A DNA stretch of 64,000 nucleotides from Roseovarius pacificus. Its GTDB lineage: Bacteria; Pseudomonadota; Alphaproteobacteria; Rhodobacterales; Rhodobacteraceae. Location: positions 62,001 to 126,000 of the forward strand of contig NZ_FRBR01000004.1 in the NCBI RefSeq assembly GCF_900142665.1. The letters are read 5' to 3'. The notes beneath the pieces were generated by a model. That model was not told the DNA's origin and ran no database searches. It saw only the letters and a program-made list of their open reading frames with translations. Below are positions 1 through 64,000 of this stretch, in pieces. Within the stretch, counting starts at the first letter, position 1. Every line of letters starts with the position of its first letter. A program made the translations under genes and the position numbers.

Positions 1-108
1 CTCCAGAAGCGTTCGGTCACGCATTCCGGGCGCGCCGCCGTGGCGGGATATCTGTCGGTCATGAATGGCGAGGACGGCGGCGAGCGGAACCCAGACCGGC
101 TCCGTCAT
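1..108 (-). CDS. Doc-type toxin, N-terminal part only (cut by window edge)
   Basis: The first 36 residues of a protein that runs off the window. Its ATG overlaps the stop codon of the upstream antitoxin gene by four bases (ATGA). The peptide begins MTEPVWVPLAAVLAIHDRQI and continues with a GGAPGMRD stretch and RTLLE, which matches the N-terminus of the Doc/Fic family (death on curing). In that family the toxin AMPylates or phosphorylates translation factors such as EF-Tu; the catalytic HxFx(D/N)GNKR motif would lie outside this window. The call rests on this short stretch plus linkage to an AbrB-like antitoxin. Confidence 0.7.
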   Translation of the reverse strand, partial: MTEPVWVPLAAVLAIHDRQISRHGGAPGMRDRTLLE

Positions 109-329
109 GCGAGGGCCTGAAGCAGATCGCGATTCTCATCCATGACGATTTCCGCGGCGGCCAATGCGGATGCGACCGCGGGGTCGTGTGGCGTGATCTT
201 CAGGCTGCCATCGTCGCCGCGCAGGACAAAAAGCGTGTCGCCTTCCTTGGCGTCGAGGATCGTCAGCATTTCGGTCGTCAGGGTCATGACCGCAGAGTTG
301 CCGACCTTCCGGATCTTGGTTTCAATCAT
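105..329 (-). CDS. AbrB/MazE-type antitoxin
   Basis: A 74-residue protein with the swapped-hairpin AbrB/MazE signature at the N-terminus: KIRKVGNSAVMTL, then a beta strand and the acidic EGDTLFVLRGDDGSL segment. The N-terminal half should be the dimeric DNA-binding domain and the C-terminal half (roughly residues 48-74) the toxin-binding tail. It is translationally coupled by an ATGA overlap to a Doc-like toxin gene, so it is most likely the antitoxin of a type II pair. A GGAG ribosome site lies just before the ATG, and a perfect palindrome further upstream is the likely autoregulatory operator. Confidence 0.82.
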   Translation of the reverse strand: MIETKIRKVGNSAVMTLTTEMLTILDAKEGDTLFVLRGDDGSLKITPHDPAVASALAAAEIVMDENRDLLQALA

Positions 330-352
330 TGCACCGCTCCATGGATATATGA

Positions 353-364
353 GCGTATATACGC
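353..364. promoter_or_regulatory. Palindromic operator candidate of the toxin-antitoxin operon
   Basis: A perfect 12-bp palindrome, GCGTATATACGC, sits 24-35 bases upstream of the antitoxin start. A neighbouring ATATATGAG extends the AT-rich stretch. Type II antitoxins normally repress their own promoter by binding such palindromes. The TATATA core could also be the minus-10 element, which would place the operator over the promoter. Confidence 0.5.
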
Positions 365-402
365 GAAGGGTCCATAAAAGACAAGGTTCCGGGATTTGCC
401 GT

Positions 403-433
403 CAACAGGCGGCCCGGTTCGGGCCGCCTGTTG
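403..433. terminator. Strong inverted repeat between lpd and the toxin-antitoxin operon
   Basis: Fourteen-base arms (CAACAGGCGGCCCG and its complement) flank a three-base loop, directly after the lpd stop codon. The T-rich side (TTGCTTGTTTT) follows on the plus strand. On the minus strand, where lpd is read, the downstream bases are not a clean T tract. It is most likely the transcription end or mRNA-stabilising 3' hairpin of the suc operon. Confidence 0.6.
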
Positions 434-451
434 CTTGTTTTGCCGGGACCC

Positions 452-1840
452 TCAGCTGTGGATCGGGCCGTCGCCACAGGCGAGCGCGGCTTCGCGCACG
501 GCCTCGGAATAGGTGGGGTGGGCGTGGCAGGTGAGGGCGATGTCCTCGGCGGCGGCGCCGAATTCCATCGCGACGCAGATTTCGTGGATCAGCTCGCCTG
601 CCGCCGGGCCGATGATATGCGCGCCGAGCACGCGGTCGGTCTCCTTGTCGGCCAGCAGCTTGACAAAGCCGTCGCCCGCGAAATTCGCCTTGGCGCGGCC
701 ATTGCCCATGAAGGAGAACTTGCCGACCTTGTAGGCGCGGCCCGCTTCCTTGAGCTGGCCTTCGGTCTTGCCCACGGCGGCGACCTCGGGATGGGTGTAG
801 ATCACGCTGGGGATGACATCGTAATTCACATGGCCGTGCTTGCCGGCGATCACCTCGGCGGCGGCCATGCCTTCGTCTTCGGCCTTGTGGGCCAGCATCG
901 GGCCGGCGACGGCATCGCCGATGGCGTAAATGCCCTCGACACTGGTGTGCCAGCCTTCGTCGATCACGATCTGTCCGCGATCCGAGAGTTTCACGCCGAG
1001 CGCGTCGAGACCGAGGCCATCGGTATAGGATTTGCGGCCCGTGGCGACGAGCACCACGTCGGCGTCGAGCGTGTGCTCGCTGTCGTCCTTGCGCAGCTTG
1101 TAGTTCACCTTGGCCTTGGTCTTGAGCGTTTCGACCGATTGCACGGCGGCGCCCATGATGAAGTCGAGCCCCTGTTTCCTGAGCAGCCGCTGGAATTGCT
1201 TTTGCACCTCGCTGTCCATGCCGGGGGTGACGTGATCGAGGAATTCCACGACTGTGACCTCGGTGCCGAGGCGGGTATAGACCGAACCCAGTTCCAGCCC
1301 GATCACGCCCGCGCCGATCACGACCATTTTCTTGGGGATCTTGGGCAGGTCCAGTGCGCCGGTGGAGGTGACGACGGTTTTCTCGTCCACCTCGACGCCG
1401 GGCAGGGAGGAGGCTTCGGAGCCGGTGGCGATGATGATGTTTTTGGCCTCGTGAACCTCGTCGCCGACCTTGACCTTGCCCTTCTCGGGGATCGAGCCCC
1501 AGCCCTTGAGCCAGTCGATCTTGTTCTTCTTGAACAGGAATTCGATGCCCTTGGTGTTCTGGCCGATCACGTCGTCCTTGTAGGACAGCATCTGTTTCCA
1601 GTCGACCGAAGGGCTTTTGCCCTTGAGGCCCATCTTGGCGAAGTTGTGCTCGGCCTCGTGCAACTGGTGAGAGGCATGGAGCAGCGCCTTGGAGGGGATG
1701 CAGCCGACGTTGAGGCAGGTGCCGCCCAGGGTTTCGCGGCCCTCCACACAGGCGGTTTTCAGGCCGAGCTGGGCGCAGCGGATGGCGGCGACATAGCCGC
1801 CGGGGCCGGAGCCGATGACGATGACGTCATAGTTTGCCAT
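452..1840 (-). CDS. lpd: Dihydrolipoyl dehydrogenase (E3)
   Basis: A 462-residue FAD flavoprotein that reoxidises dihydrolipoyl groups of the 2-oxoacid dehydrogenase complexes with NAD+. Visible features are the FAD-binding GSGPGG at residues 11-15, the redox disulfide Cys42/Cys47 in [13 protein letters not shown], a second dinucleotide fold near [10 protein letters not shown], and the C-terminal HPTYSE with catalytic His441/Glu446. Length is normal for the family. It is the last gene of the minus-strand operon that also carries sucC, sucD, sucA and sucB, so it probably serves the 2-oxoglutarate dehydrogenase complex, although E3 can be shared with pyruvate dehydrogenase. Confidence 0.97.
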
Positions 1841-1868
1841 TGGGATTTCCTTTCGGTTGAGCGGGTTT

Positions 1869-1930
1869 GGGGGCGCTGCCCCCGTCGCCCGTCGGGCGAC
1901 TCCCCCGGGATATTTTGGGCAAGAAGAAAG
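1869..1930. repeat. Double-hairpin intergenic element
   Basis: Two perfect hairpins stand back to back in the lpd leader: GGGGGC-GCT-GCCCCC (1869-1883) and GTCGCCC-GTC-GGGCGAC (1884-1900). They are followed by CCCCCGGGATATTTT and an A/G-rich tail. From memory this sequence type is scattered through many Rhodobacteraceae genomes, but only one copy is in this window. It may act as an attenuator or as an mRNA processing site between the MAPEG gene and lpd. Confidence 0.5.
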
Positions 1931-2326
1931 TCATATCAAGGCCGCCAGGAGCATCAGAACGGTGGCGAAGAAGCCCACGGCCCAGATCAGTGAGCGCCAG
2001 GGCCGCCAGCCGTAGTAATAGGCGGGAATGTAGAGGGCGCGCGCGCCCAGATAGGTGAAGGCGCAGGCGGCGGTGAGGGCGGTGGACTGGCCCGAGAGGG
2101 TGATGACGGCGCAGGCGATGGCGAAGAGGATCAGCCCCTCGAAATGGTTGTTCAGCGCGCGTTGCAGGCGCCCGGTGGTGAGTGAGAGCTCGCGCGAGGG
2201 GGCGCGGTCACGCGCGGAGGAGGTATAGCCCGGCCCCAGTTCGAGATTGGCGGGGATGGCGAAGAGCAGGTACTGGAGGACCTGGAGCAGCGCGGCGAGG
2301 GTGAGGGCGGTGAGTTCGGGGGTCAT
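1931..2326 (-). CDS. MAPEG family membrane protein
   Basis: A 131-residue integral membrane protein of the MAPEG family (membrane-associated proteins in eicosanoid and glutathione metabolism). About four hydrophobic helices are visible, with the family-typical N-H-F-E-G pattern in LNNHFEGLILFA and the YLGARALYIPAYY segment before the last helix. The frame is open further upstream, but that part is basic and reads through repeat DNA, so the ATG giving MTPELTAL is preferred. The bacterial function is not settled; many members are only predicted glutathione-linked enzymes. It sits between sucB and lpd and could be co-transcribed with them. Confidence 0.85.
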   Translation of the reverse strand: MTPELTALTLAALLQVLQYLLFAIPANLELGPGYTSSARDRAPSRELSLTTGRLQRALNNHFEGLILFAIACAVITLSGQSTALTAACAFTYLGARALYIPAYYYGWRPWRSLIWAVGFFATVLMLLAALI

Positions 2327-2348
2327 GGAGTGTTCCGTGCGGAGGCGC

Positions 2349-2378
2349 GGTGCGCAGTGAATGCGCACCCTACGGGGG
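2349..2378. repeat. Palindromic repeat with CCTACGG tail
   Basis: The stem GGTGCGCA/TGCGCACC (2349-2356 and 2362-2369) has a five-base loop and is followed by CCTACGGGG. The same stem and tail recur in the opposite orientation at 52703-52728, and a related stem occurs at 7399-7422. It lies between the small lipoprotein gene and the MAPEG gene. Confidence 0.65.
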
Positions 2379-2397
2379 GCAGGGTGCACTATTTTAC

Positions 2398-2733
2398 TTA
2401 ATTCCTGCACGATCCTTCATAGAGAAAAGCATCGGCCACGATGGTTTTGCGATCAATTTTCCAGCCATTAGGGCATATATTCTCTTCAGCGACAAATTGG
2501 CCAATGTAGTTTAGGCGCGTGTCTTCTTGGAGCTCGGGGGCGACCAAACCATTCAGGTGGTTTTCGGCAAAAGCATGGCGAAAGGTTACTCTACCTTCTT
2601 GATCTCGTTGCACTGCTCCACTGCCTGATGCAATATCGAGAGCCGTGTTAGGTTGCCCACTTACCAACGCTGCAGTTGTCGGATTGCAAGCTGACAATAG
2701 TAAAAATGCCAAAGCGCACTTTCCTGTGTGCAT
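2398..2733 (-). CDS. Small lipoprotein of unknown function, low GC
   Basis: A 111-residue protein with a signal peptide and lipobox ending in LSAC, so Cys16 should be the lipidated residue. Two further cysteines in the C-terminal half (ENICPNGW and YEGSCRN) could form a disulfide in the periplasm. I do not recognise the family. Its DNA is clearly richer in A and T than the suc genes around it, and its codon use lacks their strong G/C wobble bias, which suggests a recent arrival. It lies downstream of sucB on the same strand, bracketed by two palindromic repeat elements. Confidence 0.7.
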   Translation of the reverse strand: MHTGKCALAFLLLSACNPTTAALVSGQPNTALDIASGSGAVQRDQEGRVTFRHAFAENHLNGLVAPELQEDTRLNYIGQFVAEENICPNGWKIDRKTIVADAFLYEGSCRN

Positions 2734-2754
2734 ATTTGTACTCCCAGTGGCATA

Positions 2755-2778
2755 GGCGGGGTGAACTCCGCCCTACGG
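2755..2778. repeat. Palindromic repeat with CTACGG tail
   Basis: A short inverted repeat, GGCGG-ggtgaact-CCGCC, is followed by CTACGG, the same tail as the elements at 2349 and 61939. It separates sucB from the small lipoprotein gene. Confidence 0.5.
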
Positions 2779-2813
2779 TGGTATCGGATGGGATTTTACC
2801 CCATCCAGATCAA

Positions 2814-4340
<1,527 letters not shown>

Positions 4341-4343
4341 GCG

Positions 4344-7304
4344 TTATTTCCCTTCGATGGTGAGCGCGGTATCCACCAGCGCCTCTTGTTGTGCTTTGTG
4401 TTGCGATGCGAGGCCCGTTGCGGGCGAGGCGGCCGCAGGACGACCGGCATAGGACGGGCGGGTGTGTTTGGCCTTGATGCGTTGCAGGACCCATTCGATG
4501 TTGGGTTCGATGAAGGCCCACGCGCCCTGGTTCTTGGGCTCTTCCTGACACCAGACCATTTCGGCCTTCTTGAAGCGTTCCAGTTCCTTGACCATCGACA
4601 TGGCCGGGAACGGGTAGAACTGTTCGACGCGCAGGATATAGACATCGTCCAGCCCGCGTGTGTCGCGTTCTTCCAGCAGGTCGTAATAGACCTTGCCCGA
4701 GCACATGACGACGCGCCTGATCTTGTCGTCGGGTTTCAGTTGCATGTCGGAGTTGCCGTATTGGGCATCGTCCCACAGCACCCGGTGGAAGCTGGAGCCG
4801 GTGGTGAAATCCTCGGCGGTGGAGATCGCCATCTTGTGACGCAGCAGCGATTTCGGCGTCATCATGATCAGCGGTTTGCGGTAGGTGCGGTGCAACTGGC
4901 GGCGCAGGATGTGGAAATAGTTGGCCGGGGTCGTGCAGTTGGCCACGATCCAGTTGTCGCCGCCGCACATCGTGAGGAACCGCTCCAGCCGTGCCGAGGA
5001 GTGTTCGGGGCCCTGGCCCTCATACCCGTGGGGCAGGAGGCAGACGAGGCCCGACATGCGCAGCCATTTGGATTCGCCTGAGCTGATGAACTGATCGAAC
5101 ATGATCTGCGCGCCGTTGGCGAAATCGCCGAACTGGGCCTCCCACAGGGTCAGCGCGTTGGGTTCGGCGAGGCTGTAGCCGTATTCGAACCCCAGCACGG
5201 CGTATTCGCTGAGCATCGAGTCGATGACCTCGTAGCGGGCCTGCCCTTCGCGGATGTTGTTCAGCGGGTAATAGCGTTCTTCGGTGTCCTGGTTGATCAG
5301 GGCCGAGTGGCGCTGGCTGAACGTGCCGCGGGCGCTGTCCTGACCGGCGAGGCGCACGGGATAGCCTTCGAGCTGGAGCGAGCCGAAGGCCAGGGCCTCG
5401 GCGGTGGCCCAGTCGAAGCCCTTGCCGCTGTCGAACATCTTGCGCTTGGTGTCCAGAAGGCGGCCGACGGTCTTGTGCATCGGGAAACCTTCGGGCGCGG
5501 TGGTGAGCGCGTGCCCGATCTCTTTCATGGTGTCCGGCGCGATGGCGGTTTCGCCGCGCTGGTAATCCTCGTCCTTGCTGTCGAGATGCGACCACTTGCC
5601 GTCCAGCCAGTCGGCCTTGTTGGGGCGGTATTCCTTGCCGGCCTCGAATTCGTCGGCCAGGTAGGACTGGAAGGCGGCCTTCATGTCCTCGATCTCGCCC
5701 TCGGGGATCAGACCGTCGGCGACAAGGCGTTCGGTATAGAGGCTGAGCGTGGTCTTGTGCTTCTTGATCTTGTTATACATCATCGGGTTCGTGAACATGG
5801 GCTCGTCGCCCTCGTTATGGCCGAACCGGCGGTAGCAGATGATGTCGATCACCACGTCCTTCTGGAATTTCTGGCGGAATTCCGTGGCGACCTTGGCGGC
5901 GTGAACGACCGCCTCGGGATCGTCGCCGTTAACGTGGAAGATCGGGGCCTCGACCATCAGCGCGATATCGGTCGGATAGGGCGAGGAGCGCGAGAAATGC
6001 GGCGCGGTGGTGAAACCGATCTGGTTGTTCACCACGATATGCATGGTGCCGCCGGTCTTGTGCCCCTTGAGGCCCGACAGGCCGAAACATTCGGCCACGA
6101 CGCCCTGACCGGCAAAGGCCGCATCGCCGTGCAGCAGCACGGGCAGGACGCTGGTGCGTTCGGTGTCGTGCATCTGGTCCTGCTTGGCGCGGACCTTGCC
6201 CAGAACCACGGGGTTCACCGCCTCGAGGTGCGAGGGGTTCGCGGTGAGGCTGAGATGGACCTTGTTGCCGTCGAATTCACGGTCGGAGGAGGCGCCGAGG
6301 TGGTATTTCACGTCGCCCGAGCCGTCCACGTCCTCGGGCTTGAAGCTGCCGCCCTGGAATTCGTTGAAGATGGCGCGATAGGGTTTGCCCATCACGTTGG
6401 CCAGCACCGACAGGCGGCCCCGGTGGGGCATGCCGATGACGATTTCCTTGACGCCGAGGCTGCCGCCGCGCTTGATGATCTGCTCCATCGCGGGGATCAG
6501 GCTTTCGCCGCCGTCGAGGCCGAAGCGCTTGGTGCCCATGTACTTGACGTGCAGGTATTTTTCGAACCCTTCGGCTTCGACCAGCTTGTTCAGGATGGCC
6601 TTGCGCCCCTCGCGGGTGAAGGTGATTTCCTTGTCGTAGCCTTCGATCCGCTCTTTCAGCCAGGCGGCCTGTTCGGGATCGGAAATGTGCATGTATTGCA
6701 GGGCGAAGGTGCCGCAATAGGTGCGCTTGACGATCTCCAGTATCTCGCGGATCGAGGCGACCTGAAGGCCCAGAACGTTGTCGATGAAGATCGGGCGGTC
6801 AAGGTCGGCTTCGGTGAAGCCGTAGGATTTGGGATCGAGTTCGGGGCGGTGGCCGTGATCGCGCAGGCCGAGCGGGTCGAGCTCGGCGATCAGGTGGCCG
6901 CGGATACGGTAGGCGCGGATCAGCATCAGCGCGCGCACCGAGTCCAGAACGGCGCGTTTCACGGCGTCATCGGAAACCTCGACGCCCTGTTCGGCGGCTT
7001 TCTGTTTGATCTTCTCGCCGGCTTTAGCCACTTCGATTTCGGCAGGCCATTCGCCGGTCAGGGCGCTGGTCAGCTCGTCGGCGGGCATCGGCGGCCAGTC
7101 GGCCCGCGCCCAGGAGGGGCCTTCGGCCTCGCGTTTCACATCCTGATCGCCGTCGCCCAACTGGGAAAAGAACGCCTGCCATGCCTCGTCGACCGCGTTC
7201 GGGTCGTTCGCATAGCGCGCGTAAAGCTGTTCGAGATATTCGGCATTGTGCCCCTGCATGAAGGAGGAGGCATGGAAGAGGTCGTTGGGGCTTTGATCCG
7301 TCAT
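4344..7304 (-). CDS. sucA: 2-oxoglutarate dehydrogenase E1 component
   Basis: The thiamine diphosphate-dependent E1 subunit, 986 residues, which decarboxylates 2-oxoglutarate and passes the succinyl group to E2 lipoate. The ATG giving MTDQSPNDLF is chosen because AAAGGA lies eight bases upstream; an upstream ATG in the same frame lacks this. Visible family features are IGMPHRGRLSVL, the GDAAFAGQGVV segment, the NNQIGFTT block and the C-terminal EEPKNQGAW motif. Length and order fit the standard sucA-sucB pair. A 24-bp palindrome lies between sucD and this gene. Confidence 0.97.
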   Translation of the reverse strand: MTDQSPNDLFHASSFMQGHNAEYLEQLYARYANDPNAVDEAWQAFFSQLGDGDQDVKREAEGPSWARADWPPMPADELTSALTGEWPAEIEVAKAGEKIKQKAAEQGVEVSDDAVKRAVLDSVRALMLIRAYRIRGHLIAELDPLGLRDHGHRPELDPKSYGFTEADLDRPIFIDNVLGLQVASIREILEIVKRTYCGTFALQYMHISDPEQAAWLKERIEGYDKEITFTREGRKAILNKLVEAEGFEKYLHVKYMGTKRFGLDGGESLIPAMEQIIKRGGSLGVKEIVIGMPHRGRLSVLANVMGKPYRAIFNEFQGGSFKPEDVDGSGDVKYHLGASSDREFDGNKVHLSLTANPSHLEAVNPVVLGKVRAKQDQMHDTERTSVLPVLLHGDAAFAGQGVVAECFGLSGLKGHKTGGTMHIVVNNQIGFTTAPHFSRSSPYPTDIALMVEAPIFHVNGDDPEAVVHAAKVATEFRQKFQKDVVIDIICYRRFGHNEGDEPMFTNPMMYNKIKKHKTTLSLYTERLVADGLIPEGEIEDMKAAFQSYLADEFEAGKEYRPNKADWLDGKWSHLDSKDEDYQRGETAIAPDTMKEIGHALTTAPEGFPMHKTVGRLLDTKRKMFDSGKGFDWATAEALAFGSLQLEGYPVRLAGQDSARGTFSQRHSALINQDTEERYYPLNNIREGQARYEVIDSMLSEYAVLGFEYGYSLAEPNALTLWEAQFGDFANGAQIMFDQFISSGESKWLRMSGLVCLLPHGYEGQGPEHSSARLERFLTMCGGDNWIVANCTTPANYFHILRRQLHRTYRKPLIMMTPKSLLRHKMAISTAEDFTTGSSFHRVLWDDAQYGNSDMQLKPDDKIRRVVMCSGKVYYDLLEERDTRGLDDVYILRVEQFYPFPAMSMVKELERFKKAEMVWCQEEPKNQGAWAFIEPNIEWVLQRIKAKHTRPSYAGRPAAASPATGLASQHKAQQEALVDTALTIEGK

Positions 7305-7398
7305 TGCGCGTCCTTTCTGACCGACCGTGAGAAGCTTCGGGAGAGACATCCGGTTTTCGGGTGCAGATGTCCGTCGCGAGGCTCCGTAAAGACGGGCA

Positions 7399-7422
7399 GG
7401 GTGCGCAAGGCCTTGCGCACCC
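7399..7422. repeat. Perfect 24-bp palindrome between sucD and sucA
   Basis: GGGTGCGCAAGG is followed at once by its exact reverse complement. The GGTGCGCA/TGCGCACC arms are the same as in the repeats at 2349 and 52709, but the CTACG tail is missing. On the minus strand the hairpin follows the sucD stop by about ten bases and precedes CTGCCCGTCTTTACGG, so it might partly terminate transcription or stabilise sucCD mRNA. Confidence 0.65.
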
Positions 7423-7431
7423 CGGAAGGCA

Positions 7432-8316
7432 TTAACCCTTGATTGCGTCGAGCACGGCCTCGCCCAGGGTGGCGGGGCTGTCGGCGACGACGATACCGGC
7501 GGATTTCATCGCCTCGATCTTGTCCTCGGCGCCGCCCTTGCCACCGGCGACGATGGCGCCGGCATGACCCATGCGGCGGCCCGGAGGCGCTGTGCGGCCC
7601 GCGATGAAACCGGCAGTGGGCTTCCAGCGGCCTTTCTTGCGCTCGGAGGCGAGGAATTCGGCGGCTTCCTCTTCGGCGGAGCCGCCGATTTCACCGATCA
7701 TGATGATCGACTCGGTCTCGTCATCGGCCAGGAACCATTCCAGCACGTCGATATGTTCGGTGCCCTTGATCGGGTCGCCGCCGATGCCGACGCAGGTGGA
7801 CTGGCCAAGGCCCACATCGGTGGTTTGCTTGACCGCCTCGTAGGTGAGCGTGCCCGAGCGCGAAACGACGCCCACGGTGCCGCGCTTGTGGATGTGGCCG
7901 GGCATGATGCCGATCTTGCAGGCGTCGGGGGTGATGACACCGGGGCAGTTCGGGCCGATCAGCGTGGAGTTCGAGGTTTCCAGCGCGCGCTTGACGCGCA
8001 TCATGTCCAGAACCGGGATACCTTCGGTGATGCAGACGATCACCTCCATCTCGGCGTCGATCGCTTCGAGGATCGAGTCGGCGGCGAAGGGCGGCGGGAC
8101 GTAGATCACGCTGGCGTTCGCCTCGGTTGCGTGTTTGGCCTCGTGGACCGAGTTGAACACCGGCAGGTCAAGATGCGTCTGGCCGCCTTTGCCGGGGGTG
8201 ACCCCGCCGACCATTTTCGTGCCATAGGCGATGGCCTGTTCGGTGTGGAACGTGCCCTGCGAGCCGGTGAGGCCCTGACAGATCACTTTGGTGTTTTCGT
8301 CGATGAGGACTGCCAT
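7432..8316 (-). CDS. sucD: Succinyl-CoA synthetase alpha subunit
   Basis: The 294-residue alpha subunit of succinate-CoA ligase, which makes ATP or GTP from succinyl-CoA. The N-terminal CoA-binding Rossmann fold begins at [13 protein letters not shown], and the phosphorylated histidine is His251 in [10 protein letters not shown]. The AAGGA ribosome site overlaps the TAA stop of the preceding small gene, so expression is coupled. Unusually, sucC and sucD are not adjacent here but are separated by a 175-codon low-GC gene. Confidence 0.97.
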
Positions 8317-8327
8317 GATGGAGTTCC

Positions 8328-8855
8328 TTAATTAGAAGTGAGATATTGTATCAGCAGACCGCCAGCGTGGCTTGCACTTGGCAGCACCATCGCAACGGCG
8401 AAGGAGTTGTTTTCACCCGCTTCAACTATGAAGTTGTCATTCAGGTTGCCTTTTTTAATCGACCATTGGTCAGGAAAGTCGCGATCCATCCACAGTTGTA
8501 TCTGATGAGAAAGTGCCGAGGTTTGCCGTTCAATCTGCTCGCCCTTCACTTTCGGATAGGACTGCGGCTTTGACACGAAACACATGTCATCGAGAATATG
8601 TACTGAGACACCCCGTCGATCAGTCCAGACGCCATCGTCGTTGAGGCTATACTCCTTATCCGAAAGAACATCGGGCGTGGCGAACGTGGGAACACAGGCG
8701 CTCTTAGCAACAACAACAATATGATTGGCCGTCTCTTCAGCCATCCTTATCTGTTGTCTGGACTCAAAGCGCTGATTGAGAAGCTGAATTGCTTTCAACC
8801 CAATTAATGCCATTATCGCCAGGCCGATGACCCACTTTCGGGTTTGCTTGCTCAT
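8328..8855 (-). CDS. Hypothetical membrane-anchored protein inserted between sucC and sucD
   Basis: A 175-residue protein with one N-terminal membrane helix (about residues 8-24, [19 protein letters not shown]) and a soluble, probably periplasmic remainder with cysteines near residues 54 and 92. I recognise no family. Its DNA is visibly lower in GC than sucC and sucD, and its codons lack their G/C wobble preference. The fit is very tight: its ATG comes two bases after the sucC stop, its AAGGG ribosome site lies inside the sucC end, and its stop lies 11 bases before sucD. It is therefore almost certainly co-transcribed with the TCA genes. Function unknown. Confidence 0.75.
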
Positions 8856-8857
8856 AA

Positions 8858-10051
8858 CTAGCCCTTAACCGCCTTCACGATCTTTTCGGCGCCGTCTTTC
8901 AGGTCGTCGGCGGCGATCACGTCCAGGCCGGAATTCGAGATGATTTCCTTGCCCTTCTCGACATTCGTGCCTTCGAGGCGCACCACCAGCGGCACCTTGA
9001 GCCCCACTTCTTTCACCGCGGCAATCACGCCTTCGGCGATGACGTCGCAGCGCATGATGCCGCCGAAGATGTTGACCAGGATGCCTTTGACGTTGTCGTC
9101 CGAGGTGATGATCTTGAACGCTTCGGTGACCTTTTCCTTGGTCGCGCCGCCGCCCACGTCGAGGAAGTTGGCGGGTTCCGCACCGTAAAGCTTGATGATG
9201 TCCATCGTGGCCATCGCGAGGCCCGCGCCGTTCACCATGCAGCCGATCTCGCCGTCGAGCGCGATATAGTTCAGGTCGTATTTCGACGCTTCCAGTTCCT
9301 TGGGGTCTTCCTCGGTCGTGTCGCGCAGCTCGGCGATGTCGGCGTGGCGGTAGACCGCGTTGGAATCAAAGCCCATCTTGGCGTCGAGGCATTTCAGATC
9401 GCCCTTGTCGCTCAGGATCAGCGGGTTGATTTCCAGCATCTCCATGTCCTTGTCGAGGAACAGCTTGTAGAGAATGCCCATCAGCTTGACGCATTGTTTG
9501 ACCTGCGCGCCTTCGAGACCCAGCATGAAGGCGATGCGGCGGCCGTGGAAGGGCTGATAGCCGGTGGCCGGATCGACCGAGAAGCTGAGGATTTTCTCGG
9601 GGGTGCTTTCGGCGACTTCCTCGATATCCATGCCGCCTTCGGTCGAGGCGACGAAAGAGACGCGCGATGTCTGACGATCCACGAGCAGGGCCAGATAGAA
9701 TTCCTTGTCGATATCTGAGCCGTCTTCGATGTAGATGCGGTTGACCTGCTTGCCGGCGGGGCCGGTCTGTTTGGTCACGAGGGTCGAGCCCAGCATCCGC
9801 TTGGCTTCTTCGGCGGCTTCCTCGACCGACTTGGCGAGGCGAACGCCGCCGGCGTCTCCGGCGCGGGGCTCTTTGAAGCTGCCCTTGCCGCGACCGCCTG
9901 CGTGAATTTGCGCTTTGACCACCCAGAGAGGGCCGTCCATTTCGCCCGCGGCGGTCTTGGCTTCTTCGGCGCGCAGCACGACACGGCCATCCGAGACCGG
10001 GGCGCCGTAGGAGCGAAGCAGAGCCTTCGCCTGATACTCATGGATATTCAT
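8858..10051 (-). CDS. sucC: Succinyl-CoA synthetase beta subunit
   Basis: The 397-residue ADP-forming beta subunit. It starts with the family-standard [16 protein letters not shown], has an ATP-grasp fold in the N-terminal two thirds ([14 protein letters not shown] at the nucleotide site) and the CoA-ligase domain with [15 protein letters not shown] near residues 320-335. It is the first gene of the suc operon; the promoter and the paired GTGATCAC operator lie in the 260-bp gap before it. It works with SucD in the TCA cycle. Confidence 0.97.
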
Positions 10052-10156
10052 GAAATTGTCCCGTTTTGCTACGATTACCCCGTGTGTGTCATATTCGCGG
10101 GACGTGCGGGAAGTGAATTTTGCATGAGTGCGGGGAATTCAAGCCATTTTCCGGCA

Positions 10157-10190
10157 TTTGTGATCACGGCAATAAATCGTGTGATCACAA
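10157..10190. promoter_or_regulatory. Paired GTGATCAC operator upstream of sucC
   Basis: Two copies of the 8-bp palindrome GTGATCAC (10160-10167 and 10181-10188) have centres 21 bp apart, two helical turns. The outer flanks TTT and AAA make the whole unit an inverted repeat. It lies about 110-140 bases before the sucC ATG. The same unit occurs before sdhC at 19368-19401. This argues for a dimeric or tetrameric regulator of the TCA operons; a GntR-family protein is one possibility, but no regulator gene is in view. Confidence 0.7.
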
Positions 10191-10263
10191 AAGATAAACA
10201 TCATGAAAAATCTATACTTGAAAGAATCATGCGCCGGGGCCGGGTGCGGGGCGGCGAATGAAA

Positions 10264-10289
10264 AACGGCGCCGCAAAAGCGGCGCCGTT
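10264..10289 (-). terminator. Rho-independent terminator of mdh
   Basis: An 11-bp stem (AACGGCGCCGC and its complement) with an AAAA loop lies about 25 bases after the mdh stop. Read on the minus strand it is followed by TTTTTC. It separates mdh transcription from the suc operon, which therefore needs its own promoter. Confidence 0.85.
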
Positions 10290-10313
10290 CGACTGAATTC
10301 ATGAGCGGGCCGA

Positions 10314-12193
<1,880 letters not shown>

Positions 12194-12301
12194 TCGGAAT
12201 GGCATTTTCTGCGCTGCGGCGACAAAGTGCTTGAACTTTTCAGGCAAAAAATGGCATTTCGGCGCAAGTTTATTTCTGCATGACTCGGGAGGCGCTGCCA
12301 G

Positions 12302-13165
12302 ATGGACACCGCGACACGGCCTTATCGTTCGGTTCTTTATATTCCCGGTTCCAAGGACCGGGCGCTGGAGAAAGCGCGTTCGCTGCCTTGCGATGCCATT
12401 ATCTTTGATCTCGAGGATGCCGTTGCCCCCGAAGCCAAGCCGCAAGCGCGCGAAACGCTGGCCAACGCCCTGAAGGAAGGCGGGTATGGCAAGCGCTCCA
12501 GGATCGTGCGGATCAACGCGCTGACCACCGAATGGGGGCTGGAAGACGTGCGCGCGCTGCGCGATGCGGGGGCGGATGCGATCCTGCTGCCCAAGGTCAA
12601 CACGCCCTCGGACGTGGACAACCTGGCCGATATGCTGGGGCCGGACATGCCGATCTGGGTGATGATGGAAACGCCCGTCTGCGTGTTCAATGCGCGCGAG
12701 ATTGCTGCGCATGCGCAGGTGACGGGGCTGGTGGCCGGGACCAACGACCTGACCAAGGATCTGGGCTGCCGCACGCGGGCGGACCGCCTGCCGCTGATGA
12801 CCTCGTTGCAGATGATCGTCATGGCCGCCCGCGCGGCGCGTGGCGTTGTGGCGATCGACGGGGTTTACAACCGGTTCCGCGACGGTGACGGGCTGAAGGC
12901 GGAATGCGAACAGGGCCGCGATCTGGGCTTTGACGGCAAGACGCTGATCCATCCCGCGCAGGTCGAAGTGACCAACACCGCCTTTGCGCCGACGCAATCC
13001 GAGATCGACCTGGCCGGGCGCCAGATTGCCGCCTTCGAGGAAAGCAAGGCCTCGGGGCAGGGGGTGGCCGTGGTGGACGGGCAGATCGTCGAAAACCTGC
13101 ATGTGGTTGCGGCGCAGCGGATTCTGGCCAAAGCTGCGGCCATTGCAGAAATGGCAGCGGAGTAA
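12302..13165 (+). CDS. mcl2: HpcH/HpaI-CitE family, probable (3S)-malyl-CoA thioesterase
   Basis: A 287-residue CitE-like protein with the TIM-barrel motifs SVLYIPGSKDRALEKA, FDLEDAVAPE (metal and acyl-CoA binding), RINALTTEWG, LLPKVNTPSD and the GFDGKTLIHP block. Rhodobacter sphaeroides has two paralogues: a malyl-CoA lyase of about 318 residues and a malyl-CoA thioesterase (Mcl2) of about 285. Length and position next to mch and sdh match the second. Its role would be hydrolysis of malyl-CoA to malate at the end of the ethylmalonyl-CoA pathway. A GGGAGG ribosome site precedes the ATG. A citrate-lyase-beta-like or malyl-CoA lyase activity cannot be excluded. Confidence 0.85.
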   Translation: MDTATRPYRSVLYIPGSKDRALEKARSLPCDAIIFDLEDAVAPEAKPQARETLANALKEGGYGKRSRIVRINALTTEWGLEDVRALRDAGADAILLPKVNTPSDVDNLADMLGPDMPIWVMMETPVCVFNAREIAAHAQVTGLVAGTNDLTKDLGCRTRADRLPLMTSLQMIVMAARAARGVVAIDGVYNRFRDGDGLKAECEQGRDLGFDGKTLIHPAQVEVTNTAFAPTQSEIDLAGRQIAAFEESKASGQGVAVVDGQIVENLHVVAAQRILAKAAAIAEMAAE

Positions 13166-13171
13166 AGCGGT

Positions 13172-13717
13172 ATGACATATCTTATTCTGGGTCTGGTCCT
13201 TTGGACGGCAGGCCACGTATTCAAACGGATCGCCCCGGACATGCGCGCGGGGATGGGCCATGCCGGAAGGGGGCTGGCGGCGCTGATCATCCTGGCCGGT
13301 GTGGTGCTGATGGTGATCGGCTATCGTGCGGCGGACGGTGCCGTTCTTTGGGGGCGTCACCCGGCCACGGTGGGCATCAACAACCTGCTGATGCTGCTGT
13401 CAGTCTACATGTTCGCGGCGGCGGGGATGAAAACCGCCCTGGCGCGCAAGATGCGGCATCCGATGCTGGGCGGCGTCAAGGTGTGGGCGCTGGCGCACCT
13501 TCTGGTCAATGGCGATGTGCCGTCTTTCGTGCTGTTCGGCGGGCTGCTGGCCTGGGCCGTGGTCGAGATGATCGTGATCAACCGCGCGCACCCCGACTGG
13601 ACCCCGCCCGCCCCTGCGCCCCGGCGCAAGGAGGTGATCGCGGTTGTCGCCTCGGTCGTGTTGTACGGGGTGATTGCCGCATTGCACTACCATTTCGGCT
13701 ATCCTGTGTTCGGGTGA
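13172..13717 (+). CDS. NnrU family membrane protein
   Basis: A 181-residue membrane protein with five to six predicted helices and the NnrU pattern LWTAGHVFKRIAP, AHLLVNGDVPSFVLFGG and HYHFGYPVFG. NnrU was first linked to nitric oxide reduction in Rhodobacter, but the family is widespread and its biochemical role is unclear; some members are related to the carotenoid isomerase helper Z-ISO. It starts six bases after the mcl2 stop, so it is in the same transcript as mcl2 and mch. Confidence 0.85.
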   Translation: MTYLILGLVLWTAGHVFKRIAPDMRAGMGHAGRGLAALIILAGVVLMVIGYRAADGAVLWGRHPATVGINNLLMLLSVYMFAAAGMKTALARKMRHPMLGGVKVWALAHLLVNGDVPSFVLFGGLLAWAVVEMIVINRAHPDWTPPAPAPRRKEVIAVVASVVLYGVIAALHYHFGYPVFG

Positions 13718-13723
13718 TCAGAG

Positions 13724-13927
13724 ATGCAGCTTTATCGATTCCTGTCGGCCGACGACACGTCGGAATTCTGCCACAAGGTCACGGCGGCCCTGAACAAGGG
13801 GTGGGCGCTGCATGGCGGCCCGACCTATGCCTTTGACCATGCCAATGGCGTGATGCGCTGCGGTCAGGCCGTGGTGAAAGAGGTGGACGGCACCTATACC
13901 CCCGATCTCAAGCTGGGAGAGCAATGA
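13724..13927 (+). CDS. DUF1737 domain protein
   Basis: A 67-residue soluble protein covering one DUF1737 domain: MQLYRFLSADDTSEFC at the start, the GWALHGGPTYAFD core and MRCGQAVVKE near the end. No function is established for the domain. It overlaps the start of mch by four bases (ATGA), so the two are translationally coupled, which fits an accessory role or simple hitch-hiking in the operon. Confidence 0.82.
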   Translation: MQLYRFLSADDTSEFCHKVTAALNKGWALHGGPTYAFDHANGVMRCGQAVVKEVDGTYTPDLKLGEQ

Positions 13928-14961
13928 TCATGGCCAAGACGAATCCGGGCCGGTTTTTCGAAGATTATTCGGTTGGCGATGTCATTCGGCACGCGGTGCC
14001 GCGCACCGTGTCGGGCGGCGAGCGTGCTCTCTATCATGCGCTCTACCCGGCGCGGCATGCGCTGTATTCGTCGGACGAGTTCGCACGCGGTTGCGGCCTT
14101 CCGTCCAGCCCGCTGGACGATCTGGCGGCGTTTCATGTGGTGTTCGGCAAGACCGTGCCGGATGTGTCGCTGAACGCGCTGGCCAATCTGGGCTATGCCG
14201 AGGGCCGCTGGCTGACGCCGGTCTATCCGGGCGACACGCTGCGCTCGACCAGCGAGGTGATCGGGCTCAAGCAGAATTCCAACGGGAAATCCGGCGTCGT
14301 CTGGGTGCGCACCAAAGGCGAAAACCAGCGCGGCGAAACCGTGATGGAGTACGTGCGTTGGGTCATGGTGCGCAAGCGCGATCCCGAGGCTGCGGCCCCC
14401 GAAACCCGCATGCCCGATCTCAAGCCCGCGCTGGATGCGGGCGATCTGGTGATCCCCGAGGGGCTGGATTTCACCGATTACGATTTCACCCTGGCCGGAG
14501 AGCCGCATCGCTGGGGCGATTACGAGGTGGGCGAGGTGATCGACCATGTCGATGGCGTGACCGTCGAAGAGGCCGAACACATGATGGCCACGCGCCTGTG
14601 GCAGAACACGGCCAAGGTGCATTTCGACGCCACCCTGCGCGAGGACGGCAACCGCCTGATCTATGGCGGGCATGTCATTTCCATGGCCCGCACGCTGAGC
14701 TTCAACGGGCTGGCGAATGCGCAGATGATCGTCGGGCTGAATGCGGGGGCCCATGCCAACCCGTGCTACAGCGGCGATACGATCAAGGCGTGGTCCGCGG
14801 TTCTGGACAAGGCGGAAACTCCGGCGCCGGGTGTGGGGGCGCTGCGCCTGCGGCTGGTGGCCACCAAGGGCGGTGAGCCGTTCACGCTCAGGGGTGAGGA
14901 CGGGAAATACCTGCCGCATGTTCTGCTGGATCTGGATTATTGGGCGCTGATTCCGCTTTGA
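13924..14961 (+). CDS. mch: Mesaconyl-CoA hydratase (tandem MaoC hot-dog protein)
   Basis: A 345-residue protein with two MaoC-like hot-dog domains, roughly residues 10-160 and 190-335. The N-terminus (NPGRFFEDYSVGDVI, SGGERALYHALYPARHAL) is typical of mesaconyl-CoA hydratase, which interconverts mesaconyl-CoA and beta-methylmalyl-CoA in the ethylmalonyl-CoA pathway. Linkage to mcl2 and sdh supports this. The first ATG overlaps the DUF1737 stop; a second ATG two codons later is also possible with the same GGGAGAG site. The pathway lets the cell assimilate acetyl-CoA without isocitrate lyase. Confidence 0.92.
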   Translation: MIMAKTNPGRFFEDYSVGDVIRHAVPRTVSGGERALYHALYPARHALYSSDEFARGCGLPSSPLDDLAAFHVVFGKTVPDVSLNALANLGYAEGRWLTPVYPGDTLRSTSEVIGLKQNSNGKSGVVWVRTKGENQRGETVMEYVRWVMVRKRDPEAAAPETRMPDLKPALDAGDLVIPEGLDFTDYDFTLAGEPHRWGDYEVGEVIDHVDGVTVEEAEHMMATRLWQNTAKVHFDATLREDGNRLIYGGHVISMARTLSFNGLANAQMIVGLNAGAHANPCYSGDTIKAWSAVLDKAETPAPGVGALRLRLVATKGGEPFTLRGEDGKYLPHVLLDLDYWALIPL

Positions 14962-15075
14962 CCGCGAATATCCGGGCGTGGTTGACTGTCAGGGGCGATC
15001 CTGTCACTACACATATTGTTTTCAGAATGTGAGTGACTAGGTTCGCGCCACTGTCGTCGCTGTCGGAGCATCAGA

Positions 15076-16059
15076 ATGTCCAATATCCGGTCCGCCCTGC
15101 GGGCACTCGTCATGGCCCTGTTCGTGGCCGGGCCCGCCTTTGCCGCTGAAATCACGGTAGAGCCTGTCACGGTGACGGATTGGAAGGCCGTCTATGGCCG
15201 TATCGAGACGCGGGATCGCGTTCCGGCGCGGGCGCGGTTGGGCGGGACGCTGACCATACTGACCGTGGCGGAAGGCGACCGCGTGGACAGCGGTGCGCAA
15301 CTGGCCCGCGTGGTGGATGAAAAGCTGGATTTCCAGCTTCGCGCGGTCGATGCCCGTTTGCAGGCGGCTGAATCGCGGCTGGAAAATGCCCGGACGGAAC
15401 TGACACGCGGTGAGGAGCTGTTGCAGCGGGGCGTGACCACGGCGCAGCGGCTGGATGCCCTGCGCACGGAGGTCAGCGTGATCACCAACGAGATCGCCGC
15501 CGCCCGCGCCGAGCGTCATGTCATCGAACAGCAGGTCGCCGAGGGCGATGTCTTTGCCCCCCTCGGTGGTGTCGTGCTGGATGTGCCGGTGACCGAAGGC
15601 GCTGTCGTGACGCCGGGGCAGACCATCGCCACGATGGGCGGTGGCGGTGTGTTCCTGCGCCTGGCCGTGCCCGAGCGCCATGCCGGTGCGATGGAGGAAG
15701 GCGACGACATTCAGATCGAAGGGCCGGACGGGGCGCGCACCGGGACGCTGGCCAAGGTGTATCCGTTGATCGAAAACGGCCGCGTCATCGCCGATGTCGA
15801 GGTCGGGGGGCTGAGCGAACGCTATGTCGATGCCCGCGTTCTGGTGCGCCTGCCGGTGGGCGAGCATCAGGCCATCCTGATTCCGCGCGATGCGGTGATC
15901 ACGCGCTCGGGGCTGGATTTCGTGCGCGTGACCGAAGGCGGCGAGGCCATCCTGCGCAGCGTCGTCGTCGGCCCGGCCCATGATCGCGACGGAACGGCGA
16001 TGGTTCACATCCTGACGGGATTGCAGCCCGGCGATGTGGTGGTGAGCGGCGATGAGTGA
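15076..16059 (+). CDS. RND efflux periplasmic adaptor (membrane fusion protein)
   Basis: A 327-residue HlyD/AcrA-type adaptor. It has a signal peptide to about residue 23 (cleavage after PAFA), a lipoyl-like beta hairpin split around a coiled coil (about residues 90-155), and a beta-barrel domain. It is shorter than typical AcrA proteins and lacks a lipobox, so it is probably soluble or held by the complex. Its stop overlaps the start of the RND permease gene by eight bases. The substrate is unknown. Confidence 0.9.
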   Translation: MSNIRSALRALVMALFVAGPAFAAEITVEPVTVTDWKAVYGRIETRDRVPARARLGGTLTILTVAEGDRVDSGAQLARVVDEKLDFQLRAVDARLQAAESRLENARTELTRGEELLQRGVTTAQRLDALRTEVSVITNEIAAARAERHVIEQQVAEGDVFAPLGGVVLDVPVTEGAVVTPGQTIATMGGGGVFLRLAVPERHAGAMEEGDDIQIEGPDGARTGTLAKVYPLIENGRVIADVEVGGLSERYVDARVLVRLPVGEHQAILIPRDAVITRSGLDFVRVTEGGEAILRSVVVGPAHDRDGTAMVHILTGLQPGDVVVSGDE

Positions 16060-19000
16060 TCAGGAGAACAGCGATCGCGCCCTCGGACTGGCGGGGCAGC
16101 TGACGCGGGGCTTCATCACCTCGCCCCTGACGCCGCTGATCATTCTGGCGGCGCTGGCCGTGGGGCTGATCGCACTGATCAGCCTGCCGCGCGAGGAAGA
16201 GCCGCAGATTTCCGTTCCACTGGTGGATATCCATATCCAGGCTTCGGGCCTGACCGCCGAGGATGCGGTGCAACTGGTGAGCGAGCCGATGGAAAGCATC
16301 GTGCAGGCCATCGACGACGTGGAGCATGTCTATTCGCAGACTTACGACGATGCCGCGATGGTAACCGCCCGGTTCAAGGTGGGCACCCCGGCGGATGCGG
16401 CGATCCTGCGGGTGCATGAAAAGGTGCGCGCCAATCTGGATCGTATCCCGGTGGGCATTCCCGAACCGCTGATCGTGGGGCGGGGCATCAACGATGTGGC
16501 CATCGTGACGCTGACCTTGTCGGGCAAGCCGGGGCACGAGGTGTCGTCCTACGATCTGACGCGGATCGCCCGGACCTTGCGGAGCGAGCTGACCAAGATC
16601 GGGGATGTCGGCCTGACCTATCTGACCGGAGAGGCGCAGGAAGCGATCCGCGTGGCCCCGGACCCCGAGAAGCTGGCGCTCTATGGCGTGACGCTGCAAC
16701 AACTGGCGGGCAAGGTGCAAAGCGCGAACCGGGCCTTCAGCACCGGCAAGCTGCGCGATGGCGGGCAGCAGATCGACCTGATCGCAGGCGAAACCCTGAC
16801 CGATCCCGCCGAGATCGCCAGCCTGCTGGTGACAACGCGCGACGGGCGGCCCGTATATGTGGGTGACGTGGCCCAGATCGAATTCGTGCCCGACATGTCG
16901 GAACAATACGCGGCCAATATCACCCGCACCGAAGGCGGCGAGTTGCATCGCGCGCCCGCGGTCACGCTGGCGCTGGCCAAGCGCGCCGGGGCCAATGCGG
17001 TGATCGTGGCCGAGGAAATCCTGCATAAGGTTCACATGCTGGAGGGCGATCTGATCCCCGAAAGCGTGGCCCTGTCGGTGACGCGCGATTACGGCGAAAC
17101 GGCCAATGAAAAGGCCAATGAACTGCTGTTCCATCTCGGGCTGGCCACGGTGTCGATCATCGCGCTGGTCTGGCTGTCGATTGGCTGGCGTGAAAGCATC
17201 GTGGTGGCGGTCGTCATTCCGATGACCATCCTTCTGACGCTGTTTGCGGCGTGGATCATGGGCTATACGCTGAACCGCGTGTCGCTGTTCGCGTTGATCT
17301 TTTCCATCGGCATCCTGGTGGATGACGCGATTGTGGTGATCGAGAACATCTCGCGACACTGGCAACTGGATCGGGGCAAAAGCCGGATCAGGGCGGCGAT
17401 CGACGCCGTGGCCGAAGTGGGCAATCCCACCATCGTGGCCACGCTGACCGTGGTGGCGGCCCTGTTGCCGATGCTGTTCGTGTCGGGCCTGATGGGCCCC
17501 TACATGAGCCCGATCCCGGCCAATGCCTCGGCGGCGATGATCTTTTCGTTTTTCGTGGCGGTGATGGTGACGCCGTGGCTGATGATCAAGGTGGCGGGCA
17601 AGGGCCCGCTCCACCACGAAGAGGGCGAGGGCGCCTTGGGCCGTATTTACCGCAAGGTGGCCACGCCCATTCTGGCCACCAAGGGGCGCAGCGGGTTGTT
17701 CCTGTTGCTGACGGTGGTGATCTCGTTCGGCTCGCTCGGGTTGCTTTATACCAAGGACGTGACGGTGAAGCTGTTGCCCTTCGACAACAAGTCGGAATTG
17801 TCGGTGATGGTCGATCTGCCCGAGGGGGCTTCGGTCGAGGCGACGGATGCGGTGGTGCAACAGGTGGCGCGCACGGTGATGGACCTGCCCGAGGTCGTGG
17901 CCGCGCAGACCCATTCCGGCACGGCGGCCCCGTTCAATTTCAACGGGCTGGTGCGGCACTATTACTTGCGGGCGATGCCCGAGCAGGGCGATGTGCAGGT
18001 GAACCTGTTGCCCAAGGGCGAGCGGGAACGCACCAGTCACGAGATTGCGCTGGATCTGCGCGAGCGGGTGGCGGCGTTGGACCTGCCGGAGGGCACGGTC
18101 GTGAAAACCGTCGAACCGCCGCCCGGCCCGCCGGTGCTGGCGACCCTTCTGGCCGAGGTGTATGGCCCCGATGCCGAAACCCGGCGCGAAGTGGCGCGCA
18201 AACTGCGCGCAGCCTTCGAGGATGTGCCCTATGTGGTGGATGTGGATGACAGTTTCGGCGTGCAGCCCCGGCGGTTGCGGGCGACGATTTCCACCGACGA
18301 TCTGGAGTTCTTCGGCGTGCAGGAGGCCGATGTCTTCGACACGCTGGCGATTCTCAACGGTCAGACGACGGTGGGATATTCGCATCGCGGCGAAGGGCGT
18401 GACCCGATCCCGATCACCGTGGCGCGCGCCAAGGGCGACCGGGTGATGGATCAGCGGATGCTGTCCACCCCGATCCCGGCCAACGTGTTGCCGGGGGCGC
18501 GGGGTGTGGTCGAACTGGGCGATGTGGTGCAACTGCGCGAGGAGCAGGCCTCGTTCCCGGTATTCCGGCGCAACGGGCGCGAGATTGAGATGGTCACGGC
18601 CGAACTGGCCGGAGATTTCGAGGCCCCGCTTTACGGCATGCTGGCCGTGGCCGAACGGATCGACGACATGGACTGGCCCGAGGGGCAGAAACCGCAGATC
18701 GCGCTGAACGGGCAGCCTTCCGATGAAAGCGGTGTGACCCTGTTGTGGGATGGCGAGTGGGAGGTCACCTGGGTGACGTTCCGCGACATGGGCGCGGCGT
18801 TCGGTGTGGCATTGCTGGGGATTTATATTCTGGTGGTGGCGCAGTTCGGATCGTTCCGCGTGCCGCTGGTGATCCTGACGCCGGTGCCGCTGACCTTTAT
18901 CGGGATCATGCTGGGCCACTGGCTGTGGGGCGCGCCGTTTTCGGCCCCGTCGATGATCGGATTCATCGCGCTTGCCGGGATCATCGTGCGCAATTCGATC

Positions 19001-19249
19001 CTGCTGGTGGATTTCATCCGCCACACCGACCCGGCGGGCAAAAGCGATCTGGACATTCTGATCGAAGCCGGTGCGATCCGGTTCCGCCCGATCCTGCTGA
19101 CCGCTCTGGCGGCGATGATCGGGGCGGCGGTGATCTTGGCCGATCCGATCTTTCAGGGGCTGGCATTGTCGCTGTTCTTCGGTCTGATTTCCTCGACCCT
19201 GCTGACGGTGCTGGTGATTCCGGCGATCTACCGGGTGTTCAAGACCTGA
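16052..19249 (+). CDS. RND efflux permease (AcrB/MexB superfamily)
   Basis: A 1065-residue inner-membrane transporter with the twelve-helix RND layout and two large periplasmic loops. The proton-relay aspartates are visible as Asp424 and Asp425 in GILVDDAIVVIEN, and FIALAGIIVRNSILLVDFI marks the matching part of the second half. It is coupled by overlap to the adaptor gene; no outer-membrane TolC-like gene is next to it, so it probably uses one encoded elsewhere. It follows the mch gene on the same strand after a 114-bp gap. The substrate cannot be predicted. Confidence 0.93.
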   Translation: MSDQENSDRALGLAGQLTRGFITSPLTPLIILAALAVGLIALISLPREEEPQISVPLVDIHIQASGLTAEDAVQLVSEPMESIVQAIDDVEHVYSQTYDDAAMVTARFKVGTPADAAILRVHEKVRANLDRIPVGIPEPLIVGRGINDVAIVTLTLSGKPGHEVSSYDLTRIARTLRSELTKIGDVGLTYLTGEAQEAIRVAPDPEKLALYGVTLQQLAGKVQSANRAFSTGKLRDGGQQIDLIAGETLTDPAEIASLLVTTRDGRPVYVGDVAQIEFVPDMSEQYAANITRTEGGELHRAPAVTLALAKRAGANAVIVAEEILHKVHMLEGDLIPESVALSVTRDYGETANEKANELLFHLGLATVSIIALVWLSIGWRESIVVAVVIPMTILLTLFAAWIMGYTLNRVSLFALIFSIGILVDDAIVVIENISRHWQLDRGKSRIRAAIDAVAEVGNPTIVATLTVVAALLPMLFVSGLMGPYMSPIPANASAAMIFSFFVAVMVTPWLMIKVAGKGPLHHEEGEGALGRIYRKVATPILATKGRSGLFLLLTVVISFGSLGLLYTKDVTVKLLPFDNKSELSVMVDLPEGASVEATDAVVQQVARTVMDLPEVVAAQTHSGTAAPFNFNGLVRHYYLRAMPEQGDVQVNLLPKGERERTSHEIALDLRERVAALDLPEGTVVKTVEPPPGPPVLATLLAEVYGPDAETRREVARKLRAAFEDVPYVVDVDDSFGVQPRRLRATISTDDLEFFGVQEADVFDTLAILNGQTTVGYSHRGEGRDPIPITVARAKGDRVMDQRMLSTPIPANVLPGARGVVELGDVVQLREEQASFPVFRRNGREIEMVTAELAGDFEAPLYGMLAVAERIDDMDWPEGQKPQIALNGQPSDESGVTLLWDGEWEVTWVTFRDMGAAFGVALLGIYILVVAQFGSFRVPLVILTPVPLTFIGIMLGHWLWGAPFSAPSMIGFIALAGIIVRNSILLVDFIRHTDPAGKSDLDILIEAGAIRFRPILLTALAAMIGAAVILADPIFQGLALSLFFGLISSTLLTVLVIPAIYRVFKT

Positions 19250-19256
19250 AGGCCGA

Positions 19257-19401
19257 TTTGTGATCACGAATTGCCGAGCGGGTTTCGCGTAGCGCATGGG
19301 AGTAAAAAGACTCAGCAGGCCGGGGGATTGTCGAAATGCGGGCGATTGAAACGGAAAATTGCCGATATTTGTGATCACGTAAATTCTGGCGTGATCACAA
19401 A
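19257..19401. promoter_or_regulatory. GTGATCAC operators in the sdhC upstream region
   Basis: The 291-bp gap between the efflux gene and sdhC contains three copies of GTGATCAC: one single (19260-19267) and a pair (19371-19378 and 19391-19398). The pair forms a perfect inverted repeat with 12-base arms, TTTGTGATCACG and its complement, around a 10-base spacer (19368-19401). The pair lies about 140 bases before the sdhC ATG. The match to the unit before sucC suggests common control of sdh and suc. I see nothing else clear in this gap. Confidence 0.72.
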
Positions 19402-19540
19402 TGCCCGTTCTGCGACGAATTGCTTGCAGATTCCGGCGATTGGGGCTGTGCAAACCCCGTTCAGGCGCTAAAAGAGGTTCCGTAAACGGGCGCGCCCGCG
19501 TCGAGGGCTGCGCACCAAGACGAAAACGAAGGGACCGACC

Positions 19541-19924
19541 ATGGCCGACGTGAACCAGGGCGAACGCCCCCTGTCACCGCATCTGCAAGTCTACCGCCCC
19601 CAGCTGACCTCGATCACCTCGATCCTGACACGGATCACCGGCAACGCGTTGATCGTTGCCGCGCTTCTGGTCGTCTGGTGGCTGCTGGCCGCCGCGACGG
19701 GGCCGGAGTATTTCGCTACGGCCAATGCCGTCGTTACATCGTGGTTCGGCGATCTGGTCTTTACCCTGTCGCTGTGGGCGGTTTGGTATCACTACCTGGC
19801 CGGTCTGCGGCATCTGTATTTCGATGCGGGGAAGGGGCTTGAGATCGAAGCCGCCGAAAAGCTGGGCATCGCCTGCATCGCCGGATCGGTCATCCTGACC
19901 GTCATCACGCTGATCATCATCTGA
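19541..19924 (+). CDS. sdhC: Succinate dehydrogenase cytochrome b556 subunit
   Basis: A 127-residue membrane anchor with three helices. Conserved residues are the N-terminal RPLSPHLQVYRP motif, which marks SdhC, and the H-x3-G-x-R-H pattern with His84 and His91 near the second helix that contributes to haem b and quinone binding. It opens the operon sdhC-sdhD-sdhA-lipoprotein-sdhB. The complex oxidises succinate and reduces ubiquinone in the inner membrane. Confidence 0.96.
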   Translation: MADVNQGERPLSPHLQVYRPQLTSITSILTRITGNALIVAALLVVWWLLAAATGPEYFATANAVVTSWFGDLVFTLSLWAVWYHYLAGLRHLYFDAGKGLEIEAAEKLGIACIAGSVILTVITLIII

Positions 19925-19937
19925 GGGGAGGCCAGCC

Positions 19938-20309
19938 ATGCGTTATCTGACCGCACGCAAGCGAGCCGAAGGACTGGGCGCCGCCCATACCGGCACCGAG
20001 CATCACTGGTACATGACCGTCAGCGCCGTGGGCCTGGCGCTGATCGTGCCGATTTTCCTGTTCGTCTTTGGCCACACCCTGGGCGGGACGCACGAAGAGG
20101 TCACGCAGGCCTTTTCGCATCCCGCCATGGCCATCCTGACCATGCTGGTCCTGTTCGTGGGCCTGCAGCATTTCCGCAAGGGCGCGCAGATCATGATCGA
20201 GGATTATTCGCGCGGGATCACCCGCAAGATCCTGATCATCTCGGCCACGGTGCTGAGCTACGGGATGATGGCCACGGGCCTGTTCGCCGTTCTCAAGATC
20301 GCCCTTTAA
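19938..20309 (+). CDS. sdhD: Succinate dehydrogenase hydrophobic membrane anchor
   Basis: A 123-residue protein with three hydrophobic helices and the family start MRYLTARKRAEGLG. The HFRKGAQIMIEDYSRG segment after helix two carries the conserved His and Asp-Tyr positions of SdhD. It lies 13 bases after sdhC with GGGAGG as ribosome site. With SdhC it forms the haem b and quinone-binding anchor of complex II. Confidence 0.94.
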   Translation: MRYLTARKRAEGLGAAHTGTEHHWYMTVSAVGLALIVPIFLFVFGHTLGGTHEEVTQAFSHPAMAILTMLVLFVGLQHFRKGAQIMIEDYSRGITRKILIISATVLSYGMMATGLFAVLKIAL

Positions 20310-20327
20310 CCCCGGAGTTTTCAGGCA

Positions 20328-22133
20328 ATGGCTGCTTACGAATACGAAACACATGATTATGACGTGGTTGTCGTGGGGGCGGGGGGCGCCGGGCTGCGCG
20401 CCACGCTCGGCATGGCCGAGCAGGGCCTGCGCACGGCCTGCGTGACCAAGGTCTTCCCGACGCGTTCGCATACCGTGGCGGCGCAGGGCGGCATCGCCGC
20501 GTCGCTGTCGAACATGGGGCCCGATCACTGGCAGTGGCACATGTACGACACCGTCAAGGGCAGTGACTGGCTGGGCGATACCGACGCCATGGAATATCTG
20601 GCGCGCGAGGCCCCCAAGGCCGTGTATGAACTGGAACATTACGGCGTTCCCTTCAGCCGCACCGAAGAGGGCAAGATCTATCAGCGCCCCTTTGGCGGCC
20701 ATACCACCGAATTCGGCGAAGGCCCCCCGGTGCAGCGGACCTGTGCCGCCGCCGACCGGACCGGCCACGCGATCCTGCACACGCTCTATGGCCAGAGCCT
20801 GAAGAACAACGCGGAATTCTACATCGAGTATTTCGCCATCGACCTGATCATGAGCGATGACGGCGCCTGTACCGGCGTTGTCTGCTGGAAGCTGGACGAT
20901 GGCACGATGCACGTGTTCAACGCCAAGATGGTCGTATTGGCCACCGGCGGCTATGGCCGGGCCTATTTCAGCGCGACCAGCGCCCATACCTGCACCGGCG
21001 ACGGGGGCGGTATGGTGGCCCGTGCGGGCCTGCCCCTGCAGGACATGGAATTCGTGCAGTTCCACCCGACCGGCATCTATGGCTCGGGCTGCCTGATCAC
21101 CGAAGGCGCACGCGGCGAGGGCGGTTACCTGACCAACAGCGAAGGCGAGCGGTTCATGGAGCGCTATGCGCCCAACTACAAGGACCTTGCGCCGCGCGAT
21201 TATGTCAGCCGCTCGATGACCATGGAAATCCGCGAGGGCCGGGGCGTGGGGGCGAATGGCGACCACATTCACCTGAACCTGTCGCACCTGCCGCCCGAGG
21301 CGCTGCAACTGCGCCTGCCCGGCATTTCGGAATCGGCCCGCATCTTTGCCGGTGTGGACGTGACCAAGGAACCGATCCCGGTGCTGCCGACGGTGCATTA
21401 CAACATGGGCGGTATCCCGACGAACTACTGGGGCGAGGTTCTGAACCCCACCAAGGACGATCCGCATGCCGTCGTGCCCGGCCTGATGGCCGTGGGCGAG
21501 GCCGGTTGCGCCAGCGTTCACGGGGCGAACCGCCTCGGGTCGAACTCGCTGATCGACCTTGTGGTGTTCGGCCGTGCCGCCGCCATTCGCGCAGGCAAGG
21601 TTGTCGACTCCGAAAGTGCGGTTCCGGCAACGAACACCGCGCAGGTCGACAAGGCGTTCGACCGCTTCGACACCCTGCGCAATGCCGATGGTGCGATTGC
21701 AACCGCCGACCTGCGTCTGGAAATGCAGAAGACCATGCAGGAAGACGCCGCCGTGTTCCGGACCTCGGAAACGCTGGCCGAAGGCGTCAGGAAGATGGAA
21801 GCCATCGCCGGCAAGATGGGCGACCTGAAGGTCAGCGACCGCAGCCTCGTGTGGAACTCGGACCTGATGGAAACGCTGGAACTGACCAACCTGATGCCCA
21901 ATGCGCTGGCCACCATCAACGGGGCCGAGGCGCGCAAGGAATCCCGCGGCGCCCACGCGCACGAGGATTTTTCCAAGCGCGATGACAAGAACTGGCGCGT
22001 TCACACCATCGCGCGGGTTGGCGACACGACCGTCGATCTGAGTTATCGCCCGATCATCGAAGACCCGCTGACCCCCGAATCCGAGGGCGGTATCAGCATC
22101 AAGACCATCGCCCCCAAGGAACGGACGTTCTGA
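20328..22133 (+). CDS. sdhA: Succinate dehydrogenase flavoprotein subunit
   Basis: A 601-residue flavoprotein. The dinucleotide-binding GAGGAG is at residues 17-22. The covalent-FAD histidine is His48 in [10 protein letters not shown]. The active-site segment [11 protein letters not shown] and the C-terminal [11 protein letters not shown] are intact. It oxidises succinate to fumarate on the cytoplasmic face. Its stop overlaps the start of the following small lipoprotein gene (TGATG), so the two are coupled. Confidence 0.97.
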
Positions 22134-22456
22134 TGATGCGGTTCCTGTCCGGTCTGGTCCTGGTTGCCGTGCTGTCGGGCTGTAACGTGGCGAACGACGC
22201 TGCGGACAGGCTGGCGCGCGATCAGGCGAAGGCCGTGGTGAACGGTGTCGTGGAACAGAGATTCCCCGGTGTGAATGCCGCGCCGGTGACGGACTGCATC
22301 ATCGATGCGGCCTCGGCGCGGGAAATCCTGACAATTGCCAGGGCGTCGGTCTCTGGCGTGACCCAATCGACGGTAGAGCAGGTGCTGGACATCGCGCAGC
22401 GCCCCGAAGCCGTGCAATGCATCGCCGGGAACAGCATGACGCTGTTTGGCGGCTGA
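22133..22456 (+). CDS. Small lipoprotein encoded between sdhA and sdhB
   Basis: A 107-residue protein with a signal peptide and lipobox LSGC (Cys17 if the first ATG is used; a second ATG follows directly). The mature part is short, with two cysteines (TDCIID and VQCIAG) that may pair in the periplasm. I do not recognise a named family. Its position inside the sdh operon, overlapping the sdhA stop and 15 bases before sdhB, suggests either an accessory role near complex II or neutral co-transcription. Confidence 0.72.
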   Translation: MMRFLSGLVLVAVLSGCNVANDAADRLARDQAKAVVNGVVEQRFPGVNAAPVTDCIIDAASAREILTIARASVSGVTQSTVEQVLDIAQRPEAVQCIAGNSMTLFGG

Positions 22457-22471
22457 GCGGAGGAGACGAAA

Positions 22472-23251
22472 ATGGTTCAACTCAGACTCCCCAAGAATTC
22501 CCGCATGACGGCAGGCAAGACATGGCCCAAGCCCGAAGGCGCGACCAATGTCCGCAAGTTCCAGATCTATCGCTGGAATCCGGATGACGGGGAAAACCCC
22601 CGCGTCGATACCTATTTCGTCGATATGGACGATTGCGGGCCGATGGTTCTGGATGCGCTGATCTACATCAAGAACAAGGTCGATCCGACCCTGACCTTCC
22701 GCCGGTCCTGCCGCGAGGGCATTTGCGGGTCCTGTGCGATGAACATCGACGGGATCAACACGCTGGCCTGTATCTACGGCATGGACGAAATCAAGGGCGA
22801 TGTGAAAATCTATCCGCTGCCCCATATGCCGGTGGTCAAGGACCTGATCCCCGACCTGACGCATTTCTATGCGCAGCACGCGTCGATCATGCCCTGGCTG
22901 GAAACCAAGACGAACCGCCCGGCCAAGGAATGGAAACAGTCGATCGAAGACCGCGCCAAGCTGGACGGTCTGTATGAATGCGTGATGTGCGCCAGTTGCT
23001 CGACCGCCTGCCCCAGCTACTGGTGGAACGGCGACAAGTATCTTGGCCCGGCTGCGTTGTTGCATGCTTATCGCTGGATCATCGACAGCCGCGATGAGGC
23101 CACGGGCGAGCGTCTGGACGATCTGGAAGACCCGTTCAAGCTGTACCGCTGTCATACGATCATGAACTGCACCAAGACCTGCCCCAAGGGTCTGAACCCG
23201 GCCAAGGCCATCGCAGAGATCAAGAAGATGATGCTGGATCGGGCGGTCTGA
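22472..23251 (+). CDS. sdhB: Succinate dehydrogenase iron-sulfur subunit
   Basis: A 259-residue protein with the three cluster motifs of complex II: the plant-type [2Fe-2S] site in [14 protein letters not shown] with a later Cys, the [4Fe-4S] site [12 protein letters not shown], and the [3Fe-4S] site in [15 protein letters not shown] strong GGAGGAG ribosome site precedes the ATG. It is the last gene of the operon, followed by a rho-independent terminator. Confidence 0.97.
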
Positions 23252-23273
23252 CCGGATTTCAGGCGTAAAATCG

Positions 23274-23304
23274 AAAGCCCCGGCACTGGACCGGGGCTTT
23301 TTTG
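23274..23304 (+). terminator. Rho-independent terminator of the sdh operon
   Basis: A 10-bp stem, AAAGCCCCGG and its complement, with a seven-base loop is followed by a run of T (TTTTTTG). It starts 22 bases after the sdhB stop. Confidence 0.9.
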
Positions 23305-23354
23305 TGCATTTTGCGCCCTGCGCATAGCGCGTCTGCAATTGTGTCTGTGTAATG

Positions 23355-23390
23355 CTGCGGTGCAGAAGACTATATTCTGCGGTGCAACAT
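23355..23390 (+). promoter_or_regulatory. CTGC-N3-GCAG operator and shared TATTCTGCG motif
   Basis: CTGCGGTGCAG (23355-23365) is a perfect CTGC-N3-GCAG palindrome. ATATTCTGCGGTGCAACAT follows at 23372-23390. The second unit recurs with one mismatch at 55772-55790, also just before a gene start. CTGC-N3-GCAG resembles the published binding pattern of PhaR, the polyhydroxyalkanoate regulator; this assignment is from memory. TATATT at 23371 could be the minus-10 box. Confidence 0.5.
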
Positions 23391-23403
23391 GATGGAGAGA
23401 CCC

Positions 23404-23574
23404 ATGGCACTTGCAGCCAAACAGATGCACAGCGAAGTTCCTGAAACCGACGCCAAAGCCGAGAATATGGCGGACTGGTTCGAGGTTTACTATCAGGACG
23501 AGCCTGCAAACAAACCCGCTGCGCCCGCCGGTCCCGAGATGACCGCGCTGGAGCAGATGTACGCCTATTACTGA
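23404..23574 (+). CDS. Small hypothetical protein (56 residues)
   Basis: A short soluble protein, acidic and Ala/Pro-rich, starting MALAAKQMHSEVPE and ending in EQMYAYY. The ATG at this position has GGAGAG six bases before it; an in-frame ATG five codons up has none. I recognise no domain. It stands alone between the sdh terminator and the next small gene, behind a distinctive palindromic promoter region, which supports it being a real gene. Confidence 0.6.
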   Translation: MALAAKQMHSEVPETDAKAENMADWFEVYYQDEPANKPAAPAGPEMTALEQMYAYY

Positions 23575-23732
23575 GGCGATCAATCGCGGGTGGCCCGGCG
23601 ACGTGAAACAGGCCGGGCCGCCGCGCGTCACGTGGTAACCAGTACGATACCGGGCCAGTTTGCCCAAAGCGCCGGTTTCGGCGCGGATGCAGGCAGCTAT
23701 AACGGCCTCGCAATCACAGCGGGGGCGCAGCC

Positions 23733-23927
23733 TTGATCATCGTCGTCGGCCTGATCGTGGCCTTTCTTCTGATCGTGATCTTCTCGAACCGGCGCACGCG
23801 TCAGTGCCGCTGGCGCGAGGACCGTCGTGGCGACAGGGACGGGCAGCGTAAATATCGCTGCATGGCCTGTGGGGCCGAGGCCTTTACATCCAACGGAAAA
23901 CCCCCTTTGGATTGCAAGGCCAACTGA
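23733..23927 (+). CDS. Small membrane protein with C-terminal Cys pair, TTG start
   Basis: A 64-residue protein: one N-terminal helix (IIVVGLIVAFLLIVIFS), a strongly basic middle with many Arg residues, and a short C-terminal CMAC with a later Cys that looks like a small zinc ribbon. The only suitable start is TTG. The basic stretch after the helix would keep the C-terminal part in the cytoplasm. The function is unknown. It ends 23 bases before the DUF1989 gene. The 158-bp gap before it shows no clear feature. Confidence 0.55.
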   Translation: MIIVVGLIVAFLLIVIFSNRRTRQCRWREDRRGDRDGQRKYRCMACGAEAFTSNGKPPLDCKAN

Positions 23928-23950
23928 GACCGACCCGGAAAGACCACCCG

Positions 23951-24793
23951 ATGCAAGAGCCCACGGATGCCGCCGCCCGCCGCGCAGTGAAACCTGTCAT
24001 CTGCTATCCCAACGATACGCTGCCCGCGCCGGACATGGCGCTCTATGCCAGTGCGCGTCAGACTGCCAGAAAGGTCGGTGAGGTGCAGGTGGCCCCACGC
24101 GATGCCGCCTGTTTCCGGATGGCGGCGGGGCAGTTTTTCCGTATCTCATCGGTCGAAGGTCCGCAGGTGGGCGATCTGAATCTGTGGAACGCCAATGACC
24201 TGTCCGAGAGATTCTATTCCGGCAAGTCCCGCGCGCTGCATGGCACCCATCTGAGTATGGGGGAGCGGATGTGGTCATCCTTTCCGTATCTGCGCCCGAT
24301 GGCGACGATCACCGACGATACGTTGGGCTGGTATGGAATCGACGAGTTCGGCGGCTCGGTGCATGACGTGATCGGCACGCGCTGCGATCCTTACACCGGC
24401 AACCTGCTGTCCGGGGCGCAATACCACCATTGCTGCCATTCGAACCTGACGCGTGCGCTGGCCGACGAGACGGGCATGACCCTGACCGAGGCGGAACCGC
24501 ATGTGCATGACGTGCTGAACGTGTTCATGTGCACCGGCTTTACCCGCGATACGGGGCAATATTTCATGAAGGCCAGCCCGGTGCGGCCCGGCGATTATCT
24601 GGAGTTCTTTGCCGAGATCGACCTTTTGGGGGCTTTGTCGGCCTGTCCGGGGGGCGATTGTTCTTCGGAACATTCCAGTGATGCGGCGGCGTGTTATCCC
24701 TTGCTGGTCGAGATTTTTGCGCCCGCTGACGGTGCGTTGACAGGGTGGCAAAGCCCGCCGGTGAACGGCTATGATCGCAGCCACGGGCGTTGA
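23951..24793 (+). CDS. DUF1989 family protein (urea carboxylase-associated type)
   Basis: A 280-residue protein of the DUF1989 family, with conserved GDLNLWNANDLSERF, the DVIGTRCDPY block, the HHCCHSNL cysteine-histidine cluster and the DYLEFFAEID segment. Members are often encoded beside urea carboxylase and are linked to guanidine or urea-amide breakdown, but no urea carboxylase gene is present here, so the substrate is open. The ATG used has GGAAAGA upstream; the frame extends 13 codons further without a good ribosome site. Confidence 0.82.
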   Translation: MQEPTDAAARRAVKPVICYPNDTLPAPDMALYASARQTARKVGEVQVAPRDAACFRMAAGQFFRISSVEGPQVGDLNLWNANDLSERFYSGKSRALHGTHLSMGERMWSSFPYLRPMATITDDTLGWYGIDEFGGSVHDVIGTRCDPYTGNLLSGAQYHHCCHSNLTRALADETGMTLTEAEPHVHDVLNVFMCTGFTRDTGQYFMKASPVRPGDYLEFFAEIDLLGALSACPGGDCSSEHSSDAAACYPLLVEIFAPADGALTGWQSPPVNGYDRSHGR

Positions 24794-25450
24794 TCAAATC
24801 CGCAGGAACGGTTGCGCAAGGCGCGGCAGGAGCCCTTTGAACCGCAAGGGGGCGTCTGTTGCGGCAAGGCAGATACAATCGGCCCCCGCATCCGCAACCG
24901 GCCTGTGATCCAGATCTTCGTCGGCCACCTCAATATCGCCGGGGCCGAAACGATCGATCTCGTCGTGGAATGCCCCCTGAAGGACGAGCGTCAGTTCCGT
25001 GCCGCGATGCCCATGGTCGGGAACGGCGGCGCCCGCCGGGATATAAAGCAGCCGCGCGGTTGCATCGCGTGCCGTGGGGATGATCGCCTGCCTGACGCCC
25101 ATCCCGACAGGCCGCCAGCGGACGCAATCCAGATCGCCGCCGATATAGTTCTGCACGGGACGGGGCAAAACACCGCCGACGCGCGGGGCGGCGTGACCCT
25201 GGAGCACTCGCGTGCCCTCGGCCTTGATCCGCTCCAGCGTGGCCTCGAGACTGCCAGCCGCCATGGGGCTGGCCTCTGTAGTGTCGATCAGGGCACCGCC
25301 AACGGCCTCGAACGCCCCCAGACGTGCACGGCAGTCGTCACACAGCGAGATATGGGCCGCCACCGTCAGGCTGAACGCCTCGGGGAGGGTGCCGGCTGAA
25401 TAGGCCATCAGCAGGGCATCAGTCAGGTGGTGTTTGATCCGGTCTTGCAT
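24794..25450 (-). CDS. chrR: Anti-sigma factor ChrR (zinc- and cupin-containing)
   Basis: A 218-residue anti-sigma factor. The N-terminal zinc anti-sigma domain shows His33, Cys37 and Cys40 in AAHISLCDDC, with His7 or His8 as the fourth ligand. The C-terminal cupin domain (about residues 100-205) has the HGHRGTELTLVLQG metal-binding block. In Rhodobacter sphaeroides ChrR holds sigma E inactive until singlet oxygen is sensed through the cupin domain. It starts eight bases after the sigma factor stop on the same strand, the standard pairing. Confidence 0.93.
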   Translation of the reverse strand: MQDRIKHHLTDALLMAYSAGTLPEAFSLTVAAHISLCDDCRARLGAFEAVGGALIDTTEASPMAAGSLEATLERIKAEGTRVLQGHAAPRVGGVLPRPVQNYIGGDLDCVRWRPVGMGVRQAIIPTARDATARLLYIPAGAAVPDHGHRGTELTLVLQGAFHDEIDRFGPGDIEVADEDLDHRPVADAGADCICLAATDAPLRFKGLLPRLAQPFLRI

Positions 25451-25458
25451 CGCGGTCT

Positions 25459-26046
25459 TCACTTCATTGCGTGGCGCAGGCGGTCCAGCGCCAGGCGTAT
25501 TCTGGATTTGATCGTGCCCAGGGGCAGGCCGGTTTGCCGGGCGATTTCCCGGTGGCTCAGATCGCCGAAATAGGCCTTTTCGATCAGTAGTTTCTGTTTG
25601 TCGGGCAGGCGTGAGATTGCGCGGCCCAGCAGGGCGCTTTCCTGTTGCAGGGCCAGAATATCGGCCTGATCCGGTTCGGATTCGGGGCCCCATGGCAGGT
25701 CTTCGGGCTCGGGGCGTTTCATTTTACGGATCGCGTCGACCCTGCGATTGCGCGCGATGGTGAAAATCCATGTCGCGACGCTGGCGCGGGAGGGATCGAA
25801 CAGATGCGCCTTTTGCCACAAGGTCGCCATCACGTCCTGCGCGCATTCTTCGGCCAGCGCGGCATCCGCCCCGGATTTTATCAGGAAGGCCTTCACGCGT
25901 GGGGCGAAATGATGGAACAATTCTGCAAAAGCCGCCTGATCCTGCATGTCCCTGACCCGGACGATGCAGGTGATCCAATGCTCGTTCTGACTGTCTGTCG
26001 CGTTCGCCACTGGCACCTTGTCCGATCTGGTTGCGGCCCTCGGCAT
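25459..26046 (-). CDS. rpoE: ECF sigma factor RpoE (singlet-oxygen response)
   Basis: A sigma-70 factor of the ECF type, about 183-195 residues depending on the start. Region 2 is AAFAELFHHFAPRV to WIFTIARNRRVDAIRK, and region 4 is LPDKQKLLIEKAYFGDLSHREIA to GTIKSRIRLALDRL. It directs transcription of photo-oxidative stress genes and is restrained by the adjacent ChrR. The start is uncertain: the ATG used here lacks a clear ribosome site, and a GTG 12 codons downstream (26010) has AAGG before it. An ATG at 26115 is unlikely because a candidate promoter lies directly before it. Confidence 0.9.
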   Translation of the reverse strand: MPRAATRSDKVPVANATDSQNEHWITCIVRVRDMQDQAAFAELFHHFAPRVKAFLIKSGADAALAEECAQDVMATLWQKAHLFDPSRASVATWIFTIARNRRVDAIRKMKRPEPEDLPWGPESEPDQADILALQQESALLGRAISRLPDKQKLLIEKAYFGDLSHREIARQTGLPLGTIKSRIRLALDRLRHAMK

Positions 26047-26119
26047 GGGTTTAGCACGTCGCCGCAGGCTGGACGAGAGCCAGGGACGGTCAGGCGTTTC
26101 AGTGTGTTGCAACATGGTT

Positions 26120-26149
26120 CTTCTACGTGGGGAACAACAAGACGGATCA
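26120..26149 (-). promoter_or_regulatory. Candidate RpoE-dependent promoter of rpoE-chrR
   Basis: On the minus strand TGATCC (26144-26149) is followed after 18 bases by TAGAAG (26120-26125). This resembles the sigma E promoter of Rhodobacter, which has a TGATC-type minus-35 and a TAAGA-like minus-10. Transcription would begin near 26113, which makes the operon self-activating and rules against an upstream translation start. Confidence 0.5.
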
Positions 26150-26314
26150 TCCGTGCAGAGGTTTTCCGGCCTCGGCGTCACCGATGCCGTCGGACCATAA
26201 GGCGGGGGGACGACACGAACCTGCGGTCTGTGGGCGCCTTTTTGCGTAAGATCAAAGACGAAAGAGATACAGCGGCCCAATCCTGTGATAAGCTACGCGA
26301 ACAGGAGATGAACC

Positions 26315-26641
26315 ATGCTGGATATTAGCACATACAAGATTGCCCAGGTCGTGTTGATGGCGCGCGAACTGGAGCGGGCAGAGCCCGAGCTGCGCGCCTT
26401 TATCGAGCGGCTGACCGAGGAGGAACAGGCCAGCCTTGTGGCGCTGATGTGGATCGGGCGCGAAAGCTTTACCTCGGACGAACTGGAAGAAGCCAAGCGC
26501 ACCGCCAGGGACGAGGCGACCACGCCCACTGCCGATTACCTGCTGGGCACGCCGCACCTGTCGGACCATCTGGAAAACGGGCTGGACGAGCTGGGCATTT
26601 CCATCGTCGACGACGAGGACGATCTGGTGCGCGGCGGCTGA
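26315..26641 (+). CDS. DUF3775 domain protein
   Basis: A 108-residue acidic protein that starts MLDISTYKIAQVV and contains the DUF3775 features ALMWIGRES, EEAKRTARDEA and the YLLGTPHLSDHLENGLDELG segment. It is predicted to be soluble and helical. No function is known for the family. An AGGAG ribosome site precedes the ATG. It is divergent from rpoE-chrR; whether it shares regulation with them cannot be told from the sequence. Confidence 0.8.
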   Translation: MLDISTYKIAQVVLMARELERAEPELRAFIERLTEEEQASLVALMWIGRESFTSDELEEAKRTARDEATTPTADYLLGTPHLSDHLENGLDELGISIVDDEDDLVRGG

Positions 26642-26689
26642 TCGCGCGAATCGCGGTTAACGCACTGTTTTTGCGGAAAATTTACTTTC

Positions 26690-26760
26690 GGTAAAACGTC
26701 GGTATCGCGTCGGTATGACATCGGTGCGTCCGGCGGTGCCGGGTGGGGTTAACAGGGCGC
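26690..26760. repeat. Dispersed element, copy A
   Basis: The sequence has iterated TCGGTAT-type units (CGGTATCGCGTCGGTATG, then ACATCGGT), followed about 25 bases later by GGGGTTAACAGGGCG. The reverse complement of 52800-52878 has the same order: CGGTATCGCATCGGTA, ACATCGGT, then GGGGTTAACGGGGCG. The unit lies in the 235-bp gap between the DUF3775 gene and benE. Confidence 0.55.
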
Positions 26761-26876
26761 GCGTCCTGCCGGTACACCCCGTTCGCCCGGCGTGGCAGCG
26801 TGACGGCTTGGCCCTCTGCCGGATTCATGGCATGGCGGGCGGGTGCAATATTTCAAACGTCACCGGACCTGACTTC

Positions 26877-28052
26877 ATGATCAAAGAGCTTTCGCCCTCG
26901 GCGGTTTACATGGGATTGCTGGCCGCCTTCGTGGGCTATACCGCGTCTTTCGCCATCGTTCTGGCCGGGTTGACCAGCATGGGCGCGAGCGAGGCACAGG
27001 CGGCGACCGGGTTGTTTTACGCCACGCTTGGCATGGGGGTGTGCAGCATCGTCTTGCCCGCCGTCACGCGGGTTCCGGCGGCGGTGGCGTGGTCCACCCC
27101 CGGCGCGGCGTTCATGGCGGCCAGTGCCGCTTTGCCCGGCGGTTTTGCCGAGGCGGTGGGCGCGTTGATCTGCTGTGCGGTGTTGATCCTGATTACCGGG
27201 ATCGTCCGGCCCCTTGGCCGTCTGGTGGCGGCAATCCCCAAGCCGGTGGCGAACGCGCTCCTGGCCGGGGTGCTGTTCAAGCTGTGCCTTGCCCCGGCAC
27301 TGGCCATGGGCAGTATTCCGGGTCTGATCCTGCCGGTGATCGGGGCGTGGATCGTCGGGCTGACATGGAACAAGCTGGCGGCGATGCCGTTGGCGCTGCT
27401 GGCCTTTCTGGTGGTGTTTTTCGTGGGCGTGGACATGCCCGATGGCGCGGCGATGGGGCAGGGGGGCTGGCGGCCGGACCTTGGGCCGCTGACGCCGGTG
27501 TTCACGTTGCAAGGGTTTGTGTCGGTCGCGATCCCGCTGTTTCTGGTCACCATGGCGGGACAGAACATTCCCGGTTTCGCGGTGCTGGAAATGCATGGCT
27601 ATGAGTTCAGGCGCCAGCCGTTGCTGCGCCAGACCGGGCTGGCCAGCCTGTTGATCGCGCCCTTCGGGGCGATCCCGATGAACATGTCGGCGATTACCGC
27701 CGCGATGATGTCGGGCGAGGATGCCGGGCGCGACCCGTCGCGCCGGTACTGGGCGGCGATCGTTTCGGGGTTGGGGTATGTGGTGCTGGCCTTTCTGGCG
27801 GGGCCGGTAACGGCGCTGGCCACGCTGGCCCCGAGCGAGCTGATCACCGGTATGGCGGGGCTGGCGCTGATTCCGGCGCTGGTGGGATCGCTGCGCGGGG
27901 CGTTTTCGGACCCGGCCCAGACCGAGGCACCGGCGCTGACATTCCTGATCACCGCCAGCGGCATGGTGATGTGGGGGATCAGCGGCGCGGTCTGGGGCGT
28001 TGTCGCCGGGGTTCTGCTGTGGCTGGTCAAACAGGCGTTTCGCAAGGGTTGA
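26877..28052 (+). CDS. Benzoate/H+ symporter family transporter (BenE-like)
   Basis: A 391-residue permease with about twelve hydrophobic helices and the BenE features STPGAAFMA near residue 75 and the NIPGFAVLEMHGY and FGAIPMNMSAITAAM blocks in the second half. BenE proteins import benzoate and related aromatic acids, but most family members are uncharacterised. The ATG giving MIKELSPSAVY is taken because membrane-like sequence begins there and the length fits; no strong ribosome site is visible. No aromatic degradation genes are adjacent. Confidence 0.85.
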   Translation: MIKELSPSAVYMGLLAAFVGYTASFAIVLAGLTSMGASEAQAATGLFYATLGMGVCSIVLPAVTRVPAAVAWSTPGAAFMAASAALPGGFAEAVGALICCAVLILITGIVRPLGRLVAAIPKPVANALLAGVLFKLCLAPALAMGSIPGLILPVIGAWIVGLTWNKLAAMPLALLAFLVVFFVGVDMPDGAAMGQGGWRPDLGPLTPVFTLQGFVSVAIPLFLVTMAGQNIPGFAVLEMHGYEFRRQPLLRQTGLASLLIAPFGAIPMNMSAITAAMMSGEDAGRDPSRRYWAAIVSGLGYVVLAFLAGPVTALATLAPSELITGMAGLALIPALVGSLRGAFSDPAQTEAPALTFLITASGMVMWGISGAVWGVVAGVLLWLVKQAFRKG

Positions 28053-28059
28053 TTGCGGG

Positions 28060-28090
28060 CCGGGGGCCGGTGCGTTTGCCCGGCCCCCGG
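28060..28090. terminator. Bidirectional terminator between benE and the saccharopine genes
   Basis: A perfect 11-bp stem, CCGGGGGCCGG and its complement, with a nine-base loop lies between the two convergent stop codons. TTT follows on the plus side. Confidence 0.75.
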
Positions 28091-28098
28091 TTTCTGGT

Positions 28099-29241
28099 TC
28101 AGGACAGGTGGTCGACCACTTGCAGGTGCTGCGCCAGTTTGTCGACCTCACCCAGGAACCGTTCGACCAGTTTCGGATCGTAGGGAGCGGGGTGAACGCC
28201 GGCGGGAATCTCGCGGTTCAGCACCGCTTCGACGGCGAGCGATACGGGGATCGACACCAGCCGCGCCATGGCGGTGCCGCGCTCGTCGCCCCATGCGTCC
28301 ATCACGTAGGTCTTGTGCCACACCGGTTCACCATTGTGTTCGGCCTTGAGCGACACGCACAGCACCACGCGATCCGGCTCGTCCTCGTCATAGGCGTTTT
28401 CGTCCCAGAACTGATCGGACATTTCCTTGAGCCGGGCATCGCCGGCCTCGCCCTCCAGCGTTTCGATTTCGCGGAAGATGTCGGACCATGCGTCTGCCCA
28501 GCCGTTCAGGCGCAGGGTACCGCGGACGAATTCCTTGATCCGCCATGAGGAATCAAAGCGGTAATCCTCGATGAAGGGCACGGAATCGCGGTTGGGGTAG
28601 ACCTCGAAGGTTTCGGGCGTGGGCAGCGGGGCGCTGTAGCTTGAAATAGCGTCCCACGGGCGCGCGACGTTGAGTTCCGAGTAGTCCCGTACCGAACGCG
28701 AGGGAGAGCGCAGCGCCTTGAGCACGCCAAGGGGCGACCAGCTGAATTTATAGCGGAACGGGTTGGGGTGTTTGGGAATGCCGCCGCAATAGGAGATGAA
28801 GCTGATGTCATTGGCCGGACTGAACGCGTCCGAGGCGCGGTAATCGGCCACGAGGTAATGCGCCATCAGGTGGTCGATGCCCGGATCGAGCCCCACCTCG
28901 TTCACGCAGGTCACGCCGGCATTGCGGGCCTTGTCGTCCAGGGCGCGCATTTCGGGTGCGATGTAGGAGGACGAGACGAAATTCGCCCCGGCCTCGATGC
29001 ACATTTCGGCCAGCGGAACGTGCCAGTCGCCGGGCAGCATGGAAACCACAACATCGCCCTCGGCCACCTTGGATTTGAGCGTGTCGAAATCGAAGGCGTG
29101 GATATTGTCGGTCAGGTCGCCGACGGCGTCTTTTGCCTTGTCGGTTGTCCGGTTCCAGACGGTCACGTCATGGCCCGCCTCGATCAGGCGGCGCAGGCCG
29201 GGGATGGCCGACAGGCCGGTTCCGCACCAGTGGATTGTCAT
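28099..29241 (-). CDS. Saccharopine dehydrogenase family protein (glutamate-forming type)
   Basis: A 380-residue oxidoreductase with an N-terminal Rossmann fold (IHWCGTGLSAIPGLRRLIEAG) and the saccharopine dehydrogenase C-terminal domain (NEVGLDPGIDHL, YCGGIPKHPNPFRYKFSWSP). These motifs match the enzymes that split saccharopine into 2-aminoadipate semialdehyde and glutamate. An AAGGAGG ribosome site precedes the ATG. It starts three bases after a LYS1-type enzyme gene, so together the two could run lysine breakdown through saccharopine, a route reported in some roseobacters. The cofactor preference is not clear. Confidence 0.85.
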   Translation of the reverse strand: MTIHWCGTGLSAIPGLRRLIEAGHDVTVWNRTTDKAKDAVGDLTDNIHAFDFDTLKSKVAEGDVVVSMLPGDWHVPLAEMCIEAGANFVSSSYIAPEMRALDDKARNAGVTCVNEVGLDPGIDHLMAHYLVADYRASDAFSPANDISFISYCGGIPKHPNPFRYKFSWSPLGVLKALRSPSRSVRDYSELNVARPWDAISSYSAPLPTPETFEVYPNRDSVPFIEDYRFDSSWRIKEFVRGTLRLNGWADAWSDIFREIETLEGEAGDARLKEMSDQFWDENAYDEDEPDRVVLCVSLKAEHNGEPVWHKTYVMDAWGDERGTAMARLVSIPVSLAVEAVLNREIPAGVHPAPYDPKLVERFLGEVDKLAQHLQVVDHLS

Positions 29242-29244
29242 TGT

Positions 29245-30300
29245 TCAGACCTCCTTGATGTTGTCGTTGAATACCGTTTTTGCCCGTGCCCATACGCCGC
29301 CGTCCGGATCGTCCAGCGTCAGGAGCGACGGCAGCAACTGGCCCGCGTAGTCCTGCGAGGATTCCAGCGGCAGGAGCGAGGGCAGGTTGTCGATCGCCAT
29401 CACGTCGAGCGGCGGCGTGTCATGCACGCGGGTGGCGGGCGCGTCCCATGTGGTGGCCTGCGTATAGACCGGCACGGGGTTGTAATCGCTGTCGGGATCG
29501 CAGGCCACGTCGCCGATCACCGACAGGCTGCGATCCGCCGTCAGGGCCGATTGCGGCACGAAGACCGGCGTGCCGGGGCGCGCGAAGATGCAGTTGAGGA
29601 AAATGTCGTGGCGCAGGATTTCCGGGAACGGCCCGCCGCTGGCGGTTTCGGCCATGTCCCAGCGGGTGGTCTGGACGTCCATCGCCTCGCACAGGTCCGC
29701 CGCGCCGGTGCCGACACGGCCAAGCGCGCCGATGACGATGGCACGGGGGCGGGGTTTGCCGGTGGTGTTCAGACGCCCGGCCAGGTCCGCCAGCAGGGCC
29801 TCCTTGTTCGGATAGGCCGAGACCGGCGGGCAGGTGCCGCCCTGTTGCTGCGCGGCCCATGTTATCAGGCTGACAGCGCCGCCCGCATAGCCCGCCCAAT
29901 AGCCGAAGGCGGCGACGCGGCGGCCCTGTTCATCCACCAGGTATTCCAGATCGTAGAGCGTGCCGCCCCCGGCCTTGAACCGTTCCAGCAGCCGGCGGCC
30001 CGAATGCTGGCCCTTGAAGGCATGGCCGAACATGATGTGACGATGCGGCAGCGGTGTGTCGTCGTCGGGCAGTTCCTTGAGCCCGAAGACGATTGCATCG
30101 CGCGGCGCGTCGGGCCACGCGTTTTCCGGCGCGATGGTGCAGCCCGCATCGCGATAGCCGTCGATGGGAATGATGCGCGTGCGGCTTTCCTCGACCGTCA
30201 CCTCGATGCCCCTGGCGATCAGTTGCGCCGCGCCTTCGGGTGTCAGGCCGGTGCGGTCTTCGTTGGGGCGTTGTTCGGCGCGGACCCAGAGATGTGTCAT
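29245..30300 (-). CDS. Saccharopine dehydrogenase, lysine-forming (LYS1-like)
   Basis: A 351-residue protein related to alanine dehydrogenase and fungal LYS1. The N-terminus has the family block LWVRAEQRPNEDRTGLTP, followed by FGLKELPDDDTPLPHRHIMFGHAFKGQ and GGGTLYDLEYLVDEQGRRVAAFG. The reaction joins lysine and 2-oxoglutarate into saccharopine, or the reverse. Paired with the downstream glutamate-forming enzyme, the catabolic direction is more likely, since bacteria make lysine through diaminopimelate (dapD is in this window). It is the third gene of a four-gene minus-strand set. Confidence 0.88.
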   Translation of the reverse strand: MTHLWVRAEQRPNEDRTGLTPEGAAQLIARGIEVTVEESRTRIIPIDGYRDAGCTIAPENAWPDAPRDAIVFGLKELPDDDTPLPHRHIMFGHAFKGQHSGRRLLERFKAGGGTLYDLEYLVDEQGRRVAAFGYWAGYAGGAVSLITWAAQQQGGTCPPVSAYPNKEALLADLAGRLNTTGKPRPRAIVIGALGRVGTGAADLCEAMDVQTTRWDMAETASGGPFPEILRHDIFLNCIFARPGTPVFVPQSALTADRSLSVIGDVACDPDSDYNPVPVYTQATTWDAPATRVHDTPPLDVMAIDNLPSLLPLESSQDYAGQLLPSLLTLDDPDGGVWARAKTVFNDNIKEV

Positions 30301-30318
30301 GTGGTTTCCTTTCAGCCC

Positions 30319-30936
30319 TCAGCGCATGAAGCCCTTGGCGCGCACGGCGGCCGCGGCGGGGCGTTGGCGCATCATGTCGAAATGGGCGGCGAGTTTCGGA
30401 TAGTCGGCGATGGCCACGTTGTCGCCCTCCAGCCAGGTGCAGACGGCGAACAGGTAGGGATCGGCCACGCTCAGCGCCGGCCCCATGGCAAAGGGGGACA
30501 GCGGCCAGTTGTCTTCGATGAAGCGGCAGCAGGCGGCCATGTTCTCGCTGACCTTGGCGGTCATGTCGTCGAACGAGGCTTGCTGTGTGGCCCAACGGCT
30601 GCCGCGATGTTTGTGCGCGTGGTTCACATGCACGGTGCTGGCCAGGTAATGCAGGGCGCTGCGCATTTGCGCCGCCTGCCACGGATCGTCGGGCACAAGC
30701 CCGCGATCCGGTGCAAGGCTTGCGACATATTCGAGGACCGCGCCGGTTTCGGTCAGGATGCCGTGATCGGTGACCAGTGCGGGCACGCGGCCCTTGGGGT
30801 TGAGGGCCAGATATTCGGGCTTGGTCTGCTCGCCCCGGGGGAAATCCAGTTGGACGGGTTCATAGTCAAGCCCCGCTTCTTCCAGGGCATAGGCCGAGGC
30901 CAGTGCGATGGTGCCGGGTGAGAAAAAGAGCTTCAT
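30319..30936 (-). CDS. Glutathione S-transferase
   Basis: A 205-residue GST. The thioredoxin-like N-terminal domain starts KLFFSPGTIALA, has the cis-proline in KGRVPAL and the glutathione-binding TETGAVLEYV. The all-helical C-terminal domain follows, with the ALSVADPYLFAV capping motif. It is upstream of the saccharopine genes on the same strand with an 18-bp gap. Its substrate is unknown; a link to lysine breakdown is only suggested by position. Confidence 0.9.
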   Translation of the reverse strand: MKLFFSPGTIALASAYALEEAGLDYEPVQLDFPRGEQTKPEYLALNPKGRVPALVTDHGILTETGAVLEYVASLAPDRGLVPDDPWQAAQMRSALHYLASTVHVNHAHKHRGSRWATQQASFDDMTAKVSENMAACCRFIEDNWPLSPFAMGPALSVADPYLFAVCTWLEGDNVAIADYPKLAAHFDMMRQRPAAAAVRAKGFMR

Positions 30937-30954
30937 GATGGGCCTCTCCAGGTG

Positions 30955-31605
30955 TCAGACGAAGGTGCGGGCATGGGCGCGGTCGGGGATATCCAGATGC
31001 GGCGTGGCGTTGAATGCGCCCAGCATCAGCGTGTCATGGACATATTCCAGCCGGTGAACCGAGCTGTTCATGATTTGCAGCATGATCTTGGCCATGCCGC
31101 CGTTTTCCAGCCCCAGCGTATGACGCAGGGCCATGCCGATCACCCCGCCCGAGGTGACAATCAGCGTGCGCCCCGGTGCGTTGCAGGCCTCGTCCAGCGC
31201 CTCGGTGATGCGCGCGGCGAAGGCCTCGAAGCGTTCGGGAATGCCCTCCAGCCGGTCACGCGCCCAATGGTCGATGACCTGCGGCAGGTGGATGGCGAAT
31301 TCGGTGGCGTCGCGCGGGGCCGGGATGCCGTGCTGATCCTCCAGCGCGTGGGCGAGCGCGAAGTAGCTCAATTCGTTCAGGCGCGGGTCTTGTGCGGTGA
31401 TGTCGTAACCCATGCCGCGTGCGGTATCGGCCTGCCGGGTCAGGGTGCCGGTCAGGACACGGTCGAAATGCGGATTGGTATCGCGCAGATGCGCGCCAAG
31501 CCAGCCCGCCTGCTGGCGGCCCAGATCGGACAGGCGGTCATATCCCGCCTCGTCATTGGCCTGGGCGTTGGCCTGCCCGTGCCGCACAAGTATGATTTCG
31601 GCCAC
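30955..31605 (-). CDS. Histidine phosphatase family protein
   Basis: A 216-residue phosphatase of the phosphoglycerate mutase-like superfamily. The catalytic RHG is at residues 8-10 (ILVRHGQANAQ), with a second conserved histidine later in the protein. The start codon is GTG. It is the first gene of the four-gene set ending in the saccharopine dehydrogenases. The substrate cannot be predicted. Confidence 0.88.
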   Translation of the reverse strand: MAEIILVRHGQANAQANDEAGYDRLSDLGRQQAGWLGAHLRDTNPHFDRVLTGTLTRQADTARGMGYDITAQDPRLNELSYFALAHALEDQHGIPAPRDATEFAIHLPQVIDHWARDRLEGIPERFEAFAARITEALDEACNAPGRTLIVTSGGVIGMALRHTLGLENGGMAKIMLQIMNSSVHRLEYVHDTLMLGAFNATPHLDIPDRAHARTFV

Positions 31606-31824
31606 GTTTCAATTCGTCCCGCTGTTCGCTTATCGGCGGCACGTTAGCGCCGTGCGGGCCGGGGTGAAAGATGCGTGAGCGGAAAATATTTCTTGCCGCG
31701 CGGCGGCGCCGATAGGAAACCCATCCGCCCCGGTGCGCCGCAAAATTGCGGGGAGGTGTCGGGATTGTGAGACTCCGAAAACCCCTGACATGGTTTATCA
31801 TGCGCAAGTTCAAGGAGGCGCGCC

Positions 31825-34605
31825 ATGTCCGATACCATCAAGTTCACGCTGAACGGCAAGGAAGTCGAAGCCGAAAAAGGCCAGACGATCTGGGAGGTGG
31901 CCAATGGTGGCGGGCTGAAGATTCCGCACCTGTGCCACAAGCCTGCACCGGGCTATCGCCCCGATGGCAACTGCCGCGCCTGCATGGTCGAGGTGGAAGG
32001 CGAGCGCACGCTGGTCGCCTCGTGCATCCGCGAGGTGCAGGACGGCATGGTCGTCAAGACCGACAGCGACCGCGCCAGGGCATCCCGCAAGATGGTGATG
32101 GAACTGCTGCTGGCCGACCAGCCCGAGCACGACTATGCGCATGACAAGTCCAGCCAGCTTTGGGACATGGCCGAACTGAACGGCATCAGCACAAGCCGCT
32201 TTCCCGCGATGGAAAGGGATCGCATCCCGCTGCTGGACGACAGCCATATCGCGATGCGCGTCAATCTCGATGCGTGCATTCAGTGCAACCTGTGCGTCCG
32301 GGCCTGCCGCGAAGTGCAGGTCAATGACGTGATCGGCATGGGCGGGCGCGGGCATGACAGCTTTCCGGTGTTCGATTTCGCCGATCCGATGGGCGCCAGT
32401 ACCTGCGTGGCCTGCGGTGAATGCGTGCAGGCCTGTCCGACCGGCGCCCTGATGCCCGCTACCGTGCTGGACGAGGCGCAGGTGGGCGACAGCGCCGATT
32501 ACGATGAAGAGGTCCAGAGCATCTGCCCGTTCTGCGGTGTGGGCTGTCAGGTGAGCCTCAAGGTCAAGGATGGCAAGGTGAAATATGTCGAGGGCCTCAA
32601 CGGCCCCGCGAACGAAGGCCGCCTGTGCGTCAAGGGGCGCTTCGGGTTCGATTATATCCATCACGACCACCGCCTGACCAAGCCGCTGATCCGGCGCGAG
32701 GACGCGCCCGCCAAGGGGCTGAATGTCGATCCTGGCAACTGGCAGAAGTTCTTCCGCGAGGCCGACTGGGACGAGGCGCTGGACATCGCCGCCGGGGGGC
32801 TGAAGCGCCTGAAGGACGATCACGGCGGGGCCTCGGTGGCCGGATTCGGCAGCGCCAAATGCACCAACGAAGAGGCGTATCTGTTCCAGAAGCTGATCCG
32901 TCAGGGATTTGGCCACAATAATGTCGATCACTGCACGCGGCTGTGCCATGCGTCGTCCGTGGCGGCGCTGATGGAGAATGTCGGCTCGGGCGCGGTGACG
33001 GCCACCTTCAACGAGATCGAGAATGCCGATGTGGCGATCATGATCGGCTGCAACCCGATCGAGAACCACCCCGTCGCCGCCACCTATTTCAAGCAGTTCA
33101 CCAAGCGCGGCGGCAAGCTGATCGTGATGGACCCGCGCGGCGTGGGCCTGCGCCGCTTCGCCACTCATATGTTGCAGTTCAAGCCCGGCACGGATGTGTC
33201 GATGCTGAATGCGATCATGCATGTGATCGTCGAAGAGGGGCTCTACGACCAGCAATATATCGAAGCCTTCACCGAGAACTGGGAGGCCGAGAAAGAGCAC
33301 CTGGCGCAATTCCCGCCCGAGAAGATGCAGGAACTCTGCGGCATCCCCGCCGAAACCCTGCGGCAGGTGGCGCGCGATTTCGCCACGGCTCAGGCCGGGA
33401 TGATCTTCTGGGGCATGGGCGTCAGCCAGCATATCCACGGCACCGACAATTCGCGCTGCCTGATTTCGCTGGCCCTGATGTGTGGTCATGTGGGCCGCCC
33501 CGGCGCGGGCCTGCACCCGCTGCGCGGGCAGAACAACGTGCAGGGCGCGTCCGATGCGGGGCTGATCCCGATGTTCCTGCCCGATTACCAAAGCGTAACC
33601 GACGATGGCGTGCGCCGTGCCTTTACCGAGGTCTGGGAATCCGGCGATTTCTCGGATCAGAAGGGCCTCACCGTGACCGAGATCATGGATGCCGTGCACG
33701 AGGACAAGATCAGGGGCATGTATATCCTGGGCGAAAACCCGGCCATGTCCGACCCGGACGTGGAGCACGCCCGCGATGCGCTGGCCAGGCTGGAGCATCT
33801 GGTGGTTCAGGACATCTTCATCACCGAAACGGCGAACTATGCCGACGTGATCCTGCCCGCCTCGGCGTTTTACGAAAAATCCGGCACGGTCACGAATACC
33901 AACCGTCAGGTGCAGATGGGCCGCCGCGCCGTCGTTCCGCCGGGCGAGGCGCGCGAGGATTGGGCGATCACGGTCGATCTGGCCAATCGTCTGGGGCTGC
34001 AATGGCAATATGACGGTCCGGCGGACGTGTTCGCCGAAATGAAGCAGAACATGACGTCGCTCGACAACATCACATGGCAGCGGCTGGAGCGTGAAAACGC
34101 GGTCACCTATCCCTGCAACACCCCCGACGGACCGGGCGAGGCGGTGGTGTTCGGCGATGGCTTCCCGCGCCCCGAAGGGCGTGCACGGTTCACACCGGCC
34201 AGCGTGATCCCGCCCGACGACCTGCCCGATGCCGAGTACCCGATGGTCCTGACCACCGGGCGGCAGCTGGAGCATTGGCACACGGGTTCGATGACGCGCC
34301 GGGCCAGCGTGCTGGATGCGGTCGAGCCCGAGGCGAACTGTTCGCTTCACCCCTCGACCCTGCGCAAACTGGGCGTCGAGCCGGGCGGCATGGTGCGCCT
34401 GACCACCAAGCGCGGTTCGGTCGAGGTGATGGCGCGGGCCGACCGCGCCGTGGCGCCGGACATGGTGTTCCTGCCTTTTGCCTATGTCGAAGCGGCAGCC
34501 AACATCCTGACCAACCCGGCGCTCGACCCCTATGGCAAGATTCCGGAATTCAAGTATTCGGCCGTGCGGGTCGAGGCGGTGGGGGCGCAGGTGGCAGCGG
34601 AATAA
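31825..34605 (+). CDS. Formate dehydrogenase alpha subunit (stand-alone, Mo/W-bis-MGD)
   Basis: A 926-residue molybdopterin oxidoreductase. The N-terminal [2Fe-2S] domain has Cys37, Cys50, Cys53 and Cys67. Two ferredoxin-type clusters follow (CIQCNLCVRAC and CVACGECVQACP), then the MopB domain with CPFCGVGC. The catalytic residue should be Cys374 followed by His375 (CTRLCH), so it is a cysteine and not a selenocysteine enzyme. The His-Cys3 [4Fe-4S] site normally found after the first domain is absent: the matching segment EHDYAHDKSSQLWD has no cysteine. No fdsB, fdsG or fdsD gene is adjacent, so the electron acceptor is unclear. The ribosome site is a perfect AAGGAGG. Confidence 0.9.
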   Translation: MSDTIKFTLNGKEVEAEKGQTIWEVANGGGLKIPHLCHKPAPGYRPDGNCRACMVEVEGERTLVASCIREVQDGMVVKTDSDRARASRKMVMELLLADQPEHDYAHDKSSQLWDMAELNGISTSRFPAMERDRIPLLDDSHIAMRVNLDACIQCNLCVRACREVQVNDVIGMGGRGHDSFPVFDFADPMGASTCVACGECVQACPTGALMPATVLDEAQVGDSADYDEEVQSICPFCGVGCQVSLKVKDGKVKYVEGLNGPANEGRLCVKGRFGFDYIHHDHRLTKPLIRREDAPAKGLNVDPGNWQKFFREADWDEALDIAAGGLKRLKDDHGGASVAGFGSAKCTNEEAYLFQKLIRQGFGHNNVDHCTRLCHASSVAALMENVGSGAVTATFNEIENADVAIMIGCNPIENHPVAATYFKQFTKRGGKLIVMDPRGVGLRRFATHMLQFKPGTDVSMLNAIMHVIVEEGLYDQQYIEAFTENWEAEKEHLAQFPPEKMQELCGIPAETLRQVARDFATAQAGMIFWGMGVSQHIHGTDNSRCLISLALMCGHVGRPGAGLHPLRGQNNVQGASDAGLIPMFLPDYQSVTDDGVRRAFTEVWESGDFSDQKGLTVTEIMDAVHEDKIRGMYILGENPAMSDPDVEHARDALARLEHLVVQDIFITETANYADVILPASAFYEKSGTVTNTNRQVQMGRRAVVPPGEAREDWAITVDLANRLGLQWQYDGPADVFAEMKQNMTSLDNITWQRLERENAVTYPCNTPDGPGEAVVFGDGFPRPEGRARFTPASVIPPDDLPDAEYPMVLTTGRQLEHWHTGSMTRRASVLDAVEPEANCSLHPSTLRKLGVEPGGMVRLTTKRGSVEVMARADRAVAPDMVFLPFAYVEAAANILTNPALDPYGKIPEFKYSAVRVEAVGAQVAAE

Positions 34606-34653
34606 TCCGCATTCCGCCCGTCACCCGTGGTCGGGAGCAGCGCCCCCGAACCG

Positions 34654-35355
34654 TCAGCCCCAGCTGACATCGCCCAGGAATATATATCCTGCACCGTAGA
34701 TCGTCTTGATCAGGCGCGGGTTCTTGGGATCTTCGCGCAGCTTGGTACGCAGGCGCGAGATGCGTACATCCATCGCCCGGTCGAAACTGTCGCCCGCCGC
34801 CCCGCCAAGGGCCTCTTGCATGGCCTGCCGCGAGATCAGGCGCTTGGGGCGTTCGAGAAACAGGCGCAGCACTTCGCCCTCGGCATGGGAGAAGGGCGTT
34901 TCCAGCCCTGACTCGTCCTCCAGAACATAGCGGTGGAAATGGGCGGTCCAGCCGTTGAACCGTGCCGTGTCCGAACTCTGTGGCGCTGCCGTGTCGCGGC
35001 GCAGGCGGGCGCGCACGCGGGCGACCACCTCGGCGGGCTCGAACGGTTTGATGATATAGTCGTCTGCTCCCAGTTCCAGCCCGGTCACCTTGTCCTGCAC
35101 TTCGGCCCGACCCGAGATGATGATCACCGTCGCGCCCTGTTCCAGGGCCAGCCGGTGCACCAGCGTCAGCCCGTCGCGGTCGGGCAGCGACAGATCGACA
35201 AGGCAGATGTCGGGCCGGGTGGTGCGCAGTGCGGCTTCGAACTCGGTCGCGCGGCCAAAGGCCATGGTGCGAAATCCCGCCTCTTCCAGCGCGTCCGAAA
35301 GCATGGTGCGGATGGCTGGCTCGTCGTCGAGGATGGTGACAAGGGGTGCGGTCAT
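34654..35355 (-). CDS. OmpR-family response regulator
   Basis: A 233-residue two-domain regulator. The receiver has acidic residues Asp10/Asp11, phospho-acceptor Asp54 (CLVDLSLPD) and Lys103. The winged-helix output domain (about residues 130-228) contains the DVRISRLRTKLRED and IKTIYGAGYIF blocks. Its start overlaps the stop of the sensor kinase gene by four bases, so the pair is co-translated. The operon points away from the acyl-CoA synthetase and Liv transporter genes and is the natural candidate for controlling them. Confidence 0.93.
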   Translation of the reverse strand: MTAPLVTILDDEPAIRTMLSDALEEAGFRTMAFGRATEFEAALRTTRPDICLVDLSLPDRDGLTLVHRLALEQGATVIIISGRAEVQDKVTGLELGADDYIIKPFEPAEVVARVRARLRRDTAAPQSSDTARFNGWTAHFHRYVLEDESGLETPFSHAEGEVLRLFLERPKRLISRQAMQEALGGAAGDSFDRAMDVRISRLRTKLREDPKNPRLIKTIYGAGYIFLGDVSWG

Positions 35356-37256
35356 GGTTGGGAATCCGATTTGAAGAACGCGTCGAGCTGCGCGGCGGTG
35401 AAGGGTTTGCGCAGCACCGGCGCGCAGGCTTTCGCGGCCTGATGCAGCGCGGCGCCGGGTGGCAGAGACGTCATCAGGAAGGCCGGGCAGTGATCTTCGG
35501 GCAGGGCTTCGATCAGGTCCAGGCCGGTCTTGCCGCCTTCAAGCGAGATGTCCGACAGCAGCGCCGAAATCTGCGGCACTTCCGTGATCAGCGCCAGCGC
35601 CTCGTCGGCGGTGGCGGCTTCGATCACCGTATGGCCCAGATCTCGCAGCATGTCGCGCACCGCATCGCGCAAATCGGGGCTGTCCTCGACCAGAAGGATC
35701 ATGCCGGGCGTGTCGGCGTCATCGGCGGGCCGCAGCGGCAGGCGCAGCGAAACGCGCCCGCCGGTGTCGGTGTTGGACAGTTGCACACGCCCACCGGCCA
35801 GCTTGGTCATATCATAGACCATCGACAGCCCCAGCCCGGACCCTTCGCCGCCCTTGGTGGTAAAGAACGGGTCCAGCGCATGGGCCAGCGCATACTCGGA
35901 AAATCCGGGGCCGGTATCGGTCACGACGAATTCCAGCCACGTGTCCTGCACGCAGGCCGCCGTCAGGGCGATCCGGCCTGTTGCACCACAGGCATCGCGG
36001 GCGTTCAGAACGAGATTCAGCAGCGAATCCTGCAACATTCCGGGGTCCAGAAGGAACGCCCGCCCGGTGGCCAGATTGTTGACGGCAAAGCTGACGCCAT
36101 CCGGCAAGGTCGAGCGGGCCAGTGTTTCGAGATCGCCCAGAAAGGCCGACAGATCGGTGGGGGCGGGCATGTGCTCGCGCGGGCCGGTCATGTCGGCGAT
36201 CCGGTTCAGCAATCCGCCGCCGCGCCGGGCTGCGGCCAGGGTGGCGGTGATCAACTCGCTCGCCTGTGGCCCCAGATCCATCCGCTGCAATTTCGACTGC
36301 ATCCCGAGGATGATGGTCAGCAGGTTCGAGAAATCATGCGCCAGCCCGCTGGTCAGTTGCGCGGCCATCTCGCGCCGGCGGGTCTGTTGCAGCGCCGACC
36401 GGGTTTGTGCCTCTTCGGTGATGTCCATCGACAGAACATAAGTGCCGCCCTGCGTATCGTCGGGGGTAAGGGCCACCCGGATGCGGCGCGAACTGGGCTC
36501 GTGCGTGAACTCGAACACCGAGGCCTCGCCGTGGAACGCCCGTTCGAGATAGGGGCGGATCGCGGCATAGGGCTGGGGCGCCAGCGCCTCGTTCAGGTGC
36601 AGGCCGATGATCTCGGATTGCGAGCCGGGCATCACCGTGCTGAGGCGGCGGTTGGAATAGGTATAGCACCCGTCGGGCCCGACATGGGCGATATGGGCGG
36701 GCATCATTTCGGTCGTCAGCCGCGTGCGCGCCTCCGAGGCGGTCAACTGGCGCTTGGCTTCTTCCAGGGCGGTGATTGTGGCCGACAATTCGCGGTTGGT
36801 GGCGGCGAGTTCTTCGGAGTAGCTGAGCAATTGATCCGACAGTTCCTCGGATCGCGTGCGCAGCAGCAGTTCCTGCCGTTTGATGCGGGTGATGTCGGTA
36901 TAGACCGTCACCCACCCTCCTTCGGGCAGGGGGGTGCCCTCGACGCTGATGGTCCGGCCATTGGCGCGGCGGCGTTCCATGTAGTGCGGTTCGAAGGCGC
37001 GCGCCTGTTCGACACGGATGCGCACGAATTCATCCAGGTTGTCCACCTCGCCGTAGTCGCCCCGCTCGGCCAGAAACCCGATCGTGTCGGCAAAGGACGC
37101 ACCGGGCGTCACAAGCCAGTCCGGCAGATCGAACATCTCCTGAAAGCGGTGGTTGCACACGGCCAGTTGCAGATCGGCGTCGTAAATCGACAGGGCCTGC
37201 TGGATCAGGTTCAGACCCGCCATTGTCATGGCGTCGGTTTGGCTGCGTGTGGGCAT
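35352..37256 (-). CDS. PAS-domain hybrid sensor histidine kinase
   Basis: A 634-residue protein with no membrane helix, so it is a cytoplasmic sensor. In order: two PAS-like domains (about 1-120 and 190-310) with a coiled linker (ELSDQLLSYSEELAATN), a kinase core with the H box GLAHDFSNLL, an ATPase domain with DTGPGFSEYA and GEGSGLGLSMV, and a C-terminal receiver (LLVEDSPDLRDAV, phosphate acceptor in ALLSDISLEG). The ATG used gives MPTRSQTD with AAAGGA upstream. It overlaps the regulator gene and is divergent from an acyl-CoA synthetase gene 200 bp away. Confidence 0.92.
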   Translation of the reverse strand: MPTRSQTDAMTMAGLNLIQQALSIYDADLQLAVCNHRFQEMFDLPDWLVTPGASFADTIGFLAERGDYGEVDNLDEFVRIRVEQARAFEPHYMERRRANGRTISVEGTPLPEGGWVTVYTDITRIKRQELLLRTRSEELSDQLLSYSEELAATNRELSATITALEEAKRQLTASEARTRLTTEMMPAHIAHVGPDGCYTYSNRRLSTVMPGSQSEIIGLHLNEALAPQPYAAIRPYLERAFHGEASVFEFTHEPSSRRIRVALTPDDTQGGTYVLSMDITEEAQTRSALQQTRRREMAAQLTSGLAHDFSNLLTIILGMQSKLQRMDLGPQASELITATLAAARRGGGLLNRIADMTGPREHMPAPTDLSAFLGDLETLARSTLPDGVSFAVNNLATGRAFLLDPGMLQDSLLNLVLNARDACGATGRIALTAACVQDTWLEFVVTDTGPGFSEYALAHALDPFFTTKGGEGSGLGLSMVYDMTKLAGGRVQLSNTDTGGRVSLRLPLRPADDADTPGMILLVEDSPDLRDAVRDMLRDLGHTVIEAATADEALALITEVPQISALLSDISLEGGKTGLDLIEALPEDHCPAFLMTSLPPGAALHQAAKACAPVLRKPFTAAQLDAFFKSDSQP

Positions 37257-37324
37257 CGTCGGGGTGTCCTTTTGTCCATGGCTAGCACCGGACGGGGCGG
37301 GCGCAAAGCCTGTTTGGCGGCCTG

Positions 37325-37440
37325 TTACAATTCGTAAGGTTTGCGAAATGTTCAGGAAAAAGTTGACCGTGAGGTTCAAACCAGCACCTTTGATGGCAGG
37401 AGGAATCGCCGTCACAAGGCGATCTGTTCGCAATGCGAAC
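37325..37440. promoter_or_regulatory. Divergent promoter region with palindromes before the acyl-CoA synthetase
   Basis: The 200-bp gap between the kinase and synthetase genes contains three inverted repeats. TTAC-aattc-GTAA is at 37325-37337 and a six-base stem, ATCGCC/GGCGAT, is at 37405-37423. A perfect 15-bp palindrome, GTTCGCAATGCGAAC, lies at 37426-37440, 17 bases before the start codon. A related TTTGCGAAATG lies near 37341. These are candidates for the response-regulator site or a leader structure. Confidence 0.45.
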
Positions 37441-37457
37441 ATTTGGGAGGATAAAAC

Positions 37458-39434
37458 TTGGCACAGTCGTCACAGGCGGCGGAGGGGCTATGCTCCATTC
37501 CGGCGCTTCTTCAGCGGAACGCCAAAGAGCTCGCCGGCAGGCCCGCTTACCGCGAAAAGGAATTCGGCATCTGGCAATGCTGGACCTGGGCGGAGGCCGA
37601 AAAGGAAATCGAAGCTCTGGCGCTTGGCCTGATCAATCTGGGCGTGAACGAGGGCGATTTCATCGCGATCATCGGACGCAACCGGCCTTATTTCTATTGG
37701 TCGATGGTGGCCGCGCAATCGGTGGGCGCCATTCCCGTGCCCCTGTATCAGGACGCCGCCGCCGAAGAGATGGCCTATGTTCTGGATCATTGCGGCGCCC
37801 GCTTTGCCGTGGTCGAGGATCAGGAGCAGGTCGACAAGGTGATCGAGATTCAGGATCGGCTCCACCAGTTCGAGCACATGATCTATGTCGATCCGCGCGG
37901 CATGCGGAAATACGATCATCACAAGCTGCACACCTTTGCCGGCATTCAGGATCAGGGCCGTGCCGCCTATTGGGAGTTCATCGAAGACCTCAAGGCGCGC
38001 CGCGAAAAGCTGGATTACGACAGCATCTGCGTGATGCTCTATACCTCGGGCACCACCGGCAAGCCCAAGGGCGTGGTGCTGTCCAACCGCAATATCATCG
38101 AGGCGTCACGCTCGTCCGCCGAGTTCGACAACCTGACGAAAAACGAAGAGGTTCTGGCCTACCTGCCGATGGCATGGGTAGGGGATTTCATCTTTTCGAT
38201 CGGGCAGGCCTATTGGTGCGGCTTCTGCGTGAACTGCCCGGAATCCCCCGACACGATGCAGACCGACCTGCGCGAGATCGGGCCGACCTATTATTTCGCC
38301 CCGCCGCGCGTGTTCGAGACCCAACTGACCAATGTCATGATCCGGATGGAGGATGCGAGCCGCTTCAAGAAATGGCTGTTCGACGTGTTCATGGAGCATG
38401 CCCGCAAGGTCGGACCGGCCATTCTGGATGGCAAGCCGGTCGGCGGCTGGGACCGTCTGAAATACGCGTTGGGCAACCTGTTCATCTATGGCCCGCTCAA
38501 GGACACGCTGGGTTTCGGCCGGGTGCGCGTGGGCTATACGGCGGGTGAGGCGATCGGGCCGGAAATCTTCGAGTTCTACCGCTCGTTGGGGATCAACCTG
38601 AAACAGCTTTACGGTCAGACCGAGGCCTCGGTGTTCATCACCCTGCAACCCGATGGCGAGGTGCGCAACGATACGGTCGGCATCGCCGCGCCGGGGGTTG
38701 AGATCAGGATCGACGAGTCGGGCGAGGTGTTCTATCGCAGCCCCGGCACGTTCGAATACTATTACAAGAACGAGGAAAGCACCAAGAGCACCAAGGACGC
38801 CGAAGGCTGGGTCGCCACCGGCGATGCGGGCTTCTTCGAGGAAGGCTCGGGGCATCTGCGGATCATCGACCGCGCCAAGGATGTGGGCAAGATGGCCGAC
38901 GGCAAGATGTTCGCGCCCAAATACGTCGAGAACAAGCTCAAGTTCTATCCCAACATTCTCGAAGCCGTGGTGTTCGGCCATCAGCGCAACGCGTGTACGG
39001 CCTTCATCAATATTGACCTGACGGCAGTGGGCAACTGGGCCGAGCGCAACAATATCGGCTATGCGTCCTATCAGGAACTGGCGGGCCATCCCAAGGTTCT
39101 GGACATGATCCAGGGCCATGTGGAAGAGGTGAACCGGTCCCTCGCGGAGGATCCGATGCTGTCGCATTGCCAGGTGCATCGTTTCCTCGTGCTGCACAAG
39201 GAACTGGATGCCGATGACGGCGAAATGACCCGCACGCGCAAGGTGCGCCGCGGCGTGATCGCCGAGAAGTTCGGGGATCTTCTGGGCGCGCTTTACGATG
39301 GGTCCGGGGACATCTTCACCACCACCGAAGTCACCTATGAAGACGGGCGCAAGGGGTCGATCAGCGCGACGCTGGAAATCCGCGATGCCGCGGTGGTGCC
39401 GGTGAATGGCGACACGAAGGTCGCTGCGGAATGA
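37458..39434 (+). CDS. Long-chain-type acyl-CoA synthetase (AMP-binding)
   Basis: A 658-residue AMP-forming ligase. Key motifs are YTSGTTGKPKG (ATP binding, near residue 200), the YGQTEAS block near 385, GWVATGDAGFFEEG near 457 and the C-terminal RKVRRGVIAEKF lysine region. It activates a carboxylic acid to its CoA ester. The start is TTG, preceded by GGGAGG at nine bases. It leads a plus-strand set with five Liv-type ABC transporter genes and a second ligase, so its substrate is probably what the transporter brings in. Confidence 0.92.
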   Translation: MAQSSQAAEGLCSIPALLQRNAKELAGRPAYREKEFGIWQCWTWAEAEKEIEALALGLINLGVNEGDFIAIIGRNRPYFYWSMVAAQSVGAIPVPLYQDAAAEEMAYVLDHCGARFAVVEDQEQVDKVIEIQDRLHQFEHMIYVDPRGMRKYDHHKLHTFAGIQDQGRAAYWEFIEDLKARREKLDYDSICVMLYTSGTTGKPKGVVLSNRNIIEASRSSAEFDNLTKNEEVLAYLPMAWVGDFIFSIGQAYWCGFCVNCPESPDTMQTDLREIGPTYYFAPPRVFETQLTNVMIRMEDASRFKKWLFDVFMEHARKVGPAILDGKPVGGWDRLKYALGNLFIYGPLKDTLGFGRVRVGYTAGEAIGPEIFEFYRSLGINLKQLYGQTEASVFITLQPDGEVRNDTVGIAAPGVEIRIDESGEVFYRSPGTFEYYYKNEESTKSTKDAEGWVATGDAGFFEEGSGHLRIIDRAKDVGKMADGKMFAPKYVENKLKFYPNILEAVVFGHQRNACTAFINIDLTAVGNWAERNNIGYASYQELAGHPKVLDMIQGHVEEVNRSLAEDPMLSHCQVHRFLVLHKELDADDGEMTRTRKVRRGVIAEKFGDLLGALYDGSGDIFTTTEVTYEDGRKGSISATLEIRDAAVVPVNGDTKVAAE

Positions 39435-39508
39435 TGGTCCGGCACGCGACGCCGGTTGCGCAAGCGGCGCCACCGCCCCGCAGACCACCTATGAGAAAGG
39501 GTTGAGCC

Positions 39509-40327
39509 ATGCTTGACATGTCACAGGGCTATACCACCGAAGATGGCCGCAAGATCGGCGGTGTGGTGATGGAGATGAAACATATCACGCTGCGCTTTGG
39601 CGGTGTGGTCGCCATTCAGGACATCAGTTTCGATATCCGCGAGGGCGAAATCCGCGCGATCATCGGCCCCAACGGTGCGGGCAAGTCCAGTATGCTCAAT
39701 GTCATCTCGGGGTTCTACAACCCGCAAGAGGGCGAGGTCTGGTACAAGGGCGCGTTGCGCCCGCCGATGAAGCCTTATCAGGTGGCCCGGCAGGGTATCG
39801 CCCGGACCTTCCAGAACATCGCGCTTTTTGAAGGCATGACCGTGCTGGACAACGTCATGACGGGCCGCATTCGCCAGATGGACGCCGGCCTGATGGCGCA
39901 GGCGCTCTGGAAGGGCAGGGCCGAGCGCGAAGAAGTGGAAAACCGCGAAGCCGTGGAAAAGATCATCGACTTCCTGGAAATCCAGCACATTCGCAAAACG
40001 CCGGTGGGGCGGTTGCCTTACGGTCTGAAAAAGCGGGTCGAACTTGCCCGCGCGCTGGCCGCCGAGCCGTCGATCCTGCTGCTGGATGAACCGATGGCGG
40101 GCATGAACGTCGAAGAGAAAGAGGACATGAGCCGCTTCATCCTCGACGTGAACGACGAATTCGGCACCACCATCGCCCTGATCGAACACGACATGGGCGT
40201 GGTGATGGACCTGAGCGACCGGGTGGTCGTGATGGATTACGGCAAGAAGATCGGTGACGGCACACCCGACGAGGTGCGCAACAATCAGGATGTGATCGAC
40301 GCCTATCTGGGGGTGGCCCATGACTGA
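39509..40327 (+). CDS. Liv-type ABC transporter ATP-binding protein (LivG-like)
   Basis: A 272-residue ATPase with Walker A GPNGAGKS at residues 53-60, the LivG-typical signature LPYGLKKRVELARAL in place of LSGGQ, Walker B ILLLDEP and switch histidine in IEHDMGVVM. It has a 24-residue N-terminal extension before the usual start of the fold. It energises import of branched-chain amino acids or, in the wider family, aromatic and dicarboxylic acids. It is placed directly behind the acyl-CoA synthetase. Confidence 0.93.
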   Translation: MLDMSQGYTTEDGRKIGGVVMEMKHITLRFGGVVAIQDISFDIREGEIRAIIGPNGAGKSSMLNVISGFYNPQEGEVWYKGALRPPMKPYQVARQGIARTFQNIALFEGMTVLDNVMTGRIRQMDAGLMAQALWKGRAEREEVENREAVEKIIDFLEIQHIRKTPVGRLPYGLKKRVELARALAAEPSILLLDEPMAGMNVEEKEDMSRFILDVNDEFGTTIALIEHDMGVVMDLSDRVVVMDYGKKIGDGTPDEVRNNQDVIDAYLGVAHD

Positions 40328-40365
40328 TTCCAGCCGGAACCACGACATTCAGGGAGGATCACAAC

Positions 40366-41352
40366 ATGCCTGAGCAGTTAATCTGGGGAACCGAGGTTGT
40401 CCTGAACGGTCTGATGGCCGGGGTTCTCTATGCGCTCGTCGCACTGGGCTTCGTGCTGATCTACAAGGCGTCGGGCATCTTCAACTACGCCCAAGGGGTC
40501 ATGGCCCTGTTCGCCGCGCTGACGCTGGTGGGGATCATGGAGGGGCAGGTGCCCTTCAGCCACCTGATCAACGCCGTGTTCGGCACCGAGGTTCACCATT
40601 TCGGCTGGCACGTCCCGGCCTTGCTGGCGATCCTGCTGACGATGGTGGTGATGGTCGTGCTGGCCTGGGCGGTCAACACGCTGATCTTCCGGCATCTCGT
40701 CAATCAGGAACCGATCATCCTGTTCATGGCCACCATCGGCCTTGCCTATTTCCTCGAAGGCTTCGGGGACATCATGTGGGGCAGCGACATCAAGAAGATG
40801 GATGTGGGCCTGCCGCAGGGCATCAACCTGGCCATCGACGATTTCACGTTCAACATCTTCGATTACGGCTTCTTCATCGACAATCTCGATCTGGTCGCCA
40901 CGGCGATTGCCGCCGCGCTGGTGTTCTCGCTGATCGTCTTTGCGCAATACACCAAACAGGGCCGCGCCATGCGCGCCGTGGCCGACGATCACCAGGCGGC
41001 GCTGTCGGTGGGGATCAGCCTGAACTTCATCTGGGTCATGGTCTGGTCGCTGGCCGGGTTCGTGGCTCTGGTCGCGGGCATCATGTGGGGCACGAAATCG
41101 GGCGTTCAGTTCTCGCTTTCGCTGATCGCGCTCAAGGCGCTGCCGGTTCTGATGCTGGGCGGCTTTACCTCGATCCCCGGCGCGATTGTCGGCGGGCTGC
41201 TGATCGGCGTGGGTGAGAAACTGTTCGAATTCGCCATCGGCTCGATGATCGGCGGCGCGACCGAAAACTGGTTCGCCTACGTTCTGGCGCTACTCTTCCT
41301 CGTCTTCCGGCCACAGGGCCTGTTCGGCGAGAAGATCATCGAGAGGGTATGA
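40366..41352 (+). CDS. Liv-type ABC transporter permease (LivH-like)
   Basis: A 328-residue inner-membrane permease with about eight helices. It has the LivH pattern NGLMAGVLYALVALGFVLIYKASG at the start, FNYAQGVMALF, and the coupling-helix region GRAMRAVADDHQAALSVGI. A GGGAGG ribosome site precedes the ATG. The stop overlaps the next small gene by four bases. Confidence 0.93.
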   Translation: MPEQLIWGTEVVLNGLMAGVLYALVALGFVLIYKASGIFNYAQGVMALFAALTLVGIMEGQVPFSHLINAVFGTEVHHFGWHVPALLAILLTMVVMVVLAWAVNTLIFRHLVNQEPIILFMATIGLAYFLEGFGDIMWGSDIKKMDVGLPQGINLAIDDFTFNIFDYGFFIDNLDLVATAIAAALVFSLIVFAQYTKQGRAMRAVADDHQAALSVGISLNFIWVMVWSLAGFVALVAGIMWGTKSGVQFSLSLIALKALPVLMLGGFTSIPGAIVGGLLIGVGEKLFEFAIGSMIGGATENWFAYVLALLFLVFRPQGLFGEKIIERV

Positions 41353-41609
41353 CGATGACCAAGCTGATCGCCATTGCAAACGTCGTCGCCTGGTCGGGCT
41401 TCTGGGCCTTCGGCTATCTCGCCCTGACGGCGGACATCGACAACACCGTGCAGATGGTCACCGCCCTCGTGCTGGCGGCCATCGGCGGAGGGCTGGGAAT
41501 GCTGGCCTATTTCTGGCTCGTGCACCATTCCGAGGCGACCGGGTATGCGAGGCCCGCCAACCGCGTGCAAAAGCGCGAAGACGATCAAATCCAAGGGGAG
41601 GTAATCTGA
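41349..41609 (+). CDS. Small two-helix membrane protein inside the transporter operon
   Basis: An 86-residue protein with two predicted helices (about residues 5-26 and 35-57) and a charged, probably cytoplasmic tail. It overlaps the LivH-like gene by ATGA and ends one base before the LivM-like gene, so it is translated as part of the transporter set. The standard Liv systems have no such subunit. I do not recognise the family. It could be an accessory subunit of the permease. Confidence 0.75.
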   Translation: MTMTKLIAIANVVAWSGFWAFGYLALTADIDNTVQMVTALVLAAIGGGLGMLAYFWLVHHSEATGYARPANRVQKREDDQIQGEVI

Positions 41610-41610
41610 A

Positions 41611-42687
41611 ATGTTCTATCGTGAAGCCGGTGACTTCAAGACCTCCTATGCCGAGGACAACCAGACATTCCCGATCCGGTTCGACCGCTACCGCTATTAC
41701 GCGGTTCTGGTCGCGGCCTTTGCCGTGGTGCCCTTCGTCATCAACGACTACTGGGTGAACGCGGTCTTCCTGCCGTTCCTGATCTATTCCATCGCGGCCA
41801 TCGGCCTGAACATCCTTGTGGGATATTGCGGGCAGGTCAGCCTCGGCACCGGCGGGTTCATGGCTGTGGGCGCTTATGCCTGCTACAAGCTGATGACGGC
41901 CTTCCCCGAGGTGAACATCCTGTTCCATGTCGTATTGGCAGGCGGCGTGACGGCCATTGTGGGCGTGTTGTTTGGCTTGCCCTCGCTGCGGATCAAGGGC
42001 TTTTACCTGGCGGTGGCCACGCTGGCCGCGCAGTTCTTTCTGGTCTGGCTGTTCAACCGGGTGCCGTGGTTCTACAACTACTCGGCTTCGGGCCAGATCA
42101 GCGCGCCCGAGCGTACGATCTTCGGCGTGCCGGTGACCGGCGCCGAAACCGCGCCCTGGGCCGCCTATCTGTTCTGCCTGGTCTTTACCGTGGTCTGCGC
42201 CCTGATCGCGCGCAACCTGACGCGGGGCATGGCCGGGCGCAAATGGATGGCGATCCGCGACATGGACATTGCCGCCGAGATCATCGGCGTGAACCCGTTG
42301 CGCGCAAAACTCAGCGCCTTTGCCGTCAGCTCGTTCTTCGTCGGCATCGCCGGCGCGCTGTTTTTCGCGGTCTATCTGGGCGCGGTCGAGGTGGGCGAGG
42401 CATTCGGCATCAACAAATCGTTCCTCGTGCTGTTCATGGTCATCATCGGCGGCCTCGGTTCGATCTTCGGCAGCTTCGCCGGCGCGGCGTTCCTGGTGCT
42501 GCTGCCGGTGCTGCTGAAGAACACCCTGGTAAGCGGGCTTGGCTGGCCGACCGACCTGGCTGCGCATCTGGAATTCATGATCGTCGGCGGGCTGATCATC
42601 GTCTTCCTGATCGCCGAACCGCACGGGCTGGCGCAACTGTGGCGCGTCGCCAAGGAAAAACTGAGGCTTTGGCCCTTCCCGCACTAG
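41611..42687 (+). CDS. Liv-type ABC transporter permease (LivM-like)
   Basis: A 358-residue permease with eight to nine helices and the LivM hallmarks NILVGYCGQVSLGTGGFMAVGAY and KWMAIRDMDIAAEIIGVN (coupling region). It forms the transmembrane pore with the LivH-like protein. GGGGAGG precedes the ATG. A hairpin follows the gene before the binding-protein gene. Confidence 0.93.
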   Translation: MFYREAGDFKTSYAEDNQTFPIRFDRYRYYAVLVAAFAVVPFVINDYWVNAVFLPFLIYSIAAIGLNILVGYCGQVSLGTGGFMAVGAYACYKLMTAFPEVNILFHVVLAGGVTAIVGVLFGLPSLRIKGFYLAVATLAAQFFLVWLFNRVPWFYNYSASGQISAPERTIFGVPVTGAETAPWAAYLFCLVFTVVCALIARNLTRGMAGRKWMAIRDMDIAAEIIGVNPLRAKLSAFAVSSFFVGIAGALFFAVYLGAVEVGEAFGINKSFLVLFMVIIGGLGSIFGSFAGAAFLVLLPVLLKNTLVSGLGWPTDLAAHLEFMIVGGLIIVFLIAEPHGLAQLWRVAKEKLRLWPFPH

Positions 42688-42709
42688 GGACGGGCCCGAG
42701 GAGAAAAGA

Positions 42710-42730
42710 CCGGGGGCCGGAAACCCCCGG
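42710..42730 (+). terminator. Intra-operon hairpin before the binding-protein gene
   Basis: A seven-base stem, CCGGGGG/CCCCCGG, with a seven-base loop lies between the LivM-like and binding-protein genes. No T tract follows. Together with the hairpin at 44078 it frames the binding-protein message and may protect it from decay. Confidence 0.45.
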
Positions 42731-42773
42731 CGATTGACACCATCGGAACAACACCAAGGGAGGATATGAACCG

Positions 42774-44057
42774 ATGAAAATGAAACTGATTGCAACTGCA
42801 CTGGCAGCCGTGGTGACTGCCGCGCCGGCCATGGCGGAACTCGTCTTTCCGTCGCTAAGCTATCGCACGGGCCCCTATGCCGCCGGCGGTATTCCCTTTG
42901 CCGACGGTTACGCCGACTATTTCACCCTTCTGAACGAGCGTGACGGAGGCATTGGCGGCGAAAAGCTCGAGGTGCCCGAATGCGAAACCGCCTATAACAC
43001 CGAAAAGGGCGTGGAATGCTACGAGTCGACCAAGGATCTTGGCTCGCTCGTCTATCAACCGCTTTCGACCGGGATCACCTATCAGCTTATCCCCAAGGTG
43101 ACGGCAGACGGCATTCCGATGCTGACCTCGGGCCTTGGGCGGACATCCGCAAAGAATGGCGCCGTGTTCCCGTGGGTGTTCAATTTCCCGGCCAACTACT
43201 GGGATGGCGCATCCGTTGCGGTCAAACACATCCTTGATCAGGAGGGCGGCGATATCAGCGGCAAGACCATTGCGCTGGTCTATCACAACTCGGCCTATGG
43301 CAAGGAGCCGATTCGCACGCTGGAGGAGCTTGCGAAGAAGCACGGCTATGACCTGACATTGCTGCCGGTGGATCACCCCGGTCAGGAGCAGAAATCCCAG
43401 TGGCTGCAAGTCCGCCGTGAAAAGCCCGATTATGTGATCATGTGGGGCTGGGGCGTGATGAACCAGGTCGCCATTCAGGAAGCCGTCAACATTCGTTTCC
43501 CGATGGACAAATTCATCGGCATCTGGTGGTCGGGTTCGGAGAACGACGTGAAGCCCGCGGGCGAGGGCGCGCATGGCTATAAGGCGCTGACCTTCCACAA
43601 CCTTGGCGATGATTACCCGCTGTACGACGACCTGAAGACGCATGTCTTCGACAAGGGGCTTGCTGCCGGGGCGGGCGATCAGCACGGAACGGCGATCTAT
43701 AACCGCGGTCTTTATGCCGCGATGCTGGTGGCCGAAGCCGCGAAGACTGCGCAGGAAATCCATGGCACCAGCCAGATTACCCCCGCGATGATGCGCGATG
43801 GCATGGAGGCCCTTGAAATGACCGAAGAGAAGATGGTCGCGTTGGGGCTGCCGAAATTCGGTCCCGAATTCACGGTTTCCTGCGAGAACCATGGCGGGAA
43901 CGGGTTTGCCGCGATCGGCCAATGGGATGCCAGCGCGGGCGAATGGAAGTTGATCACCGACTACATGCAGTCGGATCAGGAAATCATTCAGCCGCTGATC
44001 GAAGCCGACTCTATGGCCTATGCCGAAGAGAGCAATATCACTCCGGCCTGCAACTGA
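42774..44057 (+). CDS. ABC transporter substrate-binding protein (Leu/Ile/Val-type)
   Basis: A 427-residue periplasmic binding protein with a signal peptide cleaved after about residue 22 (TAAPAMA) and the type I periplasmic-binding fold: SYRTGPYAAGGIPFADG at the start and IALVYHNSAYGKEPI in the hinge region. It is longer than classic LivJ/LivK and closer to the forms found beside acyl-CoA ligases. Five cysteines, including two near each end, may form disulfides. The ligand is unknown; a carboxylic acid is inferred from the neighbouring ligases. Confidence 0.92.
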   Translation: MKMKLIATALAAVVTAAPAMAELVFPSLSYRTGPYAAGGIPFADGYADYFTLLNERDGGIGGEKLEVPECETAYNTEKGVECYESTKDLGSLVYQPLSTGITYQLIPKVTADGIPMLTSGLGRTSAKNGAVFPWVFNFPANYWDGASVAVKHILDQEGGDISGKTIALVYHNSAYGKEPIRTLEELAKKHGYDLTLLPVDHPGQEQKSQWLQVRREKPDYVIMWGWGVMNQVAIQEAVNIRFPMDKFIGIWWSGSENDVKPAGEGAHGYKALTFHNLGDDYPLYDDLKTHVFDKGLAAGAGDQHGTAIYNRGLYAAMLVAEAAKTAQEIHGTSQITPAMMRDGMEALEMTEEKMVALGLPKFGPEFTVSCENHGGNGFAAIGQWDASAGEWKLITDYMQSDQEIIQPLIEADSMAYAEESNITPACN

Positions 44058-44077
44058 TCGCGGCCTGACAAAACGAC

Positions 44078-44104
44078 GGAAGCGGCGGGCTGGCCGCCGC
44101 TTCC
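44078..44104 (+). terminator. Hairpin after the binding-protein gene
   Basis: A perfect 11-bp stem, GGAAGCGGCGG and its complement, with a five-base loop lies 20 bases after the binding-protein stop. No T run follows, so partial termination or mRNA stabilisation is more likely than a full stop. Confidence 0.55.
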
Positions 44105-44155
44105 CACCCCACGCAAGAGGGGTCGCAGATTGCGCGACCCATGATGGAGAGACAC

Positions 44156-44980
44156 ATGCTCGACGCAGGACGCACCGACGAGACACTGCTTGAGGTCAAC
44201 AATATCGAGGTGATCTACAACCACGTGATCCTCGTACTGAAAGGCGTCAGCCTGAGCGTGCCCAAGGGCGGGATCACCGCCCTTCTGGGGGGCAACGGCG
44301 CGGGCAAGACGACGACGCTCAAGGCCATTTCCAACCTGCTGCGCTCGGAACGTGGTGAGGTCACCAAGGGATCTATCAGGTATCGCGGTGATCGCGTGCA
44401 GGATCTGGTGCCGTCGGACCTGGTGAAACGGGGCGTCATCCAGGTGATGGAAGGGCGGCACTGCTTCGAACACCTCACGGTCGAGGAAAACCTGCTGACC
44501 GGCGCCTATACGCGCCGTGCCTCGCGGGGGGATATAGATGCCGACCTGAACATGGTTTACGACTATTTCCCGCGCCTCAAGGAACGCCGCCGCAGTCAGG
44601 CGGGCTATACCTCGGGCGGGGAGCAGCAGATGGTCGCCATCGGCCGTGCCCTGATGAGCCGCCCGGAAACGATCCTGCTGGACGAGCCCAGCATGGGCCT
44701 TGCCCCGCAGCTGGTGGAACAGATTTTCAACATCGTGAAATCGCTCAACGAGAAAGAAGGCTACACCTTCCTTCTGGCCGAGCAGAACACCAACGTCGCC
44801 CTGCGGTTCGCCCATTACGGCTACATTCTGGAAAGTGGCCGGGTGGTGATGGACGGTCCCGCCGATGCGCTGCGCGAAAATCCCGACGTCAAGGAATTCT
44901 ATCTCGGCATGTCGGATGAAGGACGCAAGAGCTTCCGCGACGTGCGCAGCTATCGCCGCCGCAAGCGGTGGCTCAGCTAA
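44156..44980 (+). CDS. Liv-type ABC transporter ATP-binding protein (LivF-like)
   Basis: A 274-residue ATPase with Walker A GGNGAGKT at residues 45-52, signature YTSGGEQQMVAIGRAL, Walker B ILLDEPSMGL and the switch region AEQNTNVAL. It is longer than classic LivF because of an N-terminal lead and a basic C-terminal tail (RRRKRWLS). The ATG used has GGAGAG six bases before it; an ATG five codons up lacks one. It completes the two-ATPase, two-permease, one-binding-protein set. Confidence 0.92.
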   Translation: MLDAGRTDETLLEVNNIEVIYNHVILVLKGVSLSVPKGGITALLGGNGAGKTTTLKAISNLLRSERGEVTKGSIRYRGDRVQDLVPSDLVKRGVIQVMEGRHCFEHLTVEENLLTGAYTRRASRGDIDADLNMVYDYFPRLKERRRSQAGYTSGGEQQMVAIGRALMSRPETILLDEPSMGLAPQLVEQIFNIVKSLNEKEGYTFLLAEQNTNVALRFAHYGYILESGRVVMDGPADALRENPDVKEFYLGMSDEGRKSFRDVRSYRRRKRWLS

Positions 44981-45038
44981 GCCGGGTTTGGATTTGCAAG
45001 GCGCCGCCGTCATGCGGCACCCTTCAGAGGAAAGTGAT

Positions 45039-46259
45039 ATGTCCAAGTATTTCGACGATCTGGAAACGCGCAGCGCGGACGAGCGCGCCGCCGCGATTGC
45101 GCAGGCGCTGCCCCGGCAGATCGAGCGCGCTCAGGCCCTGCCCGGTTATGCGGCAACGCTGTCCGGTGTCGATCCGGCGGCCATTCGCGGCGCGGACGAT
45201 CTGGCCACGCTTCCGGTTCTGCGCAAATCCGATCTGGGGCGCGCGCAGGCCGCGCATGCGCCGCTTGGCGGCCTGACCACGCGCAATGCTTCGGGCTTTG
45301 CCCATGTTTTCCAGTCGCCGGGTCCGATTTACGAACCGGGCGGGGACAGCCACGATTGGTGGCGCATGGGGCGTTTCCTGAAGGCCTGCGGTGTGGGCGA
45401 GGGCGATATCGTGCAGAACTGCTTTGGCTACCACCTGACGCCTGCCGGGATGATCTTCGAAAACGGCGCGCGGGCTGTCGGGGCTGCGGTGCTGCCCGCC
45501 GGGACGGGCCAGACCGAGCTTCAGGCGCGCGCGGCCCATGACGTGGGCGTCACCGCCTATGCCGGGACTCCCGATTACCTCAAGATCATCCTCGACAAGG
45601 CCGCGGAACTGGGGCTCGATCTGAACATCACCAAGGCGGCGGTGGGCGGCGGGGCGCTGTTCCCGTCGCTGCGGCAGGAATACGCGGATCGCGGGATCGC
45701 CTGCCTGCAATGCTATGCCACCGCCGATCTGGGCAACATCGCCTATGAATCCGAGGCCCAGGACGGCATGATCGTGGACGAGGGCGTGATCGTCGAAATC
45801 GTCACCCCCGGTACCGGCGATCCGGTCGGGCCCGGCGAGGTGGGCGAGGTCGTGGTGACCACGCTCAACCCCGATTACCCGCTGATCCGCTTCGCCACGG
45901 GCGATCTGAGCGCGGTGATGGAAGGGGTCAGCCCCTGTGGCCGCACCAATATGCGCATCAGGGGCTGGATGGGCCGTGCCGATCAGACCACCAAGATCAA
46001 GGGCATGTTCGTGCGCCCCGAACAGGTGGCCGCGCTGGTGGCCCGGCATGATGAAATCTCCAGGGCCCGCGTCATCGCCACCCGCGAGGGCGAGATGGAC
46101 GTGATGACCGTCCGGATCGAGGCCGATGGCGGCGATGCCGATACCTATGCTGGATCGGTCACCGAGGCGCTCAAGCTCAAGGGCCGGATCGAGATCGTGG
46201 CCAGGGGCAGTCTGCCCAATGACGGCAAGGTGATCGAGGATCAGCGCAGCTACGACTAA
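45039..46259 (+). CDS. Phenylacetate-CoA ligase-like enzyme (PaaK family)
   Basis: A 406-residue AMP-forming ligase of the PaaK type: GVTAYAGTPDYLKIILDKA, AAVGGGALFPSLRQEYADRG, the GRADQTTKIKGMFVRP motif and a C-terminal lysine in PNDGKVIEDQRSYD. PaaK enzymes make aryl-CoA esters. It is somewhat shorter than typical PaaK. It closes the set of ligase, transporter and ligase, and no paa ring-opening genes are near, so the substrate is open. The frame is open upstream into the LivF gene, but AGAGGAAAG before this ATG decides the start. Confidence 0.87.
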   Translation: MSKYFDDLETRSADERAAAIAQALPRQIERAQALPGYAATLSGVDPAAIRGADDLATLPVLRKSDLGRAQAAHAPLGGLTTRNASGFAHVFQSPGPIYEPGGDSHDWWRMGRFLKACGVGEGDIVQNCFGYHLTPAGMIFENGARAVGAAVLPAGTGQTELQARAAHDVGVTAYAGTPDYLKIILDKAAELGLDLNITKAAVGGGALFPSLRQEYADRGIACLQCYATADLGNIAYESEAQDGMIVDEGVIVEIVTPGTGDPVGPGEVGEVVVTTLNPDYPLIRFATGDLSAVMEGVSPCGRTNMRIRGWMGRADQTTKIKGMFVRPEQVAALVARHDEISRARVIATREGEMDVMTVRIEADGGDADTYAGSVTEALKLKGRIEIVARGSLPNDGKVIEDQRSYD

Positions 46260-46312
46260 GCCGCCTGGCAAGGGCCGTTCCTGACCTGTTCAGGGGCGGT
46301 CCACGCCTTGCG

Positions 46313-47218
46313 CTATTGCATGGGTGGTGGCCCGACCCGTGGCTGCGGCACATTCCGCATCCGCCGCCGATGGCGCAGGACCCACAGGTTCGACACGAAC
46401 AGCACCCCGATCACCACCGCGCCCCCCGCCAGCGCCCAGGGGCCGGGGTCTTCGCCGATCACGGCCCAGACCAGCAGCGGCGCCAGCACCGATTCCAGCA
46501 GGATCAGCAGCGCCACCTCGGCGGAGGCTATATAACGCGGGCCAAGGGTCAGCAGGGTGGTGGAAACGGTGATGAACGCGCCGTGCCCCAACAGCAGCGG
46601 CCATTGCGACGGCATCGCCGTGCCCGGATCGGCAAACGGCCAGATCACCAGTGACGCCCCCAGATAGGCCACCGGAATGGCGGGCACCATCGAGGTATTG
46701 CGCACCTTGCGCACCGCCGTCATCGCACCGGCGAAACTGGCCGATACGCCAAGCGCCATCAGGTCGCCCTGCCAGGATGCGCCTTCGGTTTCGCCTGACC
46801 CCCACGCTATGATGCCAAGCCCCGCGAACACGCCCATCATGGTCAGAACCATGCGGCGGCTGATCGTCTCGCCCAGAAACACCCGGCTGAAGATCGCCGC
46901 GAATACGGGCATCGAGGCGATGATGAAAACCACATTGGCCACGCTGGTCCATGTCACGGCCAGCACGAACCCCGGCGCGGTCGTGGCGATCAGCACCGTA
47001 TAGATCAGCCCCGGCCAGCCCGTGCGCGCCACGTCGCGAAATCCCCGCAACCCCATCACGGCCAGCACGCCGATCAGGATGAACCCGCCGGATGTGACCC
47101 CACGCCAAAAGGTGATCGTCGGCGCGGAAGCCTCGATCAGCCGGACGAAAAGGGAATCCGGCACCACGAACAAAACGCCGATCGCGGTGATCAGCAGCCC
47201 TTTGACATGATCGTTCAT
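46313..47218 (-). CDS. EamA/DMT-superfamily transporter
   Basis: A 301-residue membrane protein with ten predicted helices in two EamA repeats (about residues 5-135 and 150-285), for example LLITAIGVLFVVPDSLFVRL and VALLILLESVLAPLLVW. Members export amino acids, nucleotides or drugs. The ATG used gives MNDHVKGLL; the open frame upstream overlaps the DUF2585 gene and is not membrane-like. It ends close to the PaaK-like gene in a convergent arrangement. Confidence 0.88.
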   Translation of the reverse strand: MNDHVKGLLITAIGVLFVVPDSLFVRLIEASAPTITFWRGVTSGGFILIGVLAVMGLRGFRDVARTGWPGLIYTVLIATTAPGFVLAVTWTSVANVVFIIASMPVFAAIFSRVFLGETISRRMVLTMMGVFAGLGIIAWGSGETEGASWQGDLMALGVSASFAGAMTAVRKVRNTSMVPAIPVAYLGASLVIWPFADPGTAMPSQWPLLLGHGAFITVSTTLLTLGPRYIASAEVALLILLESVLAPLLVWAVIGEDPGPWALAGGAVVIGVLFVSNLWVLRHRRRMRNVPQPRVGPPPMQ

Positions 47219-47258
47219 GATGAAATCTGTCGGGGGTTTGCCGGGAAAAGTAAAGCCC

Positions 47259-47855
47259 TCAGCCCCCGGCCTGCCATTCCATGATCGCATCTATCGGCCA
47301 CAGCAGCATCACCACGTTCAGCGTCAGCCCGTCGCGGATGATGACAGCTGTCAACAGCTCGAACCCGATCACGGTGGCCACGCTGGCCCAGACGGGGATC
47401 ACCCGCGCCAGCCAGAACCCGACGAACATCGCCACGATATCCGAGACCGAGTTCAGAACGCTGTCGCCGATATAATCCATCGAGATCGTCGTTTCCCGAT
47501 AGCGCGCGATCACCGCGTCGGTGTTCTCGACGATCTCCCATGCGCATTCCACCACCGTCGCGATGACCAGACGCCAGCCCAGGGTCATCCGGCGGGCGAC
47601 CAGCCAGAGTGGCGCATAGAAGAGGAACCCGTGCAGCAGATGGCTCGGCGTGTACCAGTCGGCCAGTTGCTGATTGGCCTCTTCGCTGCCCACGGGGCCC
47701 CAGAAATCCACGTAACCGCAGGGGCAGATCGCGCCGCGCCCCATACCCAGAAGTATGGCGGCGGTGGCCAGCGTGATCAGGCCTGTGACCAGATAGGGAA
47801 ACCGTGTCGAACGCAACATGGCGCGACCAAAGCACAGCGCACGAATACTGTCCAT
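47259..47855 (-). CDS. DUF2585 family membrane protein
   Basis: A 198-residue membrane protein with four to five helices and the DUF2585 core: CPCGYVDFWGP, DWYTPSHLLHGFLFY and ECAWEIVENTDAVIARYRETT. The conserved His and acidic residues suggest an enzyme-like or ligand-binding pocket, but no role is known. AAGAAGGG precedes the ATG. It is divergent from the aldolase gene. Confidence 0.85.
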   Translation of the reverse strand: MDSIRALCFGRAMLRSTRFPYLVTGLITLATAAILLGMGRGAICPCGYVDFWGPVGSEEANQQLADWYTPSHLLHGFLFYAPLWLVARRMTLGWRLVIATVVECAWEIVENTDAVIARYRETTISMDYIGDSVLNSVSDIVAMFVGFWLARVIPVWASVATVIGFELLTAVIIRDGLTLNVVMLLWPIDAIMEWQAGG

Positions 47856-47931
47856 CGTGTTGCCCTTCTTGCCGTGGTGCTTTTCCGTCGTGCGATCTAT
47901 CCTGTCGCCAAATCATGACAGGAGACCCACG

Positions 47932-48702
47932 ATGCCAGCCCCCGAAAATCACCTGAAAAAGGCCCTTGCCAGCGGCCGAAGGCTCTATGGCTGTTGGGCC
48001 ACCTTCGCCGATCCCTATGCCACCGAAATCATGGCGACCGCCGGGTTCGACTGGCTGGTGATCGACGGCGAACACGCCCCGAACGACCTGCGCAGCATGA
48101 TGCACCAGTTGCAGGTGCTGCATGGCCGGGACAGCCAGCCCGTGGTGCGCCTGCCCATGGGCGAGGCATGGGCGATCAAGCAGGTTCTGGATATCGGCGC
48201 GCAATCCCTGTTGATCCCGATGGTCGAAAGCGCTGAACAGGCCCGCGATCTGGTGCGCGCCACGCGCTACCCACCGCAGGGCATTCGCGGCTCGGGCGCG
48301 GCGTCGGCGCGGGCCACGCAATTTTCGACCGACCTCGATTACATCGCCACGGCGAACGACCAGATTTGCCTTCTGGTGCAGGTCGAAAGCCGCGCCGGGA
48401 TCGAGGCGCTGGACGATATCCTTGCCGTCGACGGGGTGGATGGCGTGTTCATCGGCCCCTCGGACCTGTCCGCCGATATGGGGTATCTTGGCGATACCCG
48501 CGTTGACGAGGTGCAACAGGTGATCCGCGATGCGCTTGGCCGGATCGCCACCAGCGACAAGGCGGCGGGCATCCTGGCGCTCGATCACGATGTCGCCCGC
48601 AGCTATCGCGACTGGGGCGCACAGTTCCTTGCGGTCGGGATCGACGTTCTGATGTTGGCCCATGCCGCCCGCGCCACGATGGACCGCTGGCGCGATGGCT
48701 GA
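47932..48702 (+). CDS. HpcH/HpaI family class II aldolase
   Basis: A 256-residue TIM-barrel aldolase. It shows the catalytic and metal-site blocks FDWLVIDGEHAPND (His in the GEH motif), QPVVRLP (Arg), QVESRAGIEALDDI (metal-binding Glu) and GVDGVFIGPSDLSADMGY (metal-binding Asp). Family members cleave 4-hydroxy-2-oxo acids such as 4-hydroxy-2-oxoheptanedioate, or 2-dehydro-3-deoxyglucarate, into pyruvate and an aldehyde. AGGAG precedes the ATG. Its stop overlaps the glucokinase start, so a sugar-acid role is plausible. Confidence 0.88.
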   Translation: MPAPENHLKKALASGRRLYGCWATFADPYATEIMATAGFDWLVIDGEHAPNDLRSMMHQLQVLHGRDSQPVVRLPMGEAWAIKQVLDIGAQSLLIPMVESAEQARDLVRATRYPPQGIRGSGAASARATQFSTDLDYIATANDQICLLVQVESRAGIEALDDILAVDGVDGVFIGPSDLSADMGYLGDTRVDEVQQVIRDALGRIATSDKAAGILALDHDVARSYRDWGAQFLAVGIDVLMLAHAARATMDRWRDG

Positions 48703-49639
48703 TCTGCACCTGCTGGCGGATGTGGGGGGCACCAATACCCGCGTCGGGCTGGCCGATCATCGCGGGCTGCGCCCCGACAGCACGCGCAGTCATGCGAACG
48801 CCGGTTTTGCCGGGCTGGCACCGCTGTTGGCGGCGTATCTCGACGCGGTGCAGCCCGGCCCCATCGCCGCGCTTTGTGCCGGAGTGGCCGGGCCGGTGCG
48901 AACCGGCGGGGCGCAACTGACCAATCTCGACTGGTTCATCGCGCCCGACGATCTGCGTACCGCCACCGGCGCGGGGCAGGTGCACCTGATCAACGATTTG
49001 CAGGCGCAGGCCTGTGCGCTGGATGATCTGCCCGACAGCGCGGTTGTCCCGATCCTGCCGGGGCAACCGCAGCCAGACGGCGCGCGGCTCGTGCTTGGGC
49101 TGGGGACAGGGTGCAACGTGGCCGTGGCGCATCGTGTGGGCGGCAGGCTGTTCGTTCCTGCGGCGGAGTCCGGCCATACCGGGCTGCCCCACGGCGATGC
49201 GCGGCTCAACGCGCTGACAGACCATCTGGCGCAGACCCATCCCCACAAACCCATCGAGGCCGCGCTGTCCGGTCCCAGCCTTCTGCGGCTTCACCATTGG
49301 CTGGGGGGCACGGCATCGGACACCCGCCAGATCATCCACAACCATGCCGATGGAACGGATGCAGCGGCCAGCGAAACGCTGCGCGTCTTCACGCATTTGC
49401 TGGGAACCGTGGCCGGCGATCTGTGCCTGCATCACATGGCCACGGGCGGGCTTTACCTGATCGGCGGCACGGCGCGGGCCATCGCCCCATACCTCGCCGT
49501 ATCGGACTTTCCCGAATTCTTCGCGGCCAAGGGGCCTTATTCCGCCATCCTGCGGGATATCCCGGTGACCCTGATCGCCGACGATACCGCCGCCCTCAGG
49601 GGGTGCGCCCGTTATCTCGCCCAACTGCGCCCGGAGTGA
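48695..49639 (+). CDS. glk: Glucokinase
   Basis: A 314-residue sugar kinase of the bacterial glucokinase family. It shows the phosphate-binding LLADVGGTNTRVG at residues 6-18, LTNLDWFIAPD, INDLQAQACAL, GLGTGCNVAV and the ESGHTGLPHGD block near the active site. It phosphorylates glucose with ATP. The ATG overlaps the last eight bases of the aldolase gene, so translation is coupled. Confidence 0.9.
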   Translation: MADLHLLADVGGTNTRVGLADHRGLRPDSTRSHANAGFAGLAPLLAAYLDAVQPGPIAALCAGVAGPVRTGGAQLTNLDWFIAPDDLRTATGAGQVHLINDLQAQACALDDLPDSAVVPILPGQPQPDGARLVLGLGTGCNVAVAHRVGGRLFVPAAESGHTGLPHGDARLNALTDHLAQTHPHKPIEAALSGPSLLRLHHWLGGTASDTRQIIHNHADGTDAAASETLRVFTHLLGTVAGDLCLHHMATGGLYLIGGTARAIAPYLAVSDFPEFFAAKGPYSAILRDIPVTLIADDTAALRGCARYLAQLRPE

Positions 49640-49640
49640 C

Positions 49641-49668
49641 GCCCGGCGGCCCACTGGGCCGTCCGGGC
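49641..49668. terminator. Hairpin between glk and the peroxiredoxin gene
   Basis: An imperfect long hairpin (GCCCGG, then GGCCCA/TGGGCC, then CCGGGC) follows the glk stop directly and lies between convergent genes. No T tract follows. Confidence 0.45.
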
Positions 49669-49711
49669 AAGTTCGTGAGTGGTGGTGATGCGCGTCAGGT
49701 TCGCCGGGCGC

Positions 49712-50437
49712 TCAGGACCGGGCAAACCCATTGGGGTGAACGACCTTGAGATAACTCTTCACGCGGGTCCAGTCCTTGCCGTAAAGGCTTGTCAGGCGGC
49801 TATCTTCATCCTGCCCCGGCCGCGCCAGCAGATCGTCGCCCGGCTGCCAGTCGGCCGGAACGGCCAGCTTGGTCCGTTCCGCAATCTGCAACGCCTGAGC
49901 CGCGCGCAGCACCTCTTCGCTCGAGCGGCCCACATATGCCGGATAATCGAACATCATCCGCACCTGAAGGGCCGGGTCGATGATGAAACTTTTCCGGATA
50001 CTGTGGTTCGGATCGTTCTTGGGATGGATCAGCCCCATTCCCCGCGACAGTTTCCCGTGAGGGTCCGAAAGAACCGGGAAGTCAATCGACAGATCGAAGG
50101 TTTCCTCCACCTCCTCGACCCAGGACATCGTATCTTCGAGCGATCCGACCGAAATAGCGGCAACGGCGATATCCGCCTTTTTGAACGCTTCCTGATACAC
50201 CGCCAGCGAGGCCAGCTCGGTCGAGCACAGCGGCGCAAAGGCCGACCTGTGGCTGAAGAAATAGACCCAGCGGCCTTCGGCCCAGTTGTGGAAACAGAAA
50301 TCGCCCTGCGTGCCCCAGGCCTTGAAGTTGGGAAAGATGTCGCCGATCTGCGGTGTCCAGGCCCTGGTGGTCTTATAACCTTGGGGAATCTCGATCCATT
50401 CGCCCTCGGGTTGGACAAGGTGTAAGAAGTTTCGCAT
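49712..50437 (-). CDS. Peroxiredoxin (1-Cys Prx6-like)
   Basis: A 241-residue AhpC/TSA-family protein with the Prx6-like length and C-terminal domain. The peroxidatic residue is Cys71 in FAPLCSTE, and RKSFIIDP and KLAVPADWQPGD mark the rest of the fold. The first block reads HRSAFAPLC where most relatives have HPADFTPVC, so the motif is atypical. It should reduce hydrogen peroxide or organic peroxides in the cytoplasm. A GTG start four codons upstream is possible; the ATG with GGGG before it is preferred. Confidence 0.88.
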   Translation of the reverse strand: MRNFLHLVQPEGEWIEIPQGYKTTRAWTPQIGDIFPNFKAWGTQGDFCFHNWAEGRWVYFFSHRSAFAPLCSTELASLAVYQEAFKKADIAVAAISVGSLEDTMSWVEEVEETFDLSIDFPVLSDPHGKLSRGMGLIHPKNDPNHSIRKSFIIDPALQVRMMFDYPAYVGRSSEEVLRAAQALQIAERTKLAVPADWQPGDDLLARPGQDEDSRLTSLYGKDWTRVKSYLKVVHPNGFARS

Positions 50438-50681
50438 TTTGCGCCCCACTTGTATTTCGCCTTAAACCCAAGCTGCACAGTCAAAACCAAACCTTAGGTT
50501 GTATGCTGAGTGTCAATCATGGCGAAATTGGGGCACCCGGTTCGTTTTGAATGAATATTTTTAATGCGCCGGTCCGGGCGGCATTTCCCGTGTCGGCACG
50601 AAAGACGCGCAGTCCCACTTTCCCCGCCCCGCGCGCTCTGCCATAATGCCCGCCAACCCATAAAACCAAGAGCAGCGCACA

Positions 50682-52640
50682 ATGGCCGACGATCTTCTGA
50701 CACCTGCCGAGTCCACCGATTACGACGCCTCCTCCATCGAGGTGCTGGAGGGGCTGGAACCCGTCCGCAAACGCCCCGGCATGTATATCGGCGGCACCGA
50801 CGAACGGGCGCTGCACCACTTGGTGGCCGAAATCCTCGACAACTCCATGGACGAGGCCGTGGCAGGCCATGCCAACCGGATCGAGGTGGAACTCCACGAG
50901 GACTACTCGCTGACCGTGCGCGACAACGGGCGCGGCATTCCCATCGACCCGCACCCCAAGTTCCCCGGCAAATCCGCGCTCGAGGTGATCCTGTGCACCC
51001 TGCATGCGGGCGGGAAATTCAGCGGCAAGGCCTATCAGACCTCGGGCGGGCTGCACGGGGTCGGTGCGTCGGTGGTCAATGCCCTGTCGGATTCGATGGT
51101 CGTGCAGGTCGCGCGCAACAAGGAAGTCTACGAACAGCGCTTTTCGCGCGGCACCCCGCTGGGGCCGGTCGAAAAGATCGGGCAGGCCCCCAACCGGCGC
51201 GGCACCACCATCACCTTCCACGCCGATGAGGAAATCTTCGGCTCGCACCGTTTCAAACCCTCGCGCCTGTTCAAATCCATCCGCTCCAAGGCCTACCTGT
51301 TCTCGGGCGTCGAAATCCGCTGGAAATCCGCCATTGCCGAGGGCGACACCCCGCAAGAGGCCACGTTCCATTTCCCCGGCGGCCTGTCGGACTTCCTCAA
51401 GGAAACGCTGGGGCAGGCGGCCACCTATGCCGATCGGCCCTTTGCCGGAACCGTCGATTTTCAGGAACGGTTCGGCACGCCGGGCAAGGTGGAATGGGCG
51501 ATCAACTGGACCCCCTCGCGCGACGGGTTCCTCCAGAGCTACTGTAACACCGTTCCCACCCCCGAGGGCGGCACCCATGTCGCCGGGTTCTGGGCCGCGA
51601 TCCTCAAGGGGATCAAGGCCTATGGCGAGTTGGTGAACAACAAGAAGGCGGGCAACATCACCCGCGACGACCTGATGACAGGCGGCTGCGCATTGGTATC
51701 CTGCTTCATCCGCGAGCCCGAATTCGTCGGCCAGACCAAGGACCGCCTCGCCACCACCGAGGCGCAGCGCCTGGTCGAAAACGCCGTGCGCGACCATTTC
51801 GACAACTGGCTGGCGTCCGACACCAAATCCGCCGGGGCGATCCTCGATTTCCTCGTCCTGCGCGCCGAAGAACGCCTGCGCCGCCGTCAGGAAAAGGAAA
51901 CCCAACGCAAATCCGCCACCAAGAAACTGCGCCTGCCCGGCAAGCTGGTCGATTGTTCGTCCAACACCCGCGAGGGCACCGAACTGTTCATCGTCGAGGG
52001 CGACAGCGCGGGTGGCTCGGCCAAGATGGGCCGCGACCGCAAGACACAGGCGCTGCTGCCGCTGCGCGGCAAGATCCTGAACGTTCTGGGCGCGGCCAGT
52101 TCCAAACTGGGCAGCAATCAGGAAATCAACGACCTGACGCAGGCGCTCGGTGTCGGGCTGGGGACGAAATTCAACATCGACGATCTGCGCTATGACAAGA
52201 TCATCATCATGACCGACGCCGACGTGGACGGCGCGCATATCGCCTCGCTCCTGATGACGTTCTTCTTCACCCAGATGCGCCCGATGATCGACGCGGGCCA
52301 CCTCTACCTGGCCTGCCCGCCGCTCTACCGCCTGACGCAGGGCGCGAAACGCGTCTACTGCATCGACGAGGCCGAGCGCGACGCATGGCTGGAAAAGGGC
52401 CTTGGCGGCAAGGGCAAGATCGACGTGTCACGCTTCAAGGGCCTGGGCGAGATGGACGCGAAGGACCTGAAAGAAACCACGATGGACCCGAAAACCCGCA
52501 AACTGATCCGCGTCACCATCGACGAGGACGAACCGGGAGAGACCGGCGACCTGGTCGAACGCCTGATGGGCAAAAAGCCGGAACTGCGGTTCCAGTATAT
52601 TTCCGAGAATGCGAGGTTCGTGGAGGAGTTGGATGTTTGA
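50682..52640 (+). CDS. parE: DNA topoisomerase IV subunit B
   Basis: A 652-residue type IIA topoisomerase ATPase subunit. The GHKL ATPase domain has the LVAEILDNSMDEAV motif (Glu50, Asn54) and GLHGVGASVVNAL. The Toprim domain begins at EGDSAGGSAKMGRD with Glu439, and DADVDGAHIASL supplies the metal-binding aspartates. It works with ParC to decatenate replicated chromosomes. It lacks the insert typical of GyrB in related bacteria, and its start (MADDLLTPAESTDYDASSIEVL) is ParE-like. The 230-bp gap before it holds no feature I can name. Confidence 0.96.
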   Translation: MADDLLTPAESTDYDASSIEVLEGLEPVRKRPGMYIGGTDERALHHLVAEILDNSMDEAVAGHANRIEVELHEDYSLTVRDNGRGIPIDPHPKFPGKSALEVILCTLHAGGKFSGKAYQTSGGLHGVGASVVNALSDSMVVQVARNKEVYEQRFSRGTPLGPVEKIGQAPNRRGTTITFHADEEIFGSHRFKPSRLFKSIRSKAYLFSGVEIRWKSAIAEGDTPQEATFHFPGGLSDFLKETLGQAATYADRPFAGTVDFQERFGTPGKVEWAINWTPSRDGFLQSYCNTVPTPEGGTHVAGFWAAILKGIKAYGELVNNKKAGNITRDDLMTGGCALVSCFIREPEFVGQTKDRLATTEAQRLVENAVRDHFDNWLASDTKSAGAILDFLVLRAEERLRRRQEKETQRKSATKKLRLPGKLVDCSSNTREGTELFIVEGDSAGGSAKMGRDRKTQALLPLRGKILNVLGAASSKLGSNQEINDLTQALGVGLGTKFNIDDLRYDKIIIMTDADVDGAHIASLLMTFFFTQMRPMIDAGHLYLACPPLYRLTQGAKRVYCIDEAERDAWLEKGLGGKGKIDVSRFKGLGEMDAKDLKETTMDPKTRKLIRVTIDEDEPGETGDLVERLMGKKPELRFQYISENARFVEELDV

Positions 52641-52702
52641 ATTTTGCACAGAGCGCTTTGAAGCACTTTCAAACAACGAGGTTCTTTAATCCTCATCAAG
52701 CC

Positions 52703-52728
52703 CCGTAGGGTGCGCATTCATGCGCACC
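52703..52728. repeat. Palindromic repeat, reversed copy of the 2349 element
   Basis: CCGTAGG is followed by GGTGCGCA-ttca-TGCGCACC. Read on the minus strand it is the same stem and CCTACGG tail as at 2349-2378, with a different loop. Confidence 0.65.
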
Positions 52729-52799
52729 ACCCGCCACCCACCCGAAAAACCGCTCCGTACAAAACCCACCCCCGTTTCGTACAAAACCCCACCGCACGC

Positions 52800-52878
52800 C
52801 CCGTTAACCCCGCCGAATACCGCCCCCCGCACCGACGCGATACCGATGTATTACCGATGCGATACCGAACCGGGTTTT
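52800..52878. repeat. Dispersed element, copy B
   Basis: Read on the minus strand the order is CGGTATCGCATCGGTA, ACATCGGT, CGCGTCGGTGCGG, then GGGGTTAACGGGGCG. Copy A at 26690-26760 has the same blocks in the same order with small spacing differences. Coding potential is absent in both copies. Confidence 0.55.
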
Positions 52879-52965
52879 AGCCGATTAACCAACGCCTTAC
52901 GCCCGATTCGCCACCCTGGACGATTCACGCTGTCCGCTCCGGTCATCTCTTGCTAACCTTCGCCC

Positions 52966-53643
52966 ATGCGCTGGCTCTGGATTCTCGTTCCCTTCATCCT
53001 GATTTCCTGCGGACGTCCCCTGACGCCGACCGAAACCGCCTTCGCCACCCGCATACATGGCGACAGCCTGAACACCGACCGCATCCGCGTGGTCAACGGC
53101 GCATTGATCGGCAAGGTCACCTACCCCCGCCAGAAACGCCCGCGCCTGACCTGCCGGGAACGCATCCTGCCCGAGCCGACAACCCCAACCGTCACCGTCG
53201 CCCCGGCGGCCGTGGTGGTGCATAACAAGGTGTTTTTCTCCAAGGACTGGTATGAGCCCAACTACATGCCGCAATATCCTGCGTTCATGAGCCTCGTGCA
53301 CGCCATGATCTTTGCCCATGAAATGACTCATGTCTGGCAATGGCAGAACCGCCGTCAGACGGGCTATTCGCCCCTGCGTGCCTTTCACGAACACCGGGTC
53401 AGCGACGATCCCTACCTGTTCGATATCTCGACCAGAACCGACTTTCTGGACTATGGCTATGAACAGCAGGCCAGCATCGTCGAGGAATATGTGTGCTGCG
53501 CCACGCTCGACCCCGAGGCGCCCCGCACGGAACGCCTGCGCGCCATGCTGTCCGACGCCTTCCCGCTTGGGGACCTGCCGGAGCCGAACACCGTTCTTCT
53601 GCCCTGGAAGAGCCTTCAGTTGAAAGGCATATGCCGCATCTAA
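52966..53643 (+). CDS. Lipoprotein with HExxH metalloprotease-like motif
   Basis: A 225-residue protein with a signal peptide and lipobox ending LISC (Cys15). The middle contains HEMTHVWQ with His118, Glu119 and His122, the zinc and catalytic pattern of gluzincin-type proteases; Glu166 in YGYEQQAS is a possible third ligand. No assigned family comes to mind. It is likely anchored in the cell envelope facing the periplasm. Whether it cleaves protein or is a degenerate fold cannot be judged from sequence. Confidence 0.72.
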   Translation: MRWLWILVPFILISCGRPLTPTETAFATRIHGDSLNTDRIRVVNGALIGKVTYPRQKRPRLTCRERILPEPTTPTVTVAPAAVVVHNKVFFSKDWYEPNYMPQYPAFMSLVHAMIFAHEMTHVWQWQNRRQTGYSPLRAFHEHRVSDDPYLFDISTRTDFLDYGYEQQASIVEEYVCCATLDPEAPRTERLRAMLSDAFPLGDLPEPNTVLLPWKSLQLKGICRI

Positions 53644-53650
53644 GCTGTTG

Positions 53651-54055
53651 TTACTGCTGGATACTTTCCAGATAAACCAGCAGCGCCGCCAAGGGGCGCG
53701 GCGTGGGGGTCAGCACCCCGTCGCCCACATCCACGGGCACGGTATCGCCTTCCAGAAGCAGGCCGAATTCCGGCATCTCCTTGCCCGGCAATCCGGTGCG
53801 GTCATACCCGTCGATCACGCTCAGAACACGGGCGCGGGGGAACTGGCCGTTCTCGCTCAACCGGGTCAGGTCGGCGGGGCGCGGGTCCATCGCATCGGCC
53901 CATTCGCCGTCGCCCGTGCCCGAAACCCCGTGGCACTGCGCGCAGTTCGCGTCGAACAATGCCTGCCCCTCGGGCGGTTCGGGCATCGACGGGGCCTTGG
54001 CGCAGGCCACGGCCAGCCCGGTAATTCCCAGTGAAATCAGTGCGATACGTTTCAT
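53651..54055 (-). CDS. Lipoprotein c-type cytochrome
   Basis: A 134-residue single-haem cytochrome. The haem site is Cys38-Ala-Gln-Cys41-His42, with a likely methionine axial ligand in KEMPEFG near residue 94. The signal sequence carries a lipobox, AVAC (Cys18), so the protein should be lipid-anchored in the periplasm. The class I fold is implied by size and the ADLTRL segment. AAGGAG precedes the ATG. The partner enzyme is not apparent nearby. Confidence 0.88.
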   Translation of the reverse strand: MKRIALISLGITGLAVACAKAPSMPEPPEGQALFDANCAQCHGVSGTGDGEWADAMDPRPADLTRLSENGQFPRARVLSVIDGYDRTGLPGKEMPEFGLLLEGDTVPVDVGDGVLTPTPRPLAALLVYLESIQQ

Positions 54056-54117
54056 GCCCCGGCTCTCCTTTTGCAGGTCAGCCTAGCAAGCAGTCCCGCT
54101 CCCCGCAATGGCGCAGA

Positions 54118-55692
54118 TCAGGCCAGCTTGCCCGCCAGCGCATCGTCGATCAGCCGCACGGTTTCATCCACGCCATAGAGCGCGATGAACCCGCCGAACC
54201 GCGGCCCTTGCGACGCGCCCAGCAGAACCTCGTACAGCGCCTTGAACCAGTCGCGCATCGGGTCGAACCGCTCGCGCCCGCAGGCAAAAACAAGGCCTTG
54301 CAGTTCCTCGGCATCCGCCGCGCCGTCCCACGCCTTGAGCCTGTCGCGCAAATCCTCCAGCGCCTCGCGCTCCGAATCGGTGGGCGCACGGTAGGTTTTG
54401 CCGGGCTTCACGAAGTCGTTGTAATAGCGCACCGCAAACCCGGCCGCCGCATCCAGATCGGCATGGGTTTCCGGGCTGGCCTCGGGCGCATAGCGCCGGA
54501 TGAAGCCCCACAGCGTTTCCTTGTCCTCGGCCCCGGCGACCGAGGCGAGGTTCAGCAGCATCGAGAACGGCACCACCATGCGGCTTTCGGGCACGTCGCC
54601 ATTGTGAATATGGTAAACCGGGTTGTTCAACTGCGCCTTGATGTCCTGATCGGGATAGGCGCGCAACTGCTGGTGATATTCGTCGACCGCCTTGGGAATC
54701 ACGTCGAAATACAAGCGCTTGGCCGTTTTCGGCTTCTGATACATGAAATAGCTCAGGCTTTCCGTCGAGGCATAGCTGAGCCATTCGTCGATGCTGATCC
54801 CGTTGCCCGAGGATTTGGAAATCTTCTGGCCGGTGTCGTCGAGGAACAGTTCGTAGGTGAAATGCTCGGGCGCTTTCCAGCCAAGGATCTGGCAGATGCG
54901 GTCATAGATCGGCGTGTTGGTGGAATGGTCTTTGCCATACATCTCGAAATCCACGCCAAGCGCGGCCCAACGGGCGCCGAAATCGGGCTTCCATTGCAGT
55001 TTCACGTTGCCGCTGGTGACGGGCAGGGTCCATTCACGGCCCTCTTCGTCGTCAAAGGTGATCGTGCCATCCTTGGCGTTCACCTCTTTCATCGGCACAT
55101 AAAGAACCCGGCCCGTTTCGGGATGCAGCGGCAGGAAGATCGAATAGGTCTGCCGACGTTCCTCGCGCAGGGATTTCAGCATGACGGCCATCAGGTCGTC
55201 ATAGCGTTCGACCGCGCGCAACAGCACCGCGTCGAACCGGCCCGAGCGGTAGAACTCGGTGGCCGAGATGAATTCGTAGTCGAACCCGAACGTATCCAGG
55301 AACCGGCGCAGCATGGCGTTGTTGTGGTGGCCAAAGCTGTCATGCGTGCCGAACGGGTCGGGCACGCTGGTCAGCGGCTTTTGCAGGTGCTCGTGCAACA
55401 TTTCCTGATTTGGCACGTTGCCCGGCACCTTGCGCATGCCGTCCAGATCGTCGGAAAAACAGATCAACCTGGTCGGGATGTCGCTGATCACCTCGAACGC
55501 GCGGCGGATCATGGTGGTGCGCAGCACCTCGCCGAATGTCCCGATATGCGGCAGGCCCGACGGCCCATAGCCGGTTTCGAACAGCACATAACCCTTTTCG
55601 GGCGGCGTTTTCTCATATCGTTTGAGCACGCGGCGCGCTTCTTCAAAAGGCCAGGCTTTCGAACTCATCGCGGCATCGCGTATCTCGGACAT
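54118..55692 (-). CDS. lysS: Lysyl-tRNA synthetase, class I
   Basis: A 524-residue class I LysRS (archaeal type). The HIGH-like motif is in [13 protein letters not shown] and the KMSKS-like motif is [11 protein letters not shown]. This class is found in most archaea, spirochaetes and many alphaproteobacteria in place of the class II enzyme, a known case of ancient transfer. The ATG giving MSEIRDAAM is chosen because GGGAAG lies before it. The protein is full-length, so it is probably the main LysRS of the cell. Confidence 0.95.
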
Positions 55693-55771
55693 GATTTTCT
55701 TCCCGTGTTTTCCTGTGCGCAAAGGCGCGCCAAGGTCGCTCGCTTCCTATTGCCGAGGGGCGGCACAGTCA

Positions 55772-55790
55772 ATATTCTGCGCTGCAACAT
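55772..55790 (+). promoter_or_regulatory. ATATTCTGCG-type motif before the TerB-like gene
   Basis: ATATTCTGCGCTGCAACAT differs at one base from the unit at 23372-23390. Both stand 14-19 bases before a start codon on the plus strand. It could combine a minus-10 box (AATATT) and an operator. Confidence 0.45.
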
Positions 55791-55808
55791 ACCCCGAAAG
55801 GATCTCCG

Positions 55809-56234
55809 ATGAACGATCAAGTTCCACACCCGCTGACACCCCAGGATTGTCTTGTGGCCGTGATGATCGCGGTCTCGGCCTCGGACGAGCAAATCCGCAC
55901 CGCCGAACTGGTCAAGATCGAATCGGCGGTGAACAACCTTCCGATCTTCGGCAGCTACGATGTGGACCGGATGAACGTGATGGCGCAGACGGTGTTCGAC
56001 CTTTTCAGTGTCGAGGACGGGCTGGACGCGTTGTTCGGACTGGTGCGGGATAACCTGCCCGAACACCTGTTCGAAACGGCCTATGCGCTGGCCTGCGACG
56101 TGGCCGCCGCCGATGGTACGATCCAGCACACTGAACTGCGCCTGCTGGAAGAAATCCGGTACGAGTTGAATATCGACCGCCTGCACGCGGCGGCGATCGA
56201 GCGGGGCGCACGCGCACGGCACATGACGGCCTGA
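55809..56234 (+). CDS. TerB-family (tellurite resistance-like) protein
   Basis: A 141-residue helical protein of the TerB/DjlA-N family, with the acidic pair pattern seen in CLVAVMIAVSASDEQIRTAELVKIES and, in the second half, ACDVAAADGTIQHTELRLLEEI. TerB folds bind metal through such acidic residues and sit at the inner membrane in stress-response complexes, but no other ter genes are here, so tellurite resistance is not implied. Its stop overlaps the L,D-transpeptidase start by one base. Confidence 0.82.
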   Translation: MNDQVPHPLTPQDCLVAVMIAVSASDEQIRTAELVKIESAVNNLPIFGSYDVDRMNVMAQTVFDLFSVEDGLDALFGLVRDNLPEHLFETAYALACDVAAADGTIQHTELRLLEEIRYELNIDRLHAAAIERGARARHMTA

Positions 56235-56644
56235 TGCGATGGTGGGTATTGGTCTGGCTGGCGATGGCGCTGCCTTCGCTGGCGGCCGATGTCGAAGTGC
56301 GTATCGACCTGTCCGATCAGGAAATGACGGTTTTCATCGACCGGACCAAAACCTATCGCTGGCCCGTGTCCACGGCGCGACCGGGGAAATTCACCCCGAC
56401 GGGTCTTTATACCGTGCAGGCACTGAAGCCGATGCACTATTCCACGCTATATGACAATGCGCCGATGCCCTGGTCGATCTTCTTCTCGGGCAATTTCGCC
56501 ATTCACGGCACGACACAAACAGATCGGTTGGGATCGCCGGCGTCGGCCGGATGTGTGCGGCTGCACCCCGACAATGCCCGCATCCTGTACGATCTGGTGC
56601 GCGAAAACGGTCGCGCCCATACCCTGATCGAGATTGTCGAGTGA
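56234..56644 (+). CDS. L,D-transpeptidase (YkuD domain)
   Basis: A 136-residue exported protein with a signal peptide (about residues 1-18, ending SLAA) and a compact YkuD domain. The active site is His91 in AIHGTTQTDRLG and Cys107 in SAGCVRL. Such enzymes crosslink or modify peptidoglycan in the periplasm. It has no peptidoglycan-binding domain. It is translationally coupled to the TerB-like gene. Confidence 0.92.
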   Translation: MRWWVLVWLAMALPSLAADVEVRIDLSDQEMTVFIDRTKTYRWPVSTARPGKFTPTGLYTVQALKPMHYSTLYDNAPMPWSIFFSGNFAIHGTTQTDRLGSPASAGCVRLHPDNARILYDLVRENGRAHTLIEIVE

Positions 56645-56682
56645 TATACGCGACGACCGGGTCCGCCTGCCGTGTTGAAACC

Positions 56683-57492
56683 TCAGAAATCCGCGTCGAC
56701 GCCGGGCAGGTTCAGGGCCTTGACCAGATCGCGTAGCTCCTGTCGGGCCGCGATATTCGAGATATTGAGTTGCTTGACCCCGATATCCTTGAGATCCAGC
56801 AGGGTCAGCCCCCGCGGAAACAGTTCCCGGAAGATCACCCGCTCGTTAAAGCCGGGGGCCACACGGAAACCGATGCGTTTGGCCAGATTGTCCAGCGCCT
56901 GGCCCATCTTCTTCTTGTTGACCATTTGCTGCGCACCAAGGCGGTTGCGCACCACCACCCAGTCGATGGGTTTCAGCCCCGCCTGCGCCCGCAACTGCCG
57001 CGCGCTCCAAACCATCTCGGAATAGACGGATGGGCCGATGATCTTCTTGCCGTCACTGTCCACATGCGCCAGCAGGTCGAAATCGACAAAGCTGTCGTTC
57101 AGCGGAGTGATCAGCGTATCGGCCAGGGAATGGGCCACCTGGCTCAGGCGCGTATGCGAGCCGGGGCAGTCGATCACGATGAAATCGCTGTCGGGTTCCA
57201 GTTCGGCCACCGCCGCCGAAAGGCGACGGTCATACATGTTTTCACCGGGTTTCAGGCTGGCCTGATCCACTTCGGGCAGGTCGTGATAATAGGGGCTTGG
57301 CAGGTCGAGGCCCGATTTCTTCAGAAACGCCGCGCGGTTCGCGGCATAGCGGCCAAAGGTTTTCTGGCGCAGATCCAGATCCAGCGCGCTGACCTTGTGC
57401 CCCAACCGTGCCAGCGCCGTTGCCACATGCATCGACACCGTGGATTTGCCTGCGCCGCCCTTTTCGTTGCCGACGACGATGATATGCGCCAT
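56683..57492 (-). CDS. mipZ: Cell-division positioning ATPase MipZ
   Basis: A 269-residue ParA-family ATPase with a deviant Walker A, GNEKGGAGKST, at residues 8-18, Walker B region SDFIVIDCPG, and the MipZ-specific segments SALDLDLRQKTFGRYAANR and PLNDSFVDFDLLAHVD. In Caulobacter MipZ forms bipolar gradients from the ParB-bound origin and keeps FtsZ at midcell. It follows rpmE on the same strand but is separated from it by a terminator. Confidence 0.93.
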   Translation of the reverse strand: MAHIIVVGNEKGGAGKSTVSMHVATALARLGHKVSALDLDLRQKTFGRYAANRAAFLKKSGLDLPSPYYHDLPEVDQASLKPGENMYDRRLSAAVAELEPDSDFIVIDCPGSHTRLSQVAHSLADTLITPLNDSFVDFDLLAHVDSDGKKIIGPSVYSEMVWSARQLRAQAGLKPIDWVVVRNRLGAQQMVNKKKMGQALDNLAKRIGFRVAPGFNERVIFRELFPRGLTLLDLKDIGVKQLNISNIAARQELRDLVKALNLPGVDADF

Positions 57493-57620
57493 GTCCGTTC
57501 CCCTGTCCCTTATCCGGGCTGCATTGTTTGCGGCACATTATCTTCGGGGGGCTGGATTGGAAAGGGACTGTTGCACCGCGAAATCGCTTTCCGGCCCGGT
57601 TGCAGGCAGGCCGGAAACGC

Positions 57621-57644
57621 AAAACGCCGCCCCTTGGGGCGGCG
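57621..57644 (-). terminator. Rho-independent terminator after rpmE
   Basis: On the minus strand the stem CGCCGCCCC/GGGGCGGCG is followed by TTTTGCG, about 28 bases after the rpmE stop. Confidence 0.82.
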
Positions 57645-57671
57645 CTGCAATCCTGCATCGGTCGCGTGGCT

Positions 57672-57893
57672 TCAGAAGCCCAGACCGGCGTATTTGTTCT
57701 TGAACTTCGAAACGCGGCCGCCGGTGTCCATCAGGCGCGAACTGCCGCCGGTCCATGCCGGGTGCACCGACGGGTCGATGTCGAGCGACAGCGTGTCGCC
57801 TTCGGCACCGTAGGTCGAACGCATCTGCACGATGGTGCCATCGGTCAGCTTGACGTCGATGACGTGATAATCGGGGTGTGTGTCTTTTTTCAT
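57672..57893 (-). CDS. rpmE: 50S ribosomal protein L31 (zinc-independent form)
   Basis: A 73-residue L31 starting [19 protein letters not shown] and containing HPAWTGG near residue 45. The CxxC zinc ribbon cysteines of E. coli RpmE are absent (no cysteine at all), so this is the zinc-independent form, which is usual in alphaproteobacteria. AAGGAG precedes the ATG. It lies 11 bases after rplS. Confidence 0.95.
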
Positions 57894-57904
57894 CGTGCCG
57901 CTCC

Positions 57905-58291
57905 TTATGCCGACTTGTCGGTCTTCTTGGGCTTGTAGGTGCTGTCCTCGGCGATCCGGGCCGATTTGCCCCGGCGCGAGCGCAGGTAATACAGCTTGGC
58001 GCGGCGGACGCGGCCACGGCGCACAACGGTGATGCTGTCGATGTTGGTCGAATACAGCGGGAACACACGTTCCACGCCTTCACCGAAGGAAATCTTGCGG
58101 ACGGTAAAGCTGCCGGCAATGCCTTCGCCGTTCTTGCGGCTGATGCAGACGCCTTCGAAGTTCTGCACACGCGAACGGGTGCCTTCCGTCACCTTGTAAC
58201 CGACACGAATCGTGTCACCGGCCTTGAAATCCGGGATGGTCTTGCCGAGCTCCGAGATTTGCTCGGCTTCCAGTTGAGCGATCAGATCCAT
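57905..58291 (-). CDS. rplS: 50S ribosomal protein L19
   Basis: A 128-residue L19 with the family core [28 protein letters not shown] and [41 protein letters not shown] precedes the ATG giving [11 protein letters not shown]; the open frame upstream is intergenic. It is between trmD and rpmE, the usual order. Confidence 0.96.
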
Positions 58292-58341
58292 CGCTTTTCT
58301 CCTATCTGCTTGCGGTTTGATCCGCAAAGTTTGCTGCCGCC

Positions 58342-59163
58342 TCAGAGCTCTTGGTCTTCGTCCGGGTCCCTACCATGCGCCGCACAGTAAGCCCGCCAGA
58401 GGTCAGGTCGTCGTTCCTTTGTCAGCCTTTCGGCCTGCGTCCGCCGCCAGTCGGTAATGTTCCCGTGATGCCCCGAAAGAAGAATTTCAGGGATCGGCAG
58501 GCCCTTCCAGGTGGCTGGTCGCGTGTACTGGGGATGTTCGAGCAACCCGTCGGAGAAAGATTCTTCCTCCGTGGACTCCTGATTCCCAAGCACGCGCGGT
58601 ATAAGGCGGACTGTCGCATCAATCAAGGCCTGAGCGGCAATCTCGCCCCCGGTCAGGACGAAATCGCCTAACGAGACCTCCTGAATGCCGTAATGCTCGA
58701 TCACGCGCTCGTCCAGTCCCTCGAAACGCCCGCAGATCAGTGTCACGCCGGGGGCCTGCGACAACTGCCGCGCCATGGCCTGATCGAAACGGCGGCCACG
58801 CGGGCTCAGGTAGATCAGCGGCGCGCCTTTGGGGGCGTTTTGCAAGGCATGATCAAGCGCCTGCCCCATCACATCCGCACGCAGAACCATGCCCGCCCCG
58901 CCACCGGCCGGGGTGTCATCGACATTGCGATGCTTGCCTTCGCCGAACCGGCGCAGGTCGACCGTATCCAGTTGCCACAACCCGTCTTTCAACGCCCTCC
59001 CGGTCAGGCTTTCGCCCAGGACACCGGGAAAGGCCTGTGGCAGCAGCGTAATCACCTGCGCGCGCCAGGCTCGCGCCAGCCGGGGGCTGTCGGTCATCAA
59101 CTCCTGCGGTTTCAGGCTGGCCGTGATGGATTTGCGGCCATGGGATCGGGCTGTATCGGTCAT
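58342..59163 (-). CDS. trmD: tRNA (guanine37-N1)-methyltransferase
   Basis: A SPOUT-class methyltransferase of up to 273 residues. The knot motifs [16 protein letters not shown] and [20 protein letters not shown] are intact, as is [18 protein letters not shown]. It methylates G37 next to the anticodon to prevent frameshifting. The start is uncertain: the upstream ATG includes a SHGRK...LKPQELM stretch that, from memory, is conserved in Rhodobacteraceae homologues. An ATG at 59097 has a better AGGAG ribosome site and would give 251 residues. Confidence 0.93.
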
Positions 59164-59312
59164 GGACAGGGGCCATAGCCCCGCATCGGCCACGTGGCAA
59201 GCCCGCGCAAGCGTCGCTCCCGCGTGCCCTGCGGTCGCTTGCCCGATTGCCTTTGGCCCCGTCACGGCCTAAAGCCGGGGGTCAGACAACAGGAATGCAA
59301 ACGGAGGCCCGC

Positions 59313-60140
<828 letters not shown>

Positions 60141-60156
60141 GAGGCGCTCCGCGCGT

Positions 60157-60178
60157 CAGGGCCGCCCGAACGGCCCTG
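60157..60178. terminator. Hairpin between dapD and rimM
   Basis: CAGGGCC-gcccgaac-GGCCCTG lies between the convergent stops of dapD and rimM. Only a weak T-containing tail follows. Confidence 0.55.
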
Positions 60179-60191
60179 GCTAGTCTTGCCC

Positions 60192-60704
60192 TCAGAACAC
60201 CCCTTCGGGCGGGTCGGCCACGATCCGCCCCGAGGCCAGATCGACCGTCGGCACCGCCTCACGCGTGAACGGCAGCAGGACCGTCGATTTCAATCCCGGC
60301 CCGTGAATTTCCAGCAGATCGCCCGCCCCGTGGTTTAGCACCGCCTTGACGTGGCCCAGAGGCGCGCCGCCGGTGTCGAACACCTCCAGCCCGATCAGGT
60401 CGGCGTGATAGAACTCGTCATCGGGCAGGGCGGGCAGGCGCTCGCGCTCGGCATAAAGACGCACCCCGCGCAACGCATCGGCCTGTTCCTTGGTCGCCAC
60501 GCCGGACAGCCGCGCGATCAGCGCGCCCTTGGCCGTCTGTCCGCTCAGCGTCACCTCGAAGCTCAGCGCGCGATCCTCGCTTTCCAGCGGGCCATAGGCG
60601 GCGATGTCCTCGGGTATGGTGGTGAAACTTTTCAGCCGAACTTCGCCCTTCACGCCGAACGCCCCGGAAATCGCCCCAAGACAGATGCGTGTGTCCTCGC
60701 TCAT
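60192..60704 (-). CDS. rimM: Ribosome maturation factor RimM
   Basis: A 170-residue protein with the RimM N-terminal barrel ([21 protein letters not shown]) and the PRC-barrel C-terminal domain ([28 protein letters not shown]). It binds S19 during 30S assembly. Two starts are possible. The ATG at 60704 has GGGAG at a good distance. An ATG at 60710 overlaps the stop of the upstream small gene (ATGA). Confidence 0.94.
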
Positions 60705-60706
60705 GC

Positions 60707-60844
60707 TCATTCTCCCTGGCACAGCCCGTTGCGTACCGCACCGCCCGTTGCCGTGCAGCGTTCCAGATGCTGGTAACGTTCAAAGAATATACCGGCCAGA
60801 AACACGACGACCAGCAGGATCAGGGTGCGGATGGGGCGGAACAT
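60707..60844 (-). CDS. Small single-helix membrane protein (45 residues)
   Basis: A short protein with one membrane helix (about residues 7-22, [14 protein letters not shown]) and a periplasmic tail containing two cysteines ([17 protein letters not shown]) that could pair. It lies between bluB and rimM on the same strand and its stop touches the rimM start region, so it is in the same transcript. I do not recognise a named family. Confidence 0.65.
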
Positions 60845-60851
60845 GATGCGG

Positions 60852-61484
60852 CTACCTTGTCTCGATGGGAAGGCGCCCGCGCCGGTCTTCCCAGCCTTCG
60901 CGTTCCAGTTCCGGCGTGTCGCTGTCCGCACCCTCGGGCCAGCCGACACACAGATAGCTGACCAGCGACCAGTTGTCCGGCACATCCAGATCCCGCGCCA
61001 GCCGCTCGGGATCGAGGATCGACACCCAGCCCACGCCCAGACCGAGCGCGCGGGCCATCAGCCAGAACTGCGTAATCCCGCCCACCACGGAATAGCGGCG
61101 CATCTCGGGCATCGTGCGCGCGCCCAGCCCGGCACCCTTGCCGGTCGCGTCATCGCAGAAAATGGCCAGTTGCACGGGGGCAACTTCCATCCCCGACAGC
61201 TTGAGGCGGCTGTACAGCTGCGCGCGCTCACTGGCATAGCCGCTCAGCGCCTGCGCGTTGGACTGGGTGAAATTCTCAAGCGCGGCGGCTCTCGCCTCGG
61301 GGCTGTCCACCCGGATGATGCGCCACGGTTCGCTCAGCCCGACCGAGGGGGCCAGCAAAAAGGTGTCGAGGCAGGTGCGCAACACCGCCTCGTCCACCGG
61401 ATCGGGGCGGAAGCGGCGCACATCGCGCCGCCACCGCATCAATTCGATGAGGCCGGTCTGGAAATCTGTTGAAAACCGCGACAT
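60852..61484 (-). CDS. bluB: 5,6-dimethylbenzimidazole synthase
   Basis: A 210-residue flavin-destructase of the nitroreductase fold. The BluB pattern is MRWRRDVRRFRPDPVDE with conserved Asp21, LAPSVGLSEPWRII, and the C-terminal LGVGWVSILDPERL. It breaks down FMNH2 with oxygen to form the lower ligand of vitamin B12. No other cobalamin genes are in the window; here it sits inside the ribosomal rpsP-rimM block. The ATG used follows rpsP by about 20 bases. Confidence 0.92.
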   Translation of the reverse strand: MSRFSTDFQTGLIELMRWRRDVRRFRPDPVDEAVLRTCLDTFLLAPSVGLSEPWRIIRVDSPEARAAALENFTQSNAQALSGYASERAQLYSRLKLSGMEVAPVQLAIFCDDATGKGAGLGARTMPEMRRYSVVGGITQFWLMARALGLGVGWVSILDPERLARDLDVPDNWSLVSYLCVGWPEGADSDTPELEREGWEDRRGRLPIETR

Positions 61485-61503
61485 GCCGACCCCGATCGCC
61501 AGC

Positions 61504-61908
61504 TTATTCCTCGCTGGCGGCCTCTTCTGCCGGGGCTTCCTCGGCGGGAGCGGCAGCGGCTTCGGCGGCTTCAGCAGCCTTGGCGGCTTTTTCTTCTGCG
61601 CGCTCTTTGGCCTTGGTGCCGGGCTCGCCTTTTTGCGGGTTGTTACGCTCTTTCTTGGCGACAACACCGGCAGCTTCCAGCATGCGCGAGATACGGTCGG
61701 ACGGCTGTGCGCCCTGATCCAGCCAGTACTGCACGCGCTCCATGTTCATCTTGACGCGCTCTTCGCTGTCTTTGGGCAGAAGCGGGTTGTAGGTGCCCAG
61801 TTTCTCGATGAAGCGGCCGTCGCGCGGCATGCGCGAGTCAGCCGCGACGATGCGGTAAAACGGGCGTTTCTTGCTGCCGCCGCGGGCGAGACGAATTTTC
61901 ATGGCCAT
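61504..61908 (-). CDS. rpsP: 30S ribosomal protein S16
   Basis: A 134-residue S16 with the conserved core [19 protein letters not shown] and [14 protein letters not shown]. After about residue 95 it has a long, low-complexity tail of Ala, Glu and Lys, as often seen in alphaproteobacteria. AAGGAG lies eight bases before the first ATG. It opens the rpsP-bluB-rimM set. Confidence 0.96.
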
Positions 61909-61938
61909 GGGGGTATCTCCTTTGAATGGCGTGGGTTC

Positions 61939-61960
61939 GGTGGGCCGGGCCCACCCTACG
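61939..61960. repeat. Palindromic repeat with CTACG tail before rpsP
   Basis: GGTGGGC-cgg-GCCCACC is followed by CTACG. It has the same layout as the elements at 2349 and 2755 but a different stem. It lies between chorismate mutase and rpsP. Confidence 0.55.
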
Positions 61961-62255
61961 ATTGGTGCTTTCTGTGGTGCTGAATGACTTCAGCGATGAT
62001 GAAGTTCAGGAACTTCTTGGCGAATTCCGGGTCCAGATCGGCCGCGTTCGCCAATTCTTCGAGCCGTGCGATCTGCGCCTTTTCGCGCGCCGGATCGGAC
62101 GGGGGAAGGTCGTGTTCGGCCTTGAGTTTCCCCACGGCCTGAGTGTGTTTGAAACGCTCGCCCAGGGTATAGACGAGGATCGCATCCAGCCGGTCGATGC
62201 TTTCGCGATGCTCTTTCAGCAGATCGGCGGCGCGCAGGGTGGCTTGATCAGTCAA
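61956..62255 (-). CDS. Chorismate mutase (AroQ type)
   Basis: A 99-residue all-helical protein with the AroQ pattern [24 protein letters not shown] and [29 protein letters not shown]. It converts chorismate to prephenate for phenylalanine and tyrosine synthesis. The start is TTG, overlapping the stop of the upstream GNAT gene by eight bases, with AAGGG at seven bases. A stand-alone chorismate mutase in this ffh-rpsP interval is common in Rhodobacterales as far as I recall. Confidence 0.9.
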
Positions 62256-62853
62256 TGGCAAACCCTTTCGGCTTGAACAGCGGATCGCAGTAATGGCTGA
62301 TTTCCAACTCGATTCCGTCAATCAACTGCCCGGATTTCAGCGTCTCGGGCGAGGGATGGCGATAAACCGCATCGTTCCCGTCGATGGTGGCGGCGTCATG
62401 GTCCTTGGCCGCGCCCAGCCGTTCGGCCAGCCGGATCGAATCCAGATTTTTCGGGTCGATATAGCTGACCGCCCCGTCCCAGCCGAGTTCGTCATAGAAA
62501 TACCGCCGTGCCGCGTGCGTGGCTTCCAGGGCATAGCCGTGCCCGGCCTTTTCGGGCCAGATGATCCAGGCGATCTCGCGCTCGGGCCATGCGGCGGGAA
62601 ACCAGCCGCCGGCCATGCCATAGGTTTCGTCGGAGGCCTTGTCGTGGATCATCCACATGCCGTAGCCGCGGATGTTCCAGTGCCCGATCTCGGCGGCATA
62701 CAGCATCCATGTCTCATACGGGTTGAGCGGCCCGCCCATGAACCGCGACCGGTACGAGGCGAAGGTCGCCTTGAAGTTCGGATAATCGCCCGGCTCCGGG
62801 CCGCGCAGCACAAGGCGGCGGGTCTCAAGCGTGGGGATGTTGGCGGTGGTCAT
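62248..62853 (-). CDS. GNAT family acetyltransferase (RimJ/RimL type), second copy
   Basis: A 201-residue acetyltransferase. It shows IPTLETRRLVLRGPEPGDYP at the start, the IAWIIWPEKAGHGYALEATHA acetyl-CoA-binding region and SIRLAERLGA near the end. It is paralogous to the gene just upstream (ETDRLILRSPEARD, IALAERLGA), so the pair arose by tandem duplication. A C-terminal extension of about 30 residues is unique to this copy. The substrate is unknown. Confidence 0.88.
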   Translation of the reverse strand: MTTANIPTLETRRLVLRGPEPGDYPNFKATFASYRSRFMGGPLNPYETWMLYAAEIGHWNIRGYGMWMIHDKASDETYGMAGGWFPAAWPEREIAWIIWPEKAGHGYALEATHAARRYFYDELGWDGAVSYIDPKNLDSIRLAERLGAAKDHDAATIDGNDAVYRHPSPETLKSGQLIDGIELEISHYCDPLFKPKGFAID

Positions 62854-63413
62854 GCGTAGGCCTCCACCGAGCCGTCATCGTCCCGCCCTTCGGCCATGTC
62901 GGGACCGGGGTGCCGGTAAAGCCGTTCCTTGCCCATATGCACGTTGTCGTATTCGCGCTCGAACCACGCGCCCAGCCGTTCGGCCAGTGCAATCGACCGC
63001 TCGTTTCCGGGCACGATATTCGAGGTCAGCGTCGTGAACCCCAGATCGTCATAGGCATACCGGCGCACGCGCTGCGCGGCCTCGTGGACGATTCCCCTGC
63101 CTTCGAACGGGGCAAAGGCAACCCAGCCGATTTCCGGTTCGGGCCAGCCTTCGGGGTTCCAGATGCCGCAGATCCCGGCGGTTTCGCCGCTATCCTTCAT
63201 CTCGATCGCGAAATAGCCGTAGCCGTGGATGTGCCAGTGCCCGACATTCAGCGCAAACCAGCGCCACGCCTCGCCCCGGTTGGGGGCCGCGCCGAAACCT
63301 GCCGCGCGCTCCTGATCCAGCAGGAAGGCGATCATCGGTTCGATGTCGCGCGCTTCGGGGCTGCGCAGGATCAGGCGATCCGTTTCAAGGGTGGGGGCGT
63401 CGGTCAGGGGCAT
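62850..63413 (-). CDS. GNAT family acetyltransferase (RimJ/RimL type), first copy
   Basis: A 187-residue acetyltransferase with the same layout as its downstream paralogue: TLETDRLILRSPEARDIEP, HWHIHGYGYFAIE, IGWVAFAPFEGRGIVHEAAQ and SIALAERLGA. It starts four bases after the ffh stop and overlaps the next gene by four bases (ATGA). The substrate cannot be predicted. Confidence 0.88.
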   Translation of the reverse strand: MPLTDAPTLETDRLILRSPEARDIEPMIAFLLDQERAAGFGAAPNRGEAWRWFALNVGHWHIHGYGYFAIEMKDSGETAGICGIWNPEGWPEPEIGWVAFAPFEGRGIVHEAAQRVRRYAYDDLGFTTLTSNIVPGNERSIALAERLGAWFEREYDNVHMGKERLYRHPGPDMAEGRDDDGSVEAYA

Positions 63414-63417
63414 GGCG

Positions 63418-64000
63418 TCACTTCTTCTTGCCGAACCCGCTCAGGCCGGGGGGCAATGCCCCGCCGCCAAGGCCGGGCAACCCGCCACCGGGCATGCCGC
63501 CGCCCATCTTTCTGGCGGCCTCTTCCAGTGCCTTGGGGTCCATGCCCTGCAAATCCTCGGGGCTGGGGCCGCCCTTGCCGAACATGCCTTTCATGGCCTG
63601 TTTCAGCATGCCGCCTTTGCCCATCTTGCCCATCTTCTTCATCATGTCGCCCATCTGGCGCTGCATCTTGAGAAGCTTGTTCAACTCGGACACTTCCAAT
63701 CCGGCGCCTTTGGCGATCCGCTTCTTGCGGCTGGCCTGCAACAGCTTGGGATTGGCGCGTTCCTTCTTGGTCATCGACTGGATCAGCGCGATCTGGCGGG
63801 TGATGATCTTGTCGTCGATCCCGGCACTTTCCATCTGCTTGGCCATCTTGCCCATGCCGGGCATCATGCCCATCACGCCTTCCATGCCGCCCATCTTCTG
63901 CATCTGCTCAAGCTGCATCTTCAGGTCGTTCATGTTGAACTGACCCTTCTGGAAGCGCCGCATCATGCGCTCGGCCTGTTCGGCCTCCAGCGTTTCCTGC
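63418..64000 (-). CDS. ffh: Signal recognition particle protein Ffh, C-terminal part (cut by window edge)
   Basis: The last 193 residues of Ffh; the NG GTPase domain lies beyond the window. The visible part is the methionine-rich M domain (MMRRFQKGQFNMNDLKMQLEQM and MGMMPGMGKMAKQM), which binds 4.5S RNA and signal peptides. The tail is a Gly/Met/Pro-rich segment ending GFGKKK. It co-translationally targets membrane proteins with FtsY. Confidence 0.95.
   Translation of the reverse strand, partial: QETLEAEQAERMMRRFQKGQFNMNDLKMQLEQMQKMGGMEGVMGMMPGMGKMAKQMESAGIDDKIITRQIALIQSMTKKERANPKLLQASRKKRIAKGAGLEVSELNKLLKMQRQMGDMMKKMGKMGKGGMLKQAMKGMFGKGGPSPEDLQGMDPKALEEAARKMGGGMPGGGLPGLGGGALPPGLSGFGKKK

Follow-up and report, generated by a model that had tools for sequence, protein, structure and literature searches.

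Paired GTGATCAC sites before the sucC and sdhC genes of Roseovarius pacificus as probable operators of AkgR

In this study, we analyzed a 64,000-nt stretch of the Roseovarius pacificus genome (the window) and conclude, with a probability of roughly 0.9 based on sequence comparison, that the paired GTGATCAC sites before sucC and sdhC are operators of AkgR, and that AkgR is encoded elsewhere in the genome as the protein P0001. The AkgR regulon is already known from R. sphaeroides, and the Roseovarius pacificus genome is a further member. The two are alike in the GntR regulator, the GTGATCAC sites, and the predicted targets, namely succinyl-CoA synthetase (SCS), succinate dehydrogenase (SDH), and 2-oxoglutarate dehydrogenase (OGDH) (PMC6365646, PMC4344238). 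Because AkgR control of these operons was known, the result itself brings little surprise. Its value is that a formerly unnamed operator can now be described as a named circuit, open to testing, that covers three consecutive complexes of the TCA cycle in the Rhodobacteraceae, a large family of ecological importance.

The octamer GTGATCAC is found seven times in the window. Dinucleotide shuffles contained it 0.98 times on average, and none of 100 shuffles reached seven. Five of the copies form the following sites:

10157..10191, minus strand: paired AkgR-type operator (predicted) before sucC; cores 10160-10167 (proximal) and 10181-10188 (distal), centres 21 bp apart
19367..19402, plus strand: paired AkgR-type operator (predicted) before sdhC; cores 19371-19378 (distal) and 19391-19398 (proximal), centres 20 bp apart
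19256..19271, plus strand: extra single site before sdhC; core at 19260, 111 bp upstream of the distal core of the sdhC pair

The remaining two copies, at 15478 and 15895, are bare cores without TTT/AAA arms and lie inside an ORF (15076-16059). The exact positions confirm an earlier note on this DNA, which had described both pairs with spacings of 21 and 20 bp, TTT/AAA-flanked inverted repeats at each, a single additional copy before sdhC, and comparable distances of about 110-145 bases to the start codons. At both pairs, the inverted repeat TTTGTGATCAC / GTGATCACAAA is free of mismatches, with 11-nt arms separated by 13 nt at sucC and 13-nt arms separated by 10 nt at sdhC. The distance from core to ATG is 108 bases for sucC (ATG at 10051, minus strand) and 142 bases for sdhC (ATG at 19541). 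An extra core like that at 19260 is absent from the other 13 sdh upstream regions compared.

Perfect inverted repeats with a loop of 10-13 nt, lying 108-142 bases from the start codons, might also be read as RNA hairpins in the transcript leader instead of DNA operators. However, an inverted repeat is the automatic outcome of two arms that are each palindromic. Lone copies are present before akgR and at 19260, triple rows of the core occur in two other genomes (G135 and G191), and the loop sequences differ between genomes. We regard a hairpin as highly improbable and treat the pairs as probable AkgR operators.

The names of the suc, lpd, mdh, and sdh genes were checked by family models, with the following assignments:

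8858..10051, minus strand: sucC, succinyl-CoA synthetase beta (NF001913)
7432..8316, minus strand: sucD, succinyl-CoA synthetase alpha (NF004230)
4344..7349, minus strand: sucA, 2-oxoglutarate dehydrogenase E1 (NF006914)
2814..4340, minus strand: sucB, 2-oxoglutarate dehydrogenase E2 (NF004309)
452..1840, minus strand: lpd, dihydrolipoyl dehydrogenase (TIGR01350); a presumed operon member, from the shared strand only
10314..11276, minus strand: mdh, neighbour on the upstream side of the suc operon; no operator copy (family model and motif count)
19541..19924, plus strand: sdhC (TIGR02970)
19938..20309, plus strand: sdhD (TIGR02968)
20328..22133, plus strand: sdhA (PF00890, PF02910)
22472..23251, plus strand: sdhB (PF13085 and 4Fe-4S domains)

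The earlier note was right that mdh has no operator copy, and a simple scan shows neither the promoter nor the terminator that it had also assigned to this gene. An 11-nt perfect inverted repeat is located behind mdh at 10264-10289. The promoter scan detected no consensus sigma-70 promoter at suc or sdh, a result counted against the AkgR reading; therefore, we claim no class I or class II placement for the sites. Genes for an HpcH/HpaI-type lyase (12302-13165) and a mesaconyl-CoA hydratase-like protein (13924-14961) lie between mdh and sdh. A 107-codon ORF between sdhA and sdhB (22133-22456) has no Pfam match, and its counterpart in the genome G051, described below, is 39% identical.

The sites could alternatively be bound by a global regulator, such as CceR or a protein of the CRP/FNR type. 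The CRP/FNR-type operator consensus is TGTGA-N6-TCACA or TTGAT-N4-ATCAA, and neither form has a match in the window. CceR (RSP_1663) and NtrC are both predicted at sdh in R. sphaeroides, but the CceR motif, [AGT]GTT-N6-8-AAC[ACT] (PMC4344238), has no match in the suc, sdh, and mdh upstream regions. The CceR, CRP, and FNR readings were rejected for want of a pattern match, and we give a global regulator at these sites very little credence. The same predictions qualify the proposal in the earlier note of one dedicated regulator for the three complexes: a single regulator, AkgR, is supported by our results, whereas "dedicated" claims too much.

Scattered copies across the genome, which the earlier note had set against its own proposal, do occur for the bare octamer. 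With 161 occurrences in the genome of 4.55 Mb, it is uninformative by itself and was dropped as evidence. The extended site TTTGTGATCAC is found at only six places (reversed control, none), five of them in the window. The sixth is on another contig (C21:177440-177450), with its core starting 17 bases before the ATG of the P0001 gene. Outside suc, sdh, and P0001, the whole genome has no exact TTTGTGATCAC; thus, acnA, icd, and gltA lack the exact form. The suggestion of further copies before a regulator gene is therefore borne out by P0001, and that of copies before other TCA cycle genes is not, as far as the exact form is concerned. A whole-genome scan allowing one mismatch returned 48 matches, six exact and 42 with one mismatch; 24 of the 42 were scored by similarity only, a score that does not separate them, as functional sites themselves reach 11-13 of 14.

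P0001 (C21:177457-178101) has 215 residues with GntR DNA-binding and FCD domains, and is one of 27 proteins with an FCD match in the genome. Its top match among solved structures is McbR/YncC of E. coli (PDB 4p9f, E 2e-19), which indicates distant kinship only; McbR/YncC is another regulator and acts on different targets. P0001 and P0002 of G051 share 77% identity. The match between the PuhA protein of G051 and the sequence of PDB 1e14_H extends over 260 of 260 residues, and we take the source organism of 1e14 to be Rhodobacter sphaeroides; G051 is accordingly taken as this species from its sequence. AkgR is reportedly RSP_0981, a designation said to come from Imam and others in 2015. P0002 is located just behind sdhB, across a gap with one small same-strand ORF and, in the mechanical list, further overlapping ORFs. 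Since sdhB is RSP_0979 (PMC8920488), this place suggests that P0002 fits RSP_0981, and its position at 2.740 Mb in G051 agrees with that of RSP_0773 at 2.515 Mb of chromosome 1 (PMC4344238). The top named match of P0002 is from Cereibacter ovatus (94%), and C. sphaeroides is absent from its best 80 matches.

In R. sphaeroides, the set of targets predicted for RSP_0981 comprises SCS, SDH, and OGDH (PMC4344238), and GTGATCAC is named among the sites of AkgR, which is called an activator (PMC6365646). The Roseovarius pacificus genome has the corresponding elements: a GntR and FCD protein closely related to P0002, the GTGATCAC motif, and sites preceding the operons for SCS/OGDH and for SDH. While the earlier note held that the regulator could not be named from the sequence, the site before P0001, together with the published motif and targets, now points to AkgR. 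G051 also has two matching operator pairs, with 13 bp between the cores. The two genomes differ in that akgR of Roseovarius pacificus lies off the sdh contig and has its own single site, whereas akgR of G051 has none, and in that the sdhC pair of Roseovarius pacificus has a spacing of 20 bp, against 21 bp in G051, and is joined by a third copy. The location of akgR on another contig than suc and sdh was counted against the AkgR reading.

The pair, sought as GTGATCAC-N6-20-GTGATCAC, is present in 222 of 248 Rhodobacteraceae genomes (reversed control, one genome), with a layout that most of the family shares. About 160 of the 222, counted by eye, have exactly two pairs. The number of bases between the cores, listed for 75 pairs from 38 genomes, is 13 in 65, 12 in six, and 10 or 19 in four. 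Among 385 Alphaproteobacteria, a 12-13 bp pair occurs in all five members of the same family and in two of the 380 other genomes; one of these two outsider pairs precedes another GntR/FCD gene and the other precedes no recognised gene. In a sample of 58 distinct operators from within the family, taken from the fetched loci and spaced by 12-13 bp, with duplicates and triple arrays counted once, the operators are located before sucC (29), sdhC (25), sucA (1), fumC (1), and none of the tested genes (2). Conservation of the pair before suc and sdh in relatives, which the earlier note had made a test of its proposal, is evident. Among the matches listed, 23 of the 26 genomes without an exact pair have some match with up to two mismatches at the 13-bp spacing. 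Most of these look like chance occurrences, and only the two in G040, each with one mismatch and separated by 7.5 kb on a single contig, resemble the suc and sdh sites.

A genome that has the pair mostly has AkgR too, and one that lacks the pair mostly lacks AkgR. Both were found in 218 of the 248 genomes, neither in 21, the pair only in four, and the AkgR orthologue only in five (Fisher p 5e-22, uncorrected for relatedness). AkgR was scored as absent when the best E value was weaker than 1e-58, a cut-off set after seeing the table. The search with P0001 gave a strong group at 1.6e-79 or better and a weak group at 2.9e-46 or worse, with G122 (1.9e-60) and G033 (1.4e-57) in between. Moving G122 across the cut-off changes the table to 218/4/4/22 (both, pair only, AkgR only, neither). 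The exceptions were counted against the AkgR reading: G019, G033, G096, and G114 have the pair without a recognisable orthologue, G033 having a more distant relative of P0001 (48% identical), and G040, G122, G147, G155, and G166 have the orthologue without an exact pair. Those at least 90% complete are G019, G114, G040, and G155.

The four genomes with the pair and no close relative of P0001, together with the 27 FCD matches in the Roseovarius pacificus genome, leave some room for a different GntR/FCD member that is not the AkgR orthologue and binds a motif common to a wider subfamily. Two distant cases fit this explanation. In Pseudomonas simiae, GTGATCAC is located at -47 to -40 before the GntR-like regulator gene PS417_07240, whose product is 32% identical to AkgR; this regulator differs in that it controls a cluster for deoxyribonate oxidation rather than TCA cycle genes, and a single copy is described (PMC6365646). 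In G393, from outside the family, a 13-bp pair precedes a GntR/FCD gene whose product is 32% identical to P0001 (L181:992-1020). However, apart from the suc and sdh copies, the only extended site precedes P0001 itself, and the P0001 orthologue and the pair come and go together. We consider another GntR/FCD binder improbable and retain AkgR. The G393 gene with the pair adjoins a dehydrogenase-like ORF.

The single site at akgR has a more restricted distribution. The core lies within 40 bases before the start in 28 of the 30 best-scoring orthologue loci, including that of Roseovarius pacificus, and in 25 of these 28, again including Roseovarius pacificus, it follows TTGAC by exactly 18 bases. 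If TTGAC is read as the -35 element, the core would be placed between -35 and -10, overlapping -10, a position suited to repression. Among the loci nearest the G051 protein, of which 79 of 80 were usable (one was dropped for short upstream sequence), the core is present in only 16, located 18 (12 loci) or 20 (four loci) bases after TTGAC. The region upstream of akgR in G051 itself has TTGAC and no GTGATCAC core. The scarcity among these loci and the absence in G051 were both counted against the AkgR reading. Both samples consist of the nearest relatives of one protein and are not random draws. Given 28 of 30 loci against 16 of 79, and none in G051, the akgR site is clade-dependent and occurs in one part of the family only.

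We propose a regulatory scheme based on these geometries. One AkgR dimer is proposed per GTGATCAC palindrome. Because of the 20-21 bp period, the two dimers at sucC and at sdhC would sit two helical turns apart on the same face of the DNA, upstream of the promoter. Such paired dimers probably cooperate, and they probably act as joint activators of 2-oxoglutarate dehydrogenase, succinyl-CoA synthetase, and succinate dehydrogenase. The single site on the core promoter of akgR may allow AkgR to repress its own gene. AkgR would then use two geometries with opposite outcomes, a pair of dimers activating suc and sdh and a lone dimer at the core promoter repressing akgR, with the double site kept across the Rhodobacteraceae and the self-repression loop missing around Cereibacter; we regard the arguments for and against this combined proposal as evenly balanced. 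If it is true, the feedback loop may have been invisible when AkgR was described in the Cereibacter lineage. Direct predictions on cooperative binding and feedback follow from the constant 20-21 bp spacing and from the akgR site, which depends on the clade. Among the literature matches listed for AkgR, RSP_0981, TGTGATCAC, and GTGATCAC with GntR, whose coverage excludes the primary AkgR paper, we found no description of the paired spacing or the akgR site; as far as these matches go, the family-wide paired geometry and the patchy akgR site are apparently undescribed.

Several individual genomes have variants of the layout. A third pair is located 149 bp before fumC in G042 (L097:1501-1529), and fumarase catalyzes the TCA cycle step after succinate dehydrogenase. 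In G177 (L100:1501-1529), the pair follows mdh and directly precedes sucA, which takes the place occupied by sucC in other genomes. Three consecutive GTGATCAC cores with a 21-bp period lie before sucC in G135 and G191 (L235:1819-1868 and L236:11610-11659). A 12-bp pair in G230 (L226/L234) is placed in a gap between two ORFs outside the tested TCA cycle genes. A CGTGAC block, which is absent from the window and present in one of 16 suc regions, occurs up to 72 nt behind the sdh pair in nine of 14 sdh upstream regions (reversed control, none), namely L079, L080, L088, L090, L091, L098, L104, L105, and G051.
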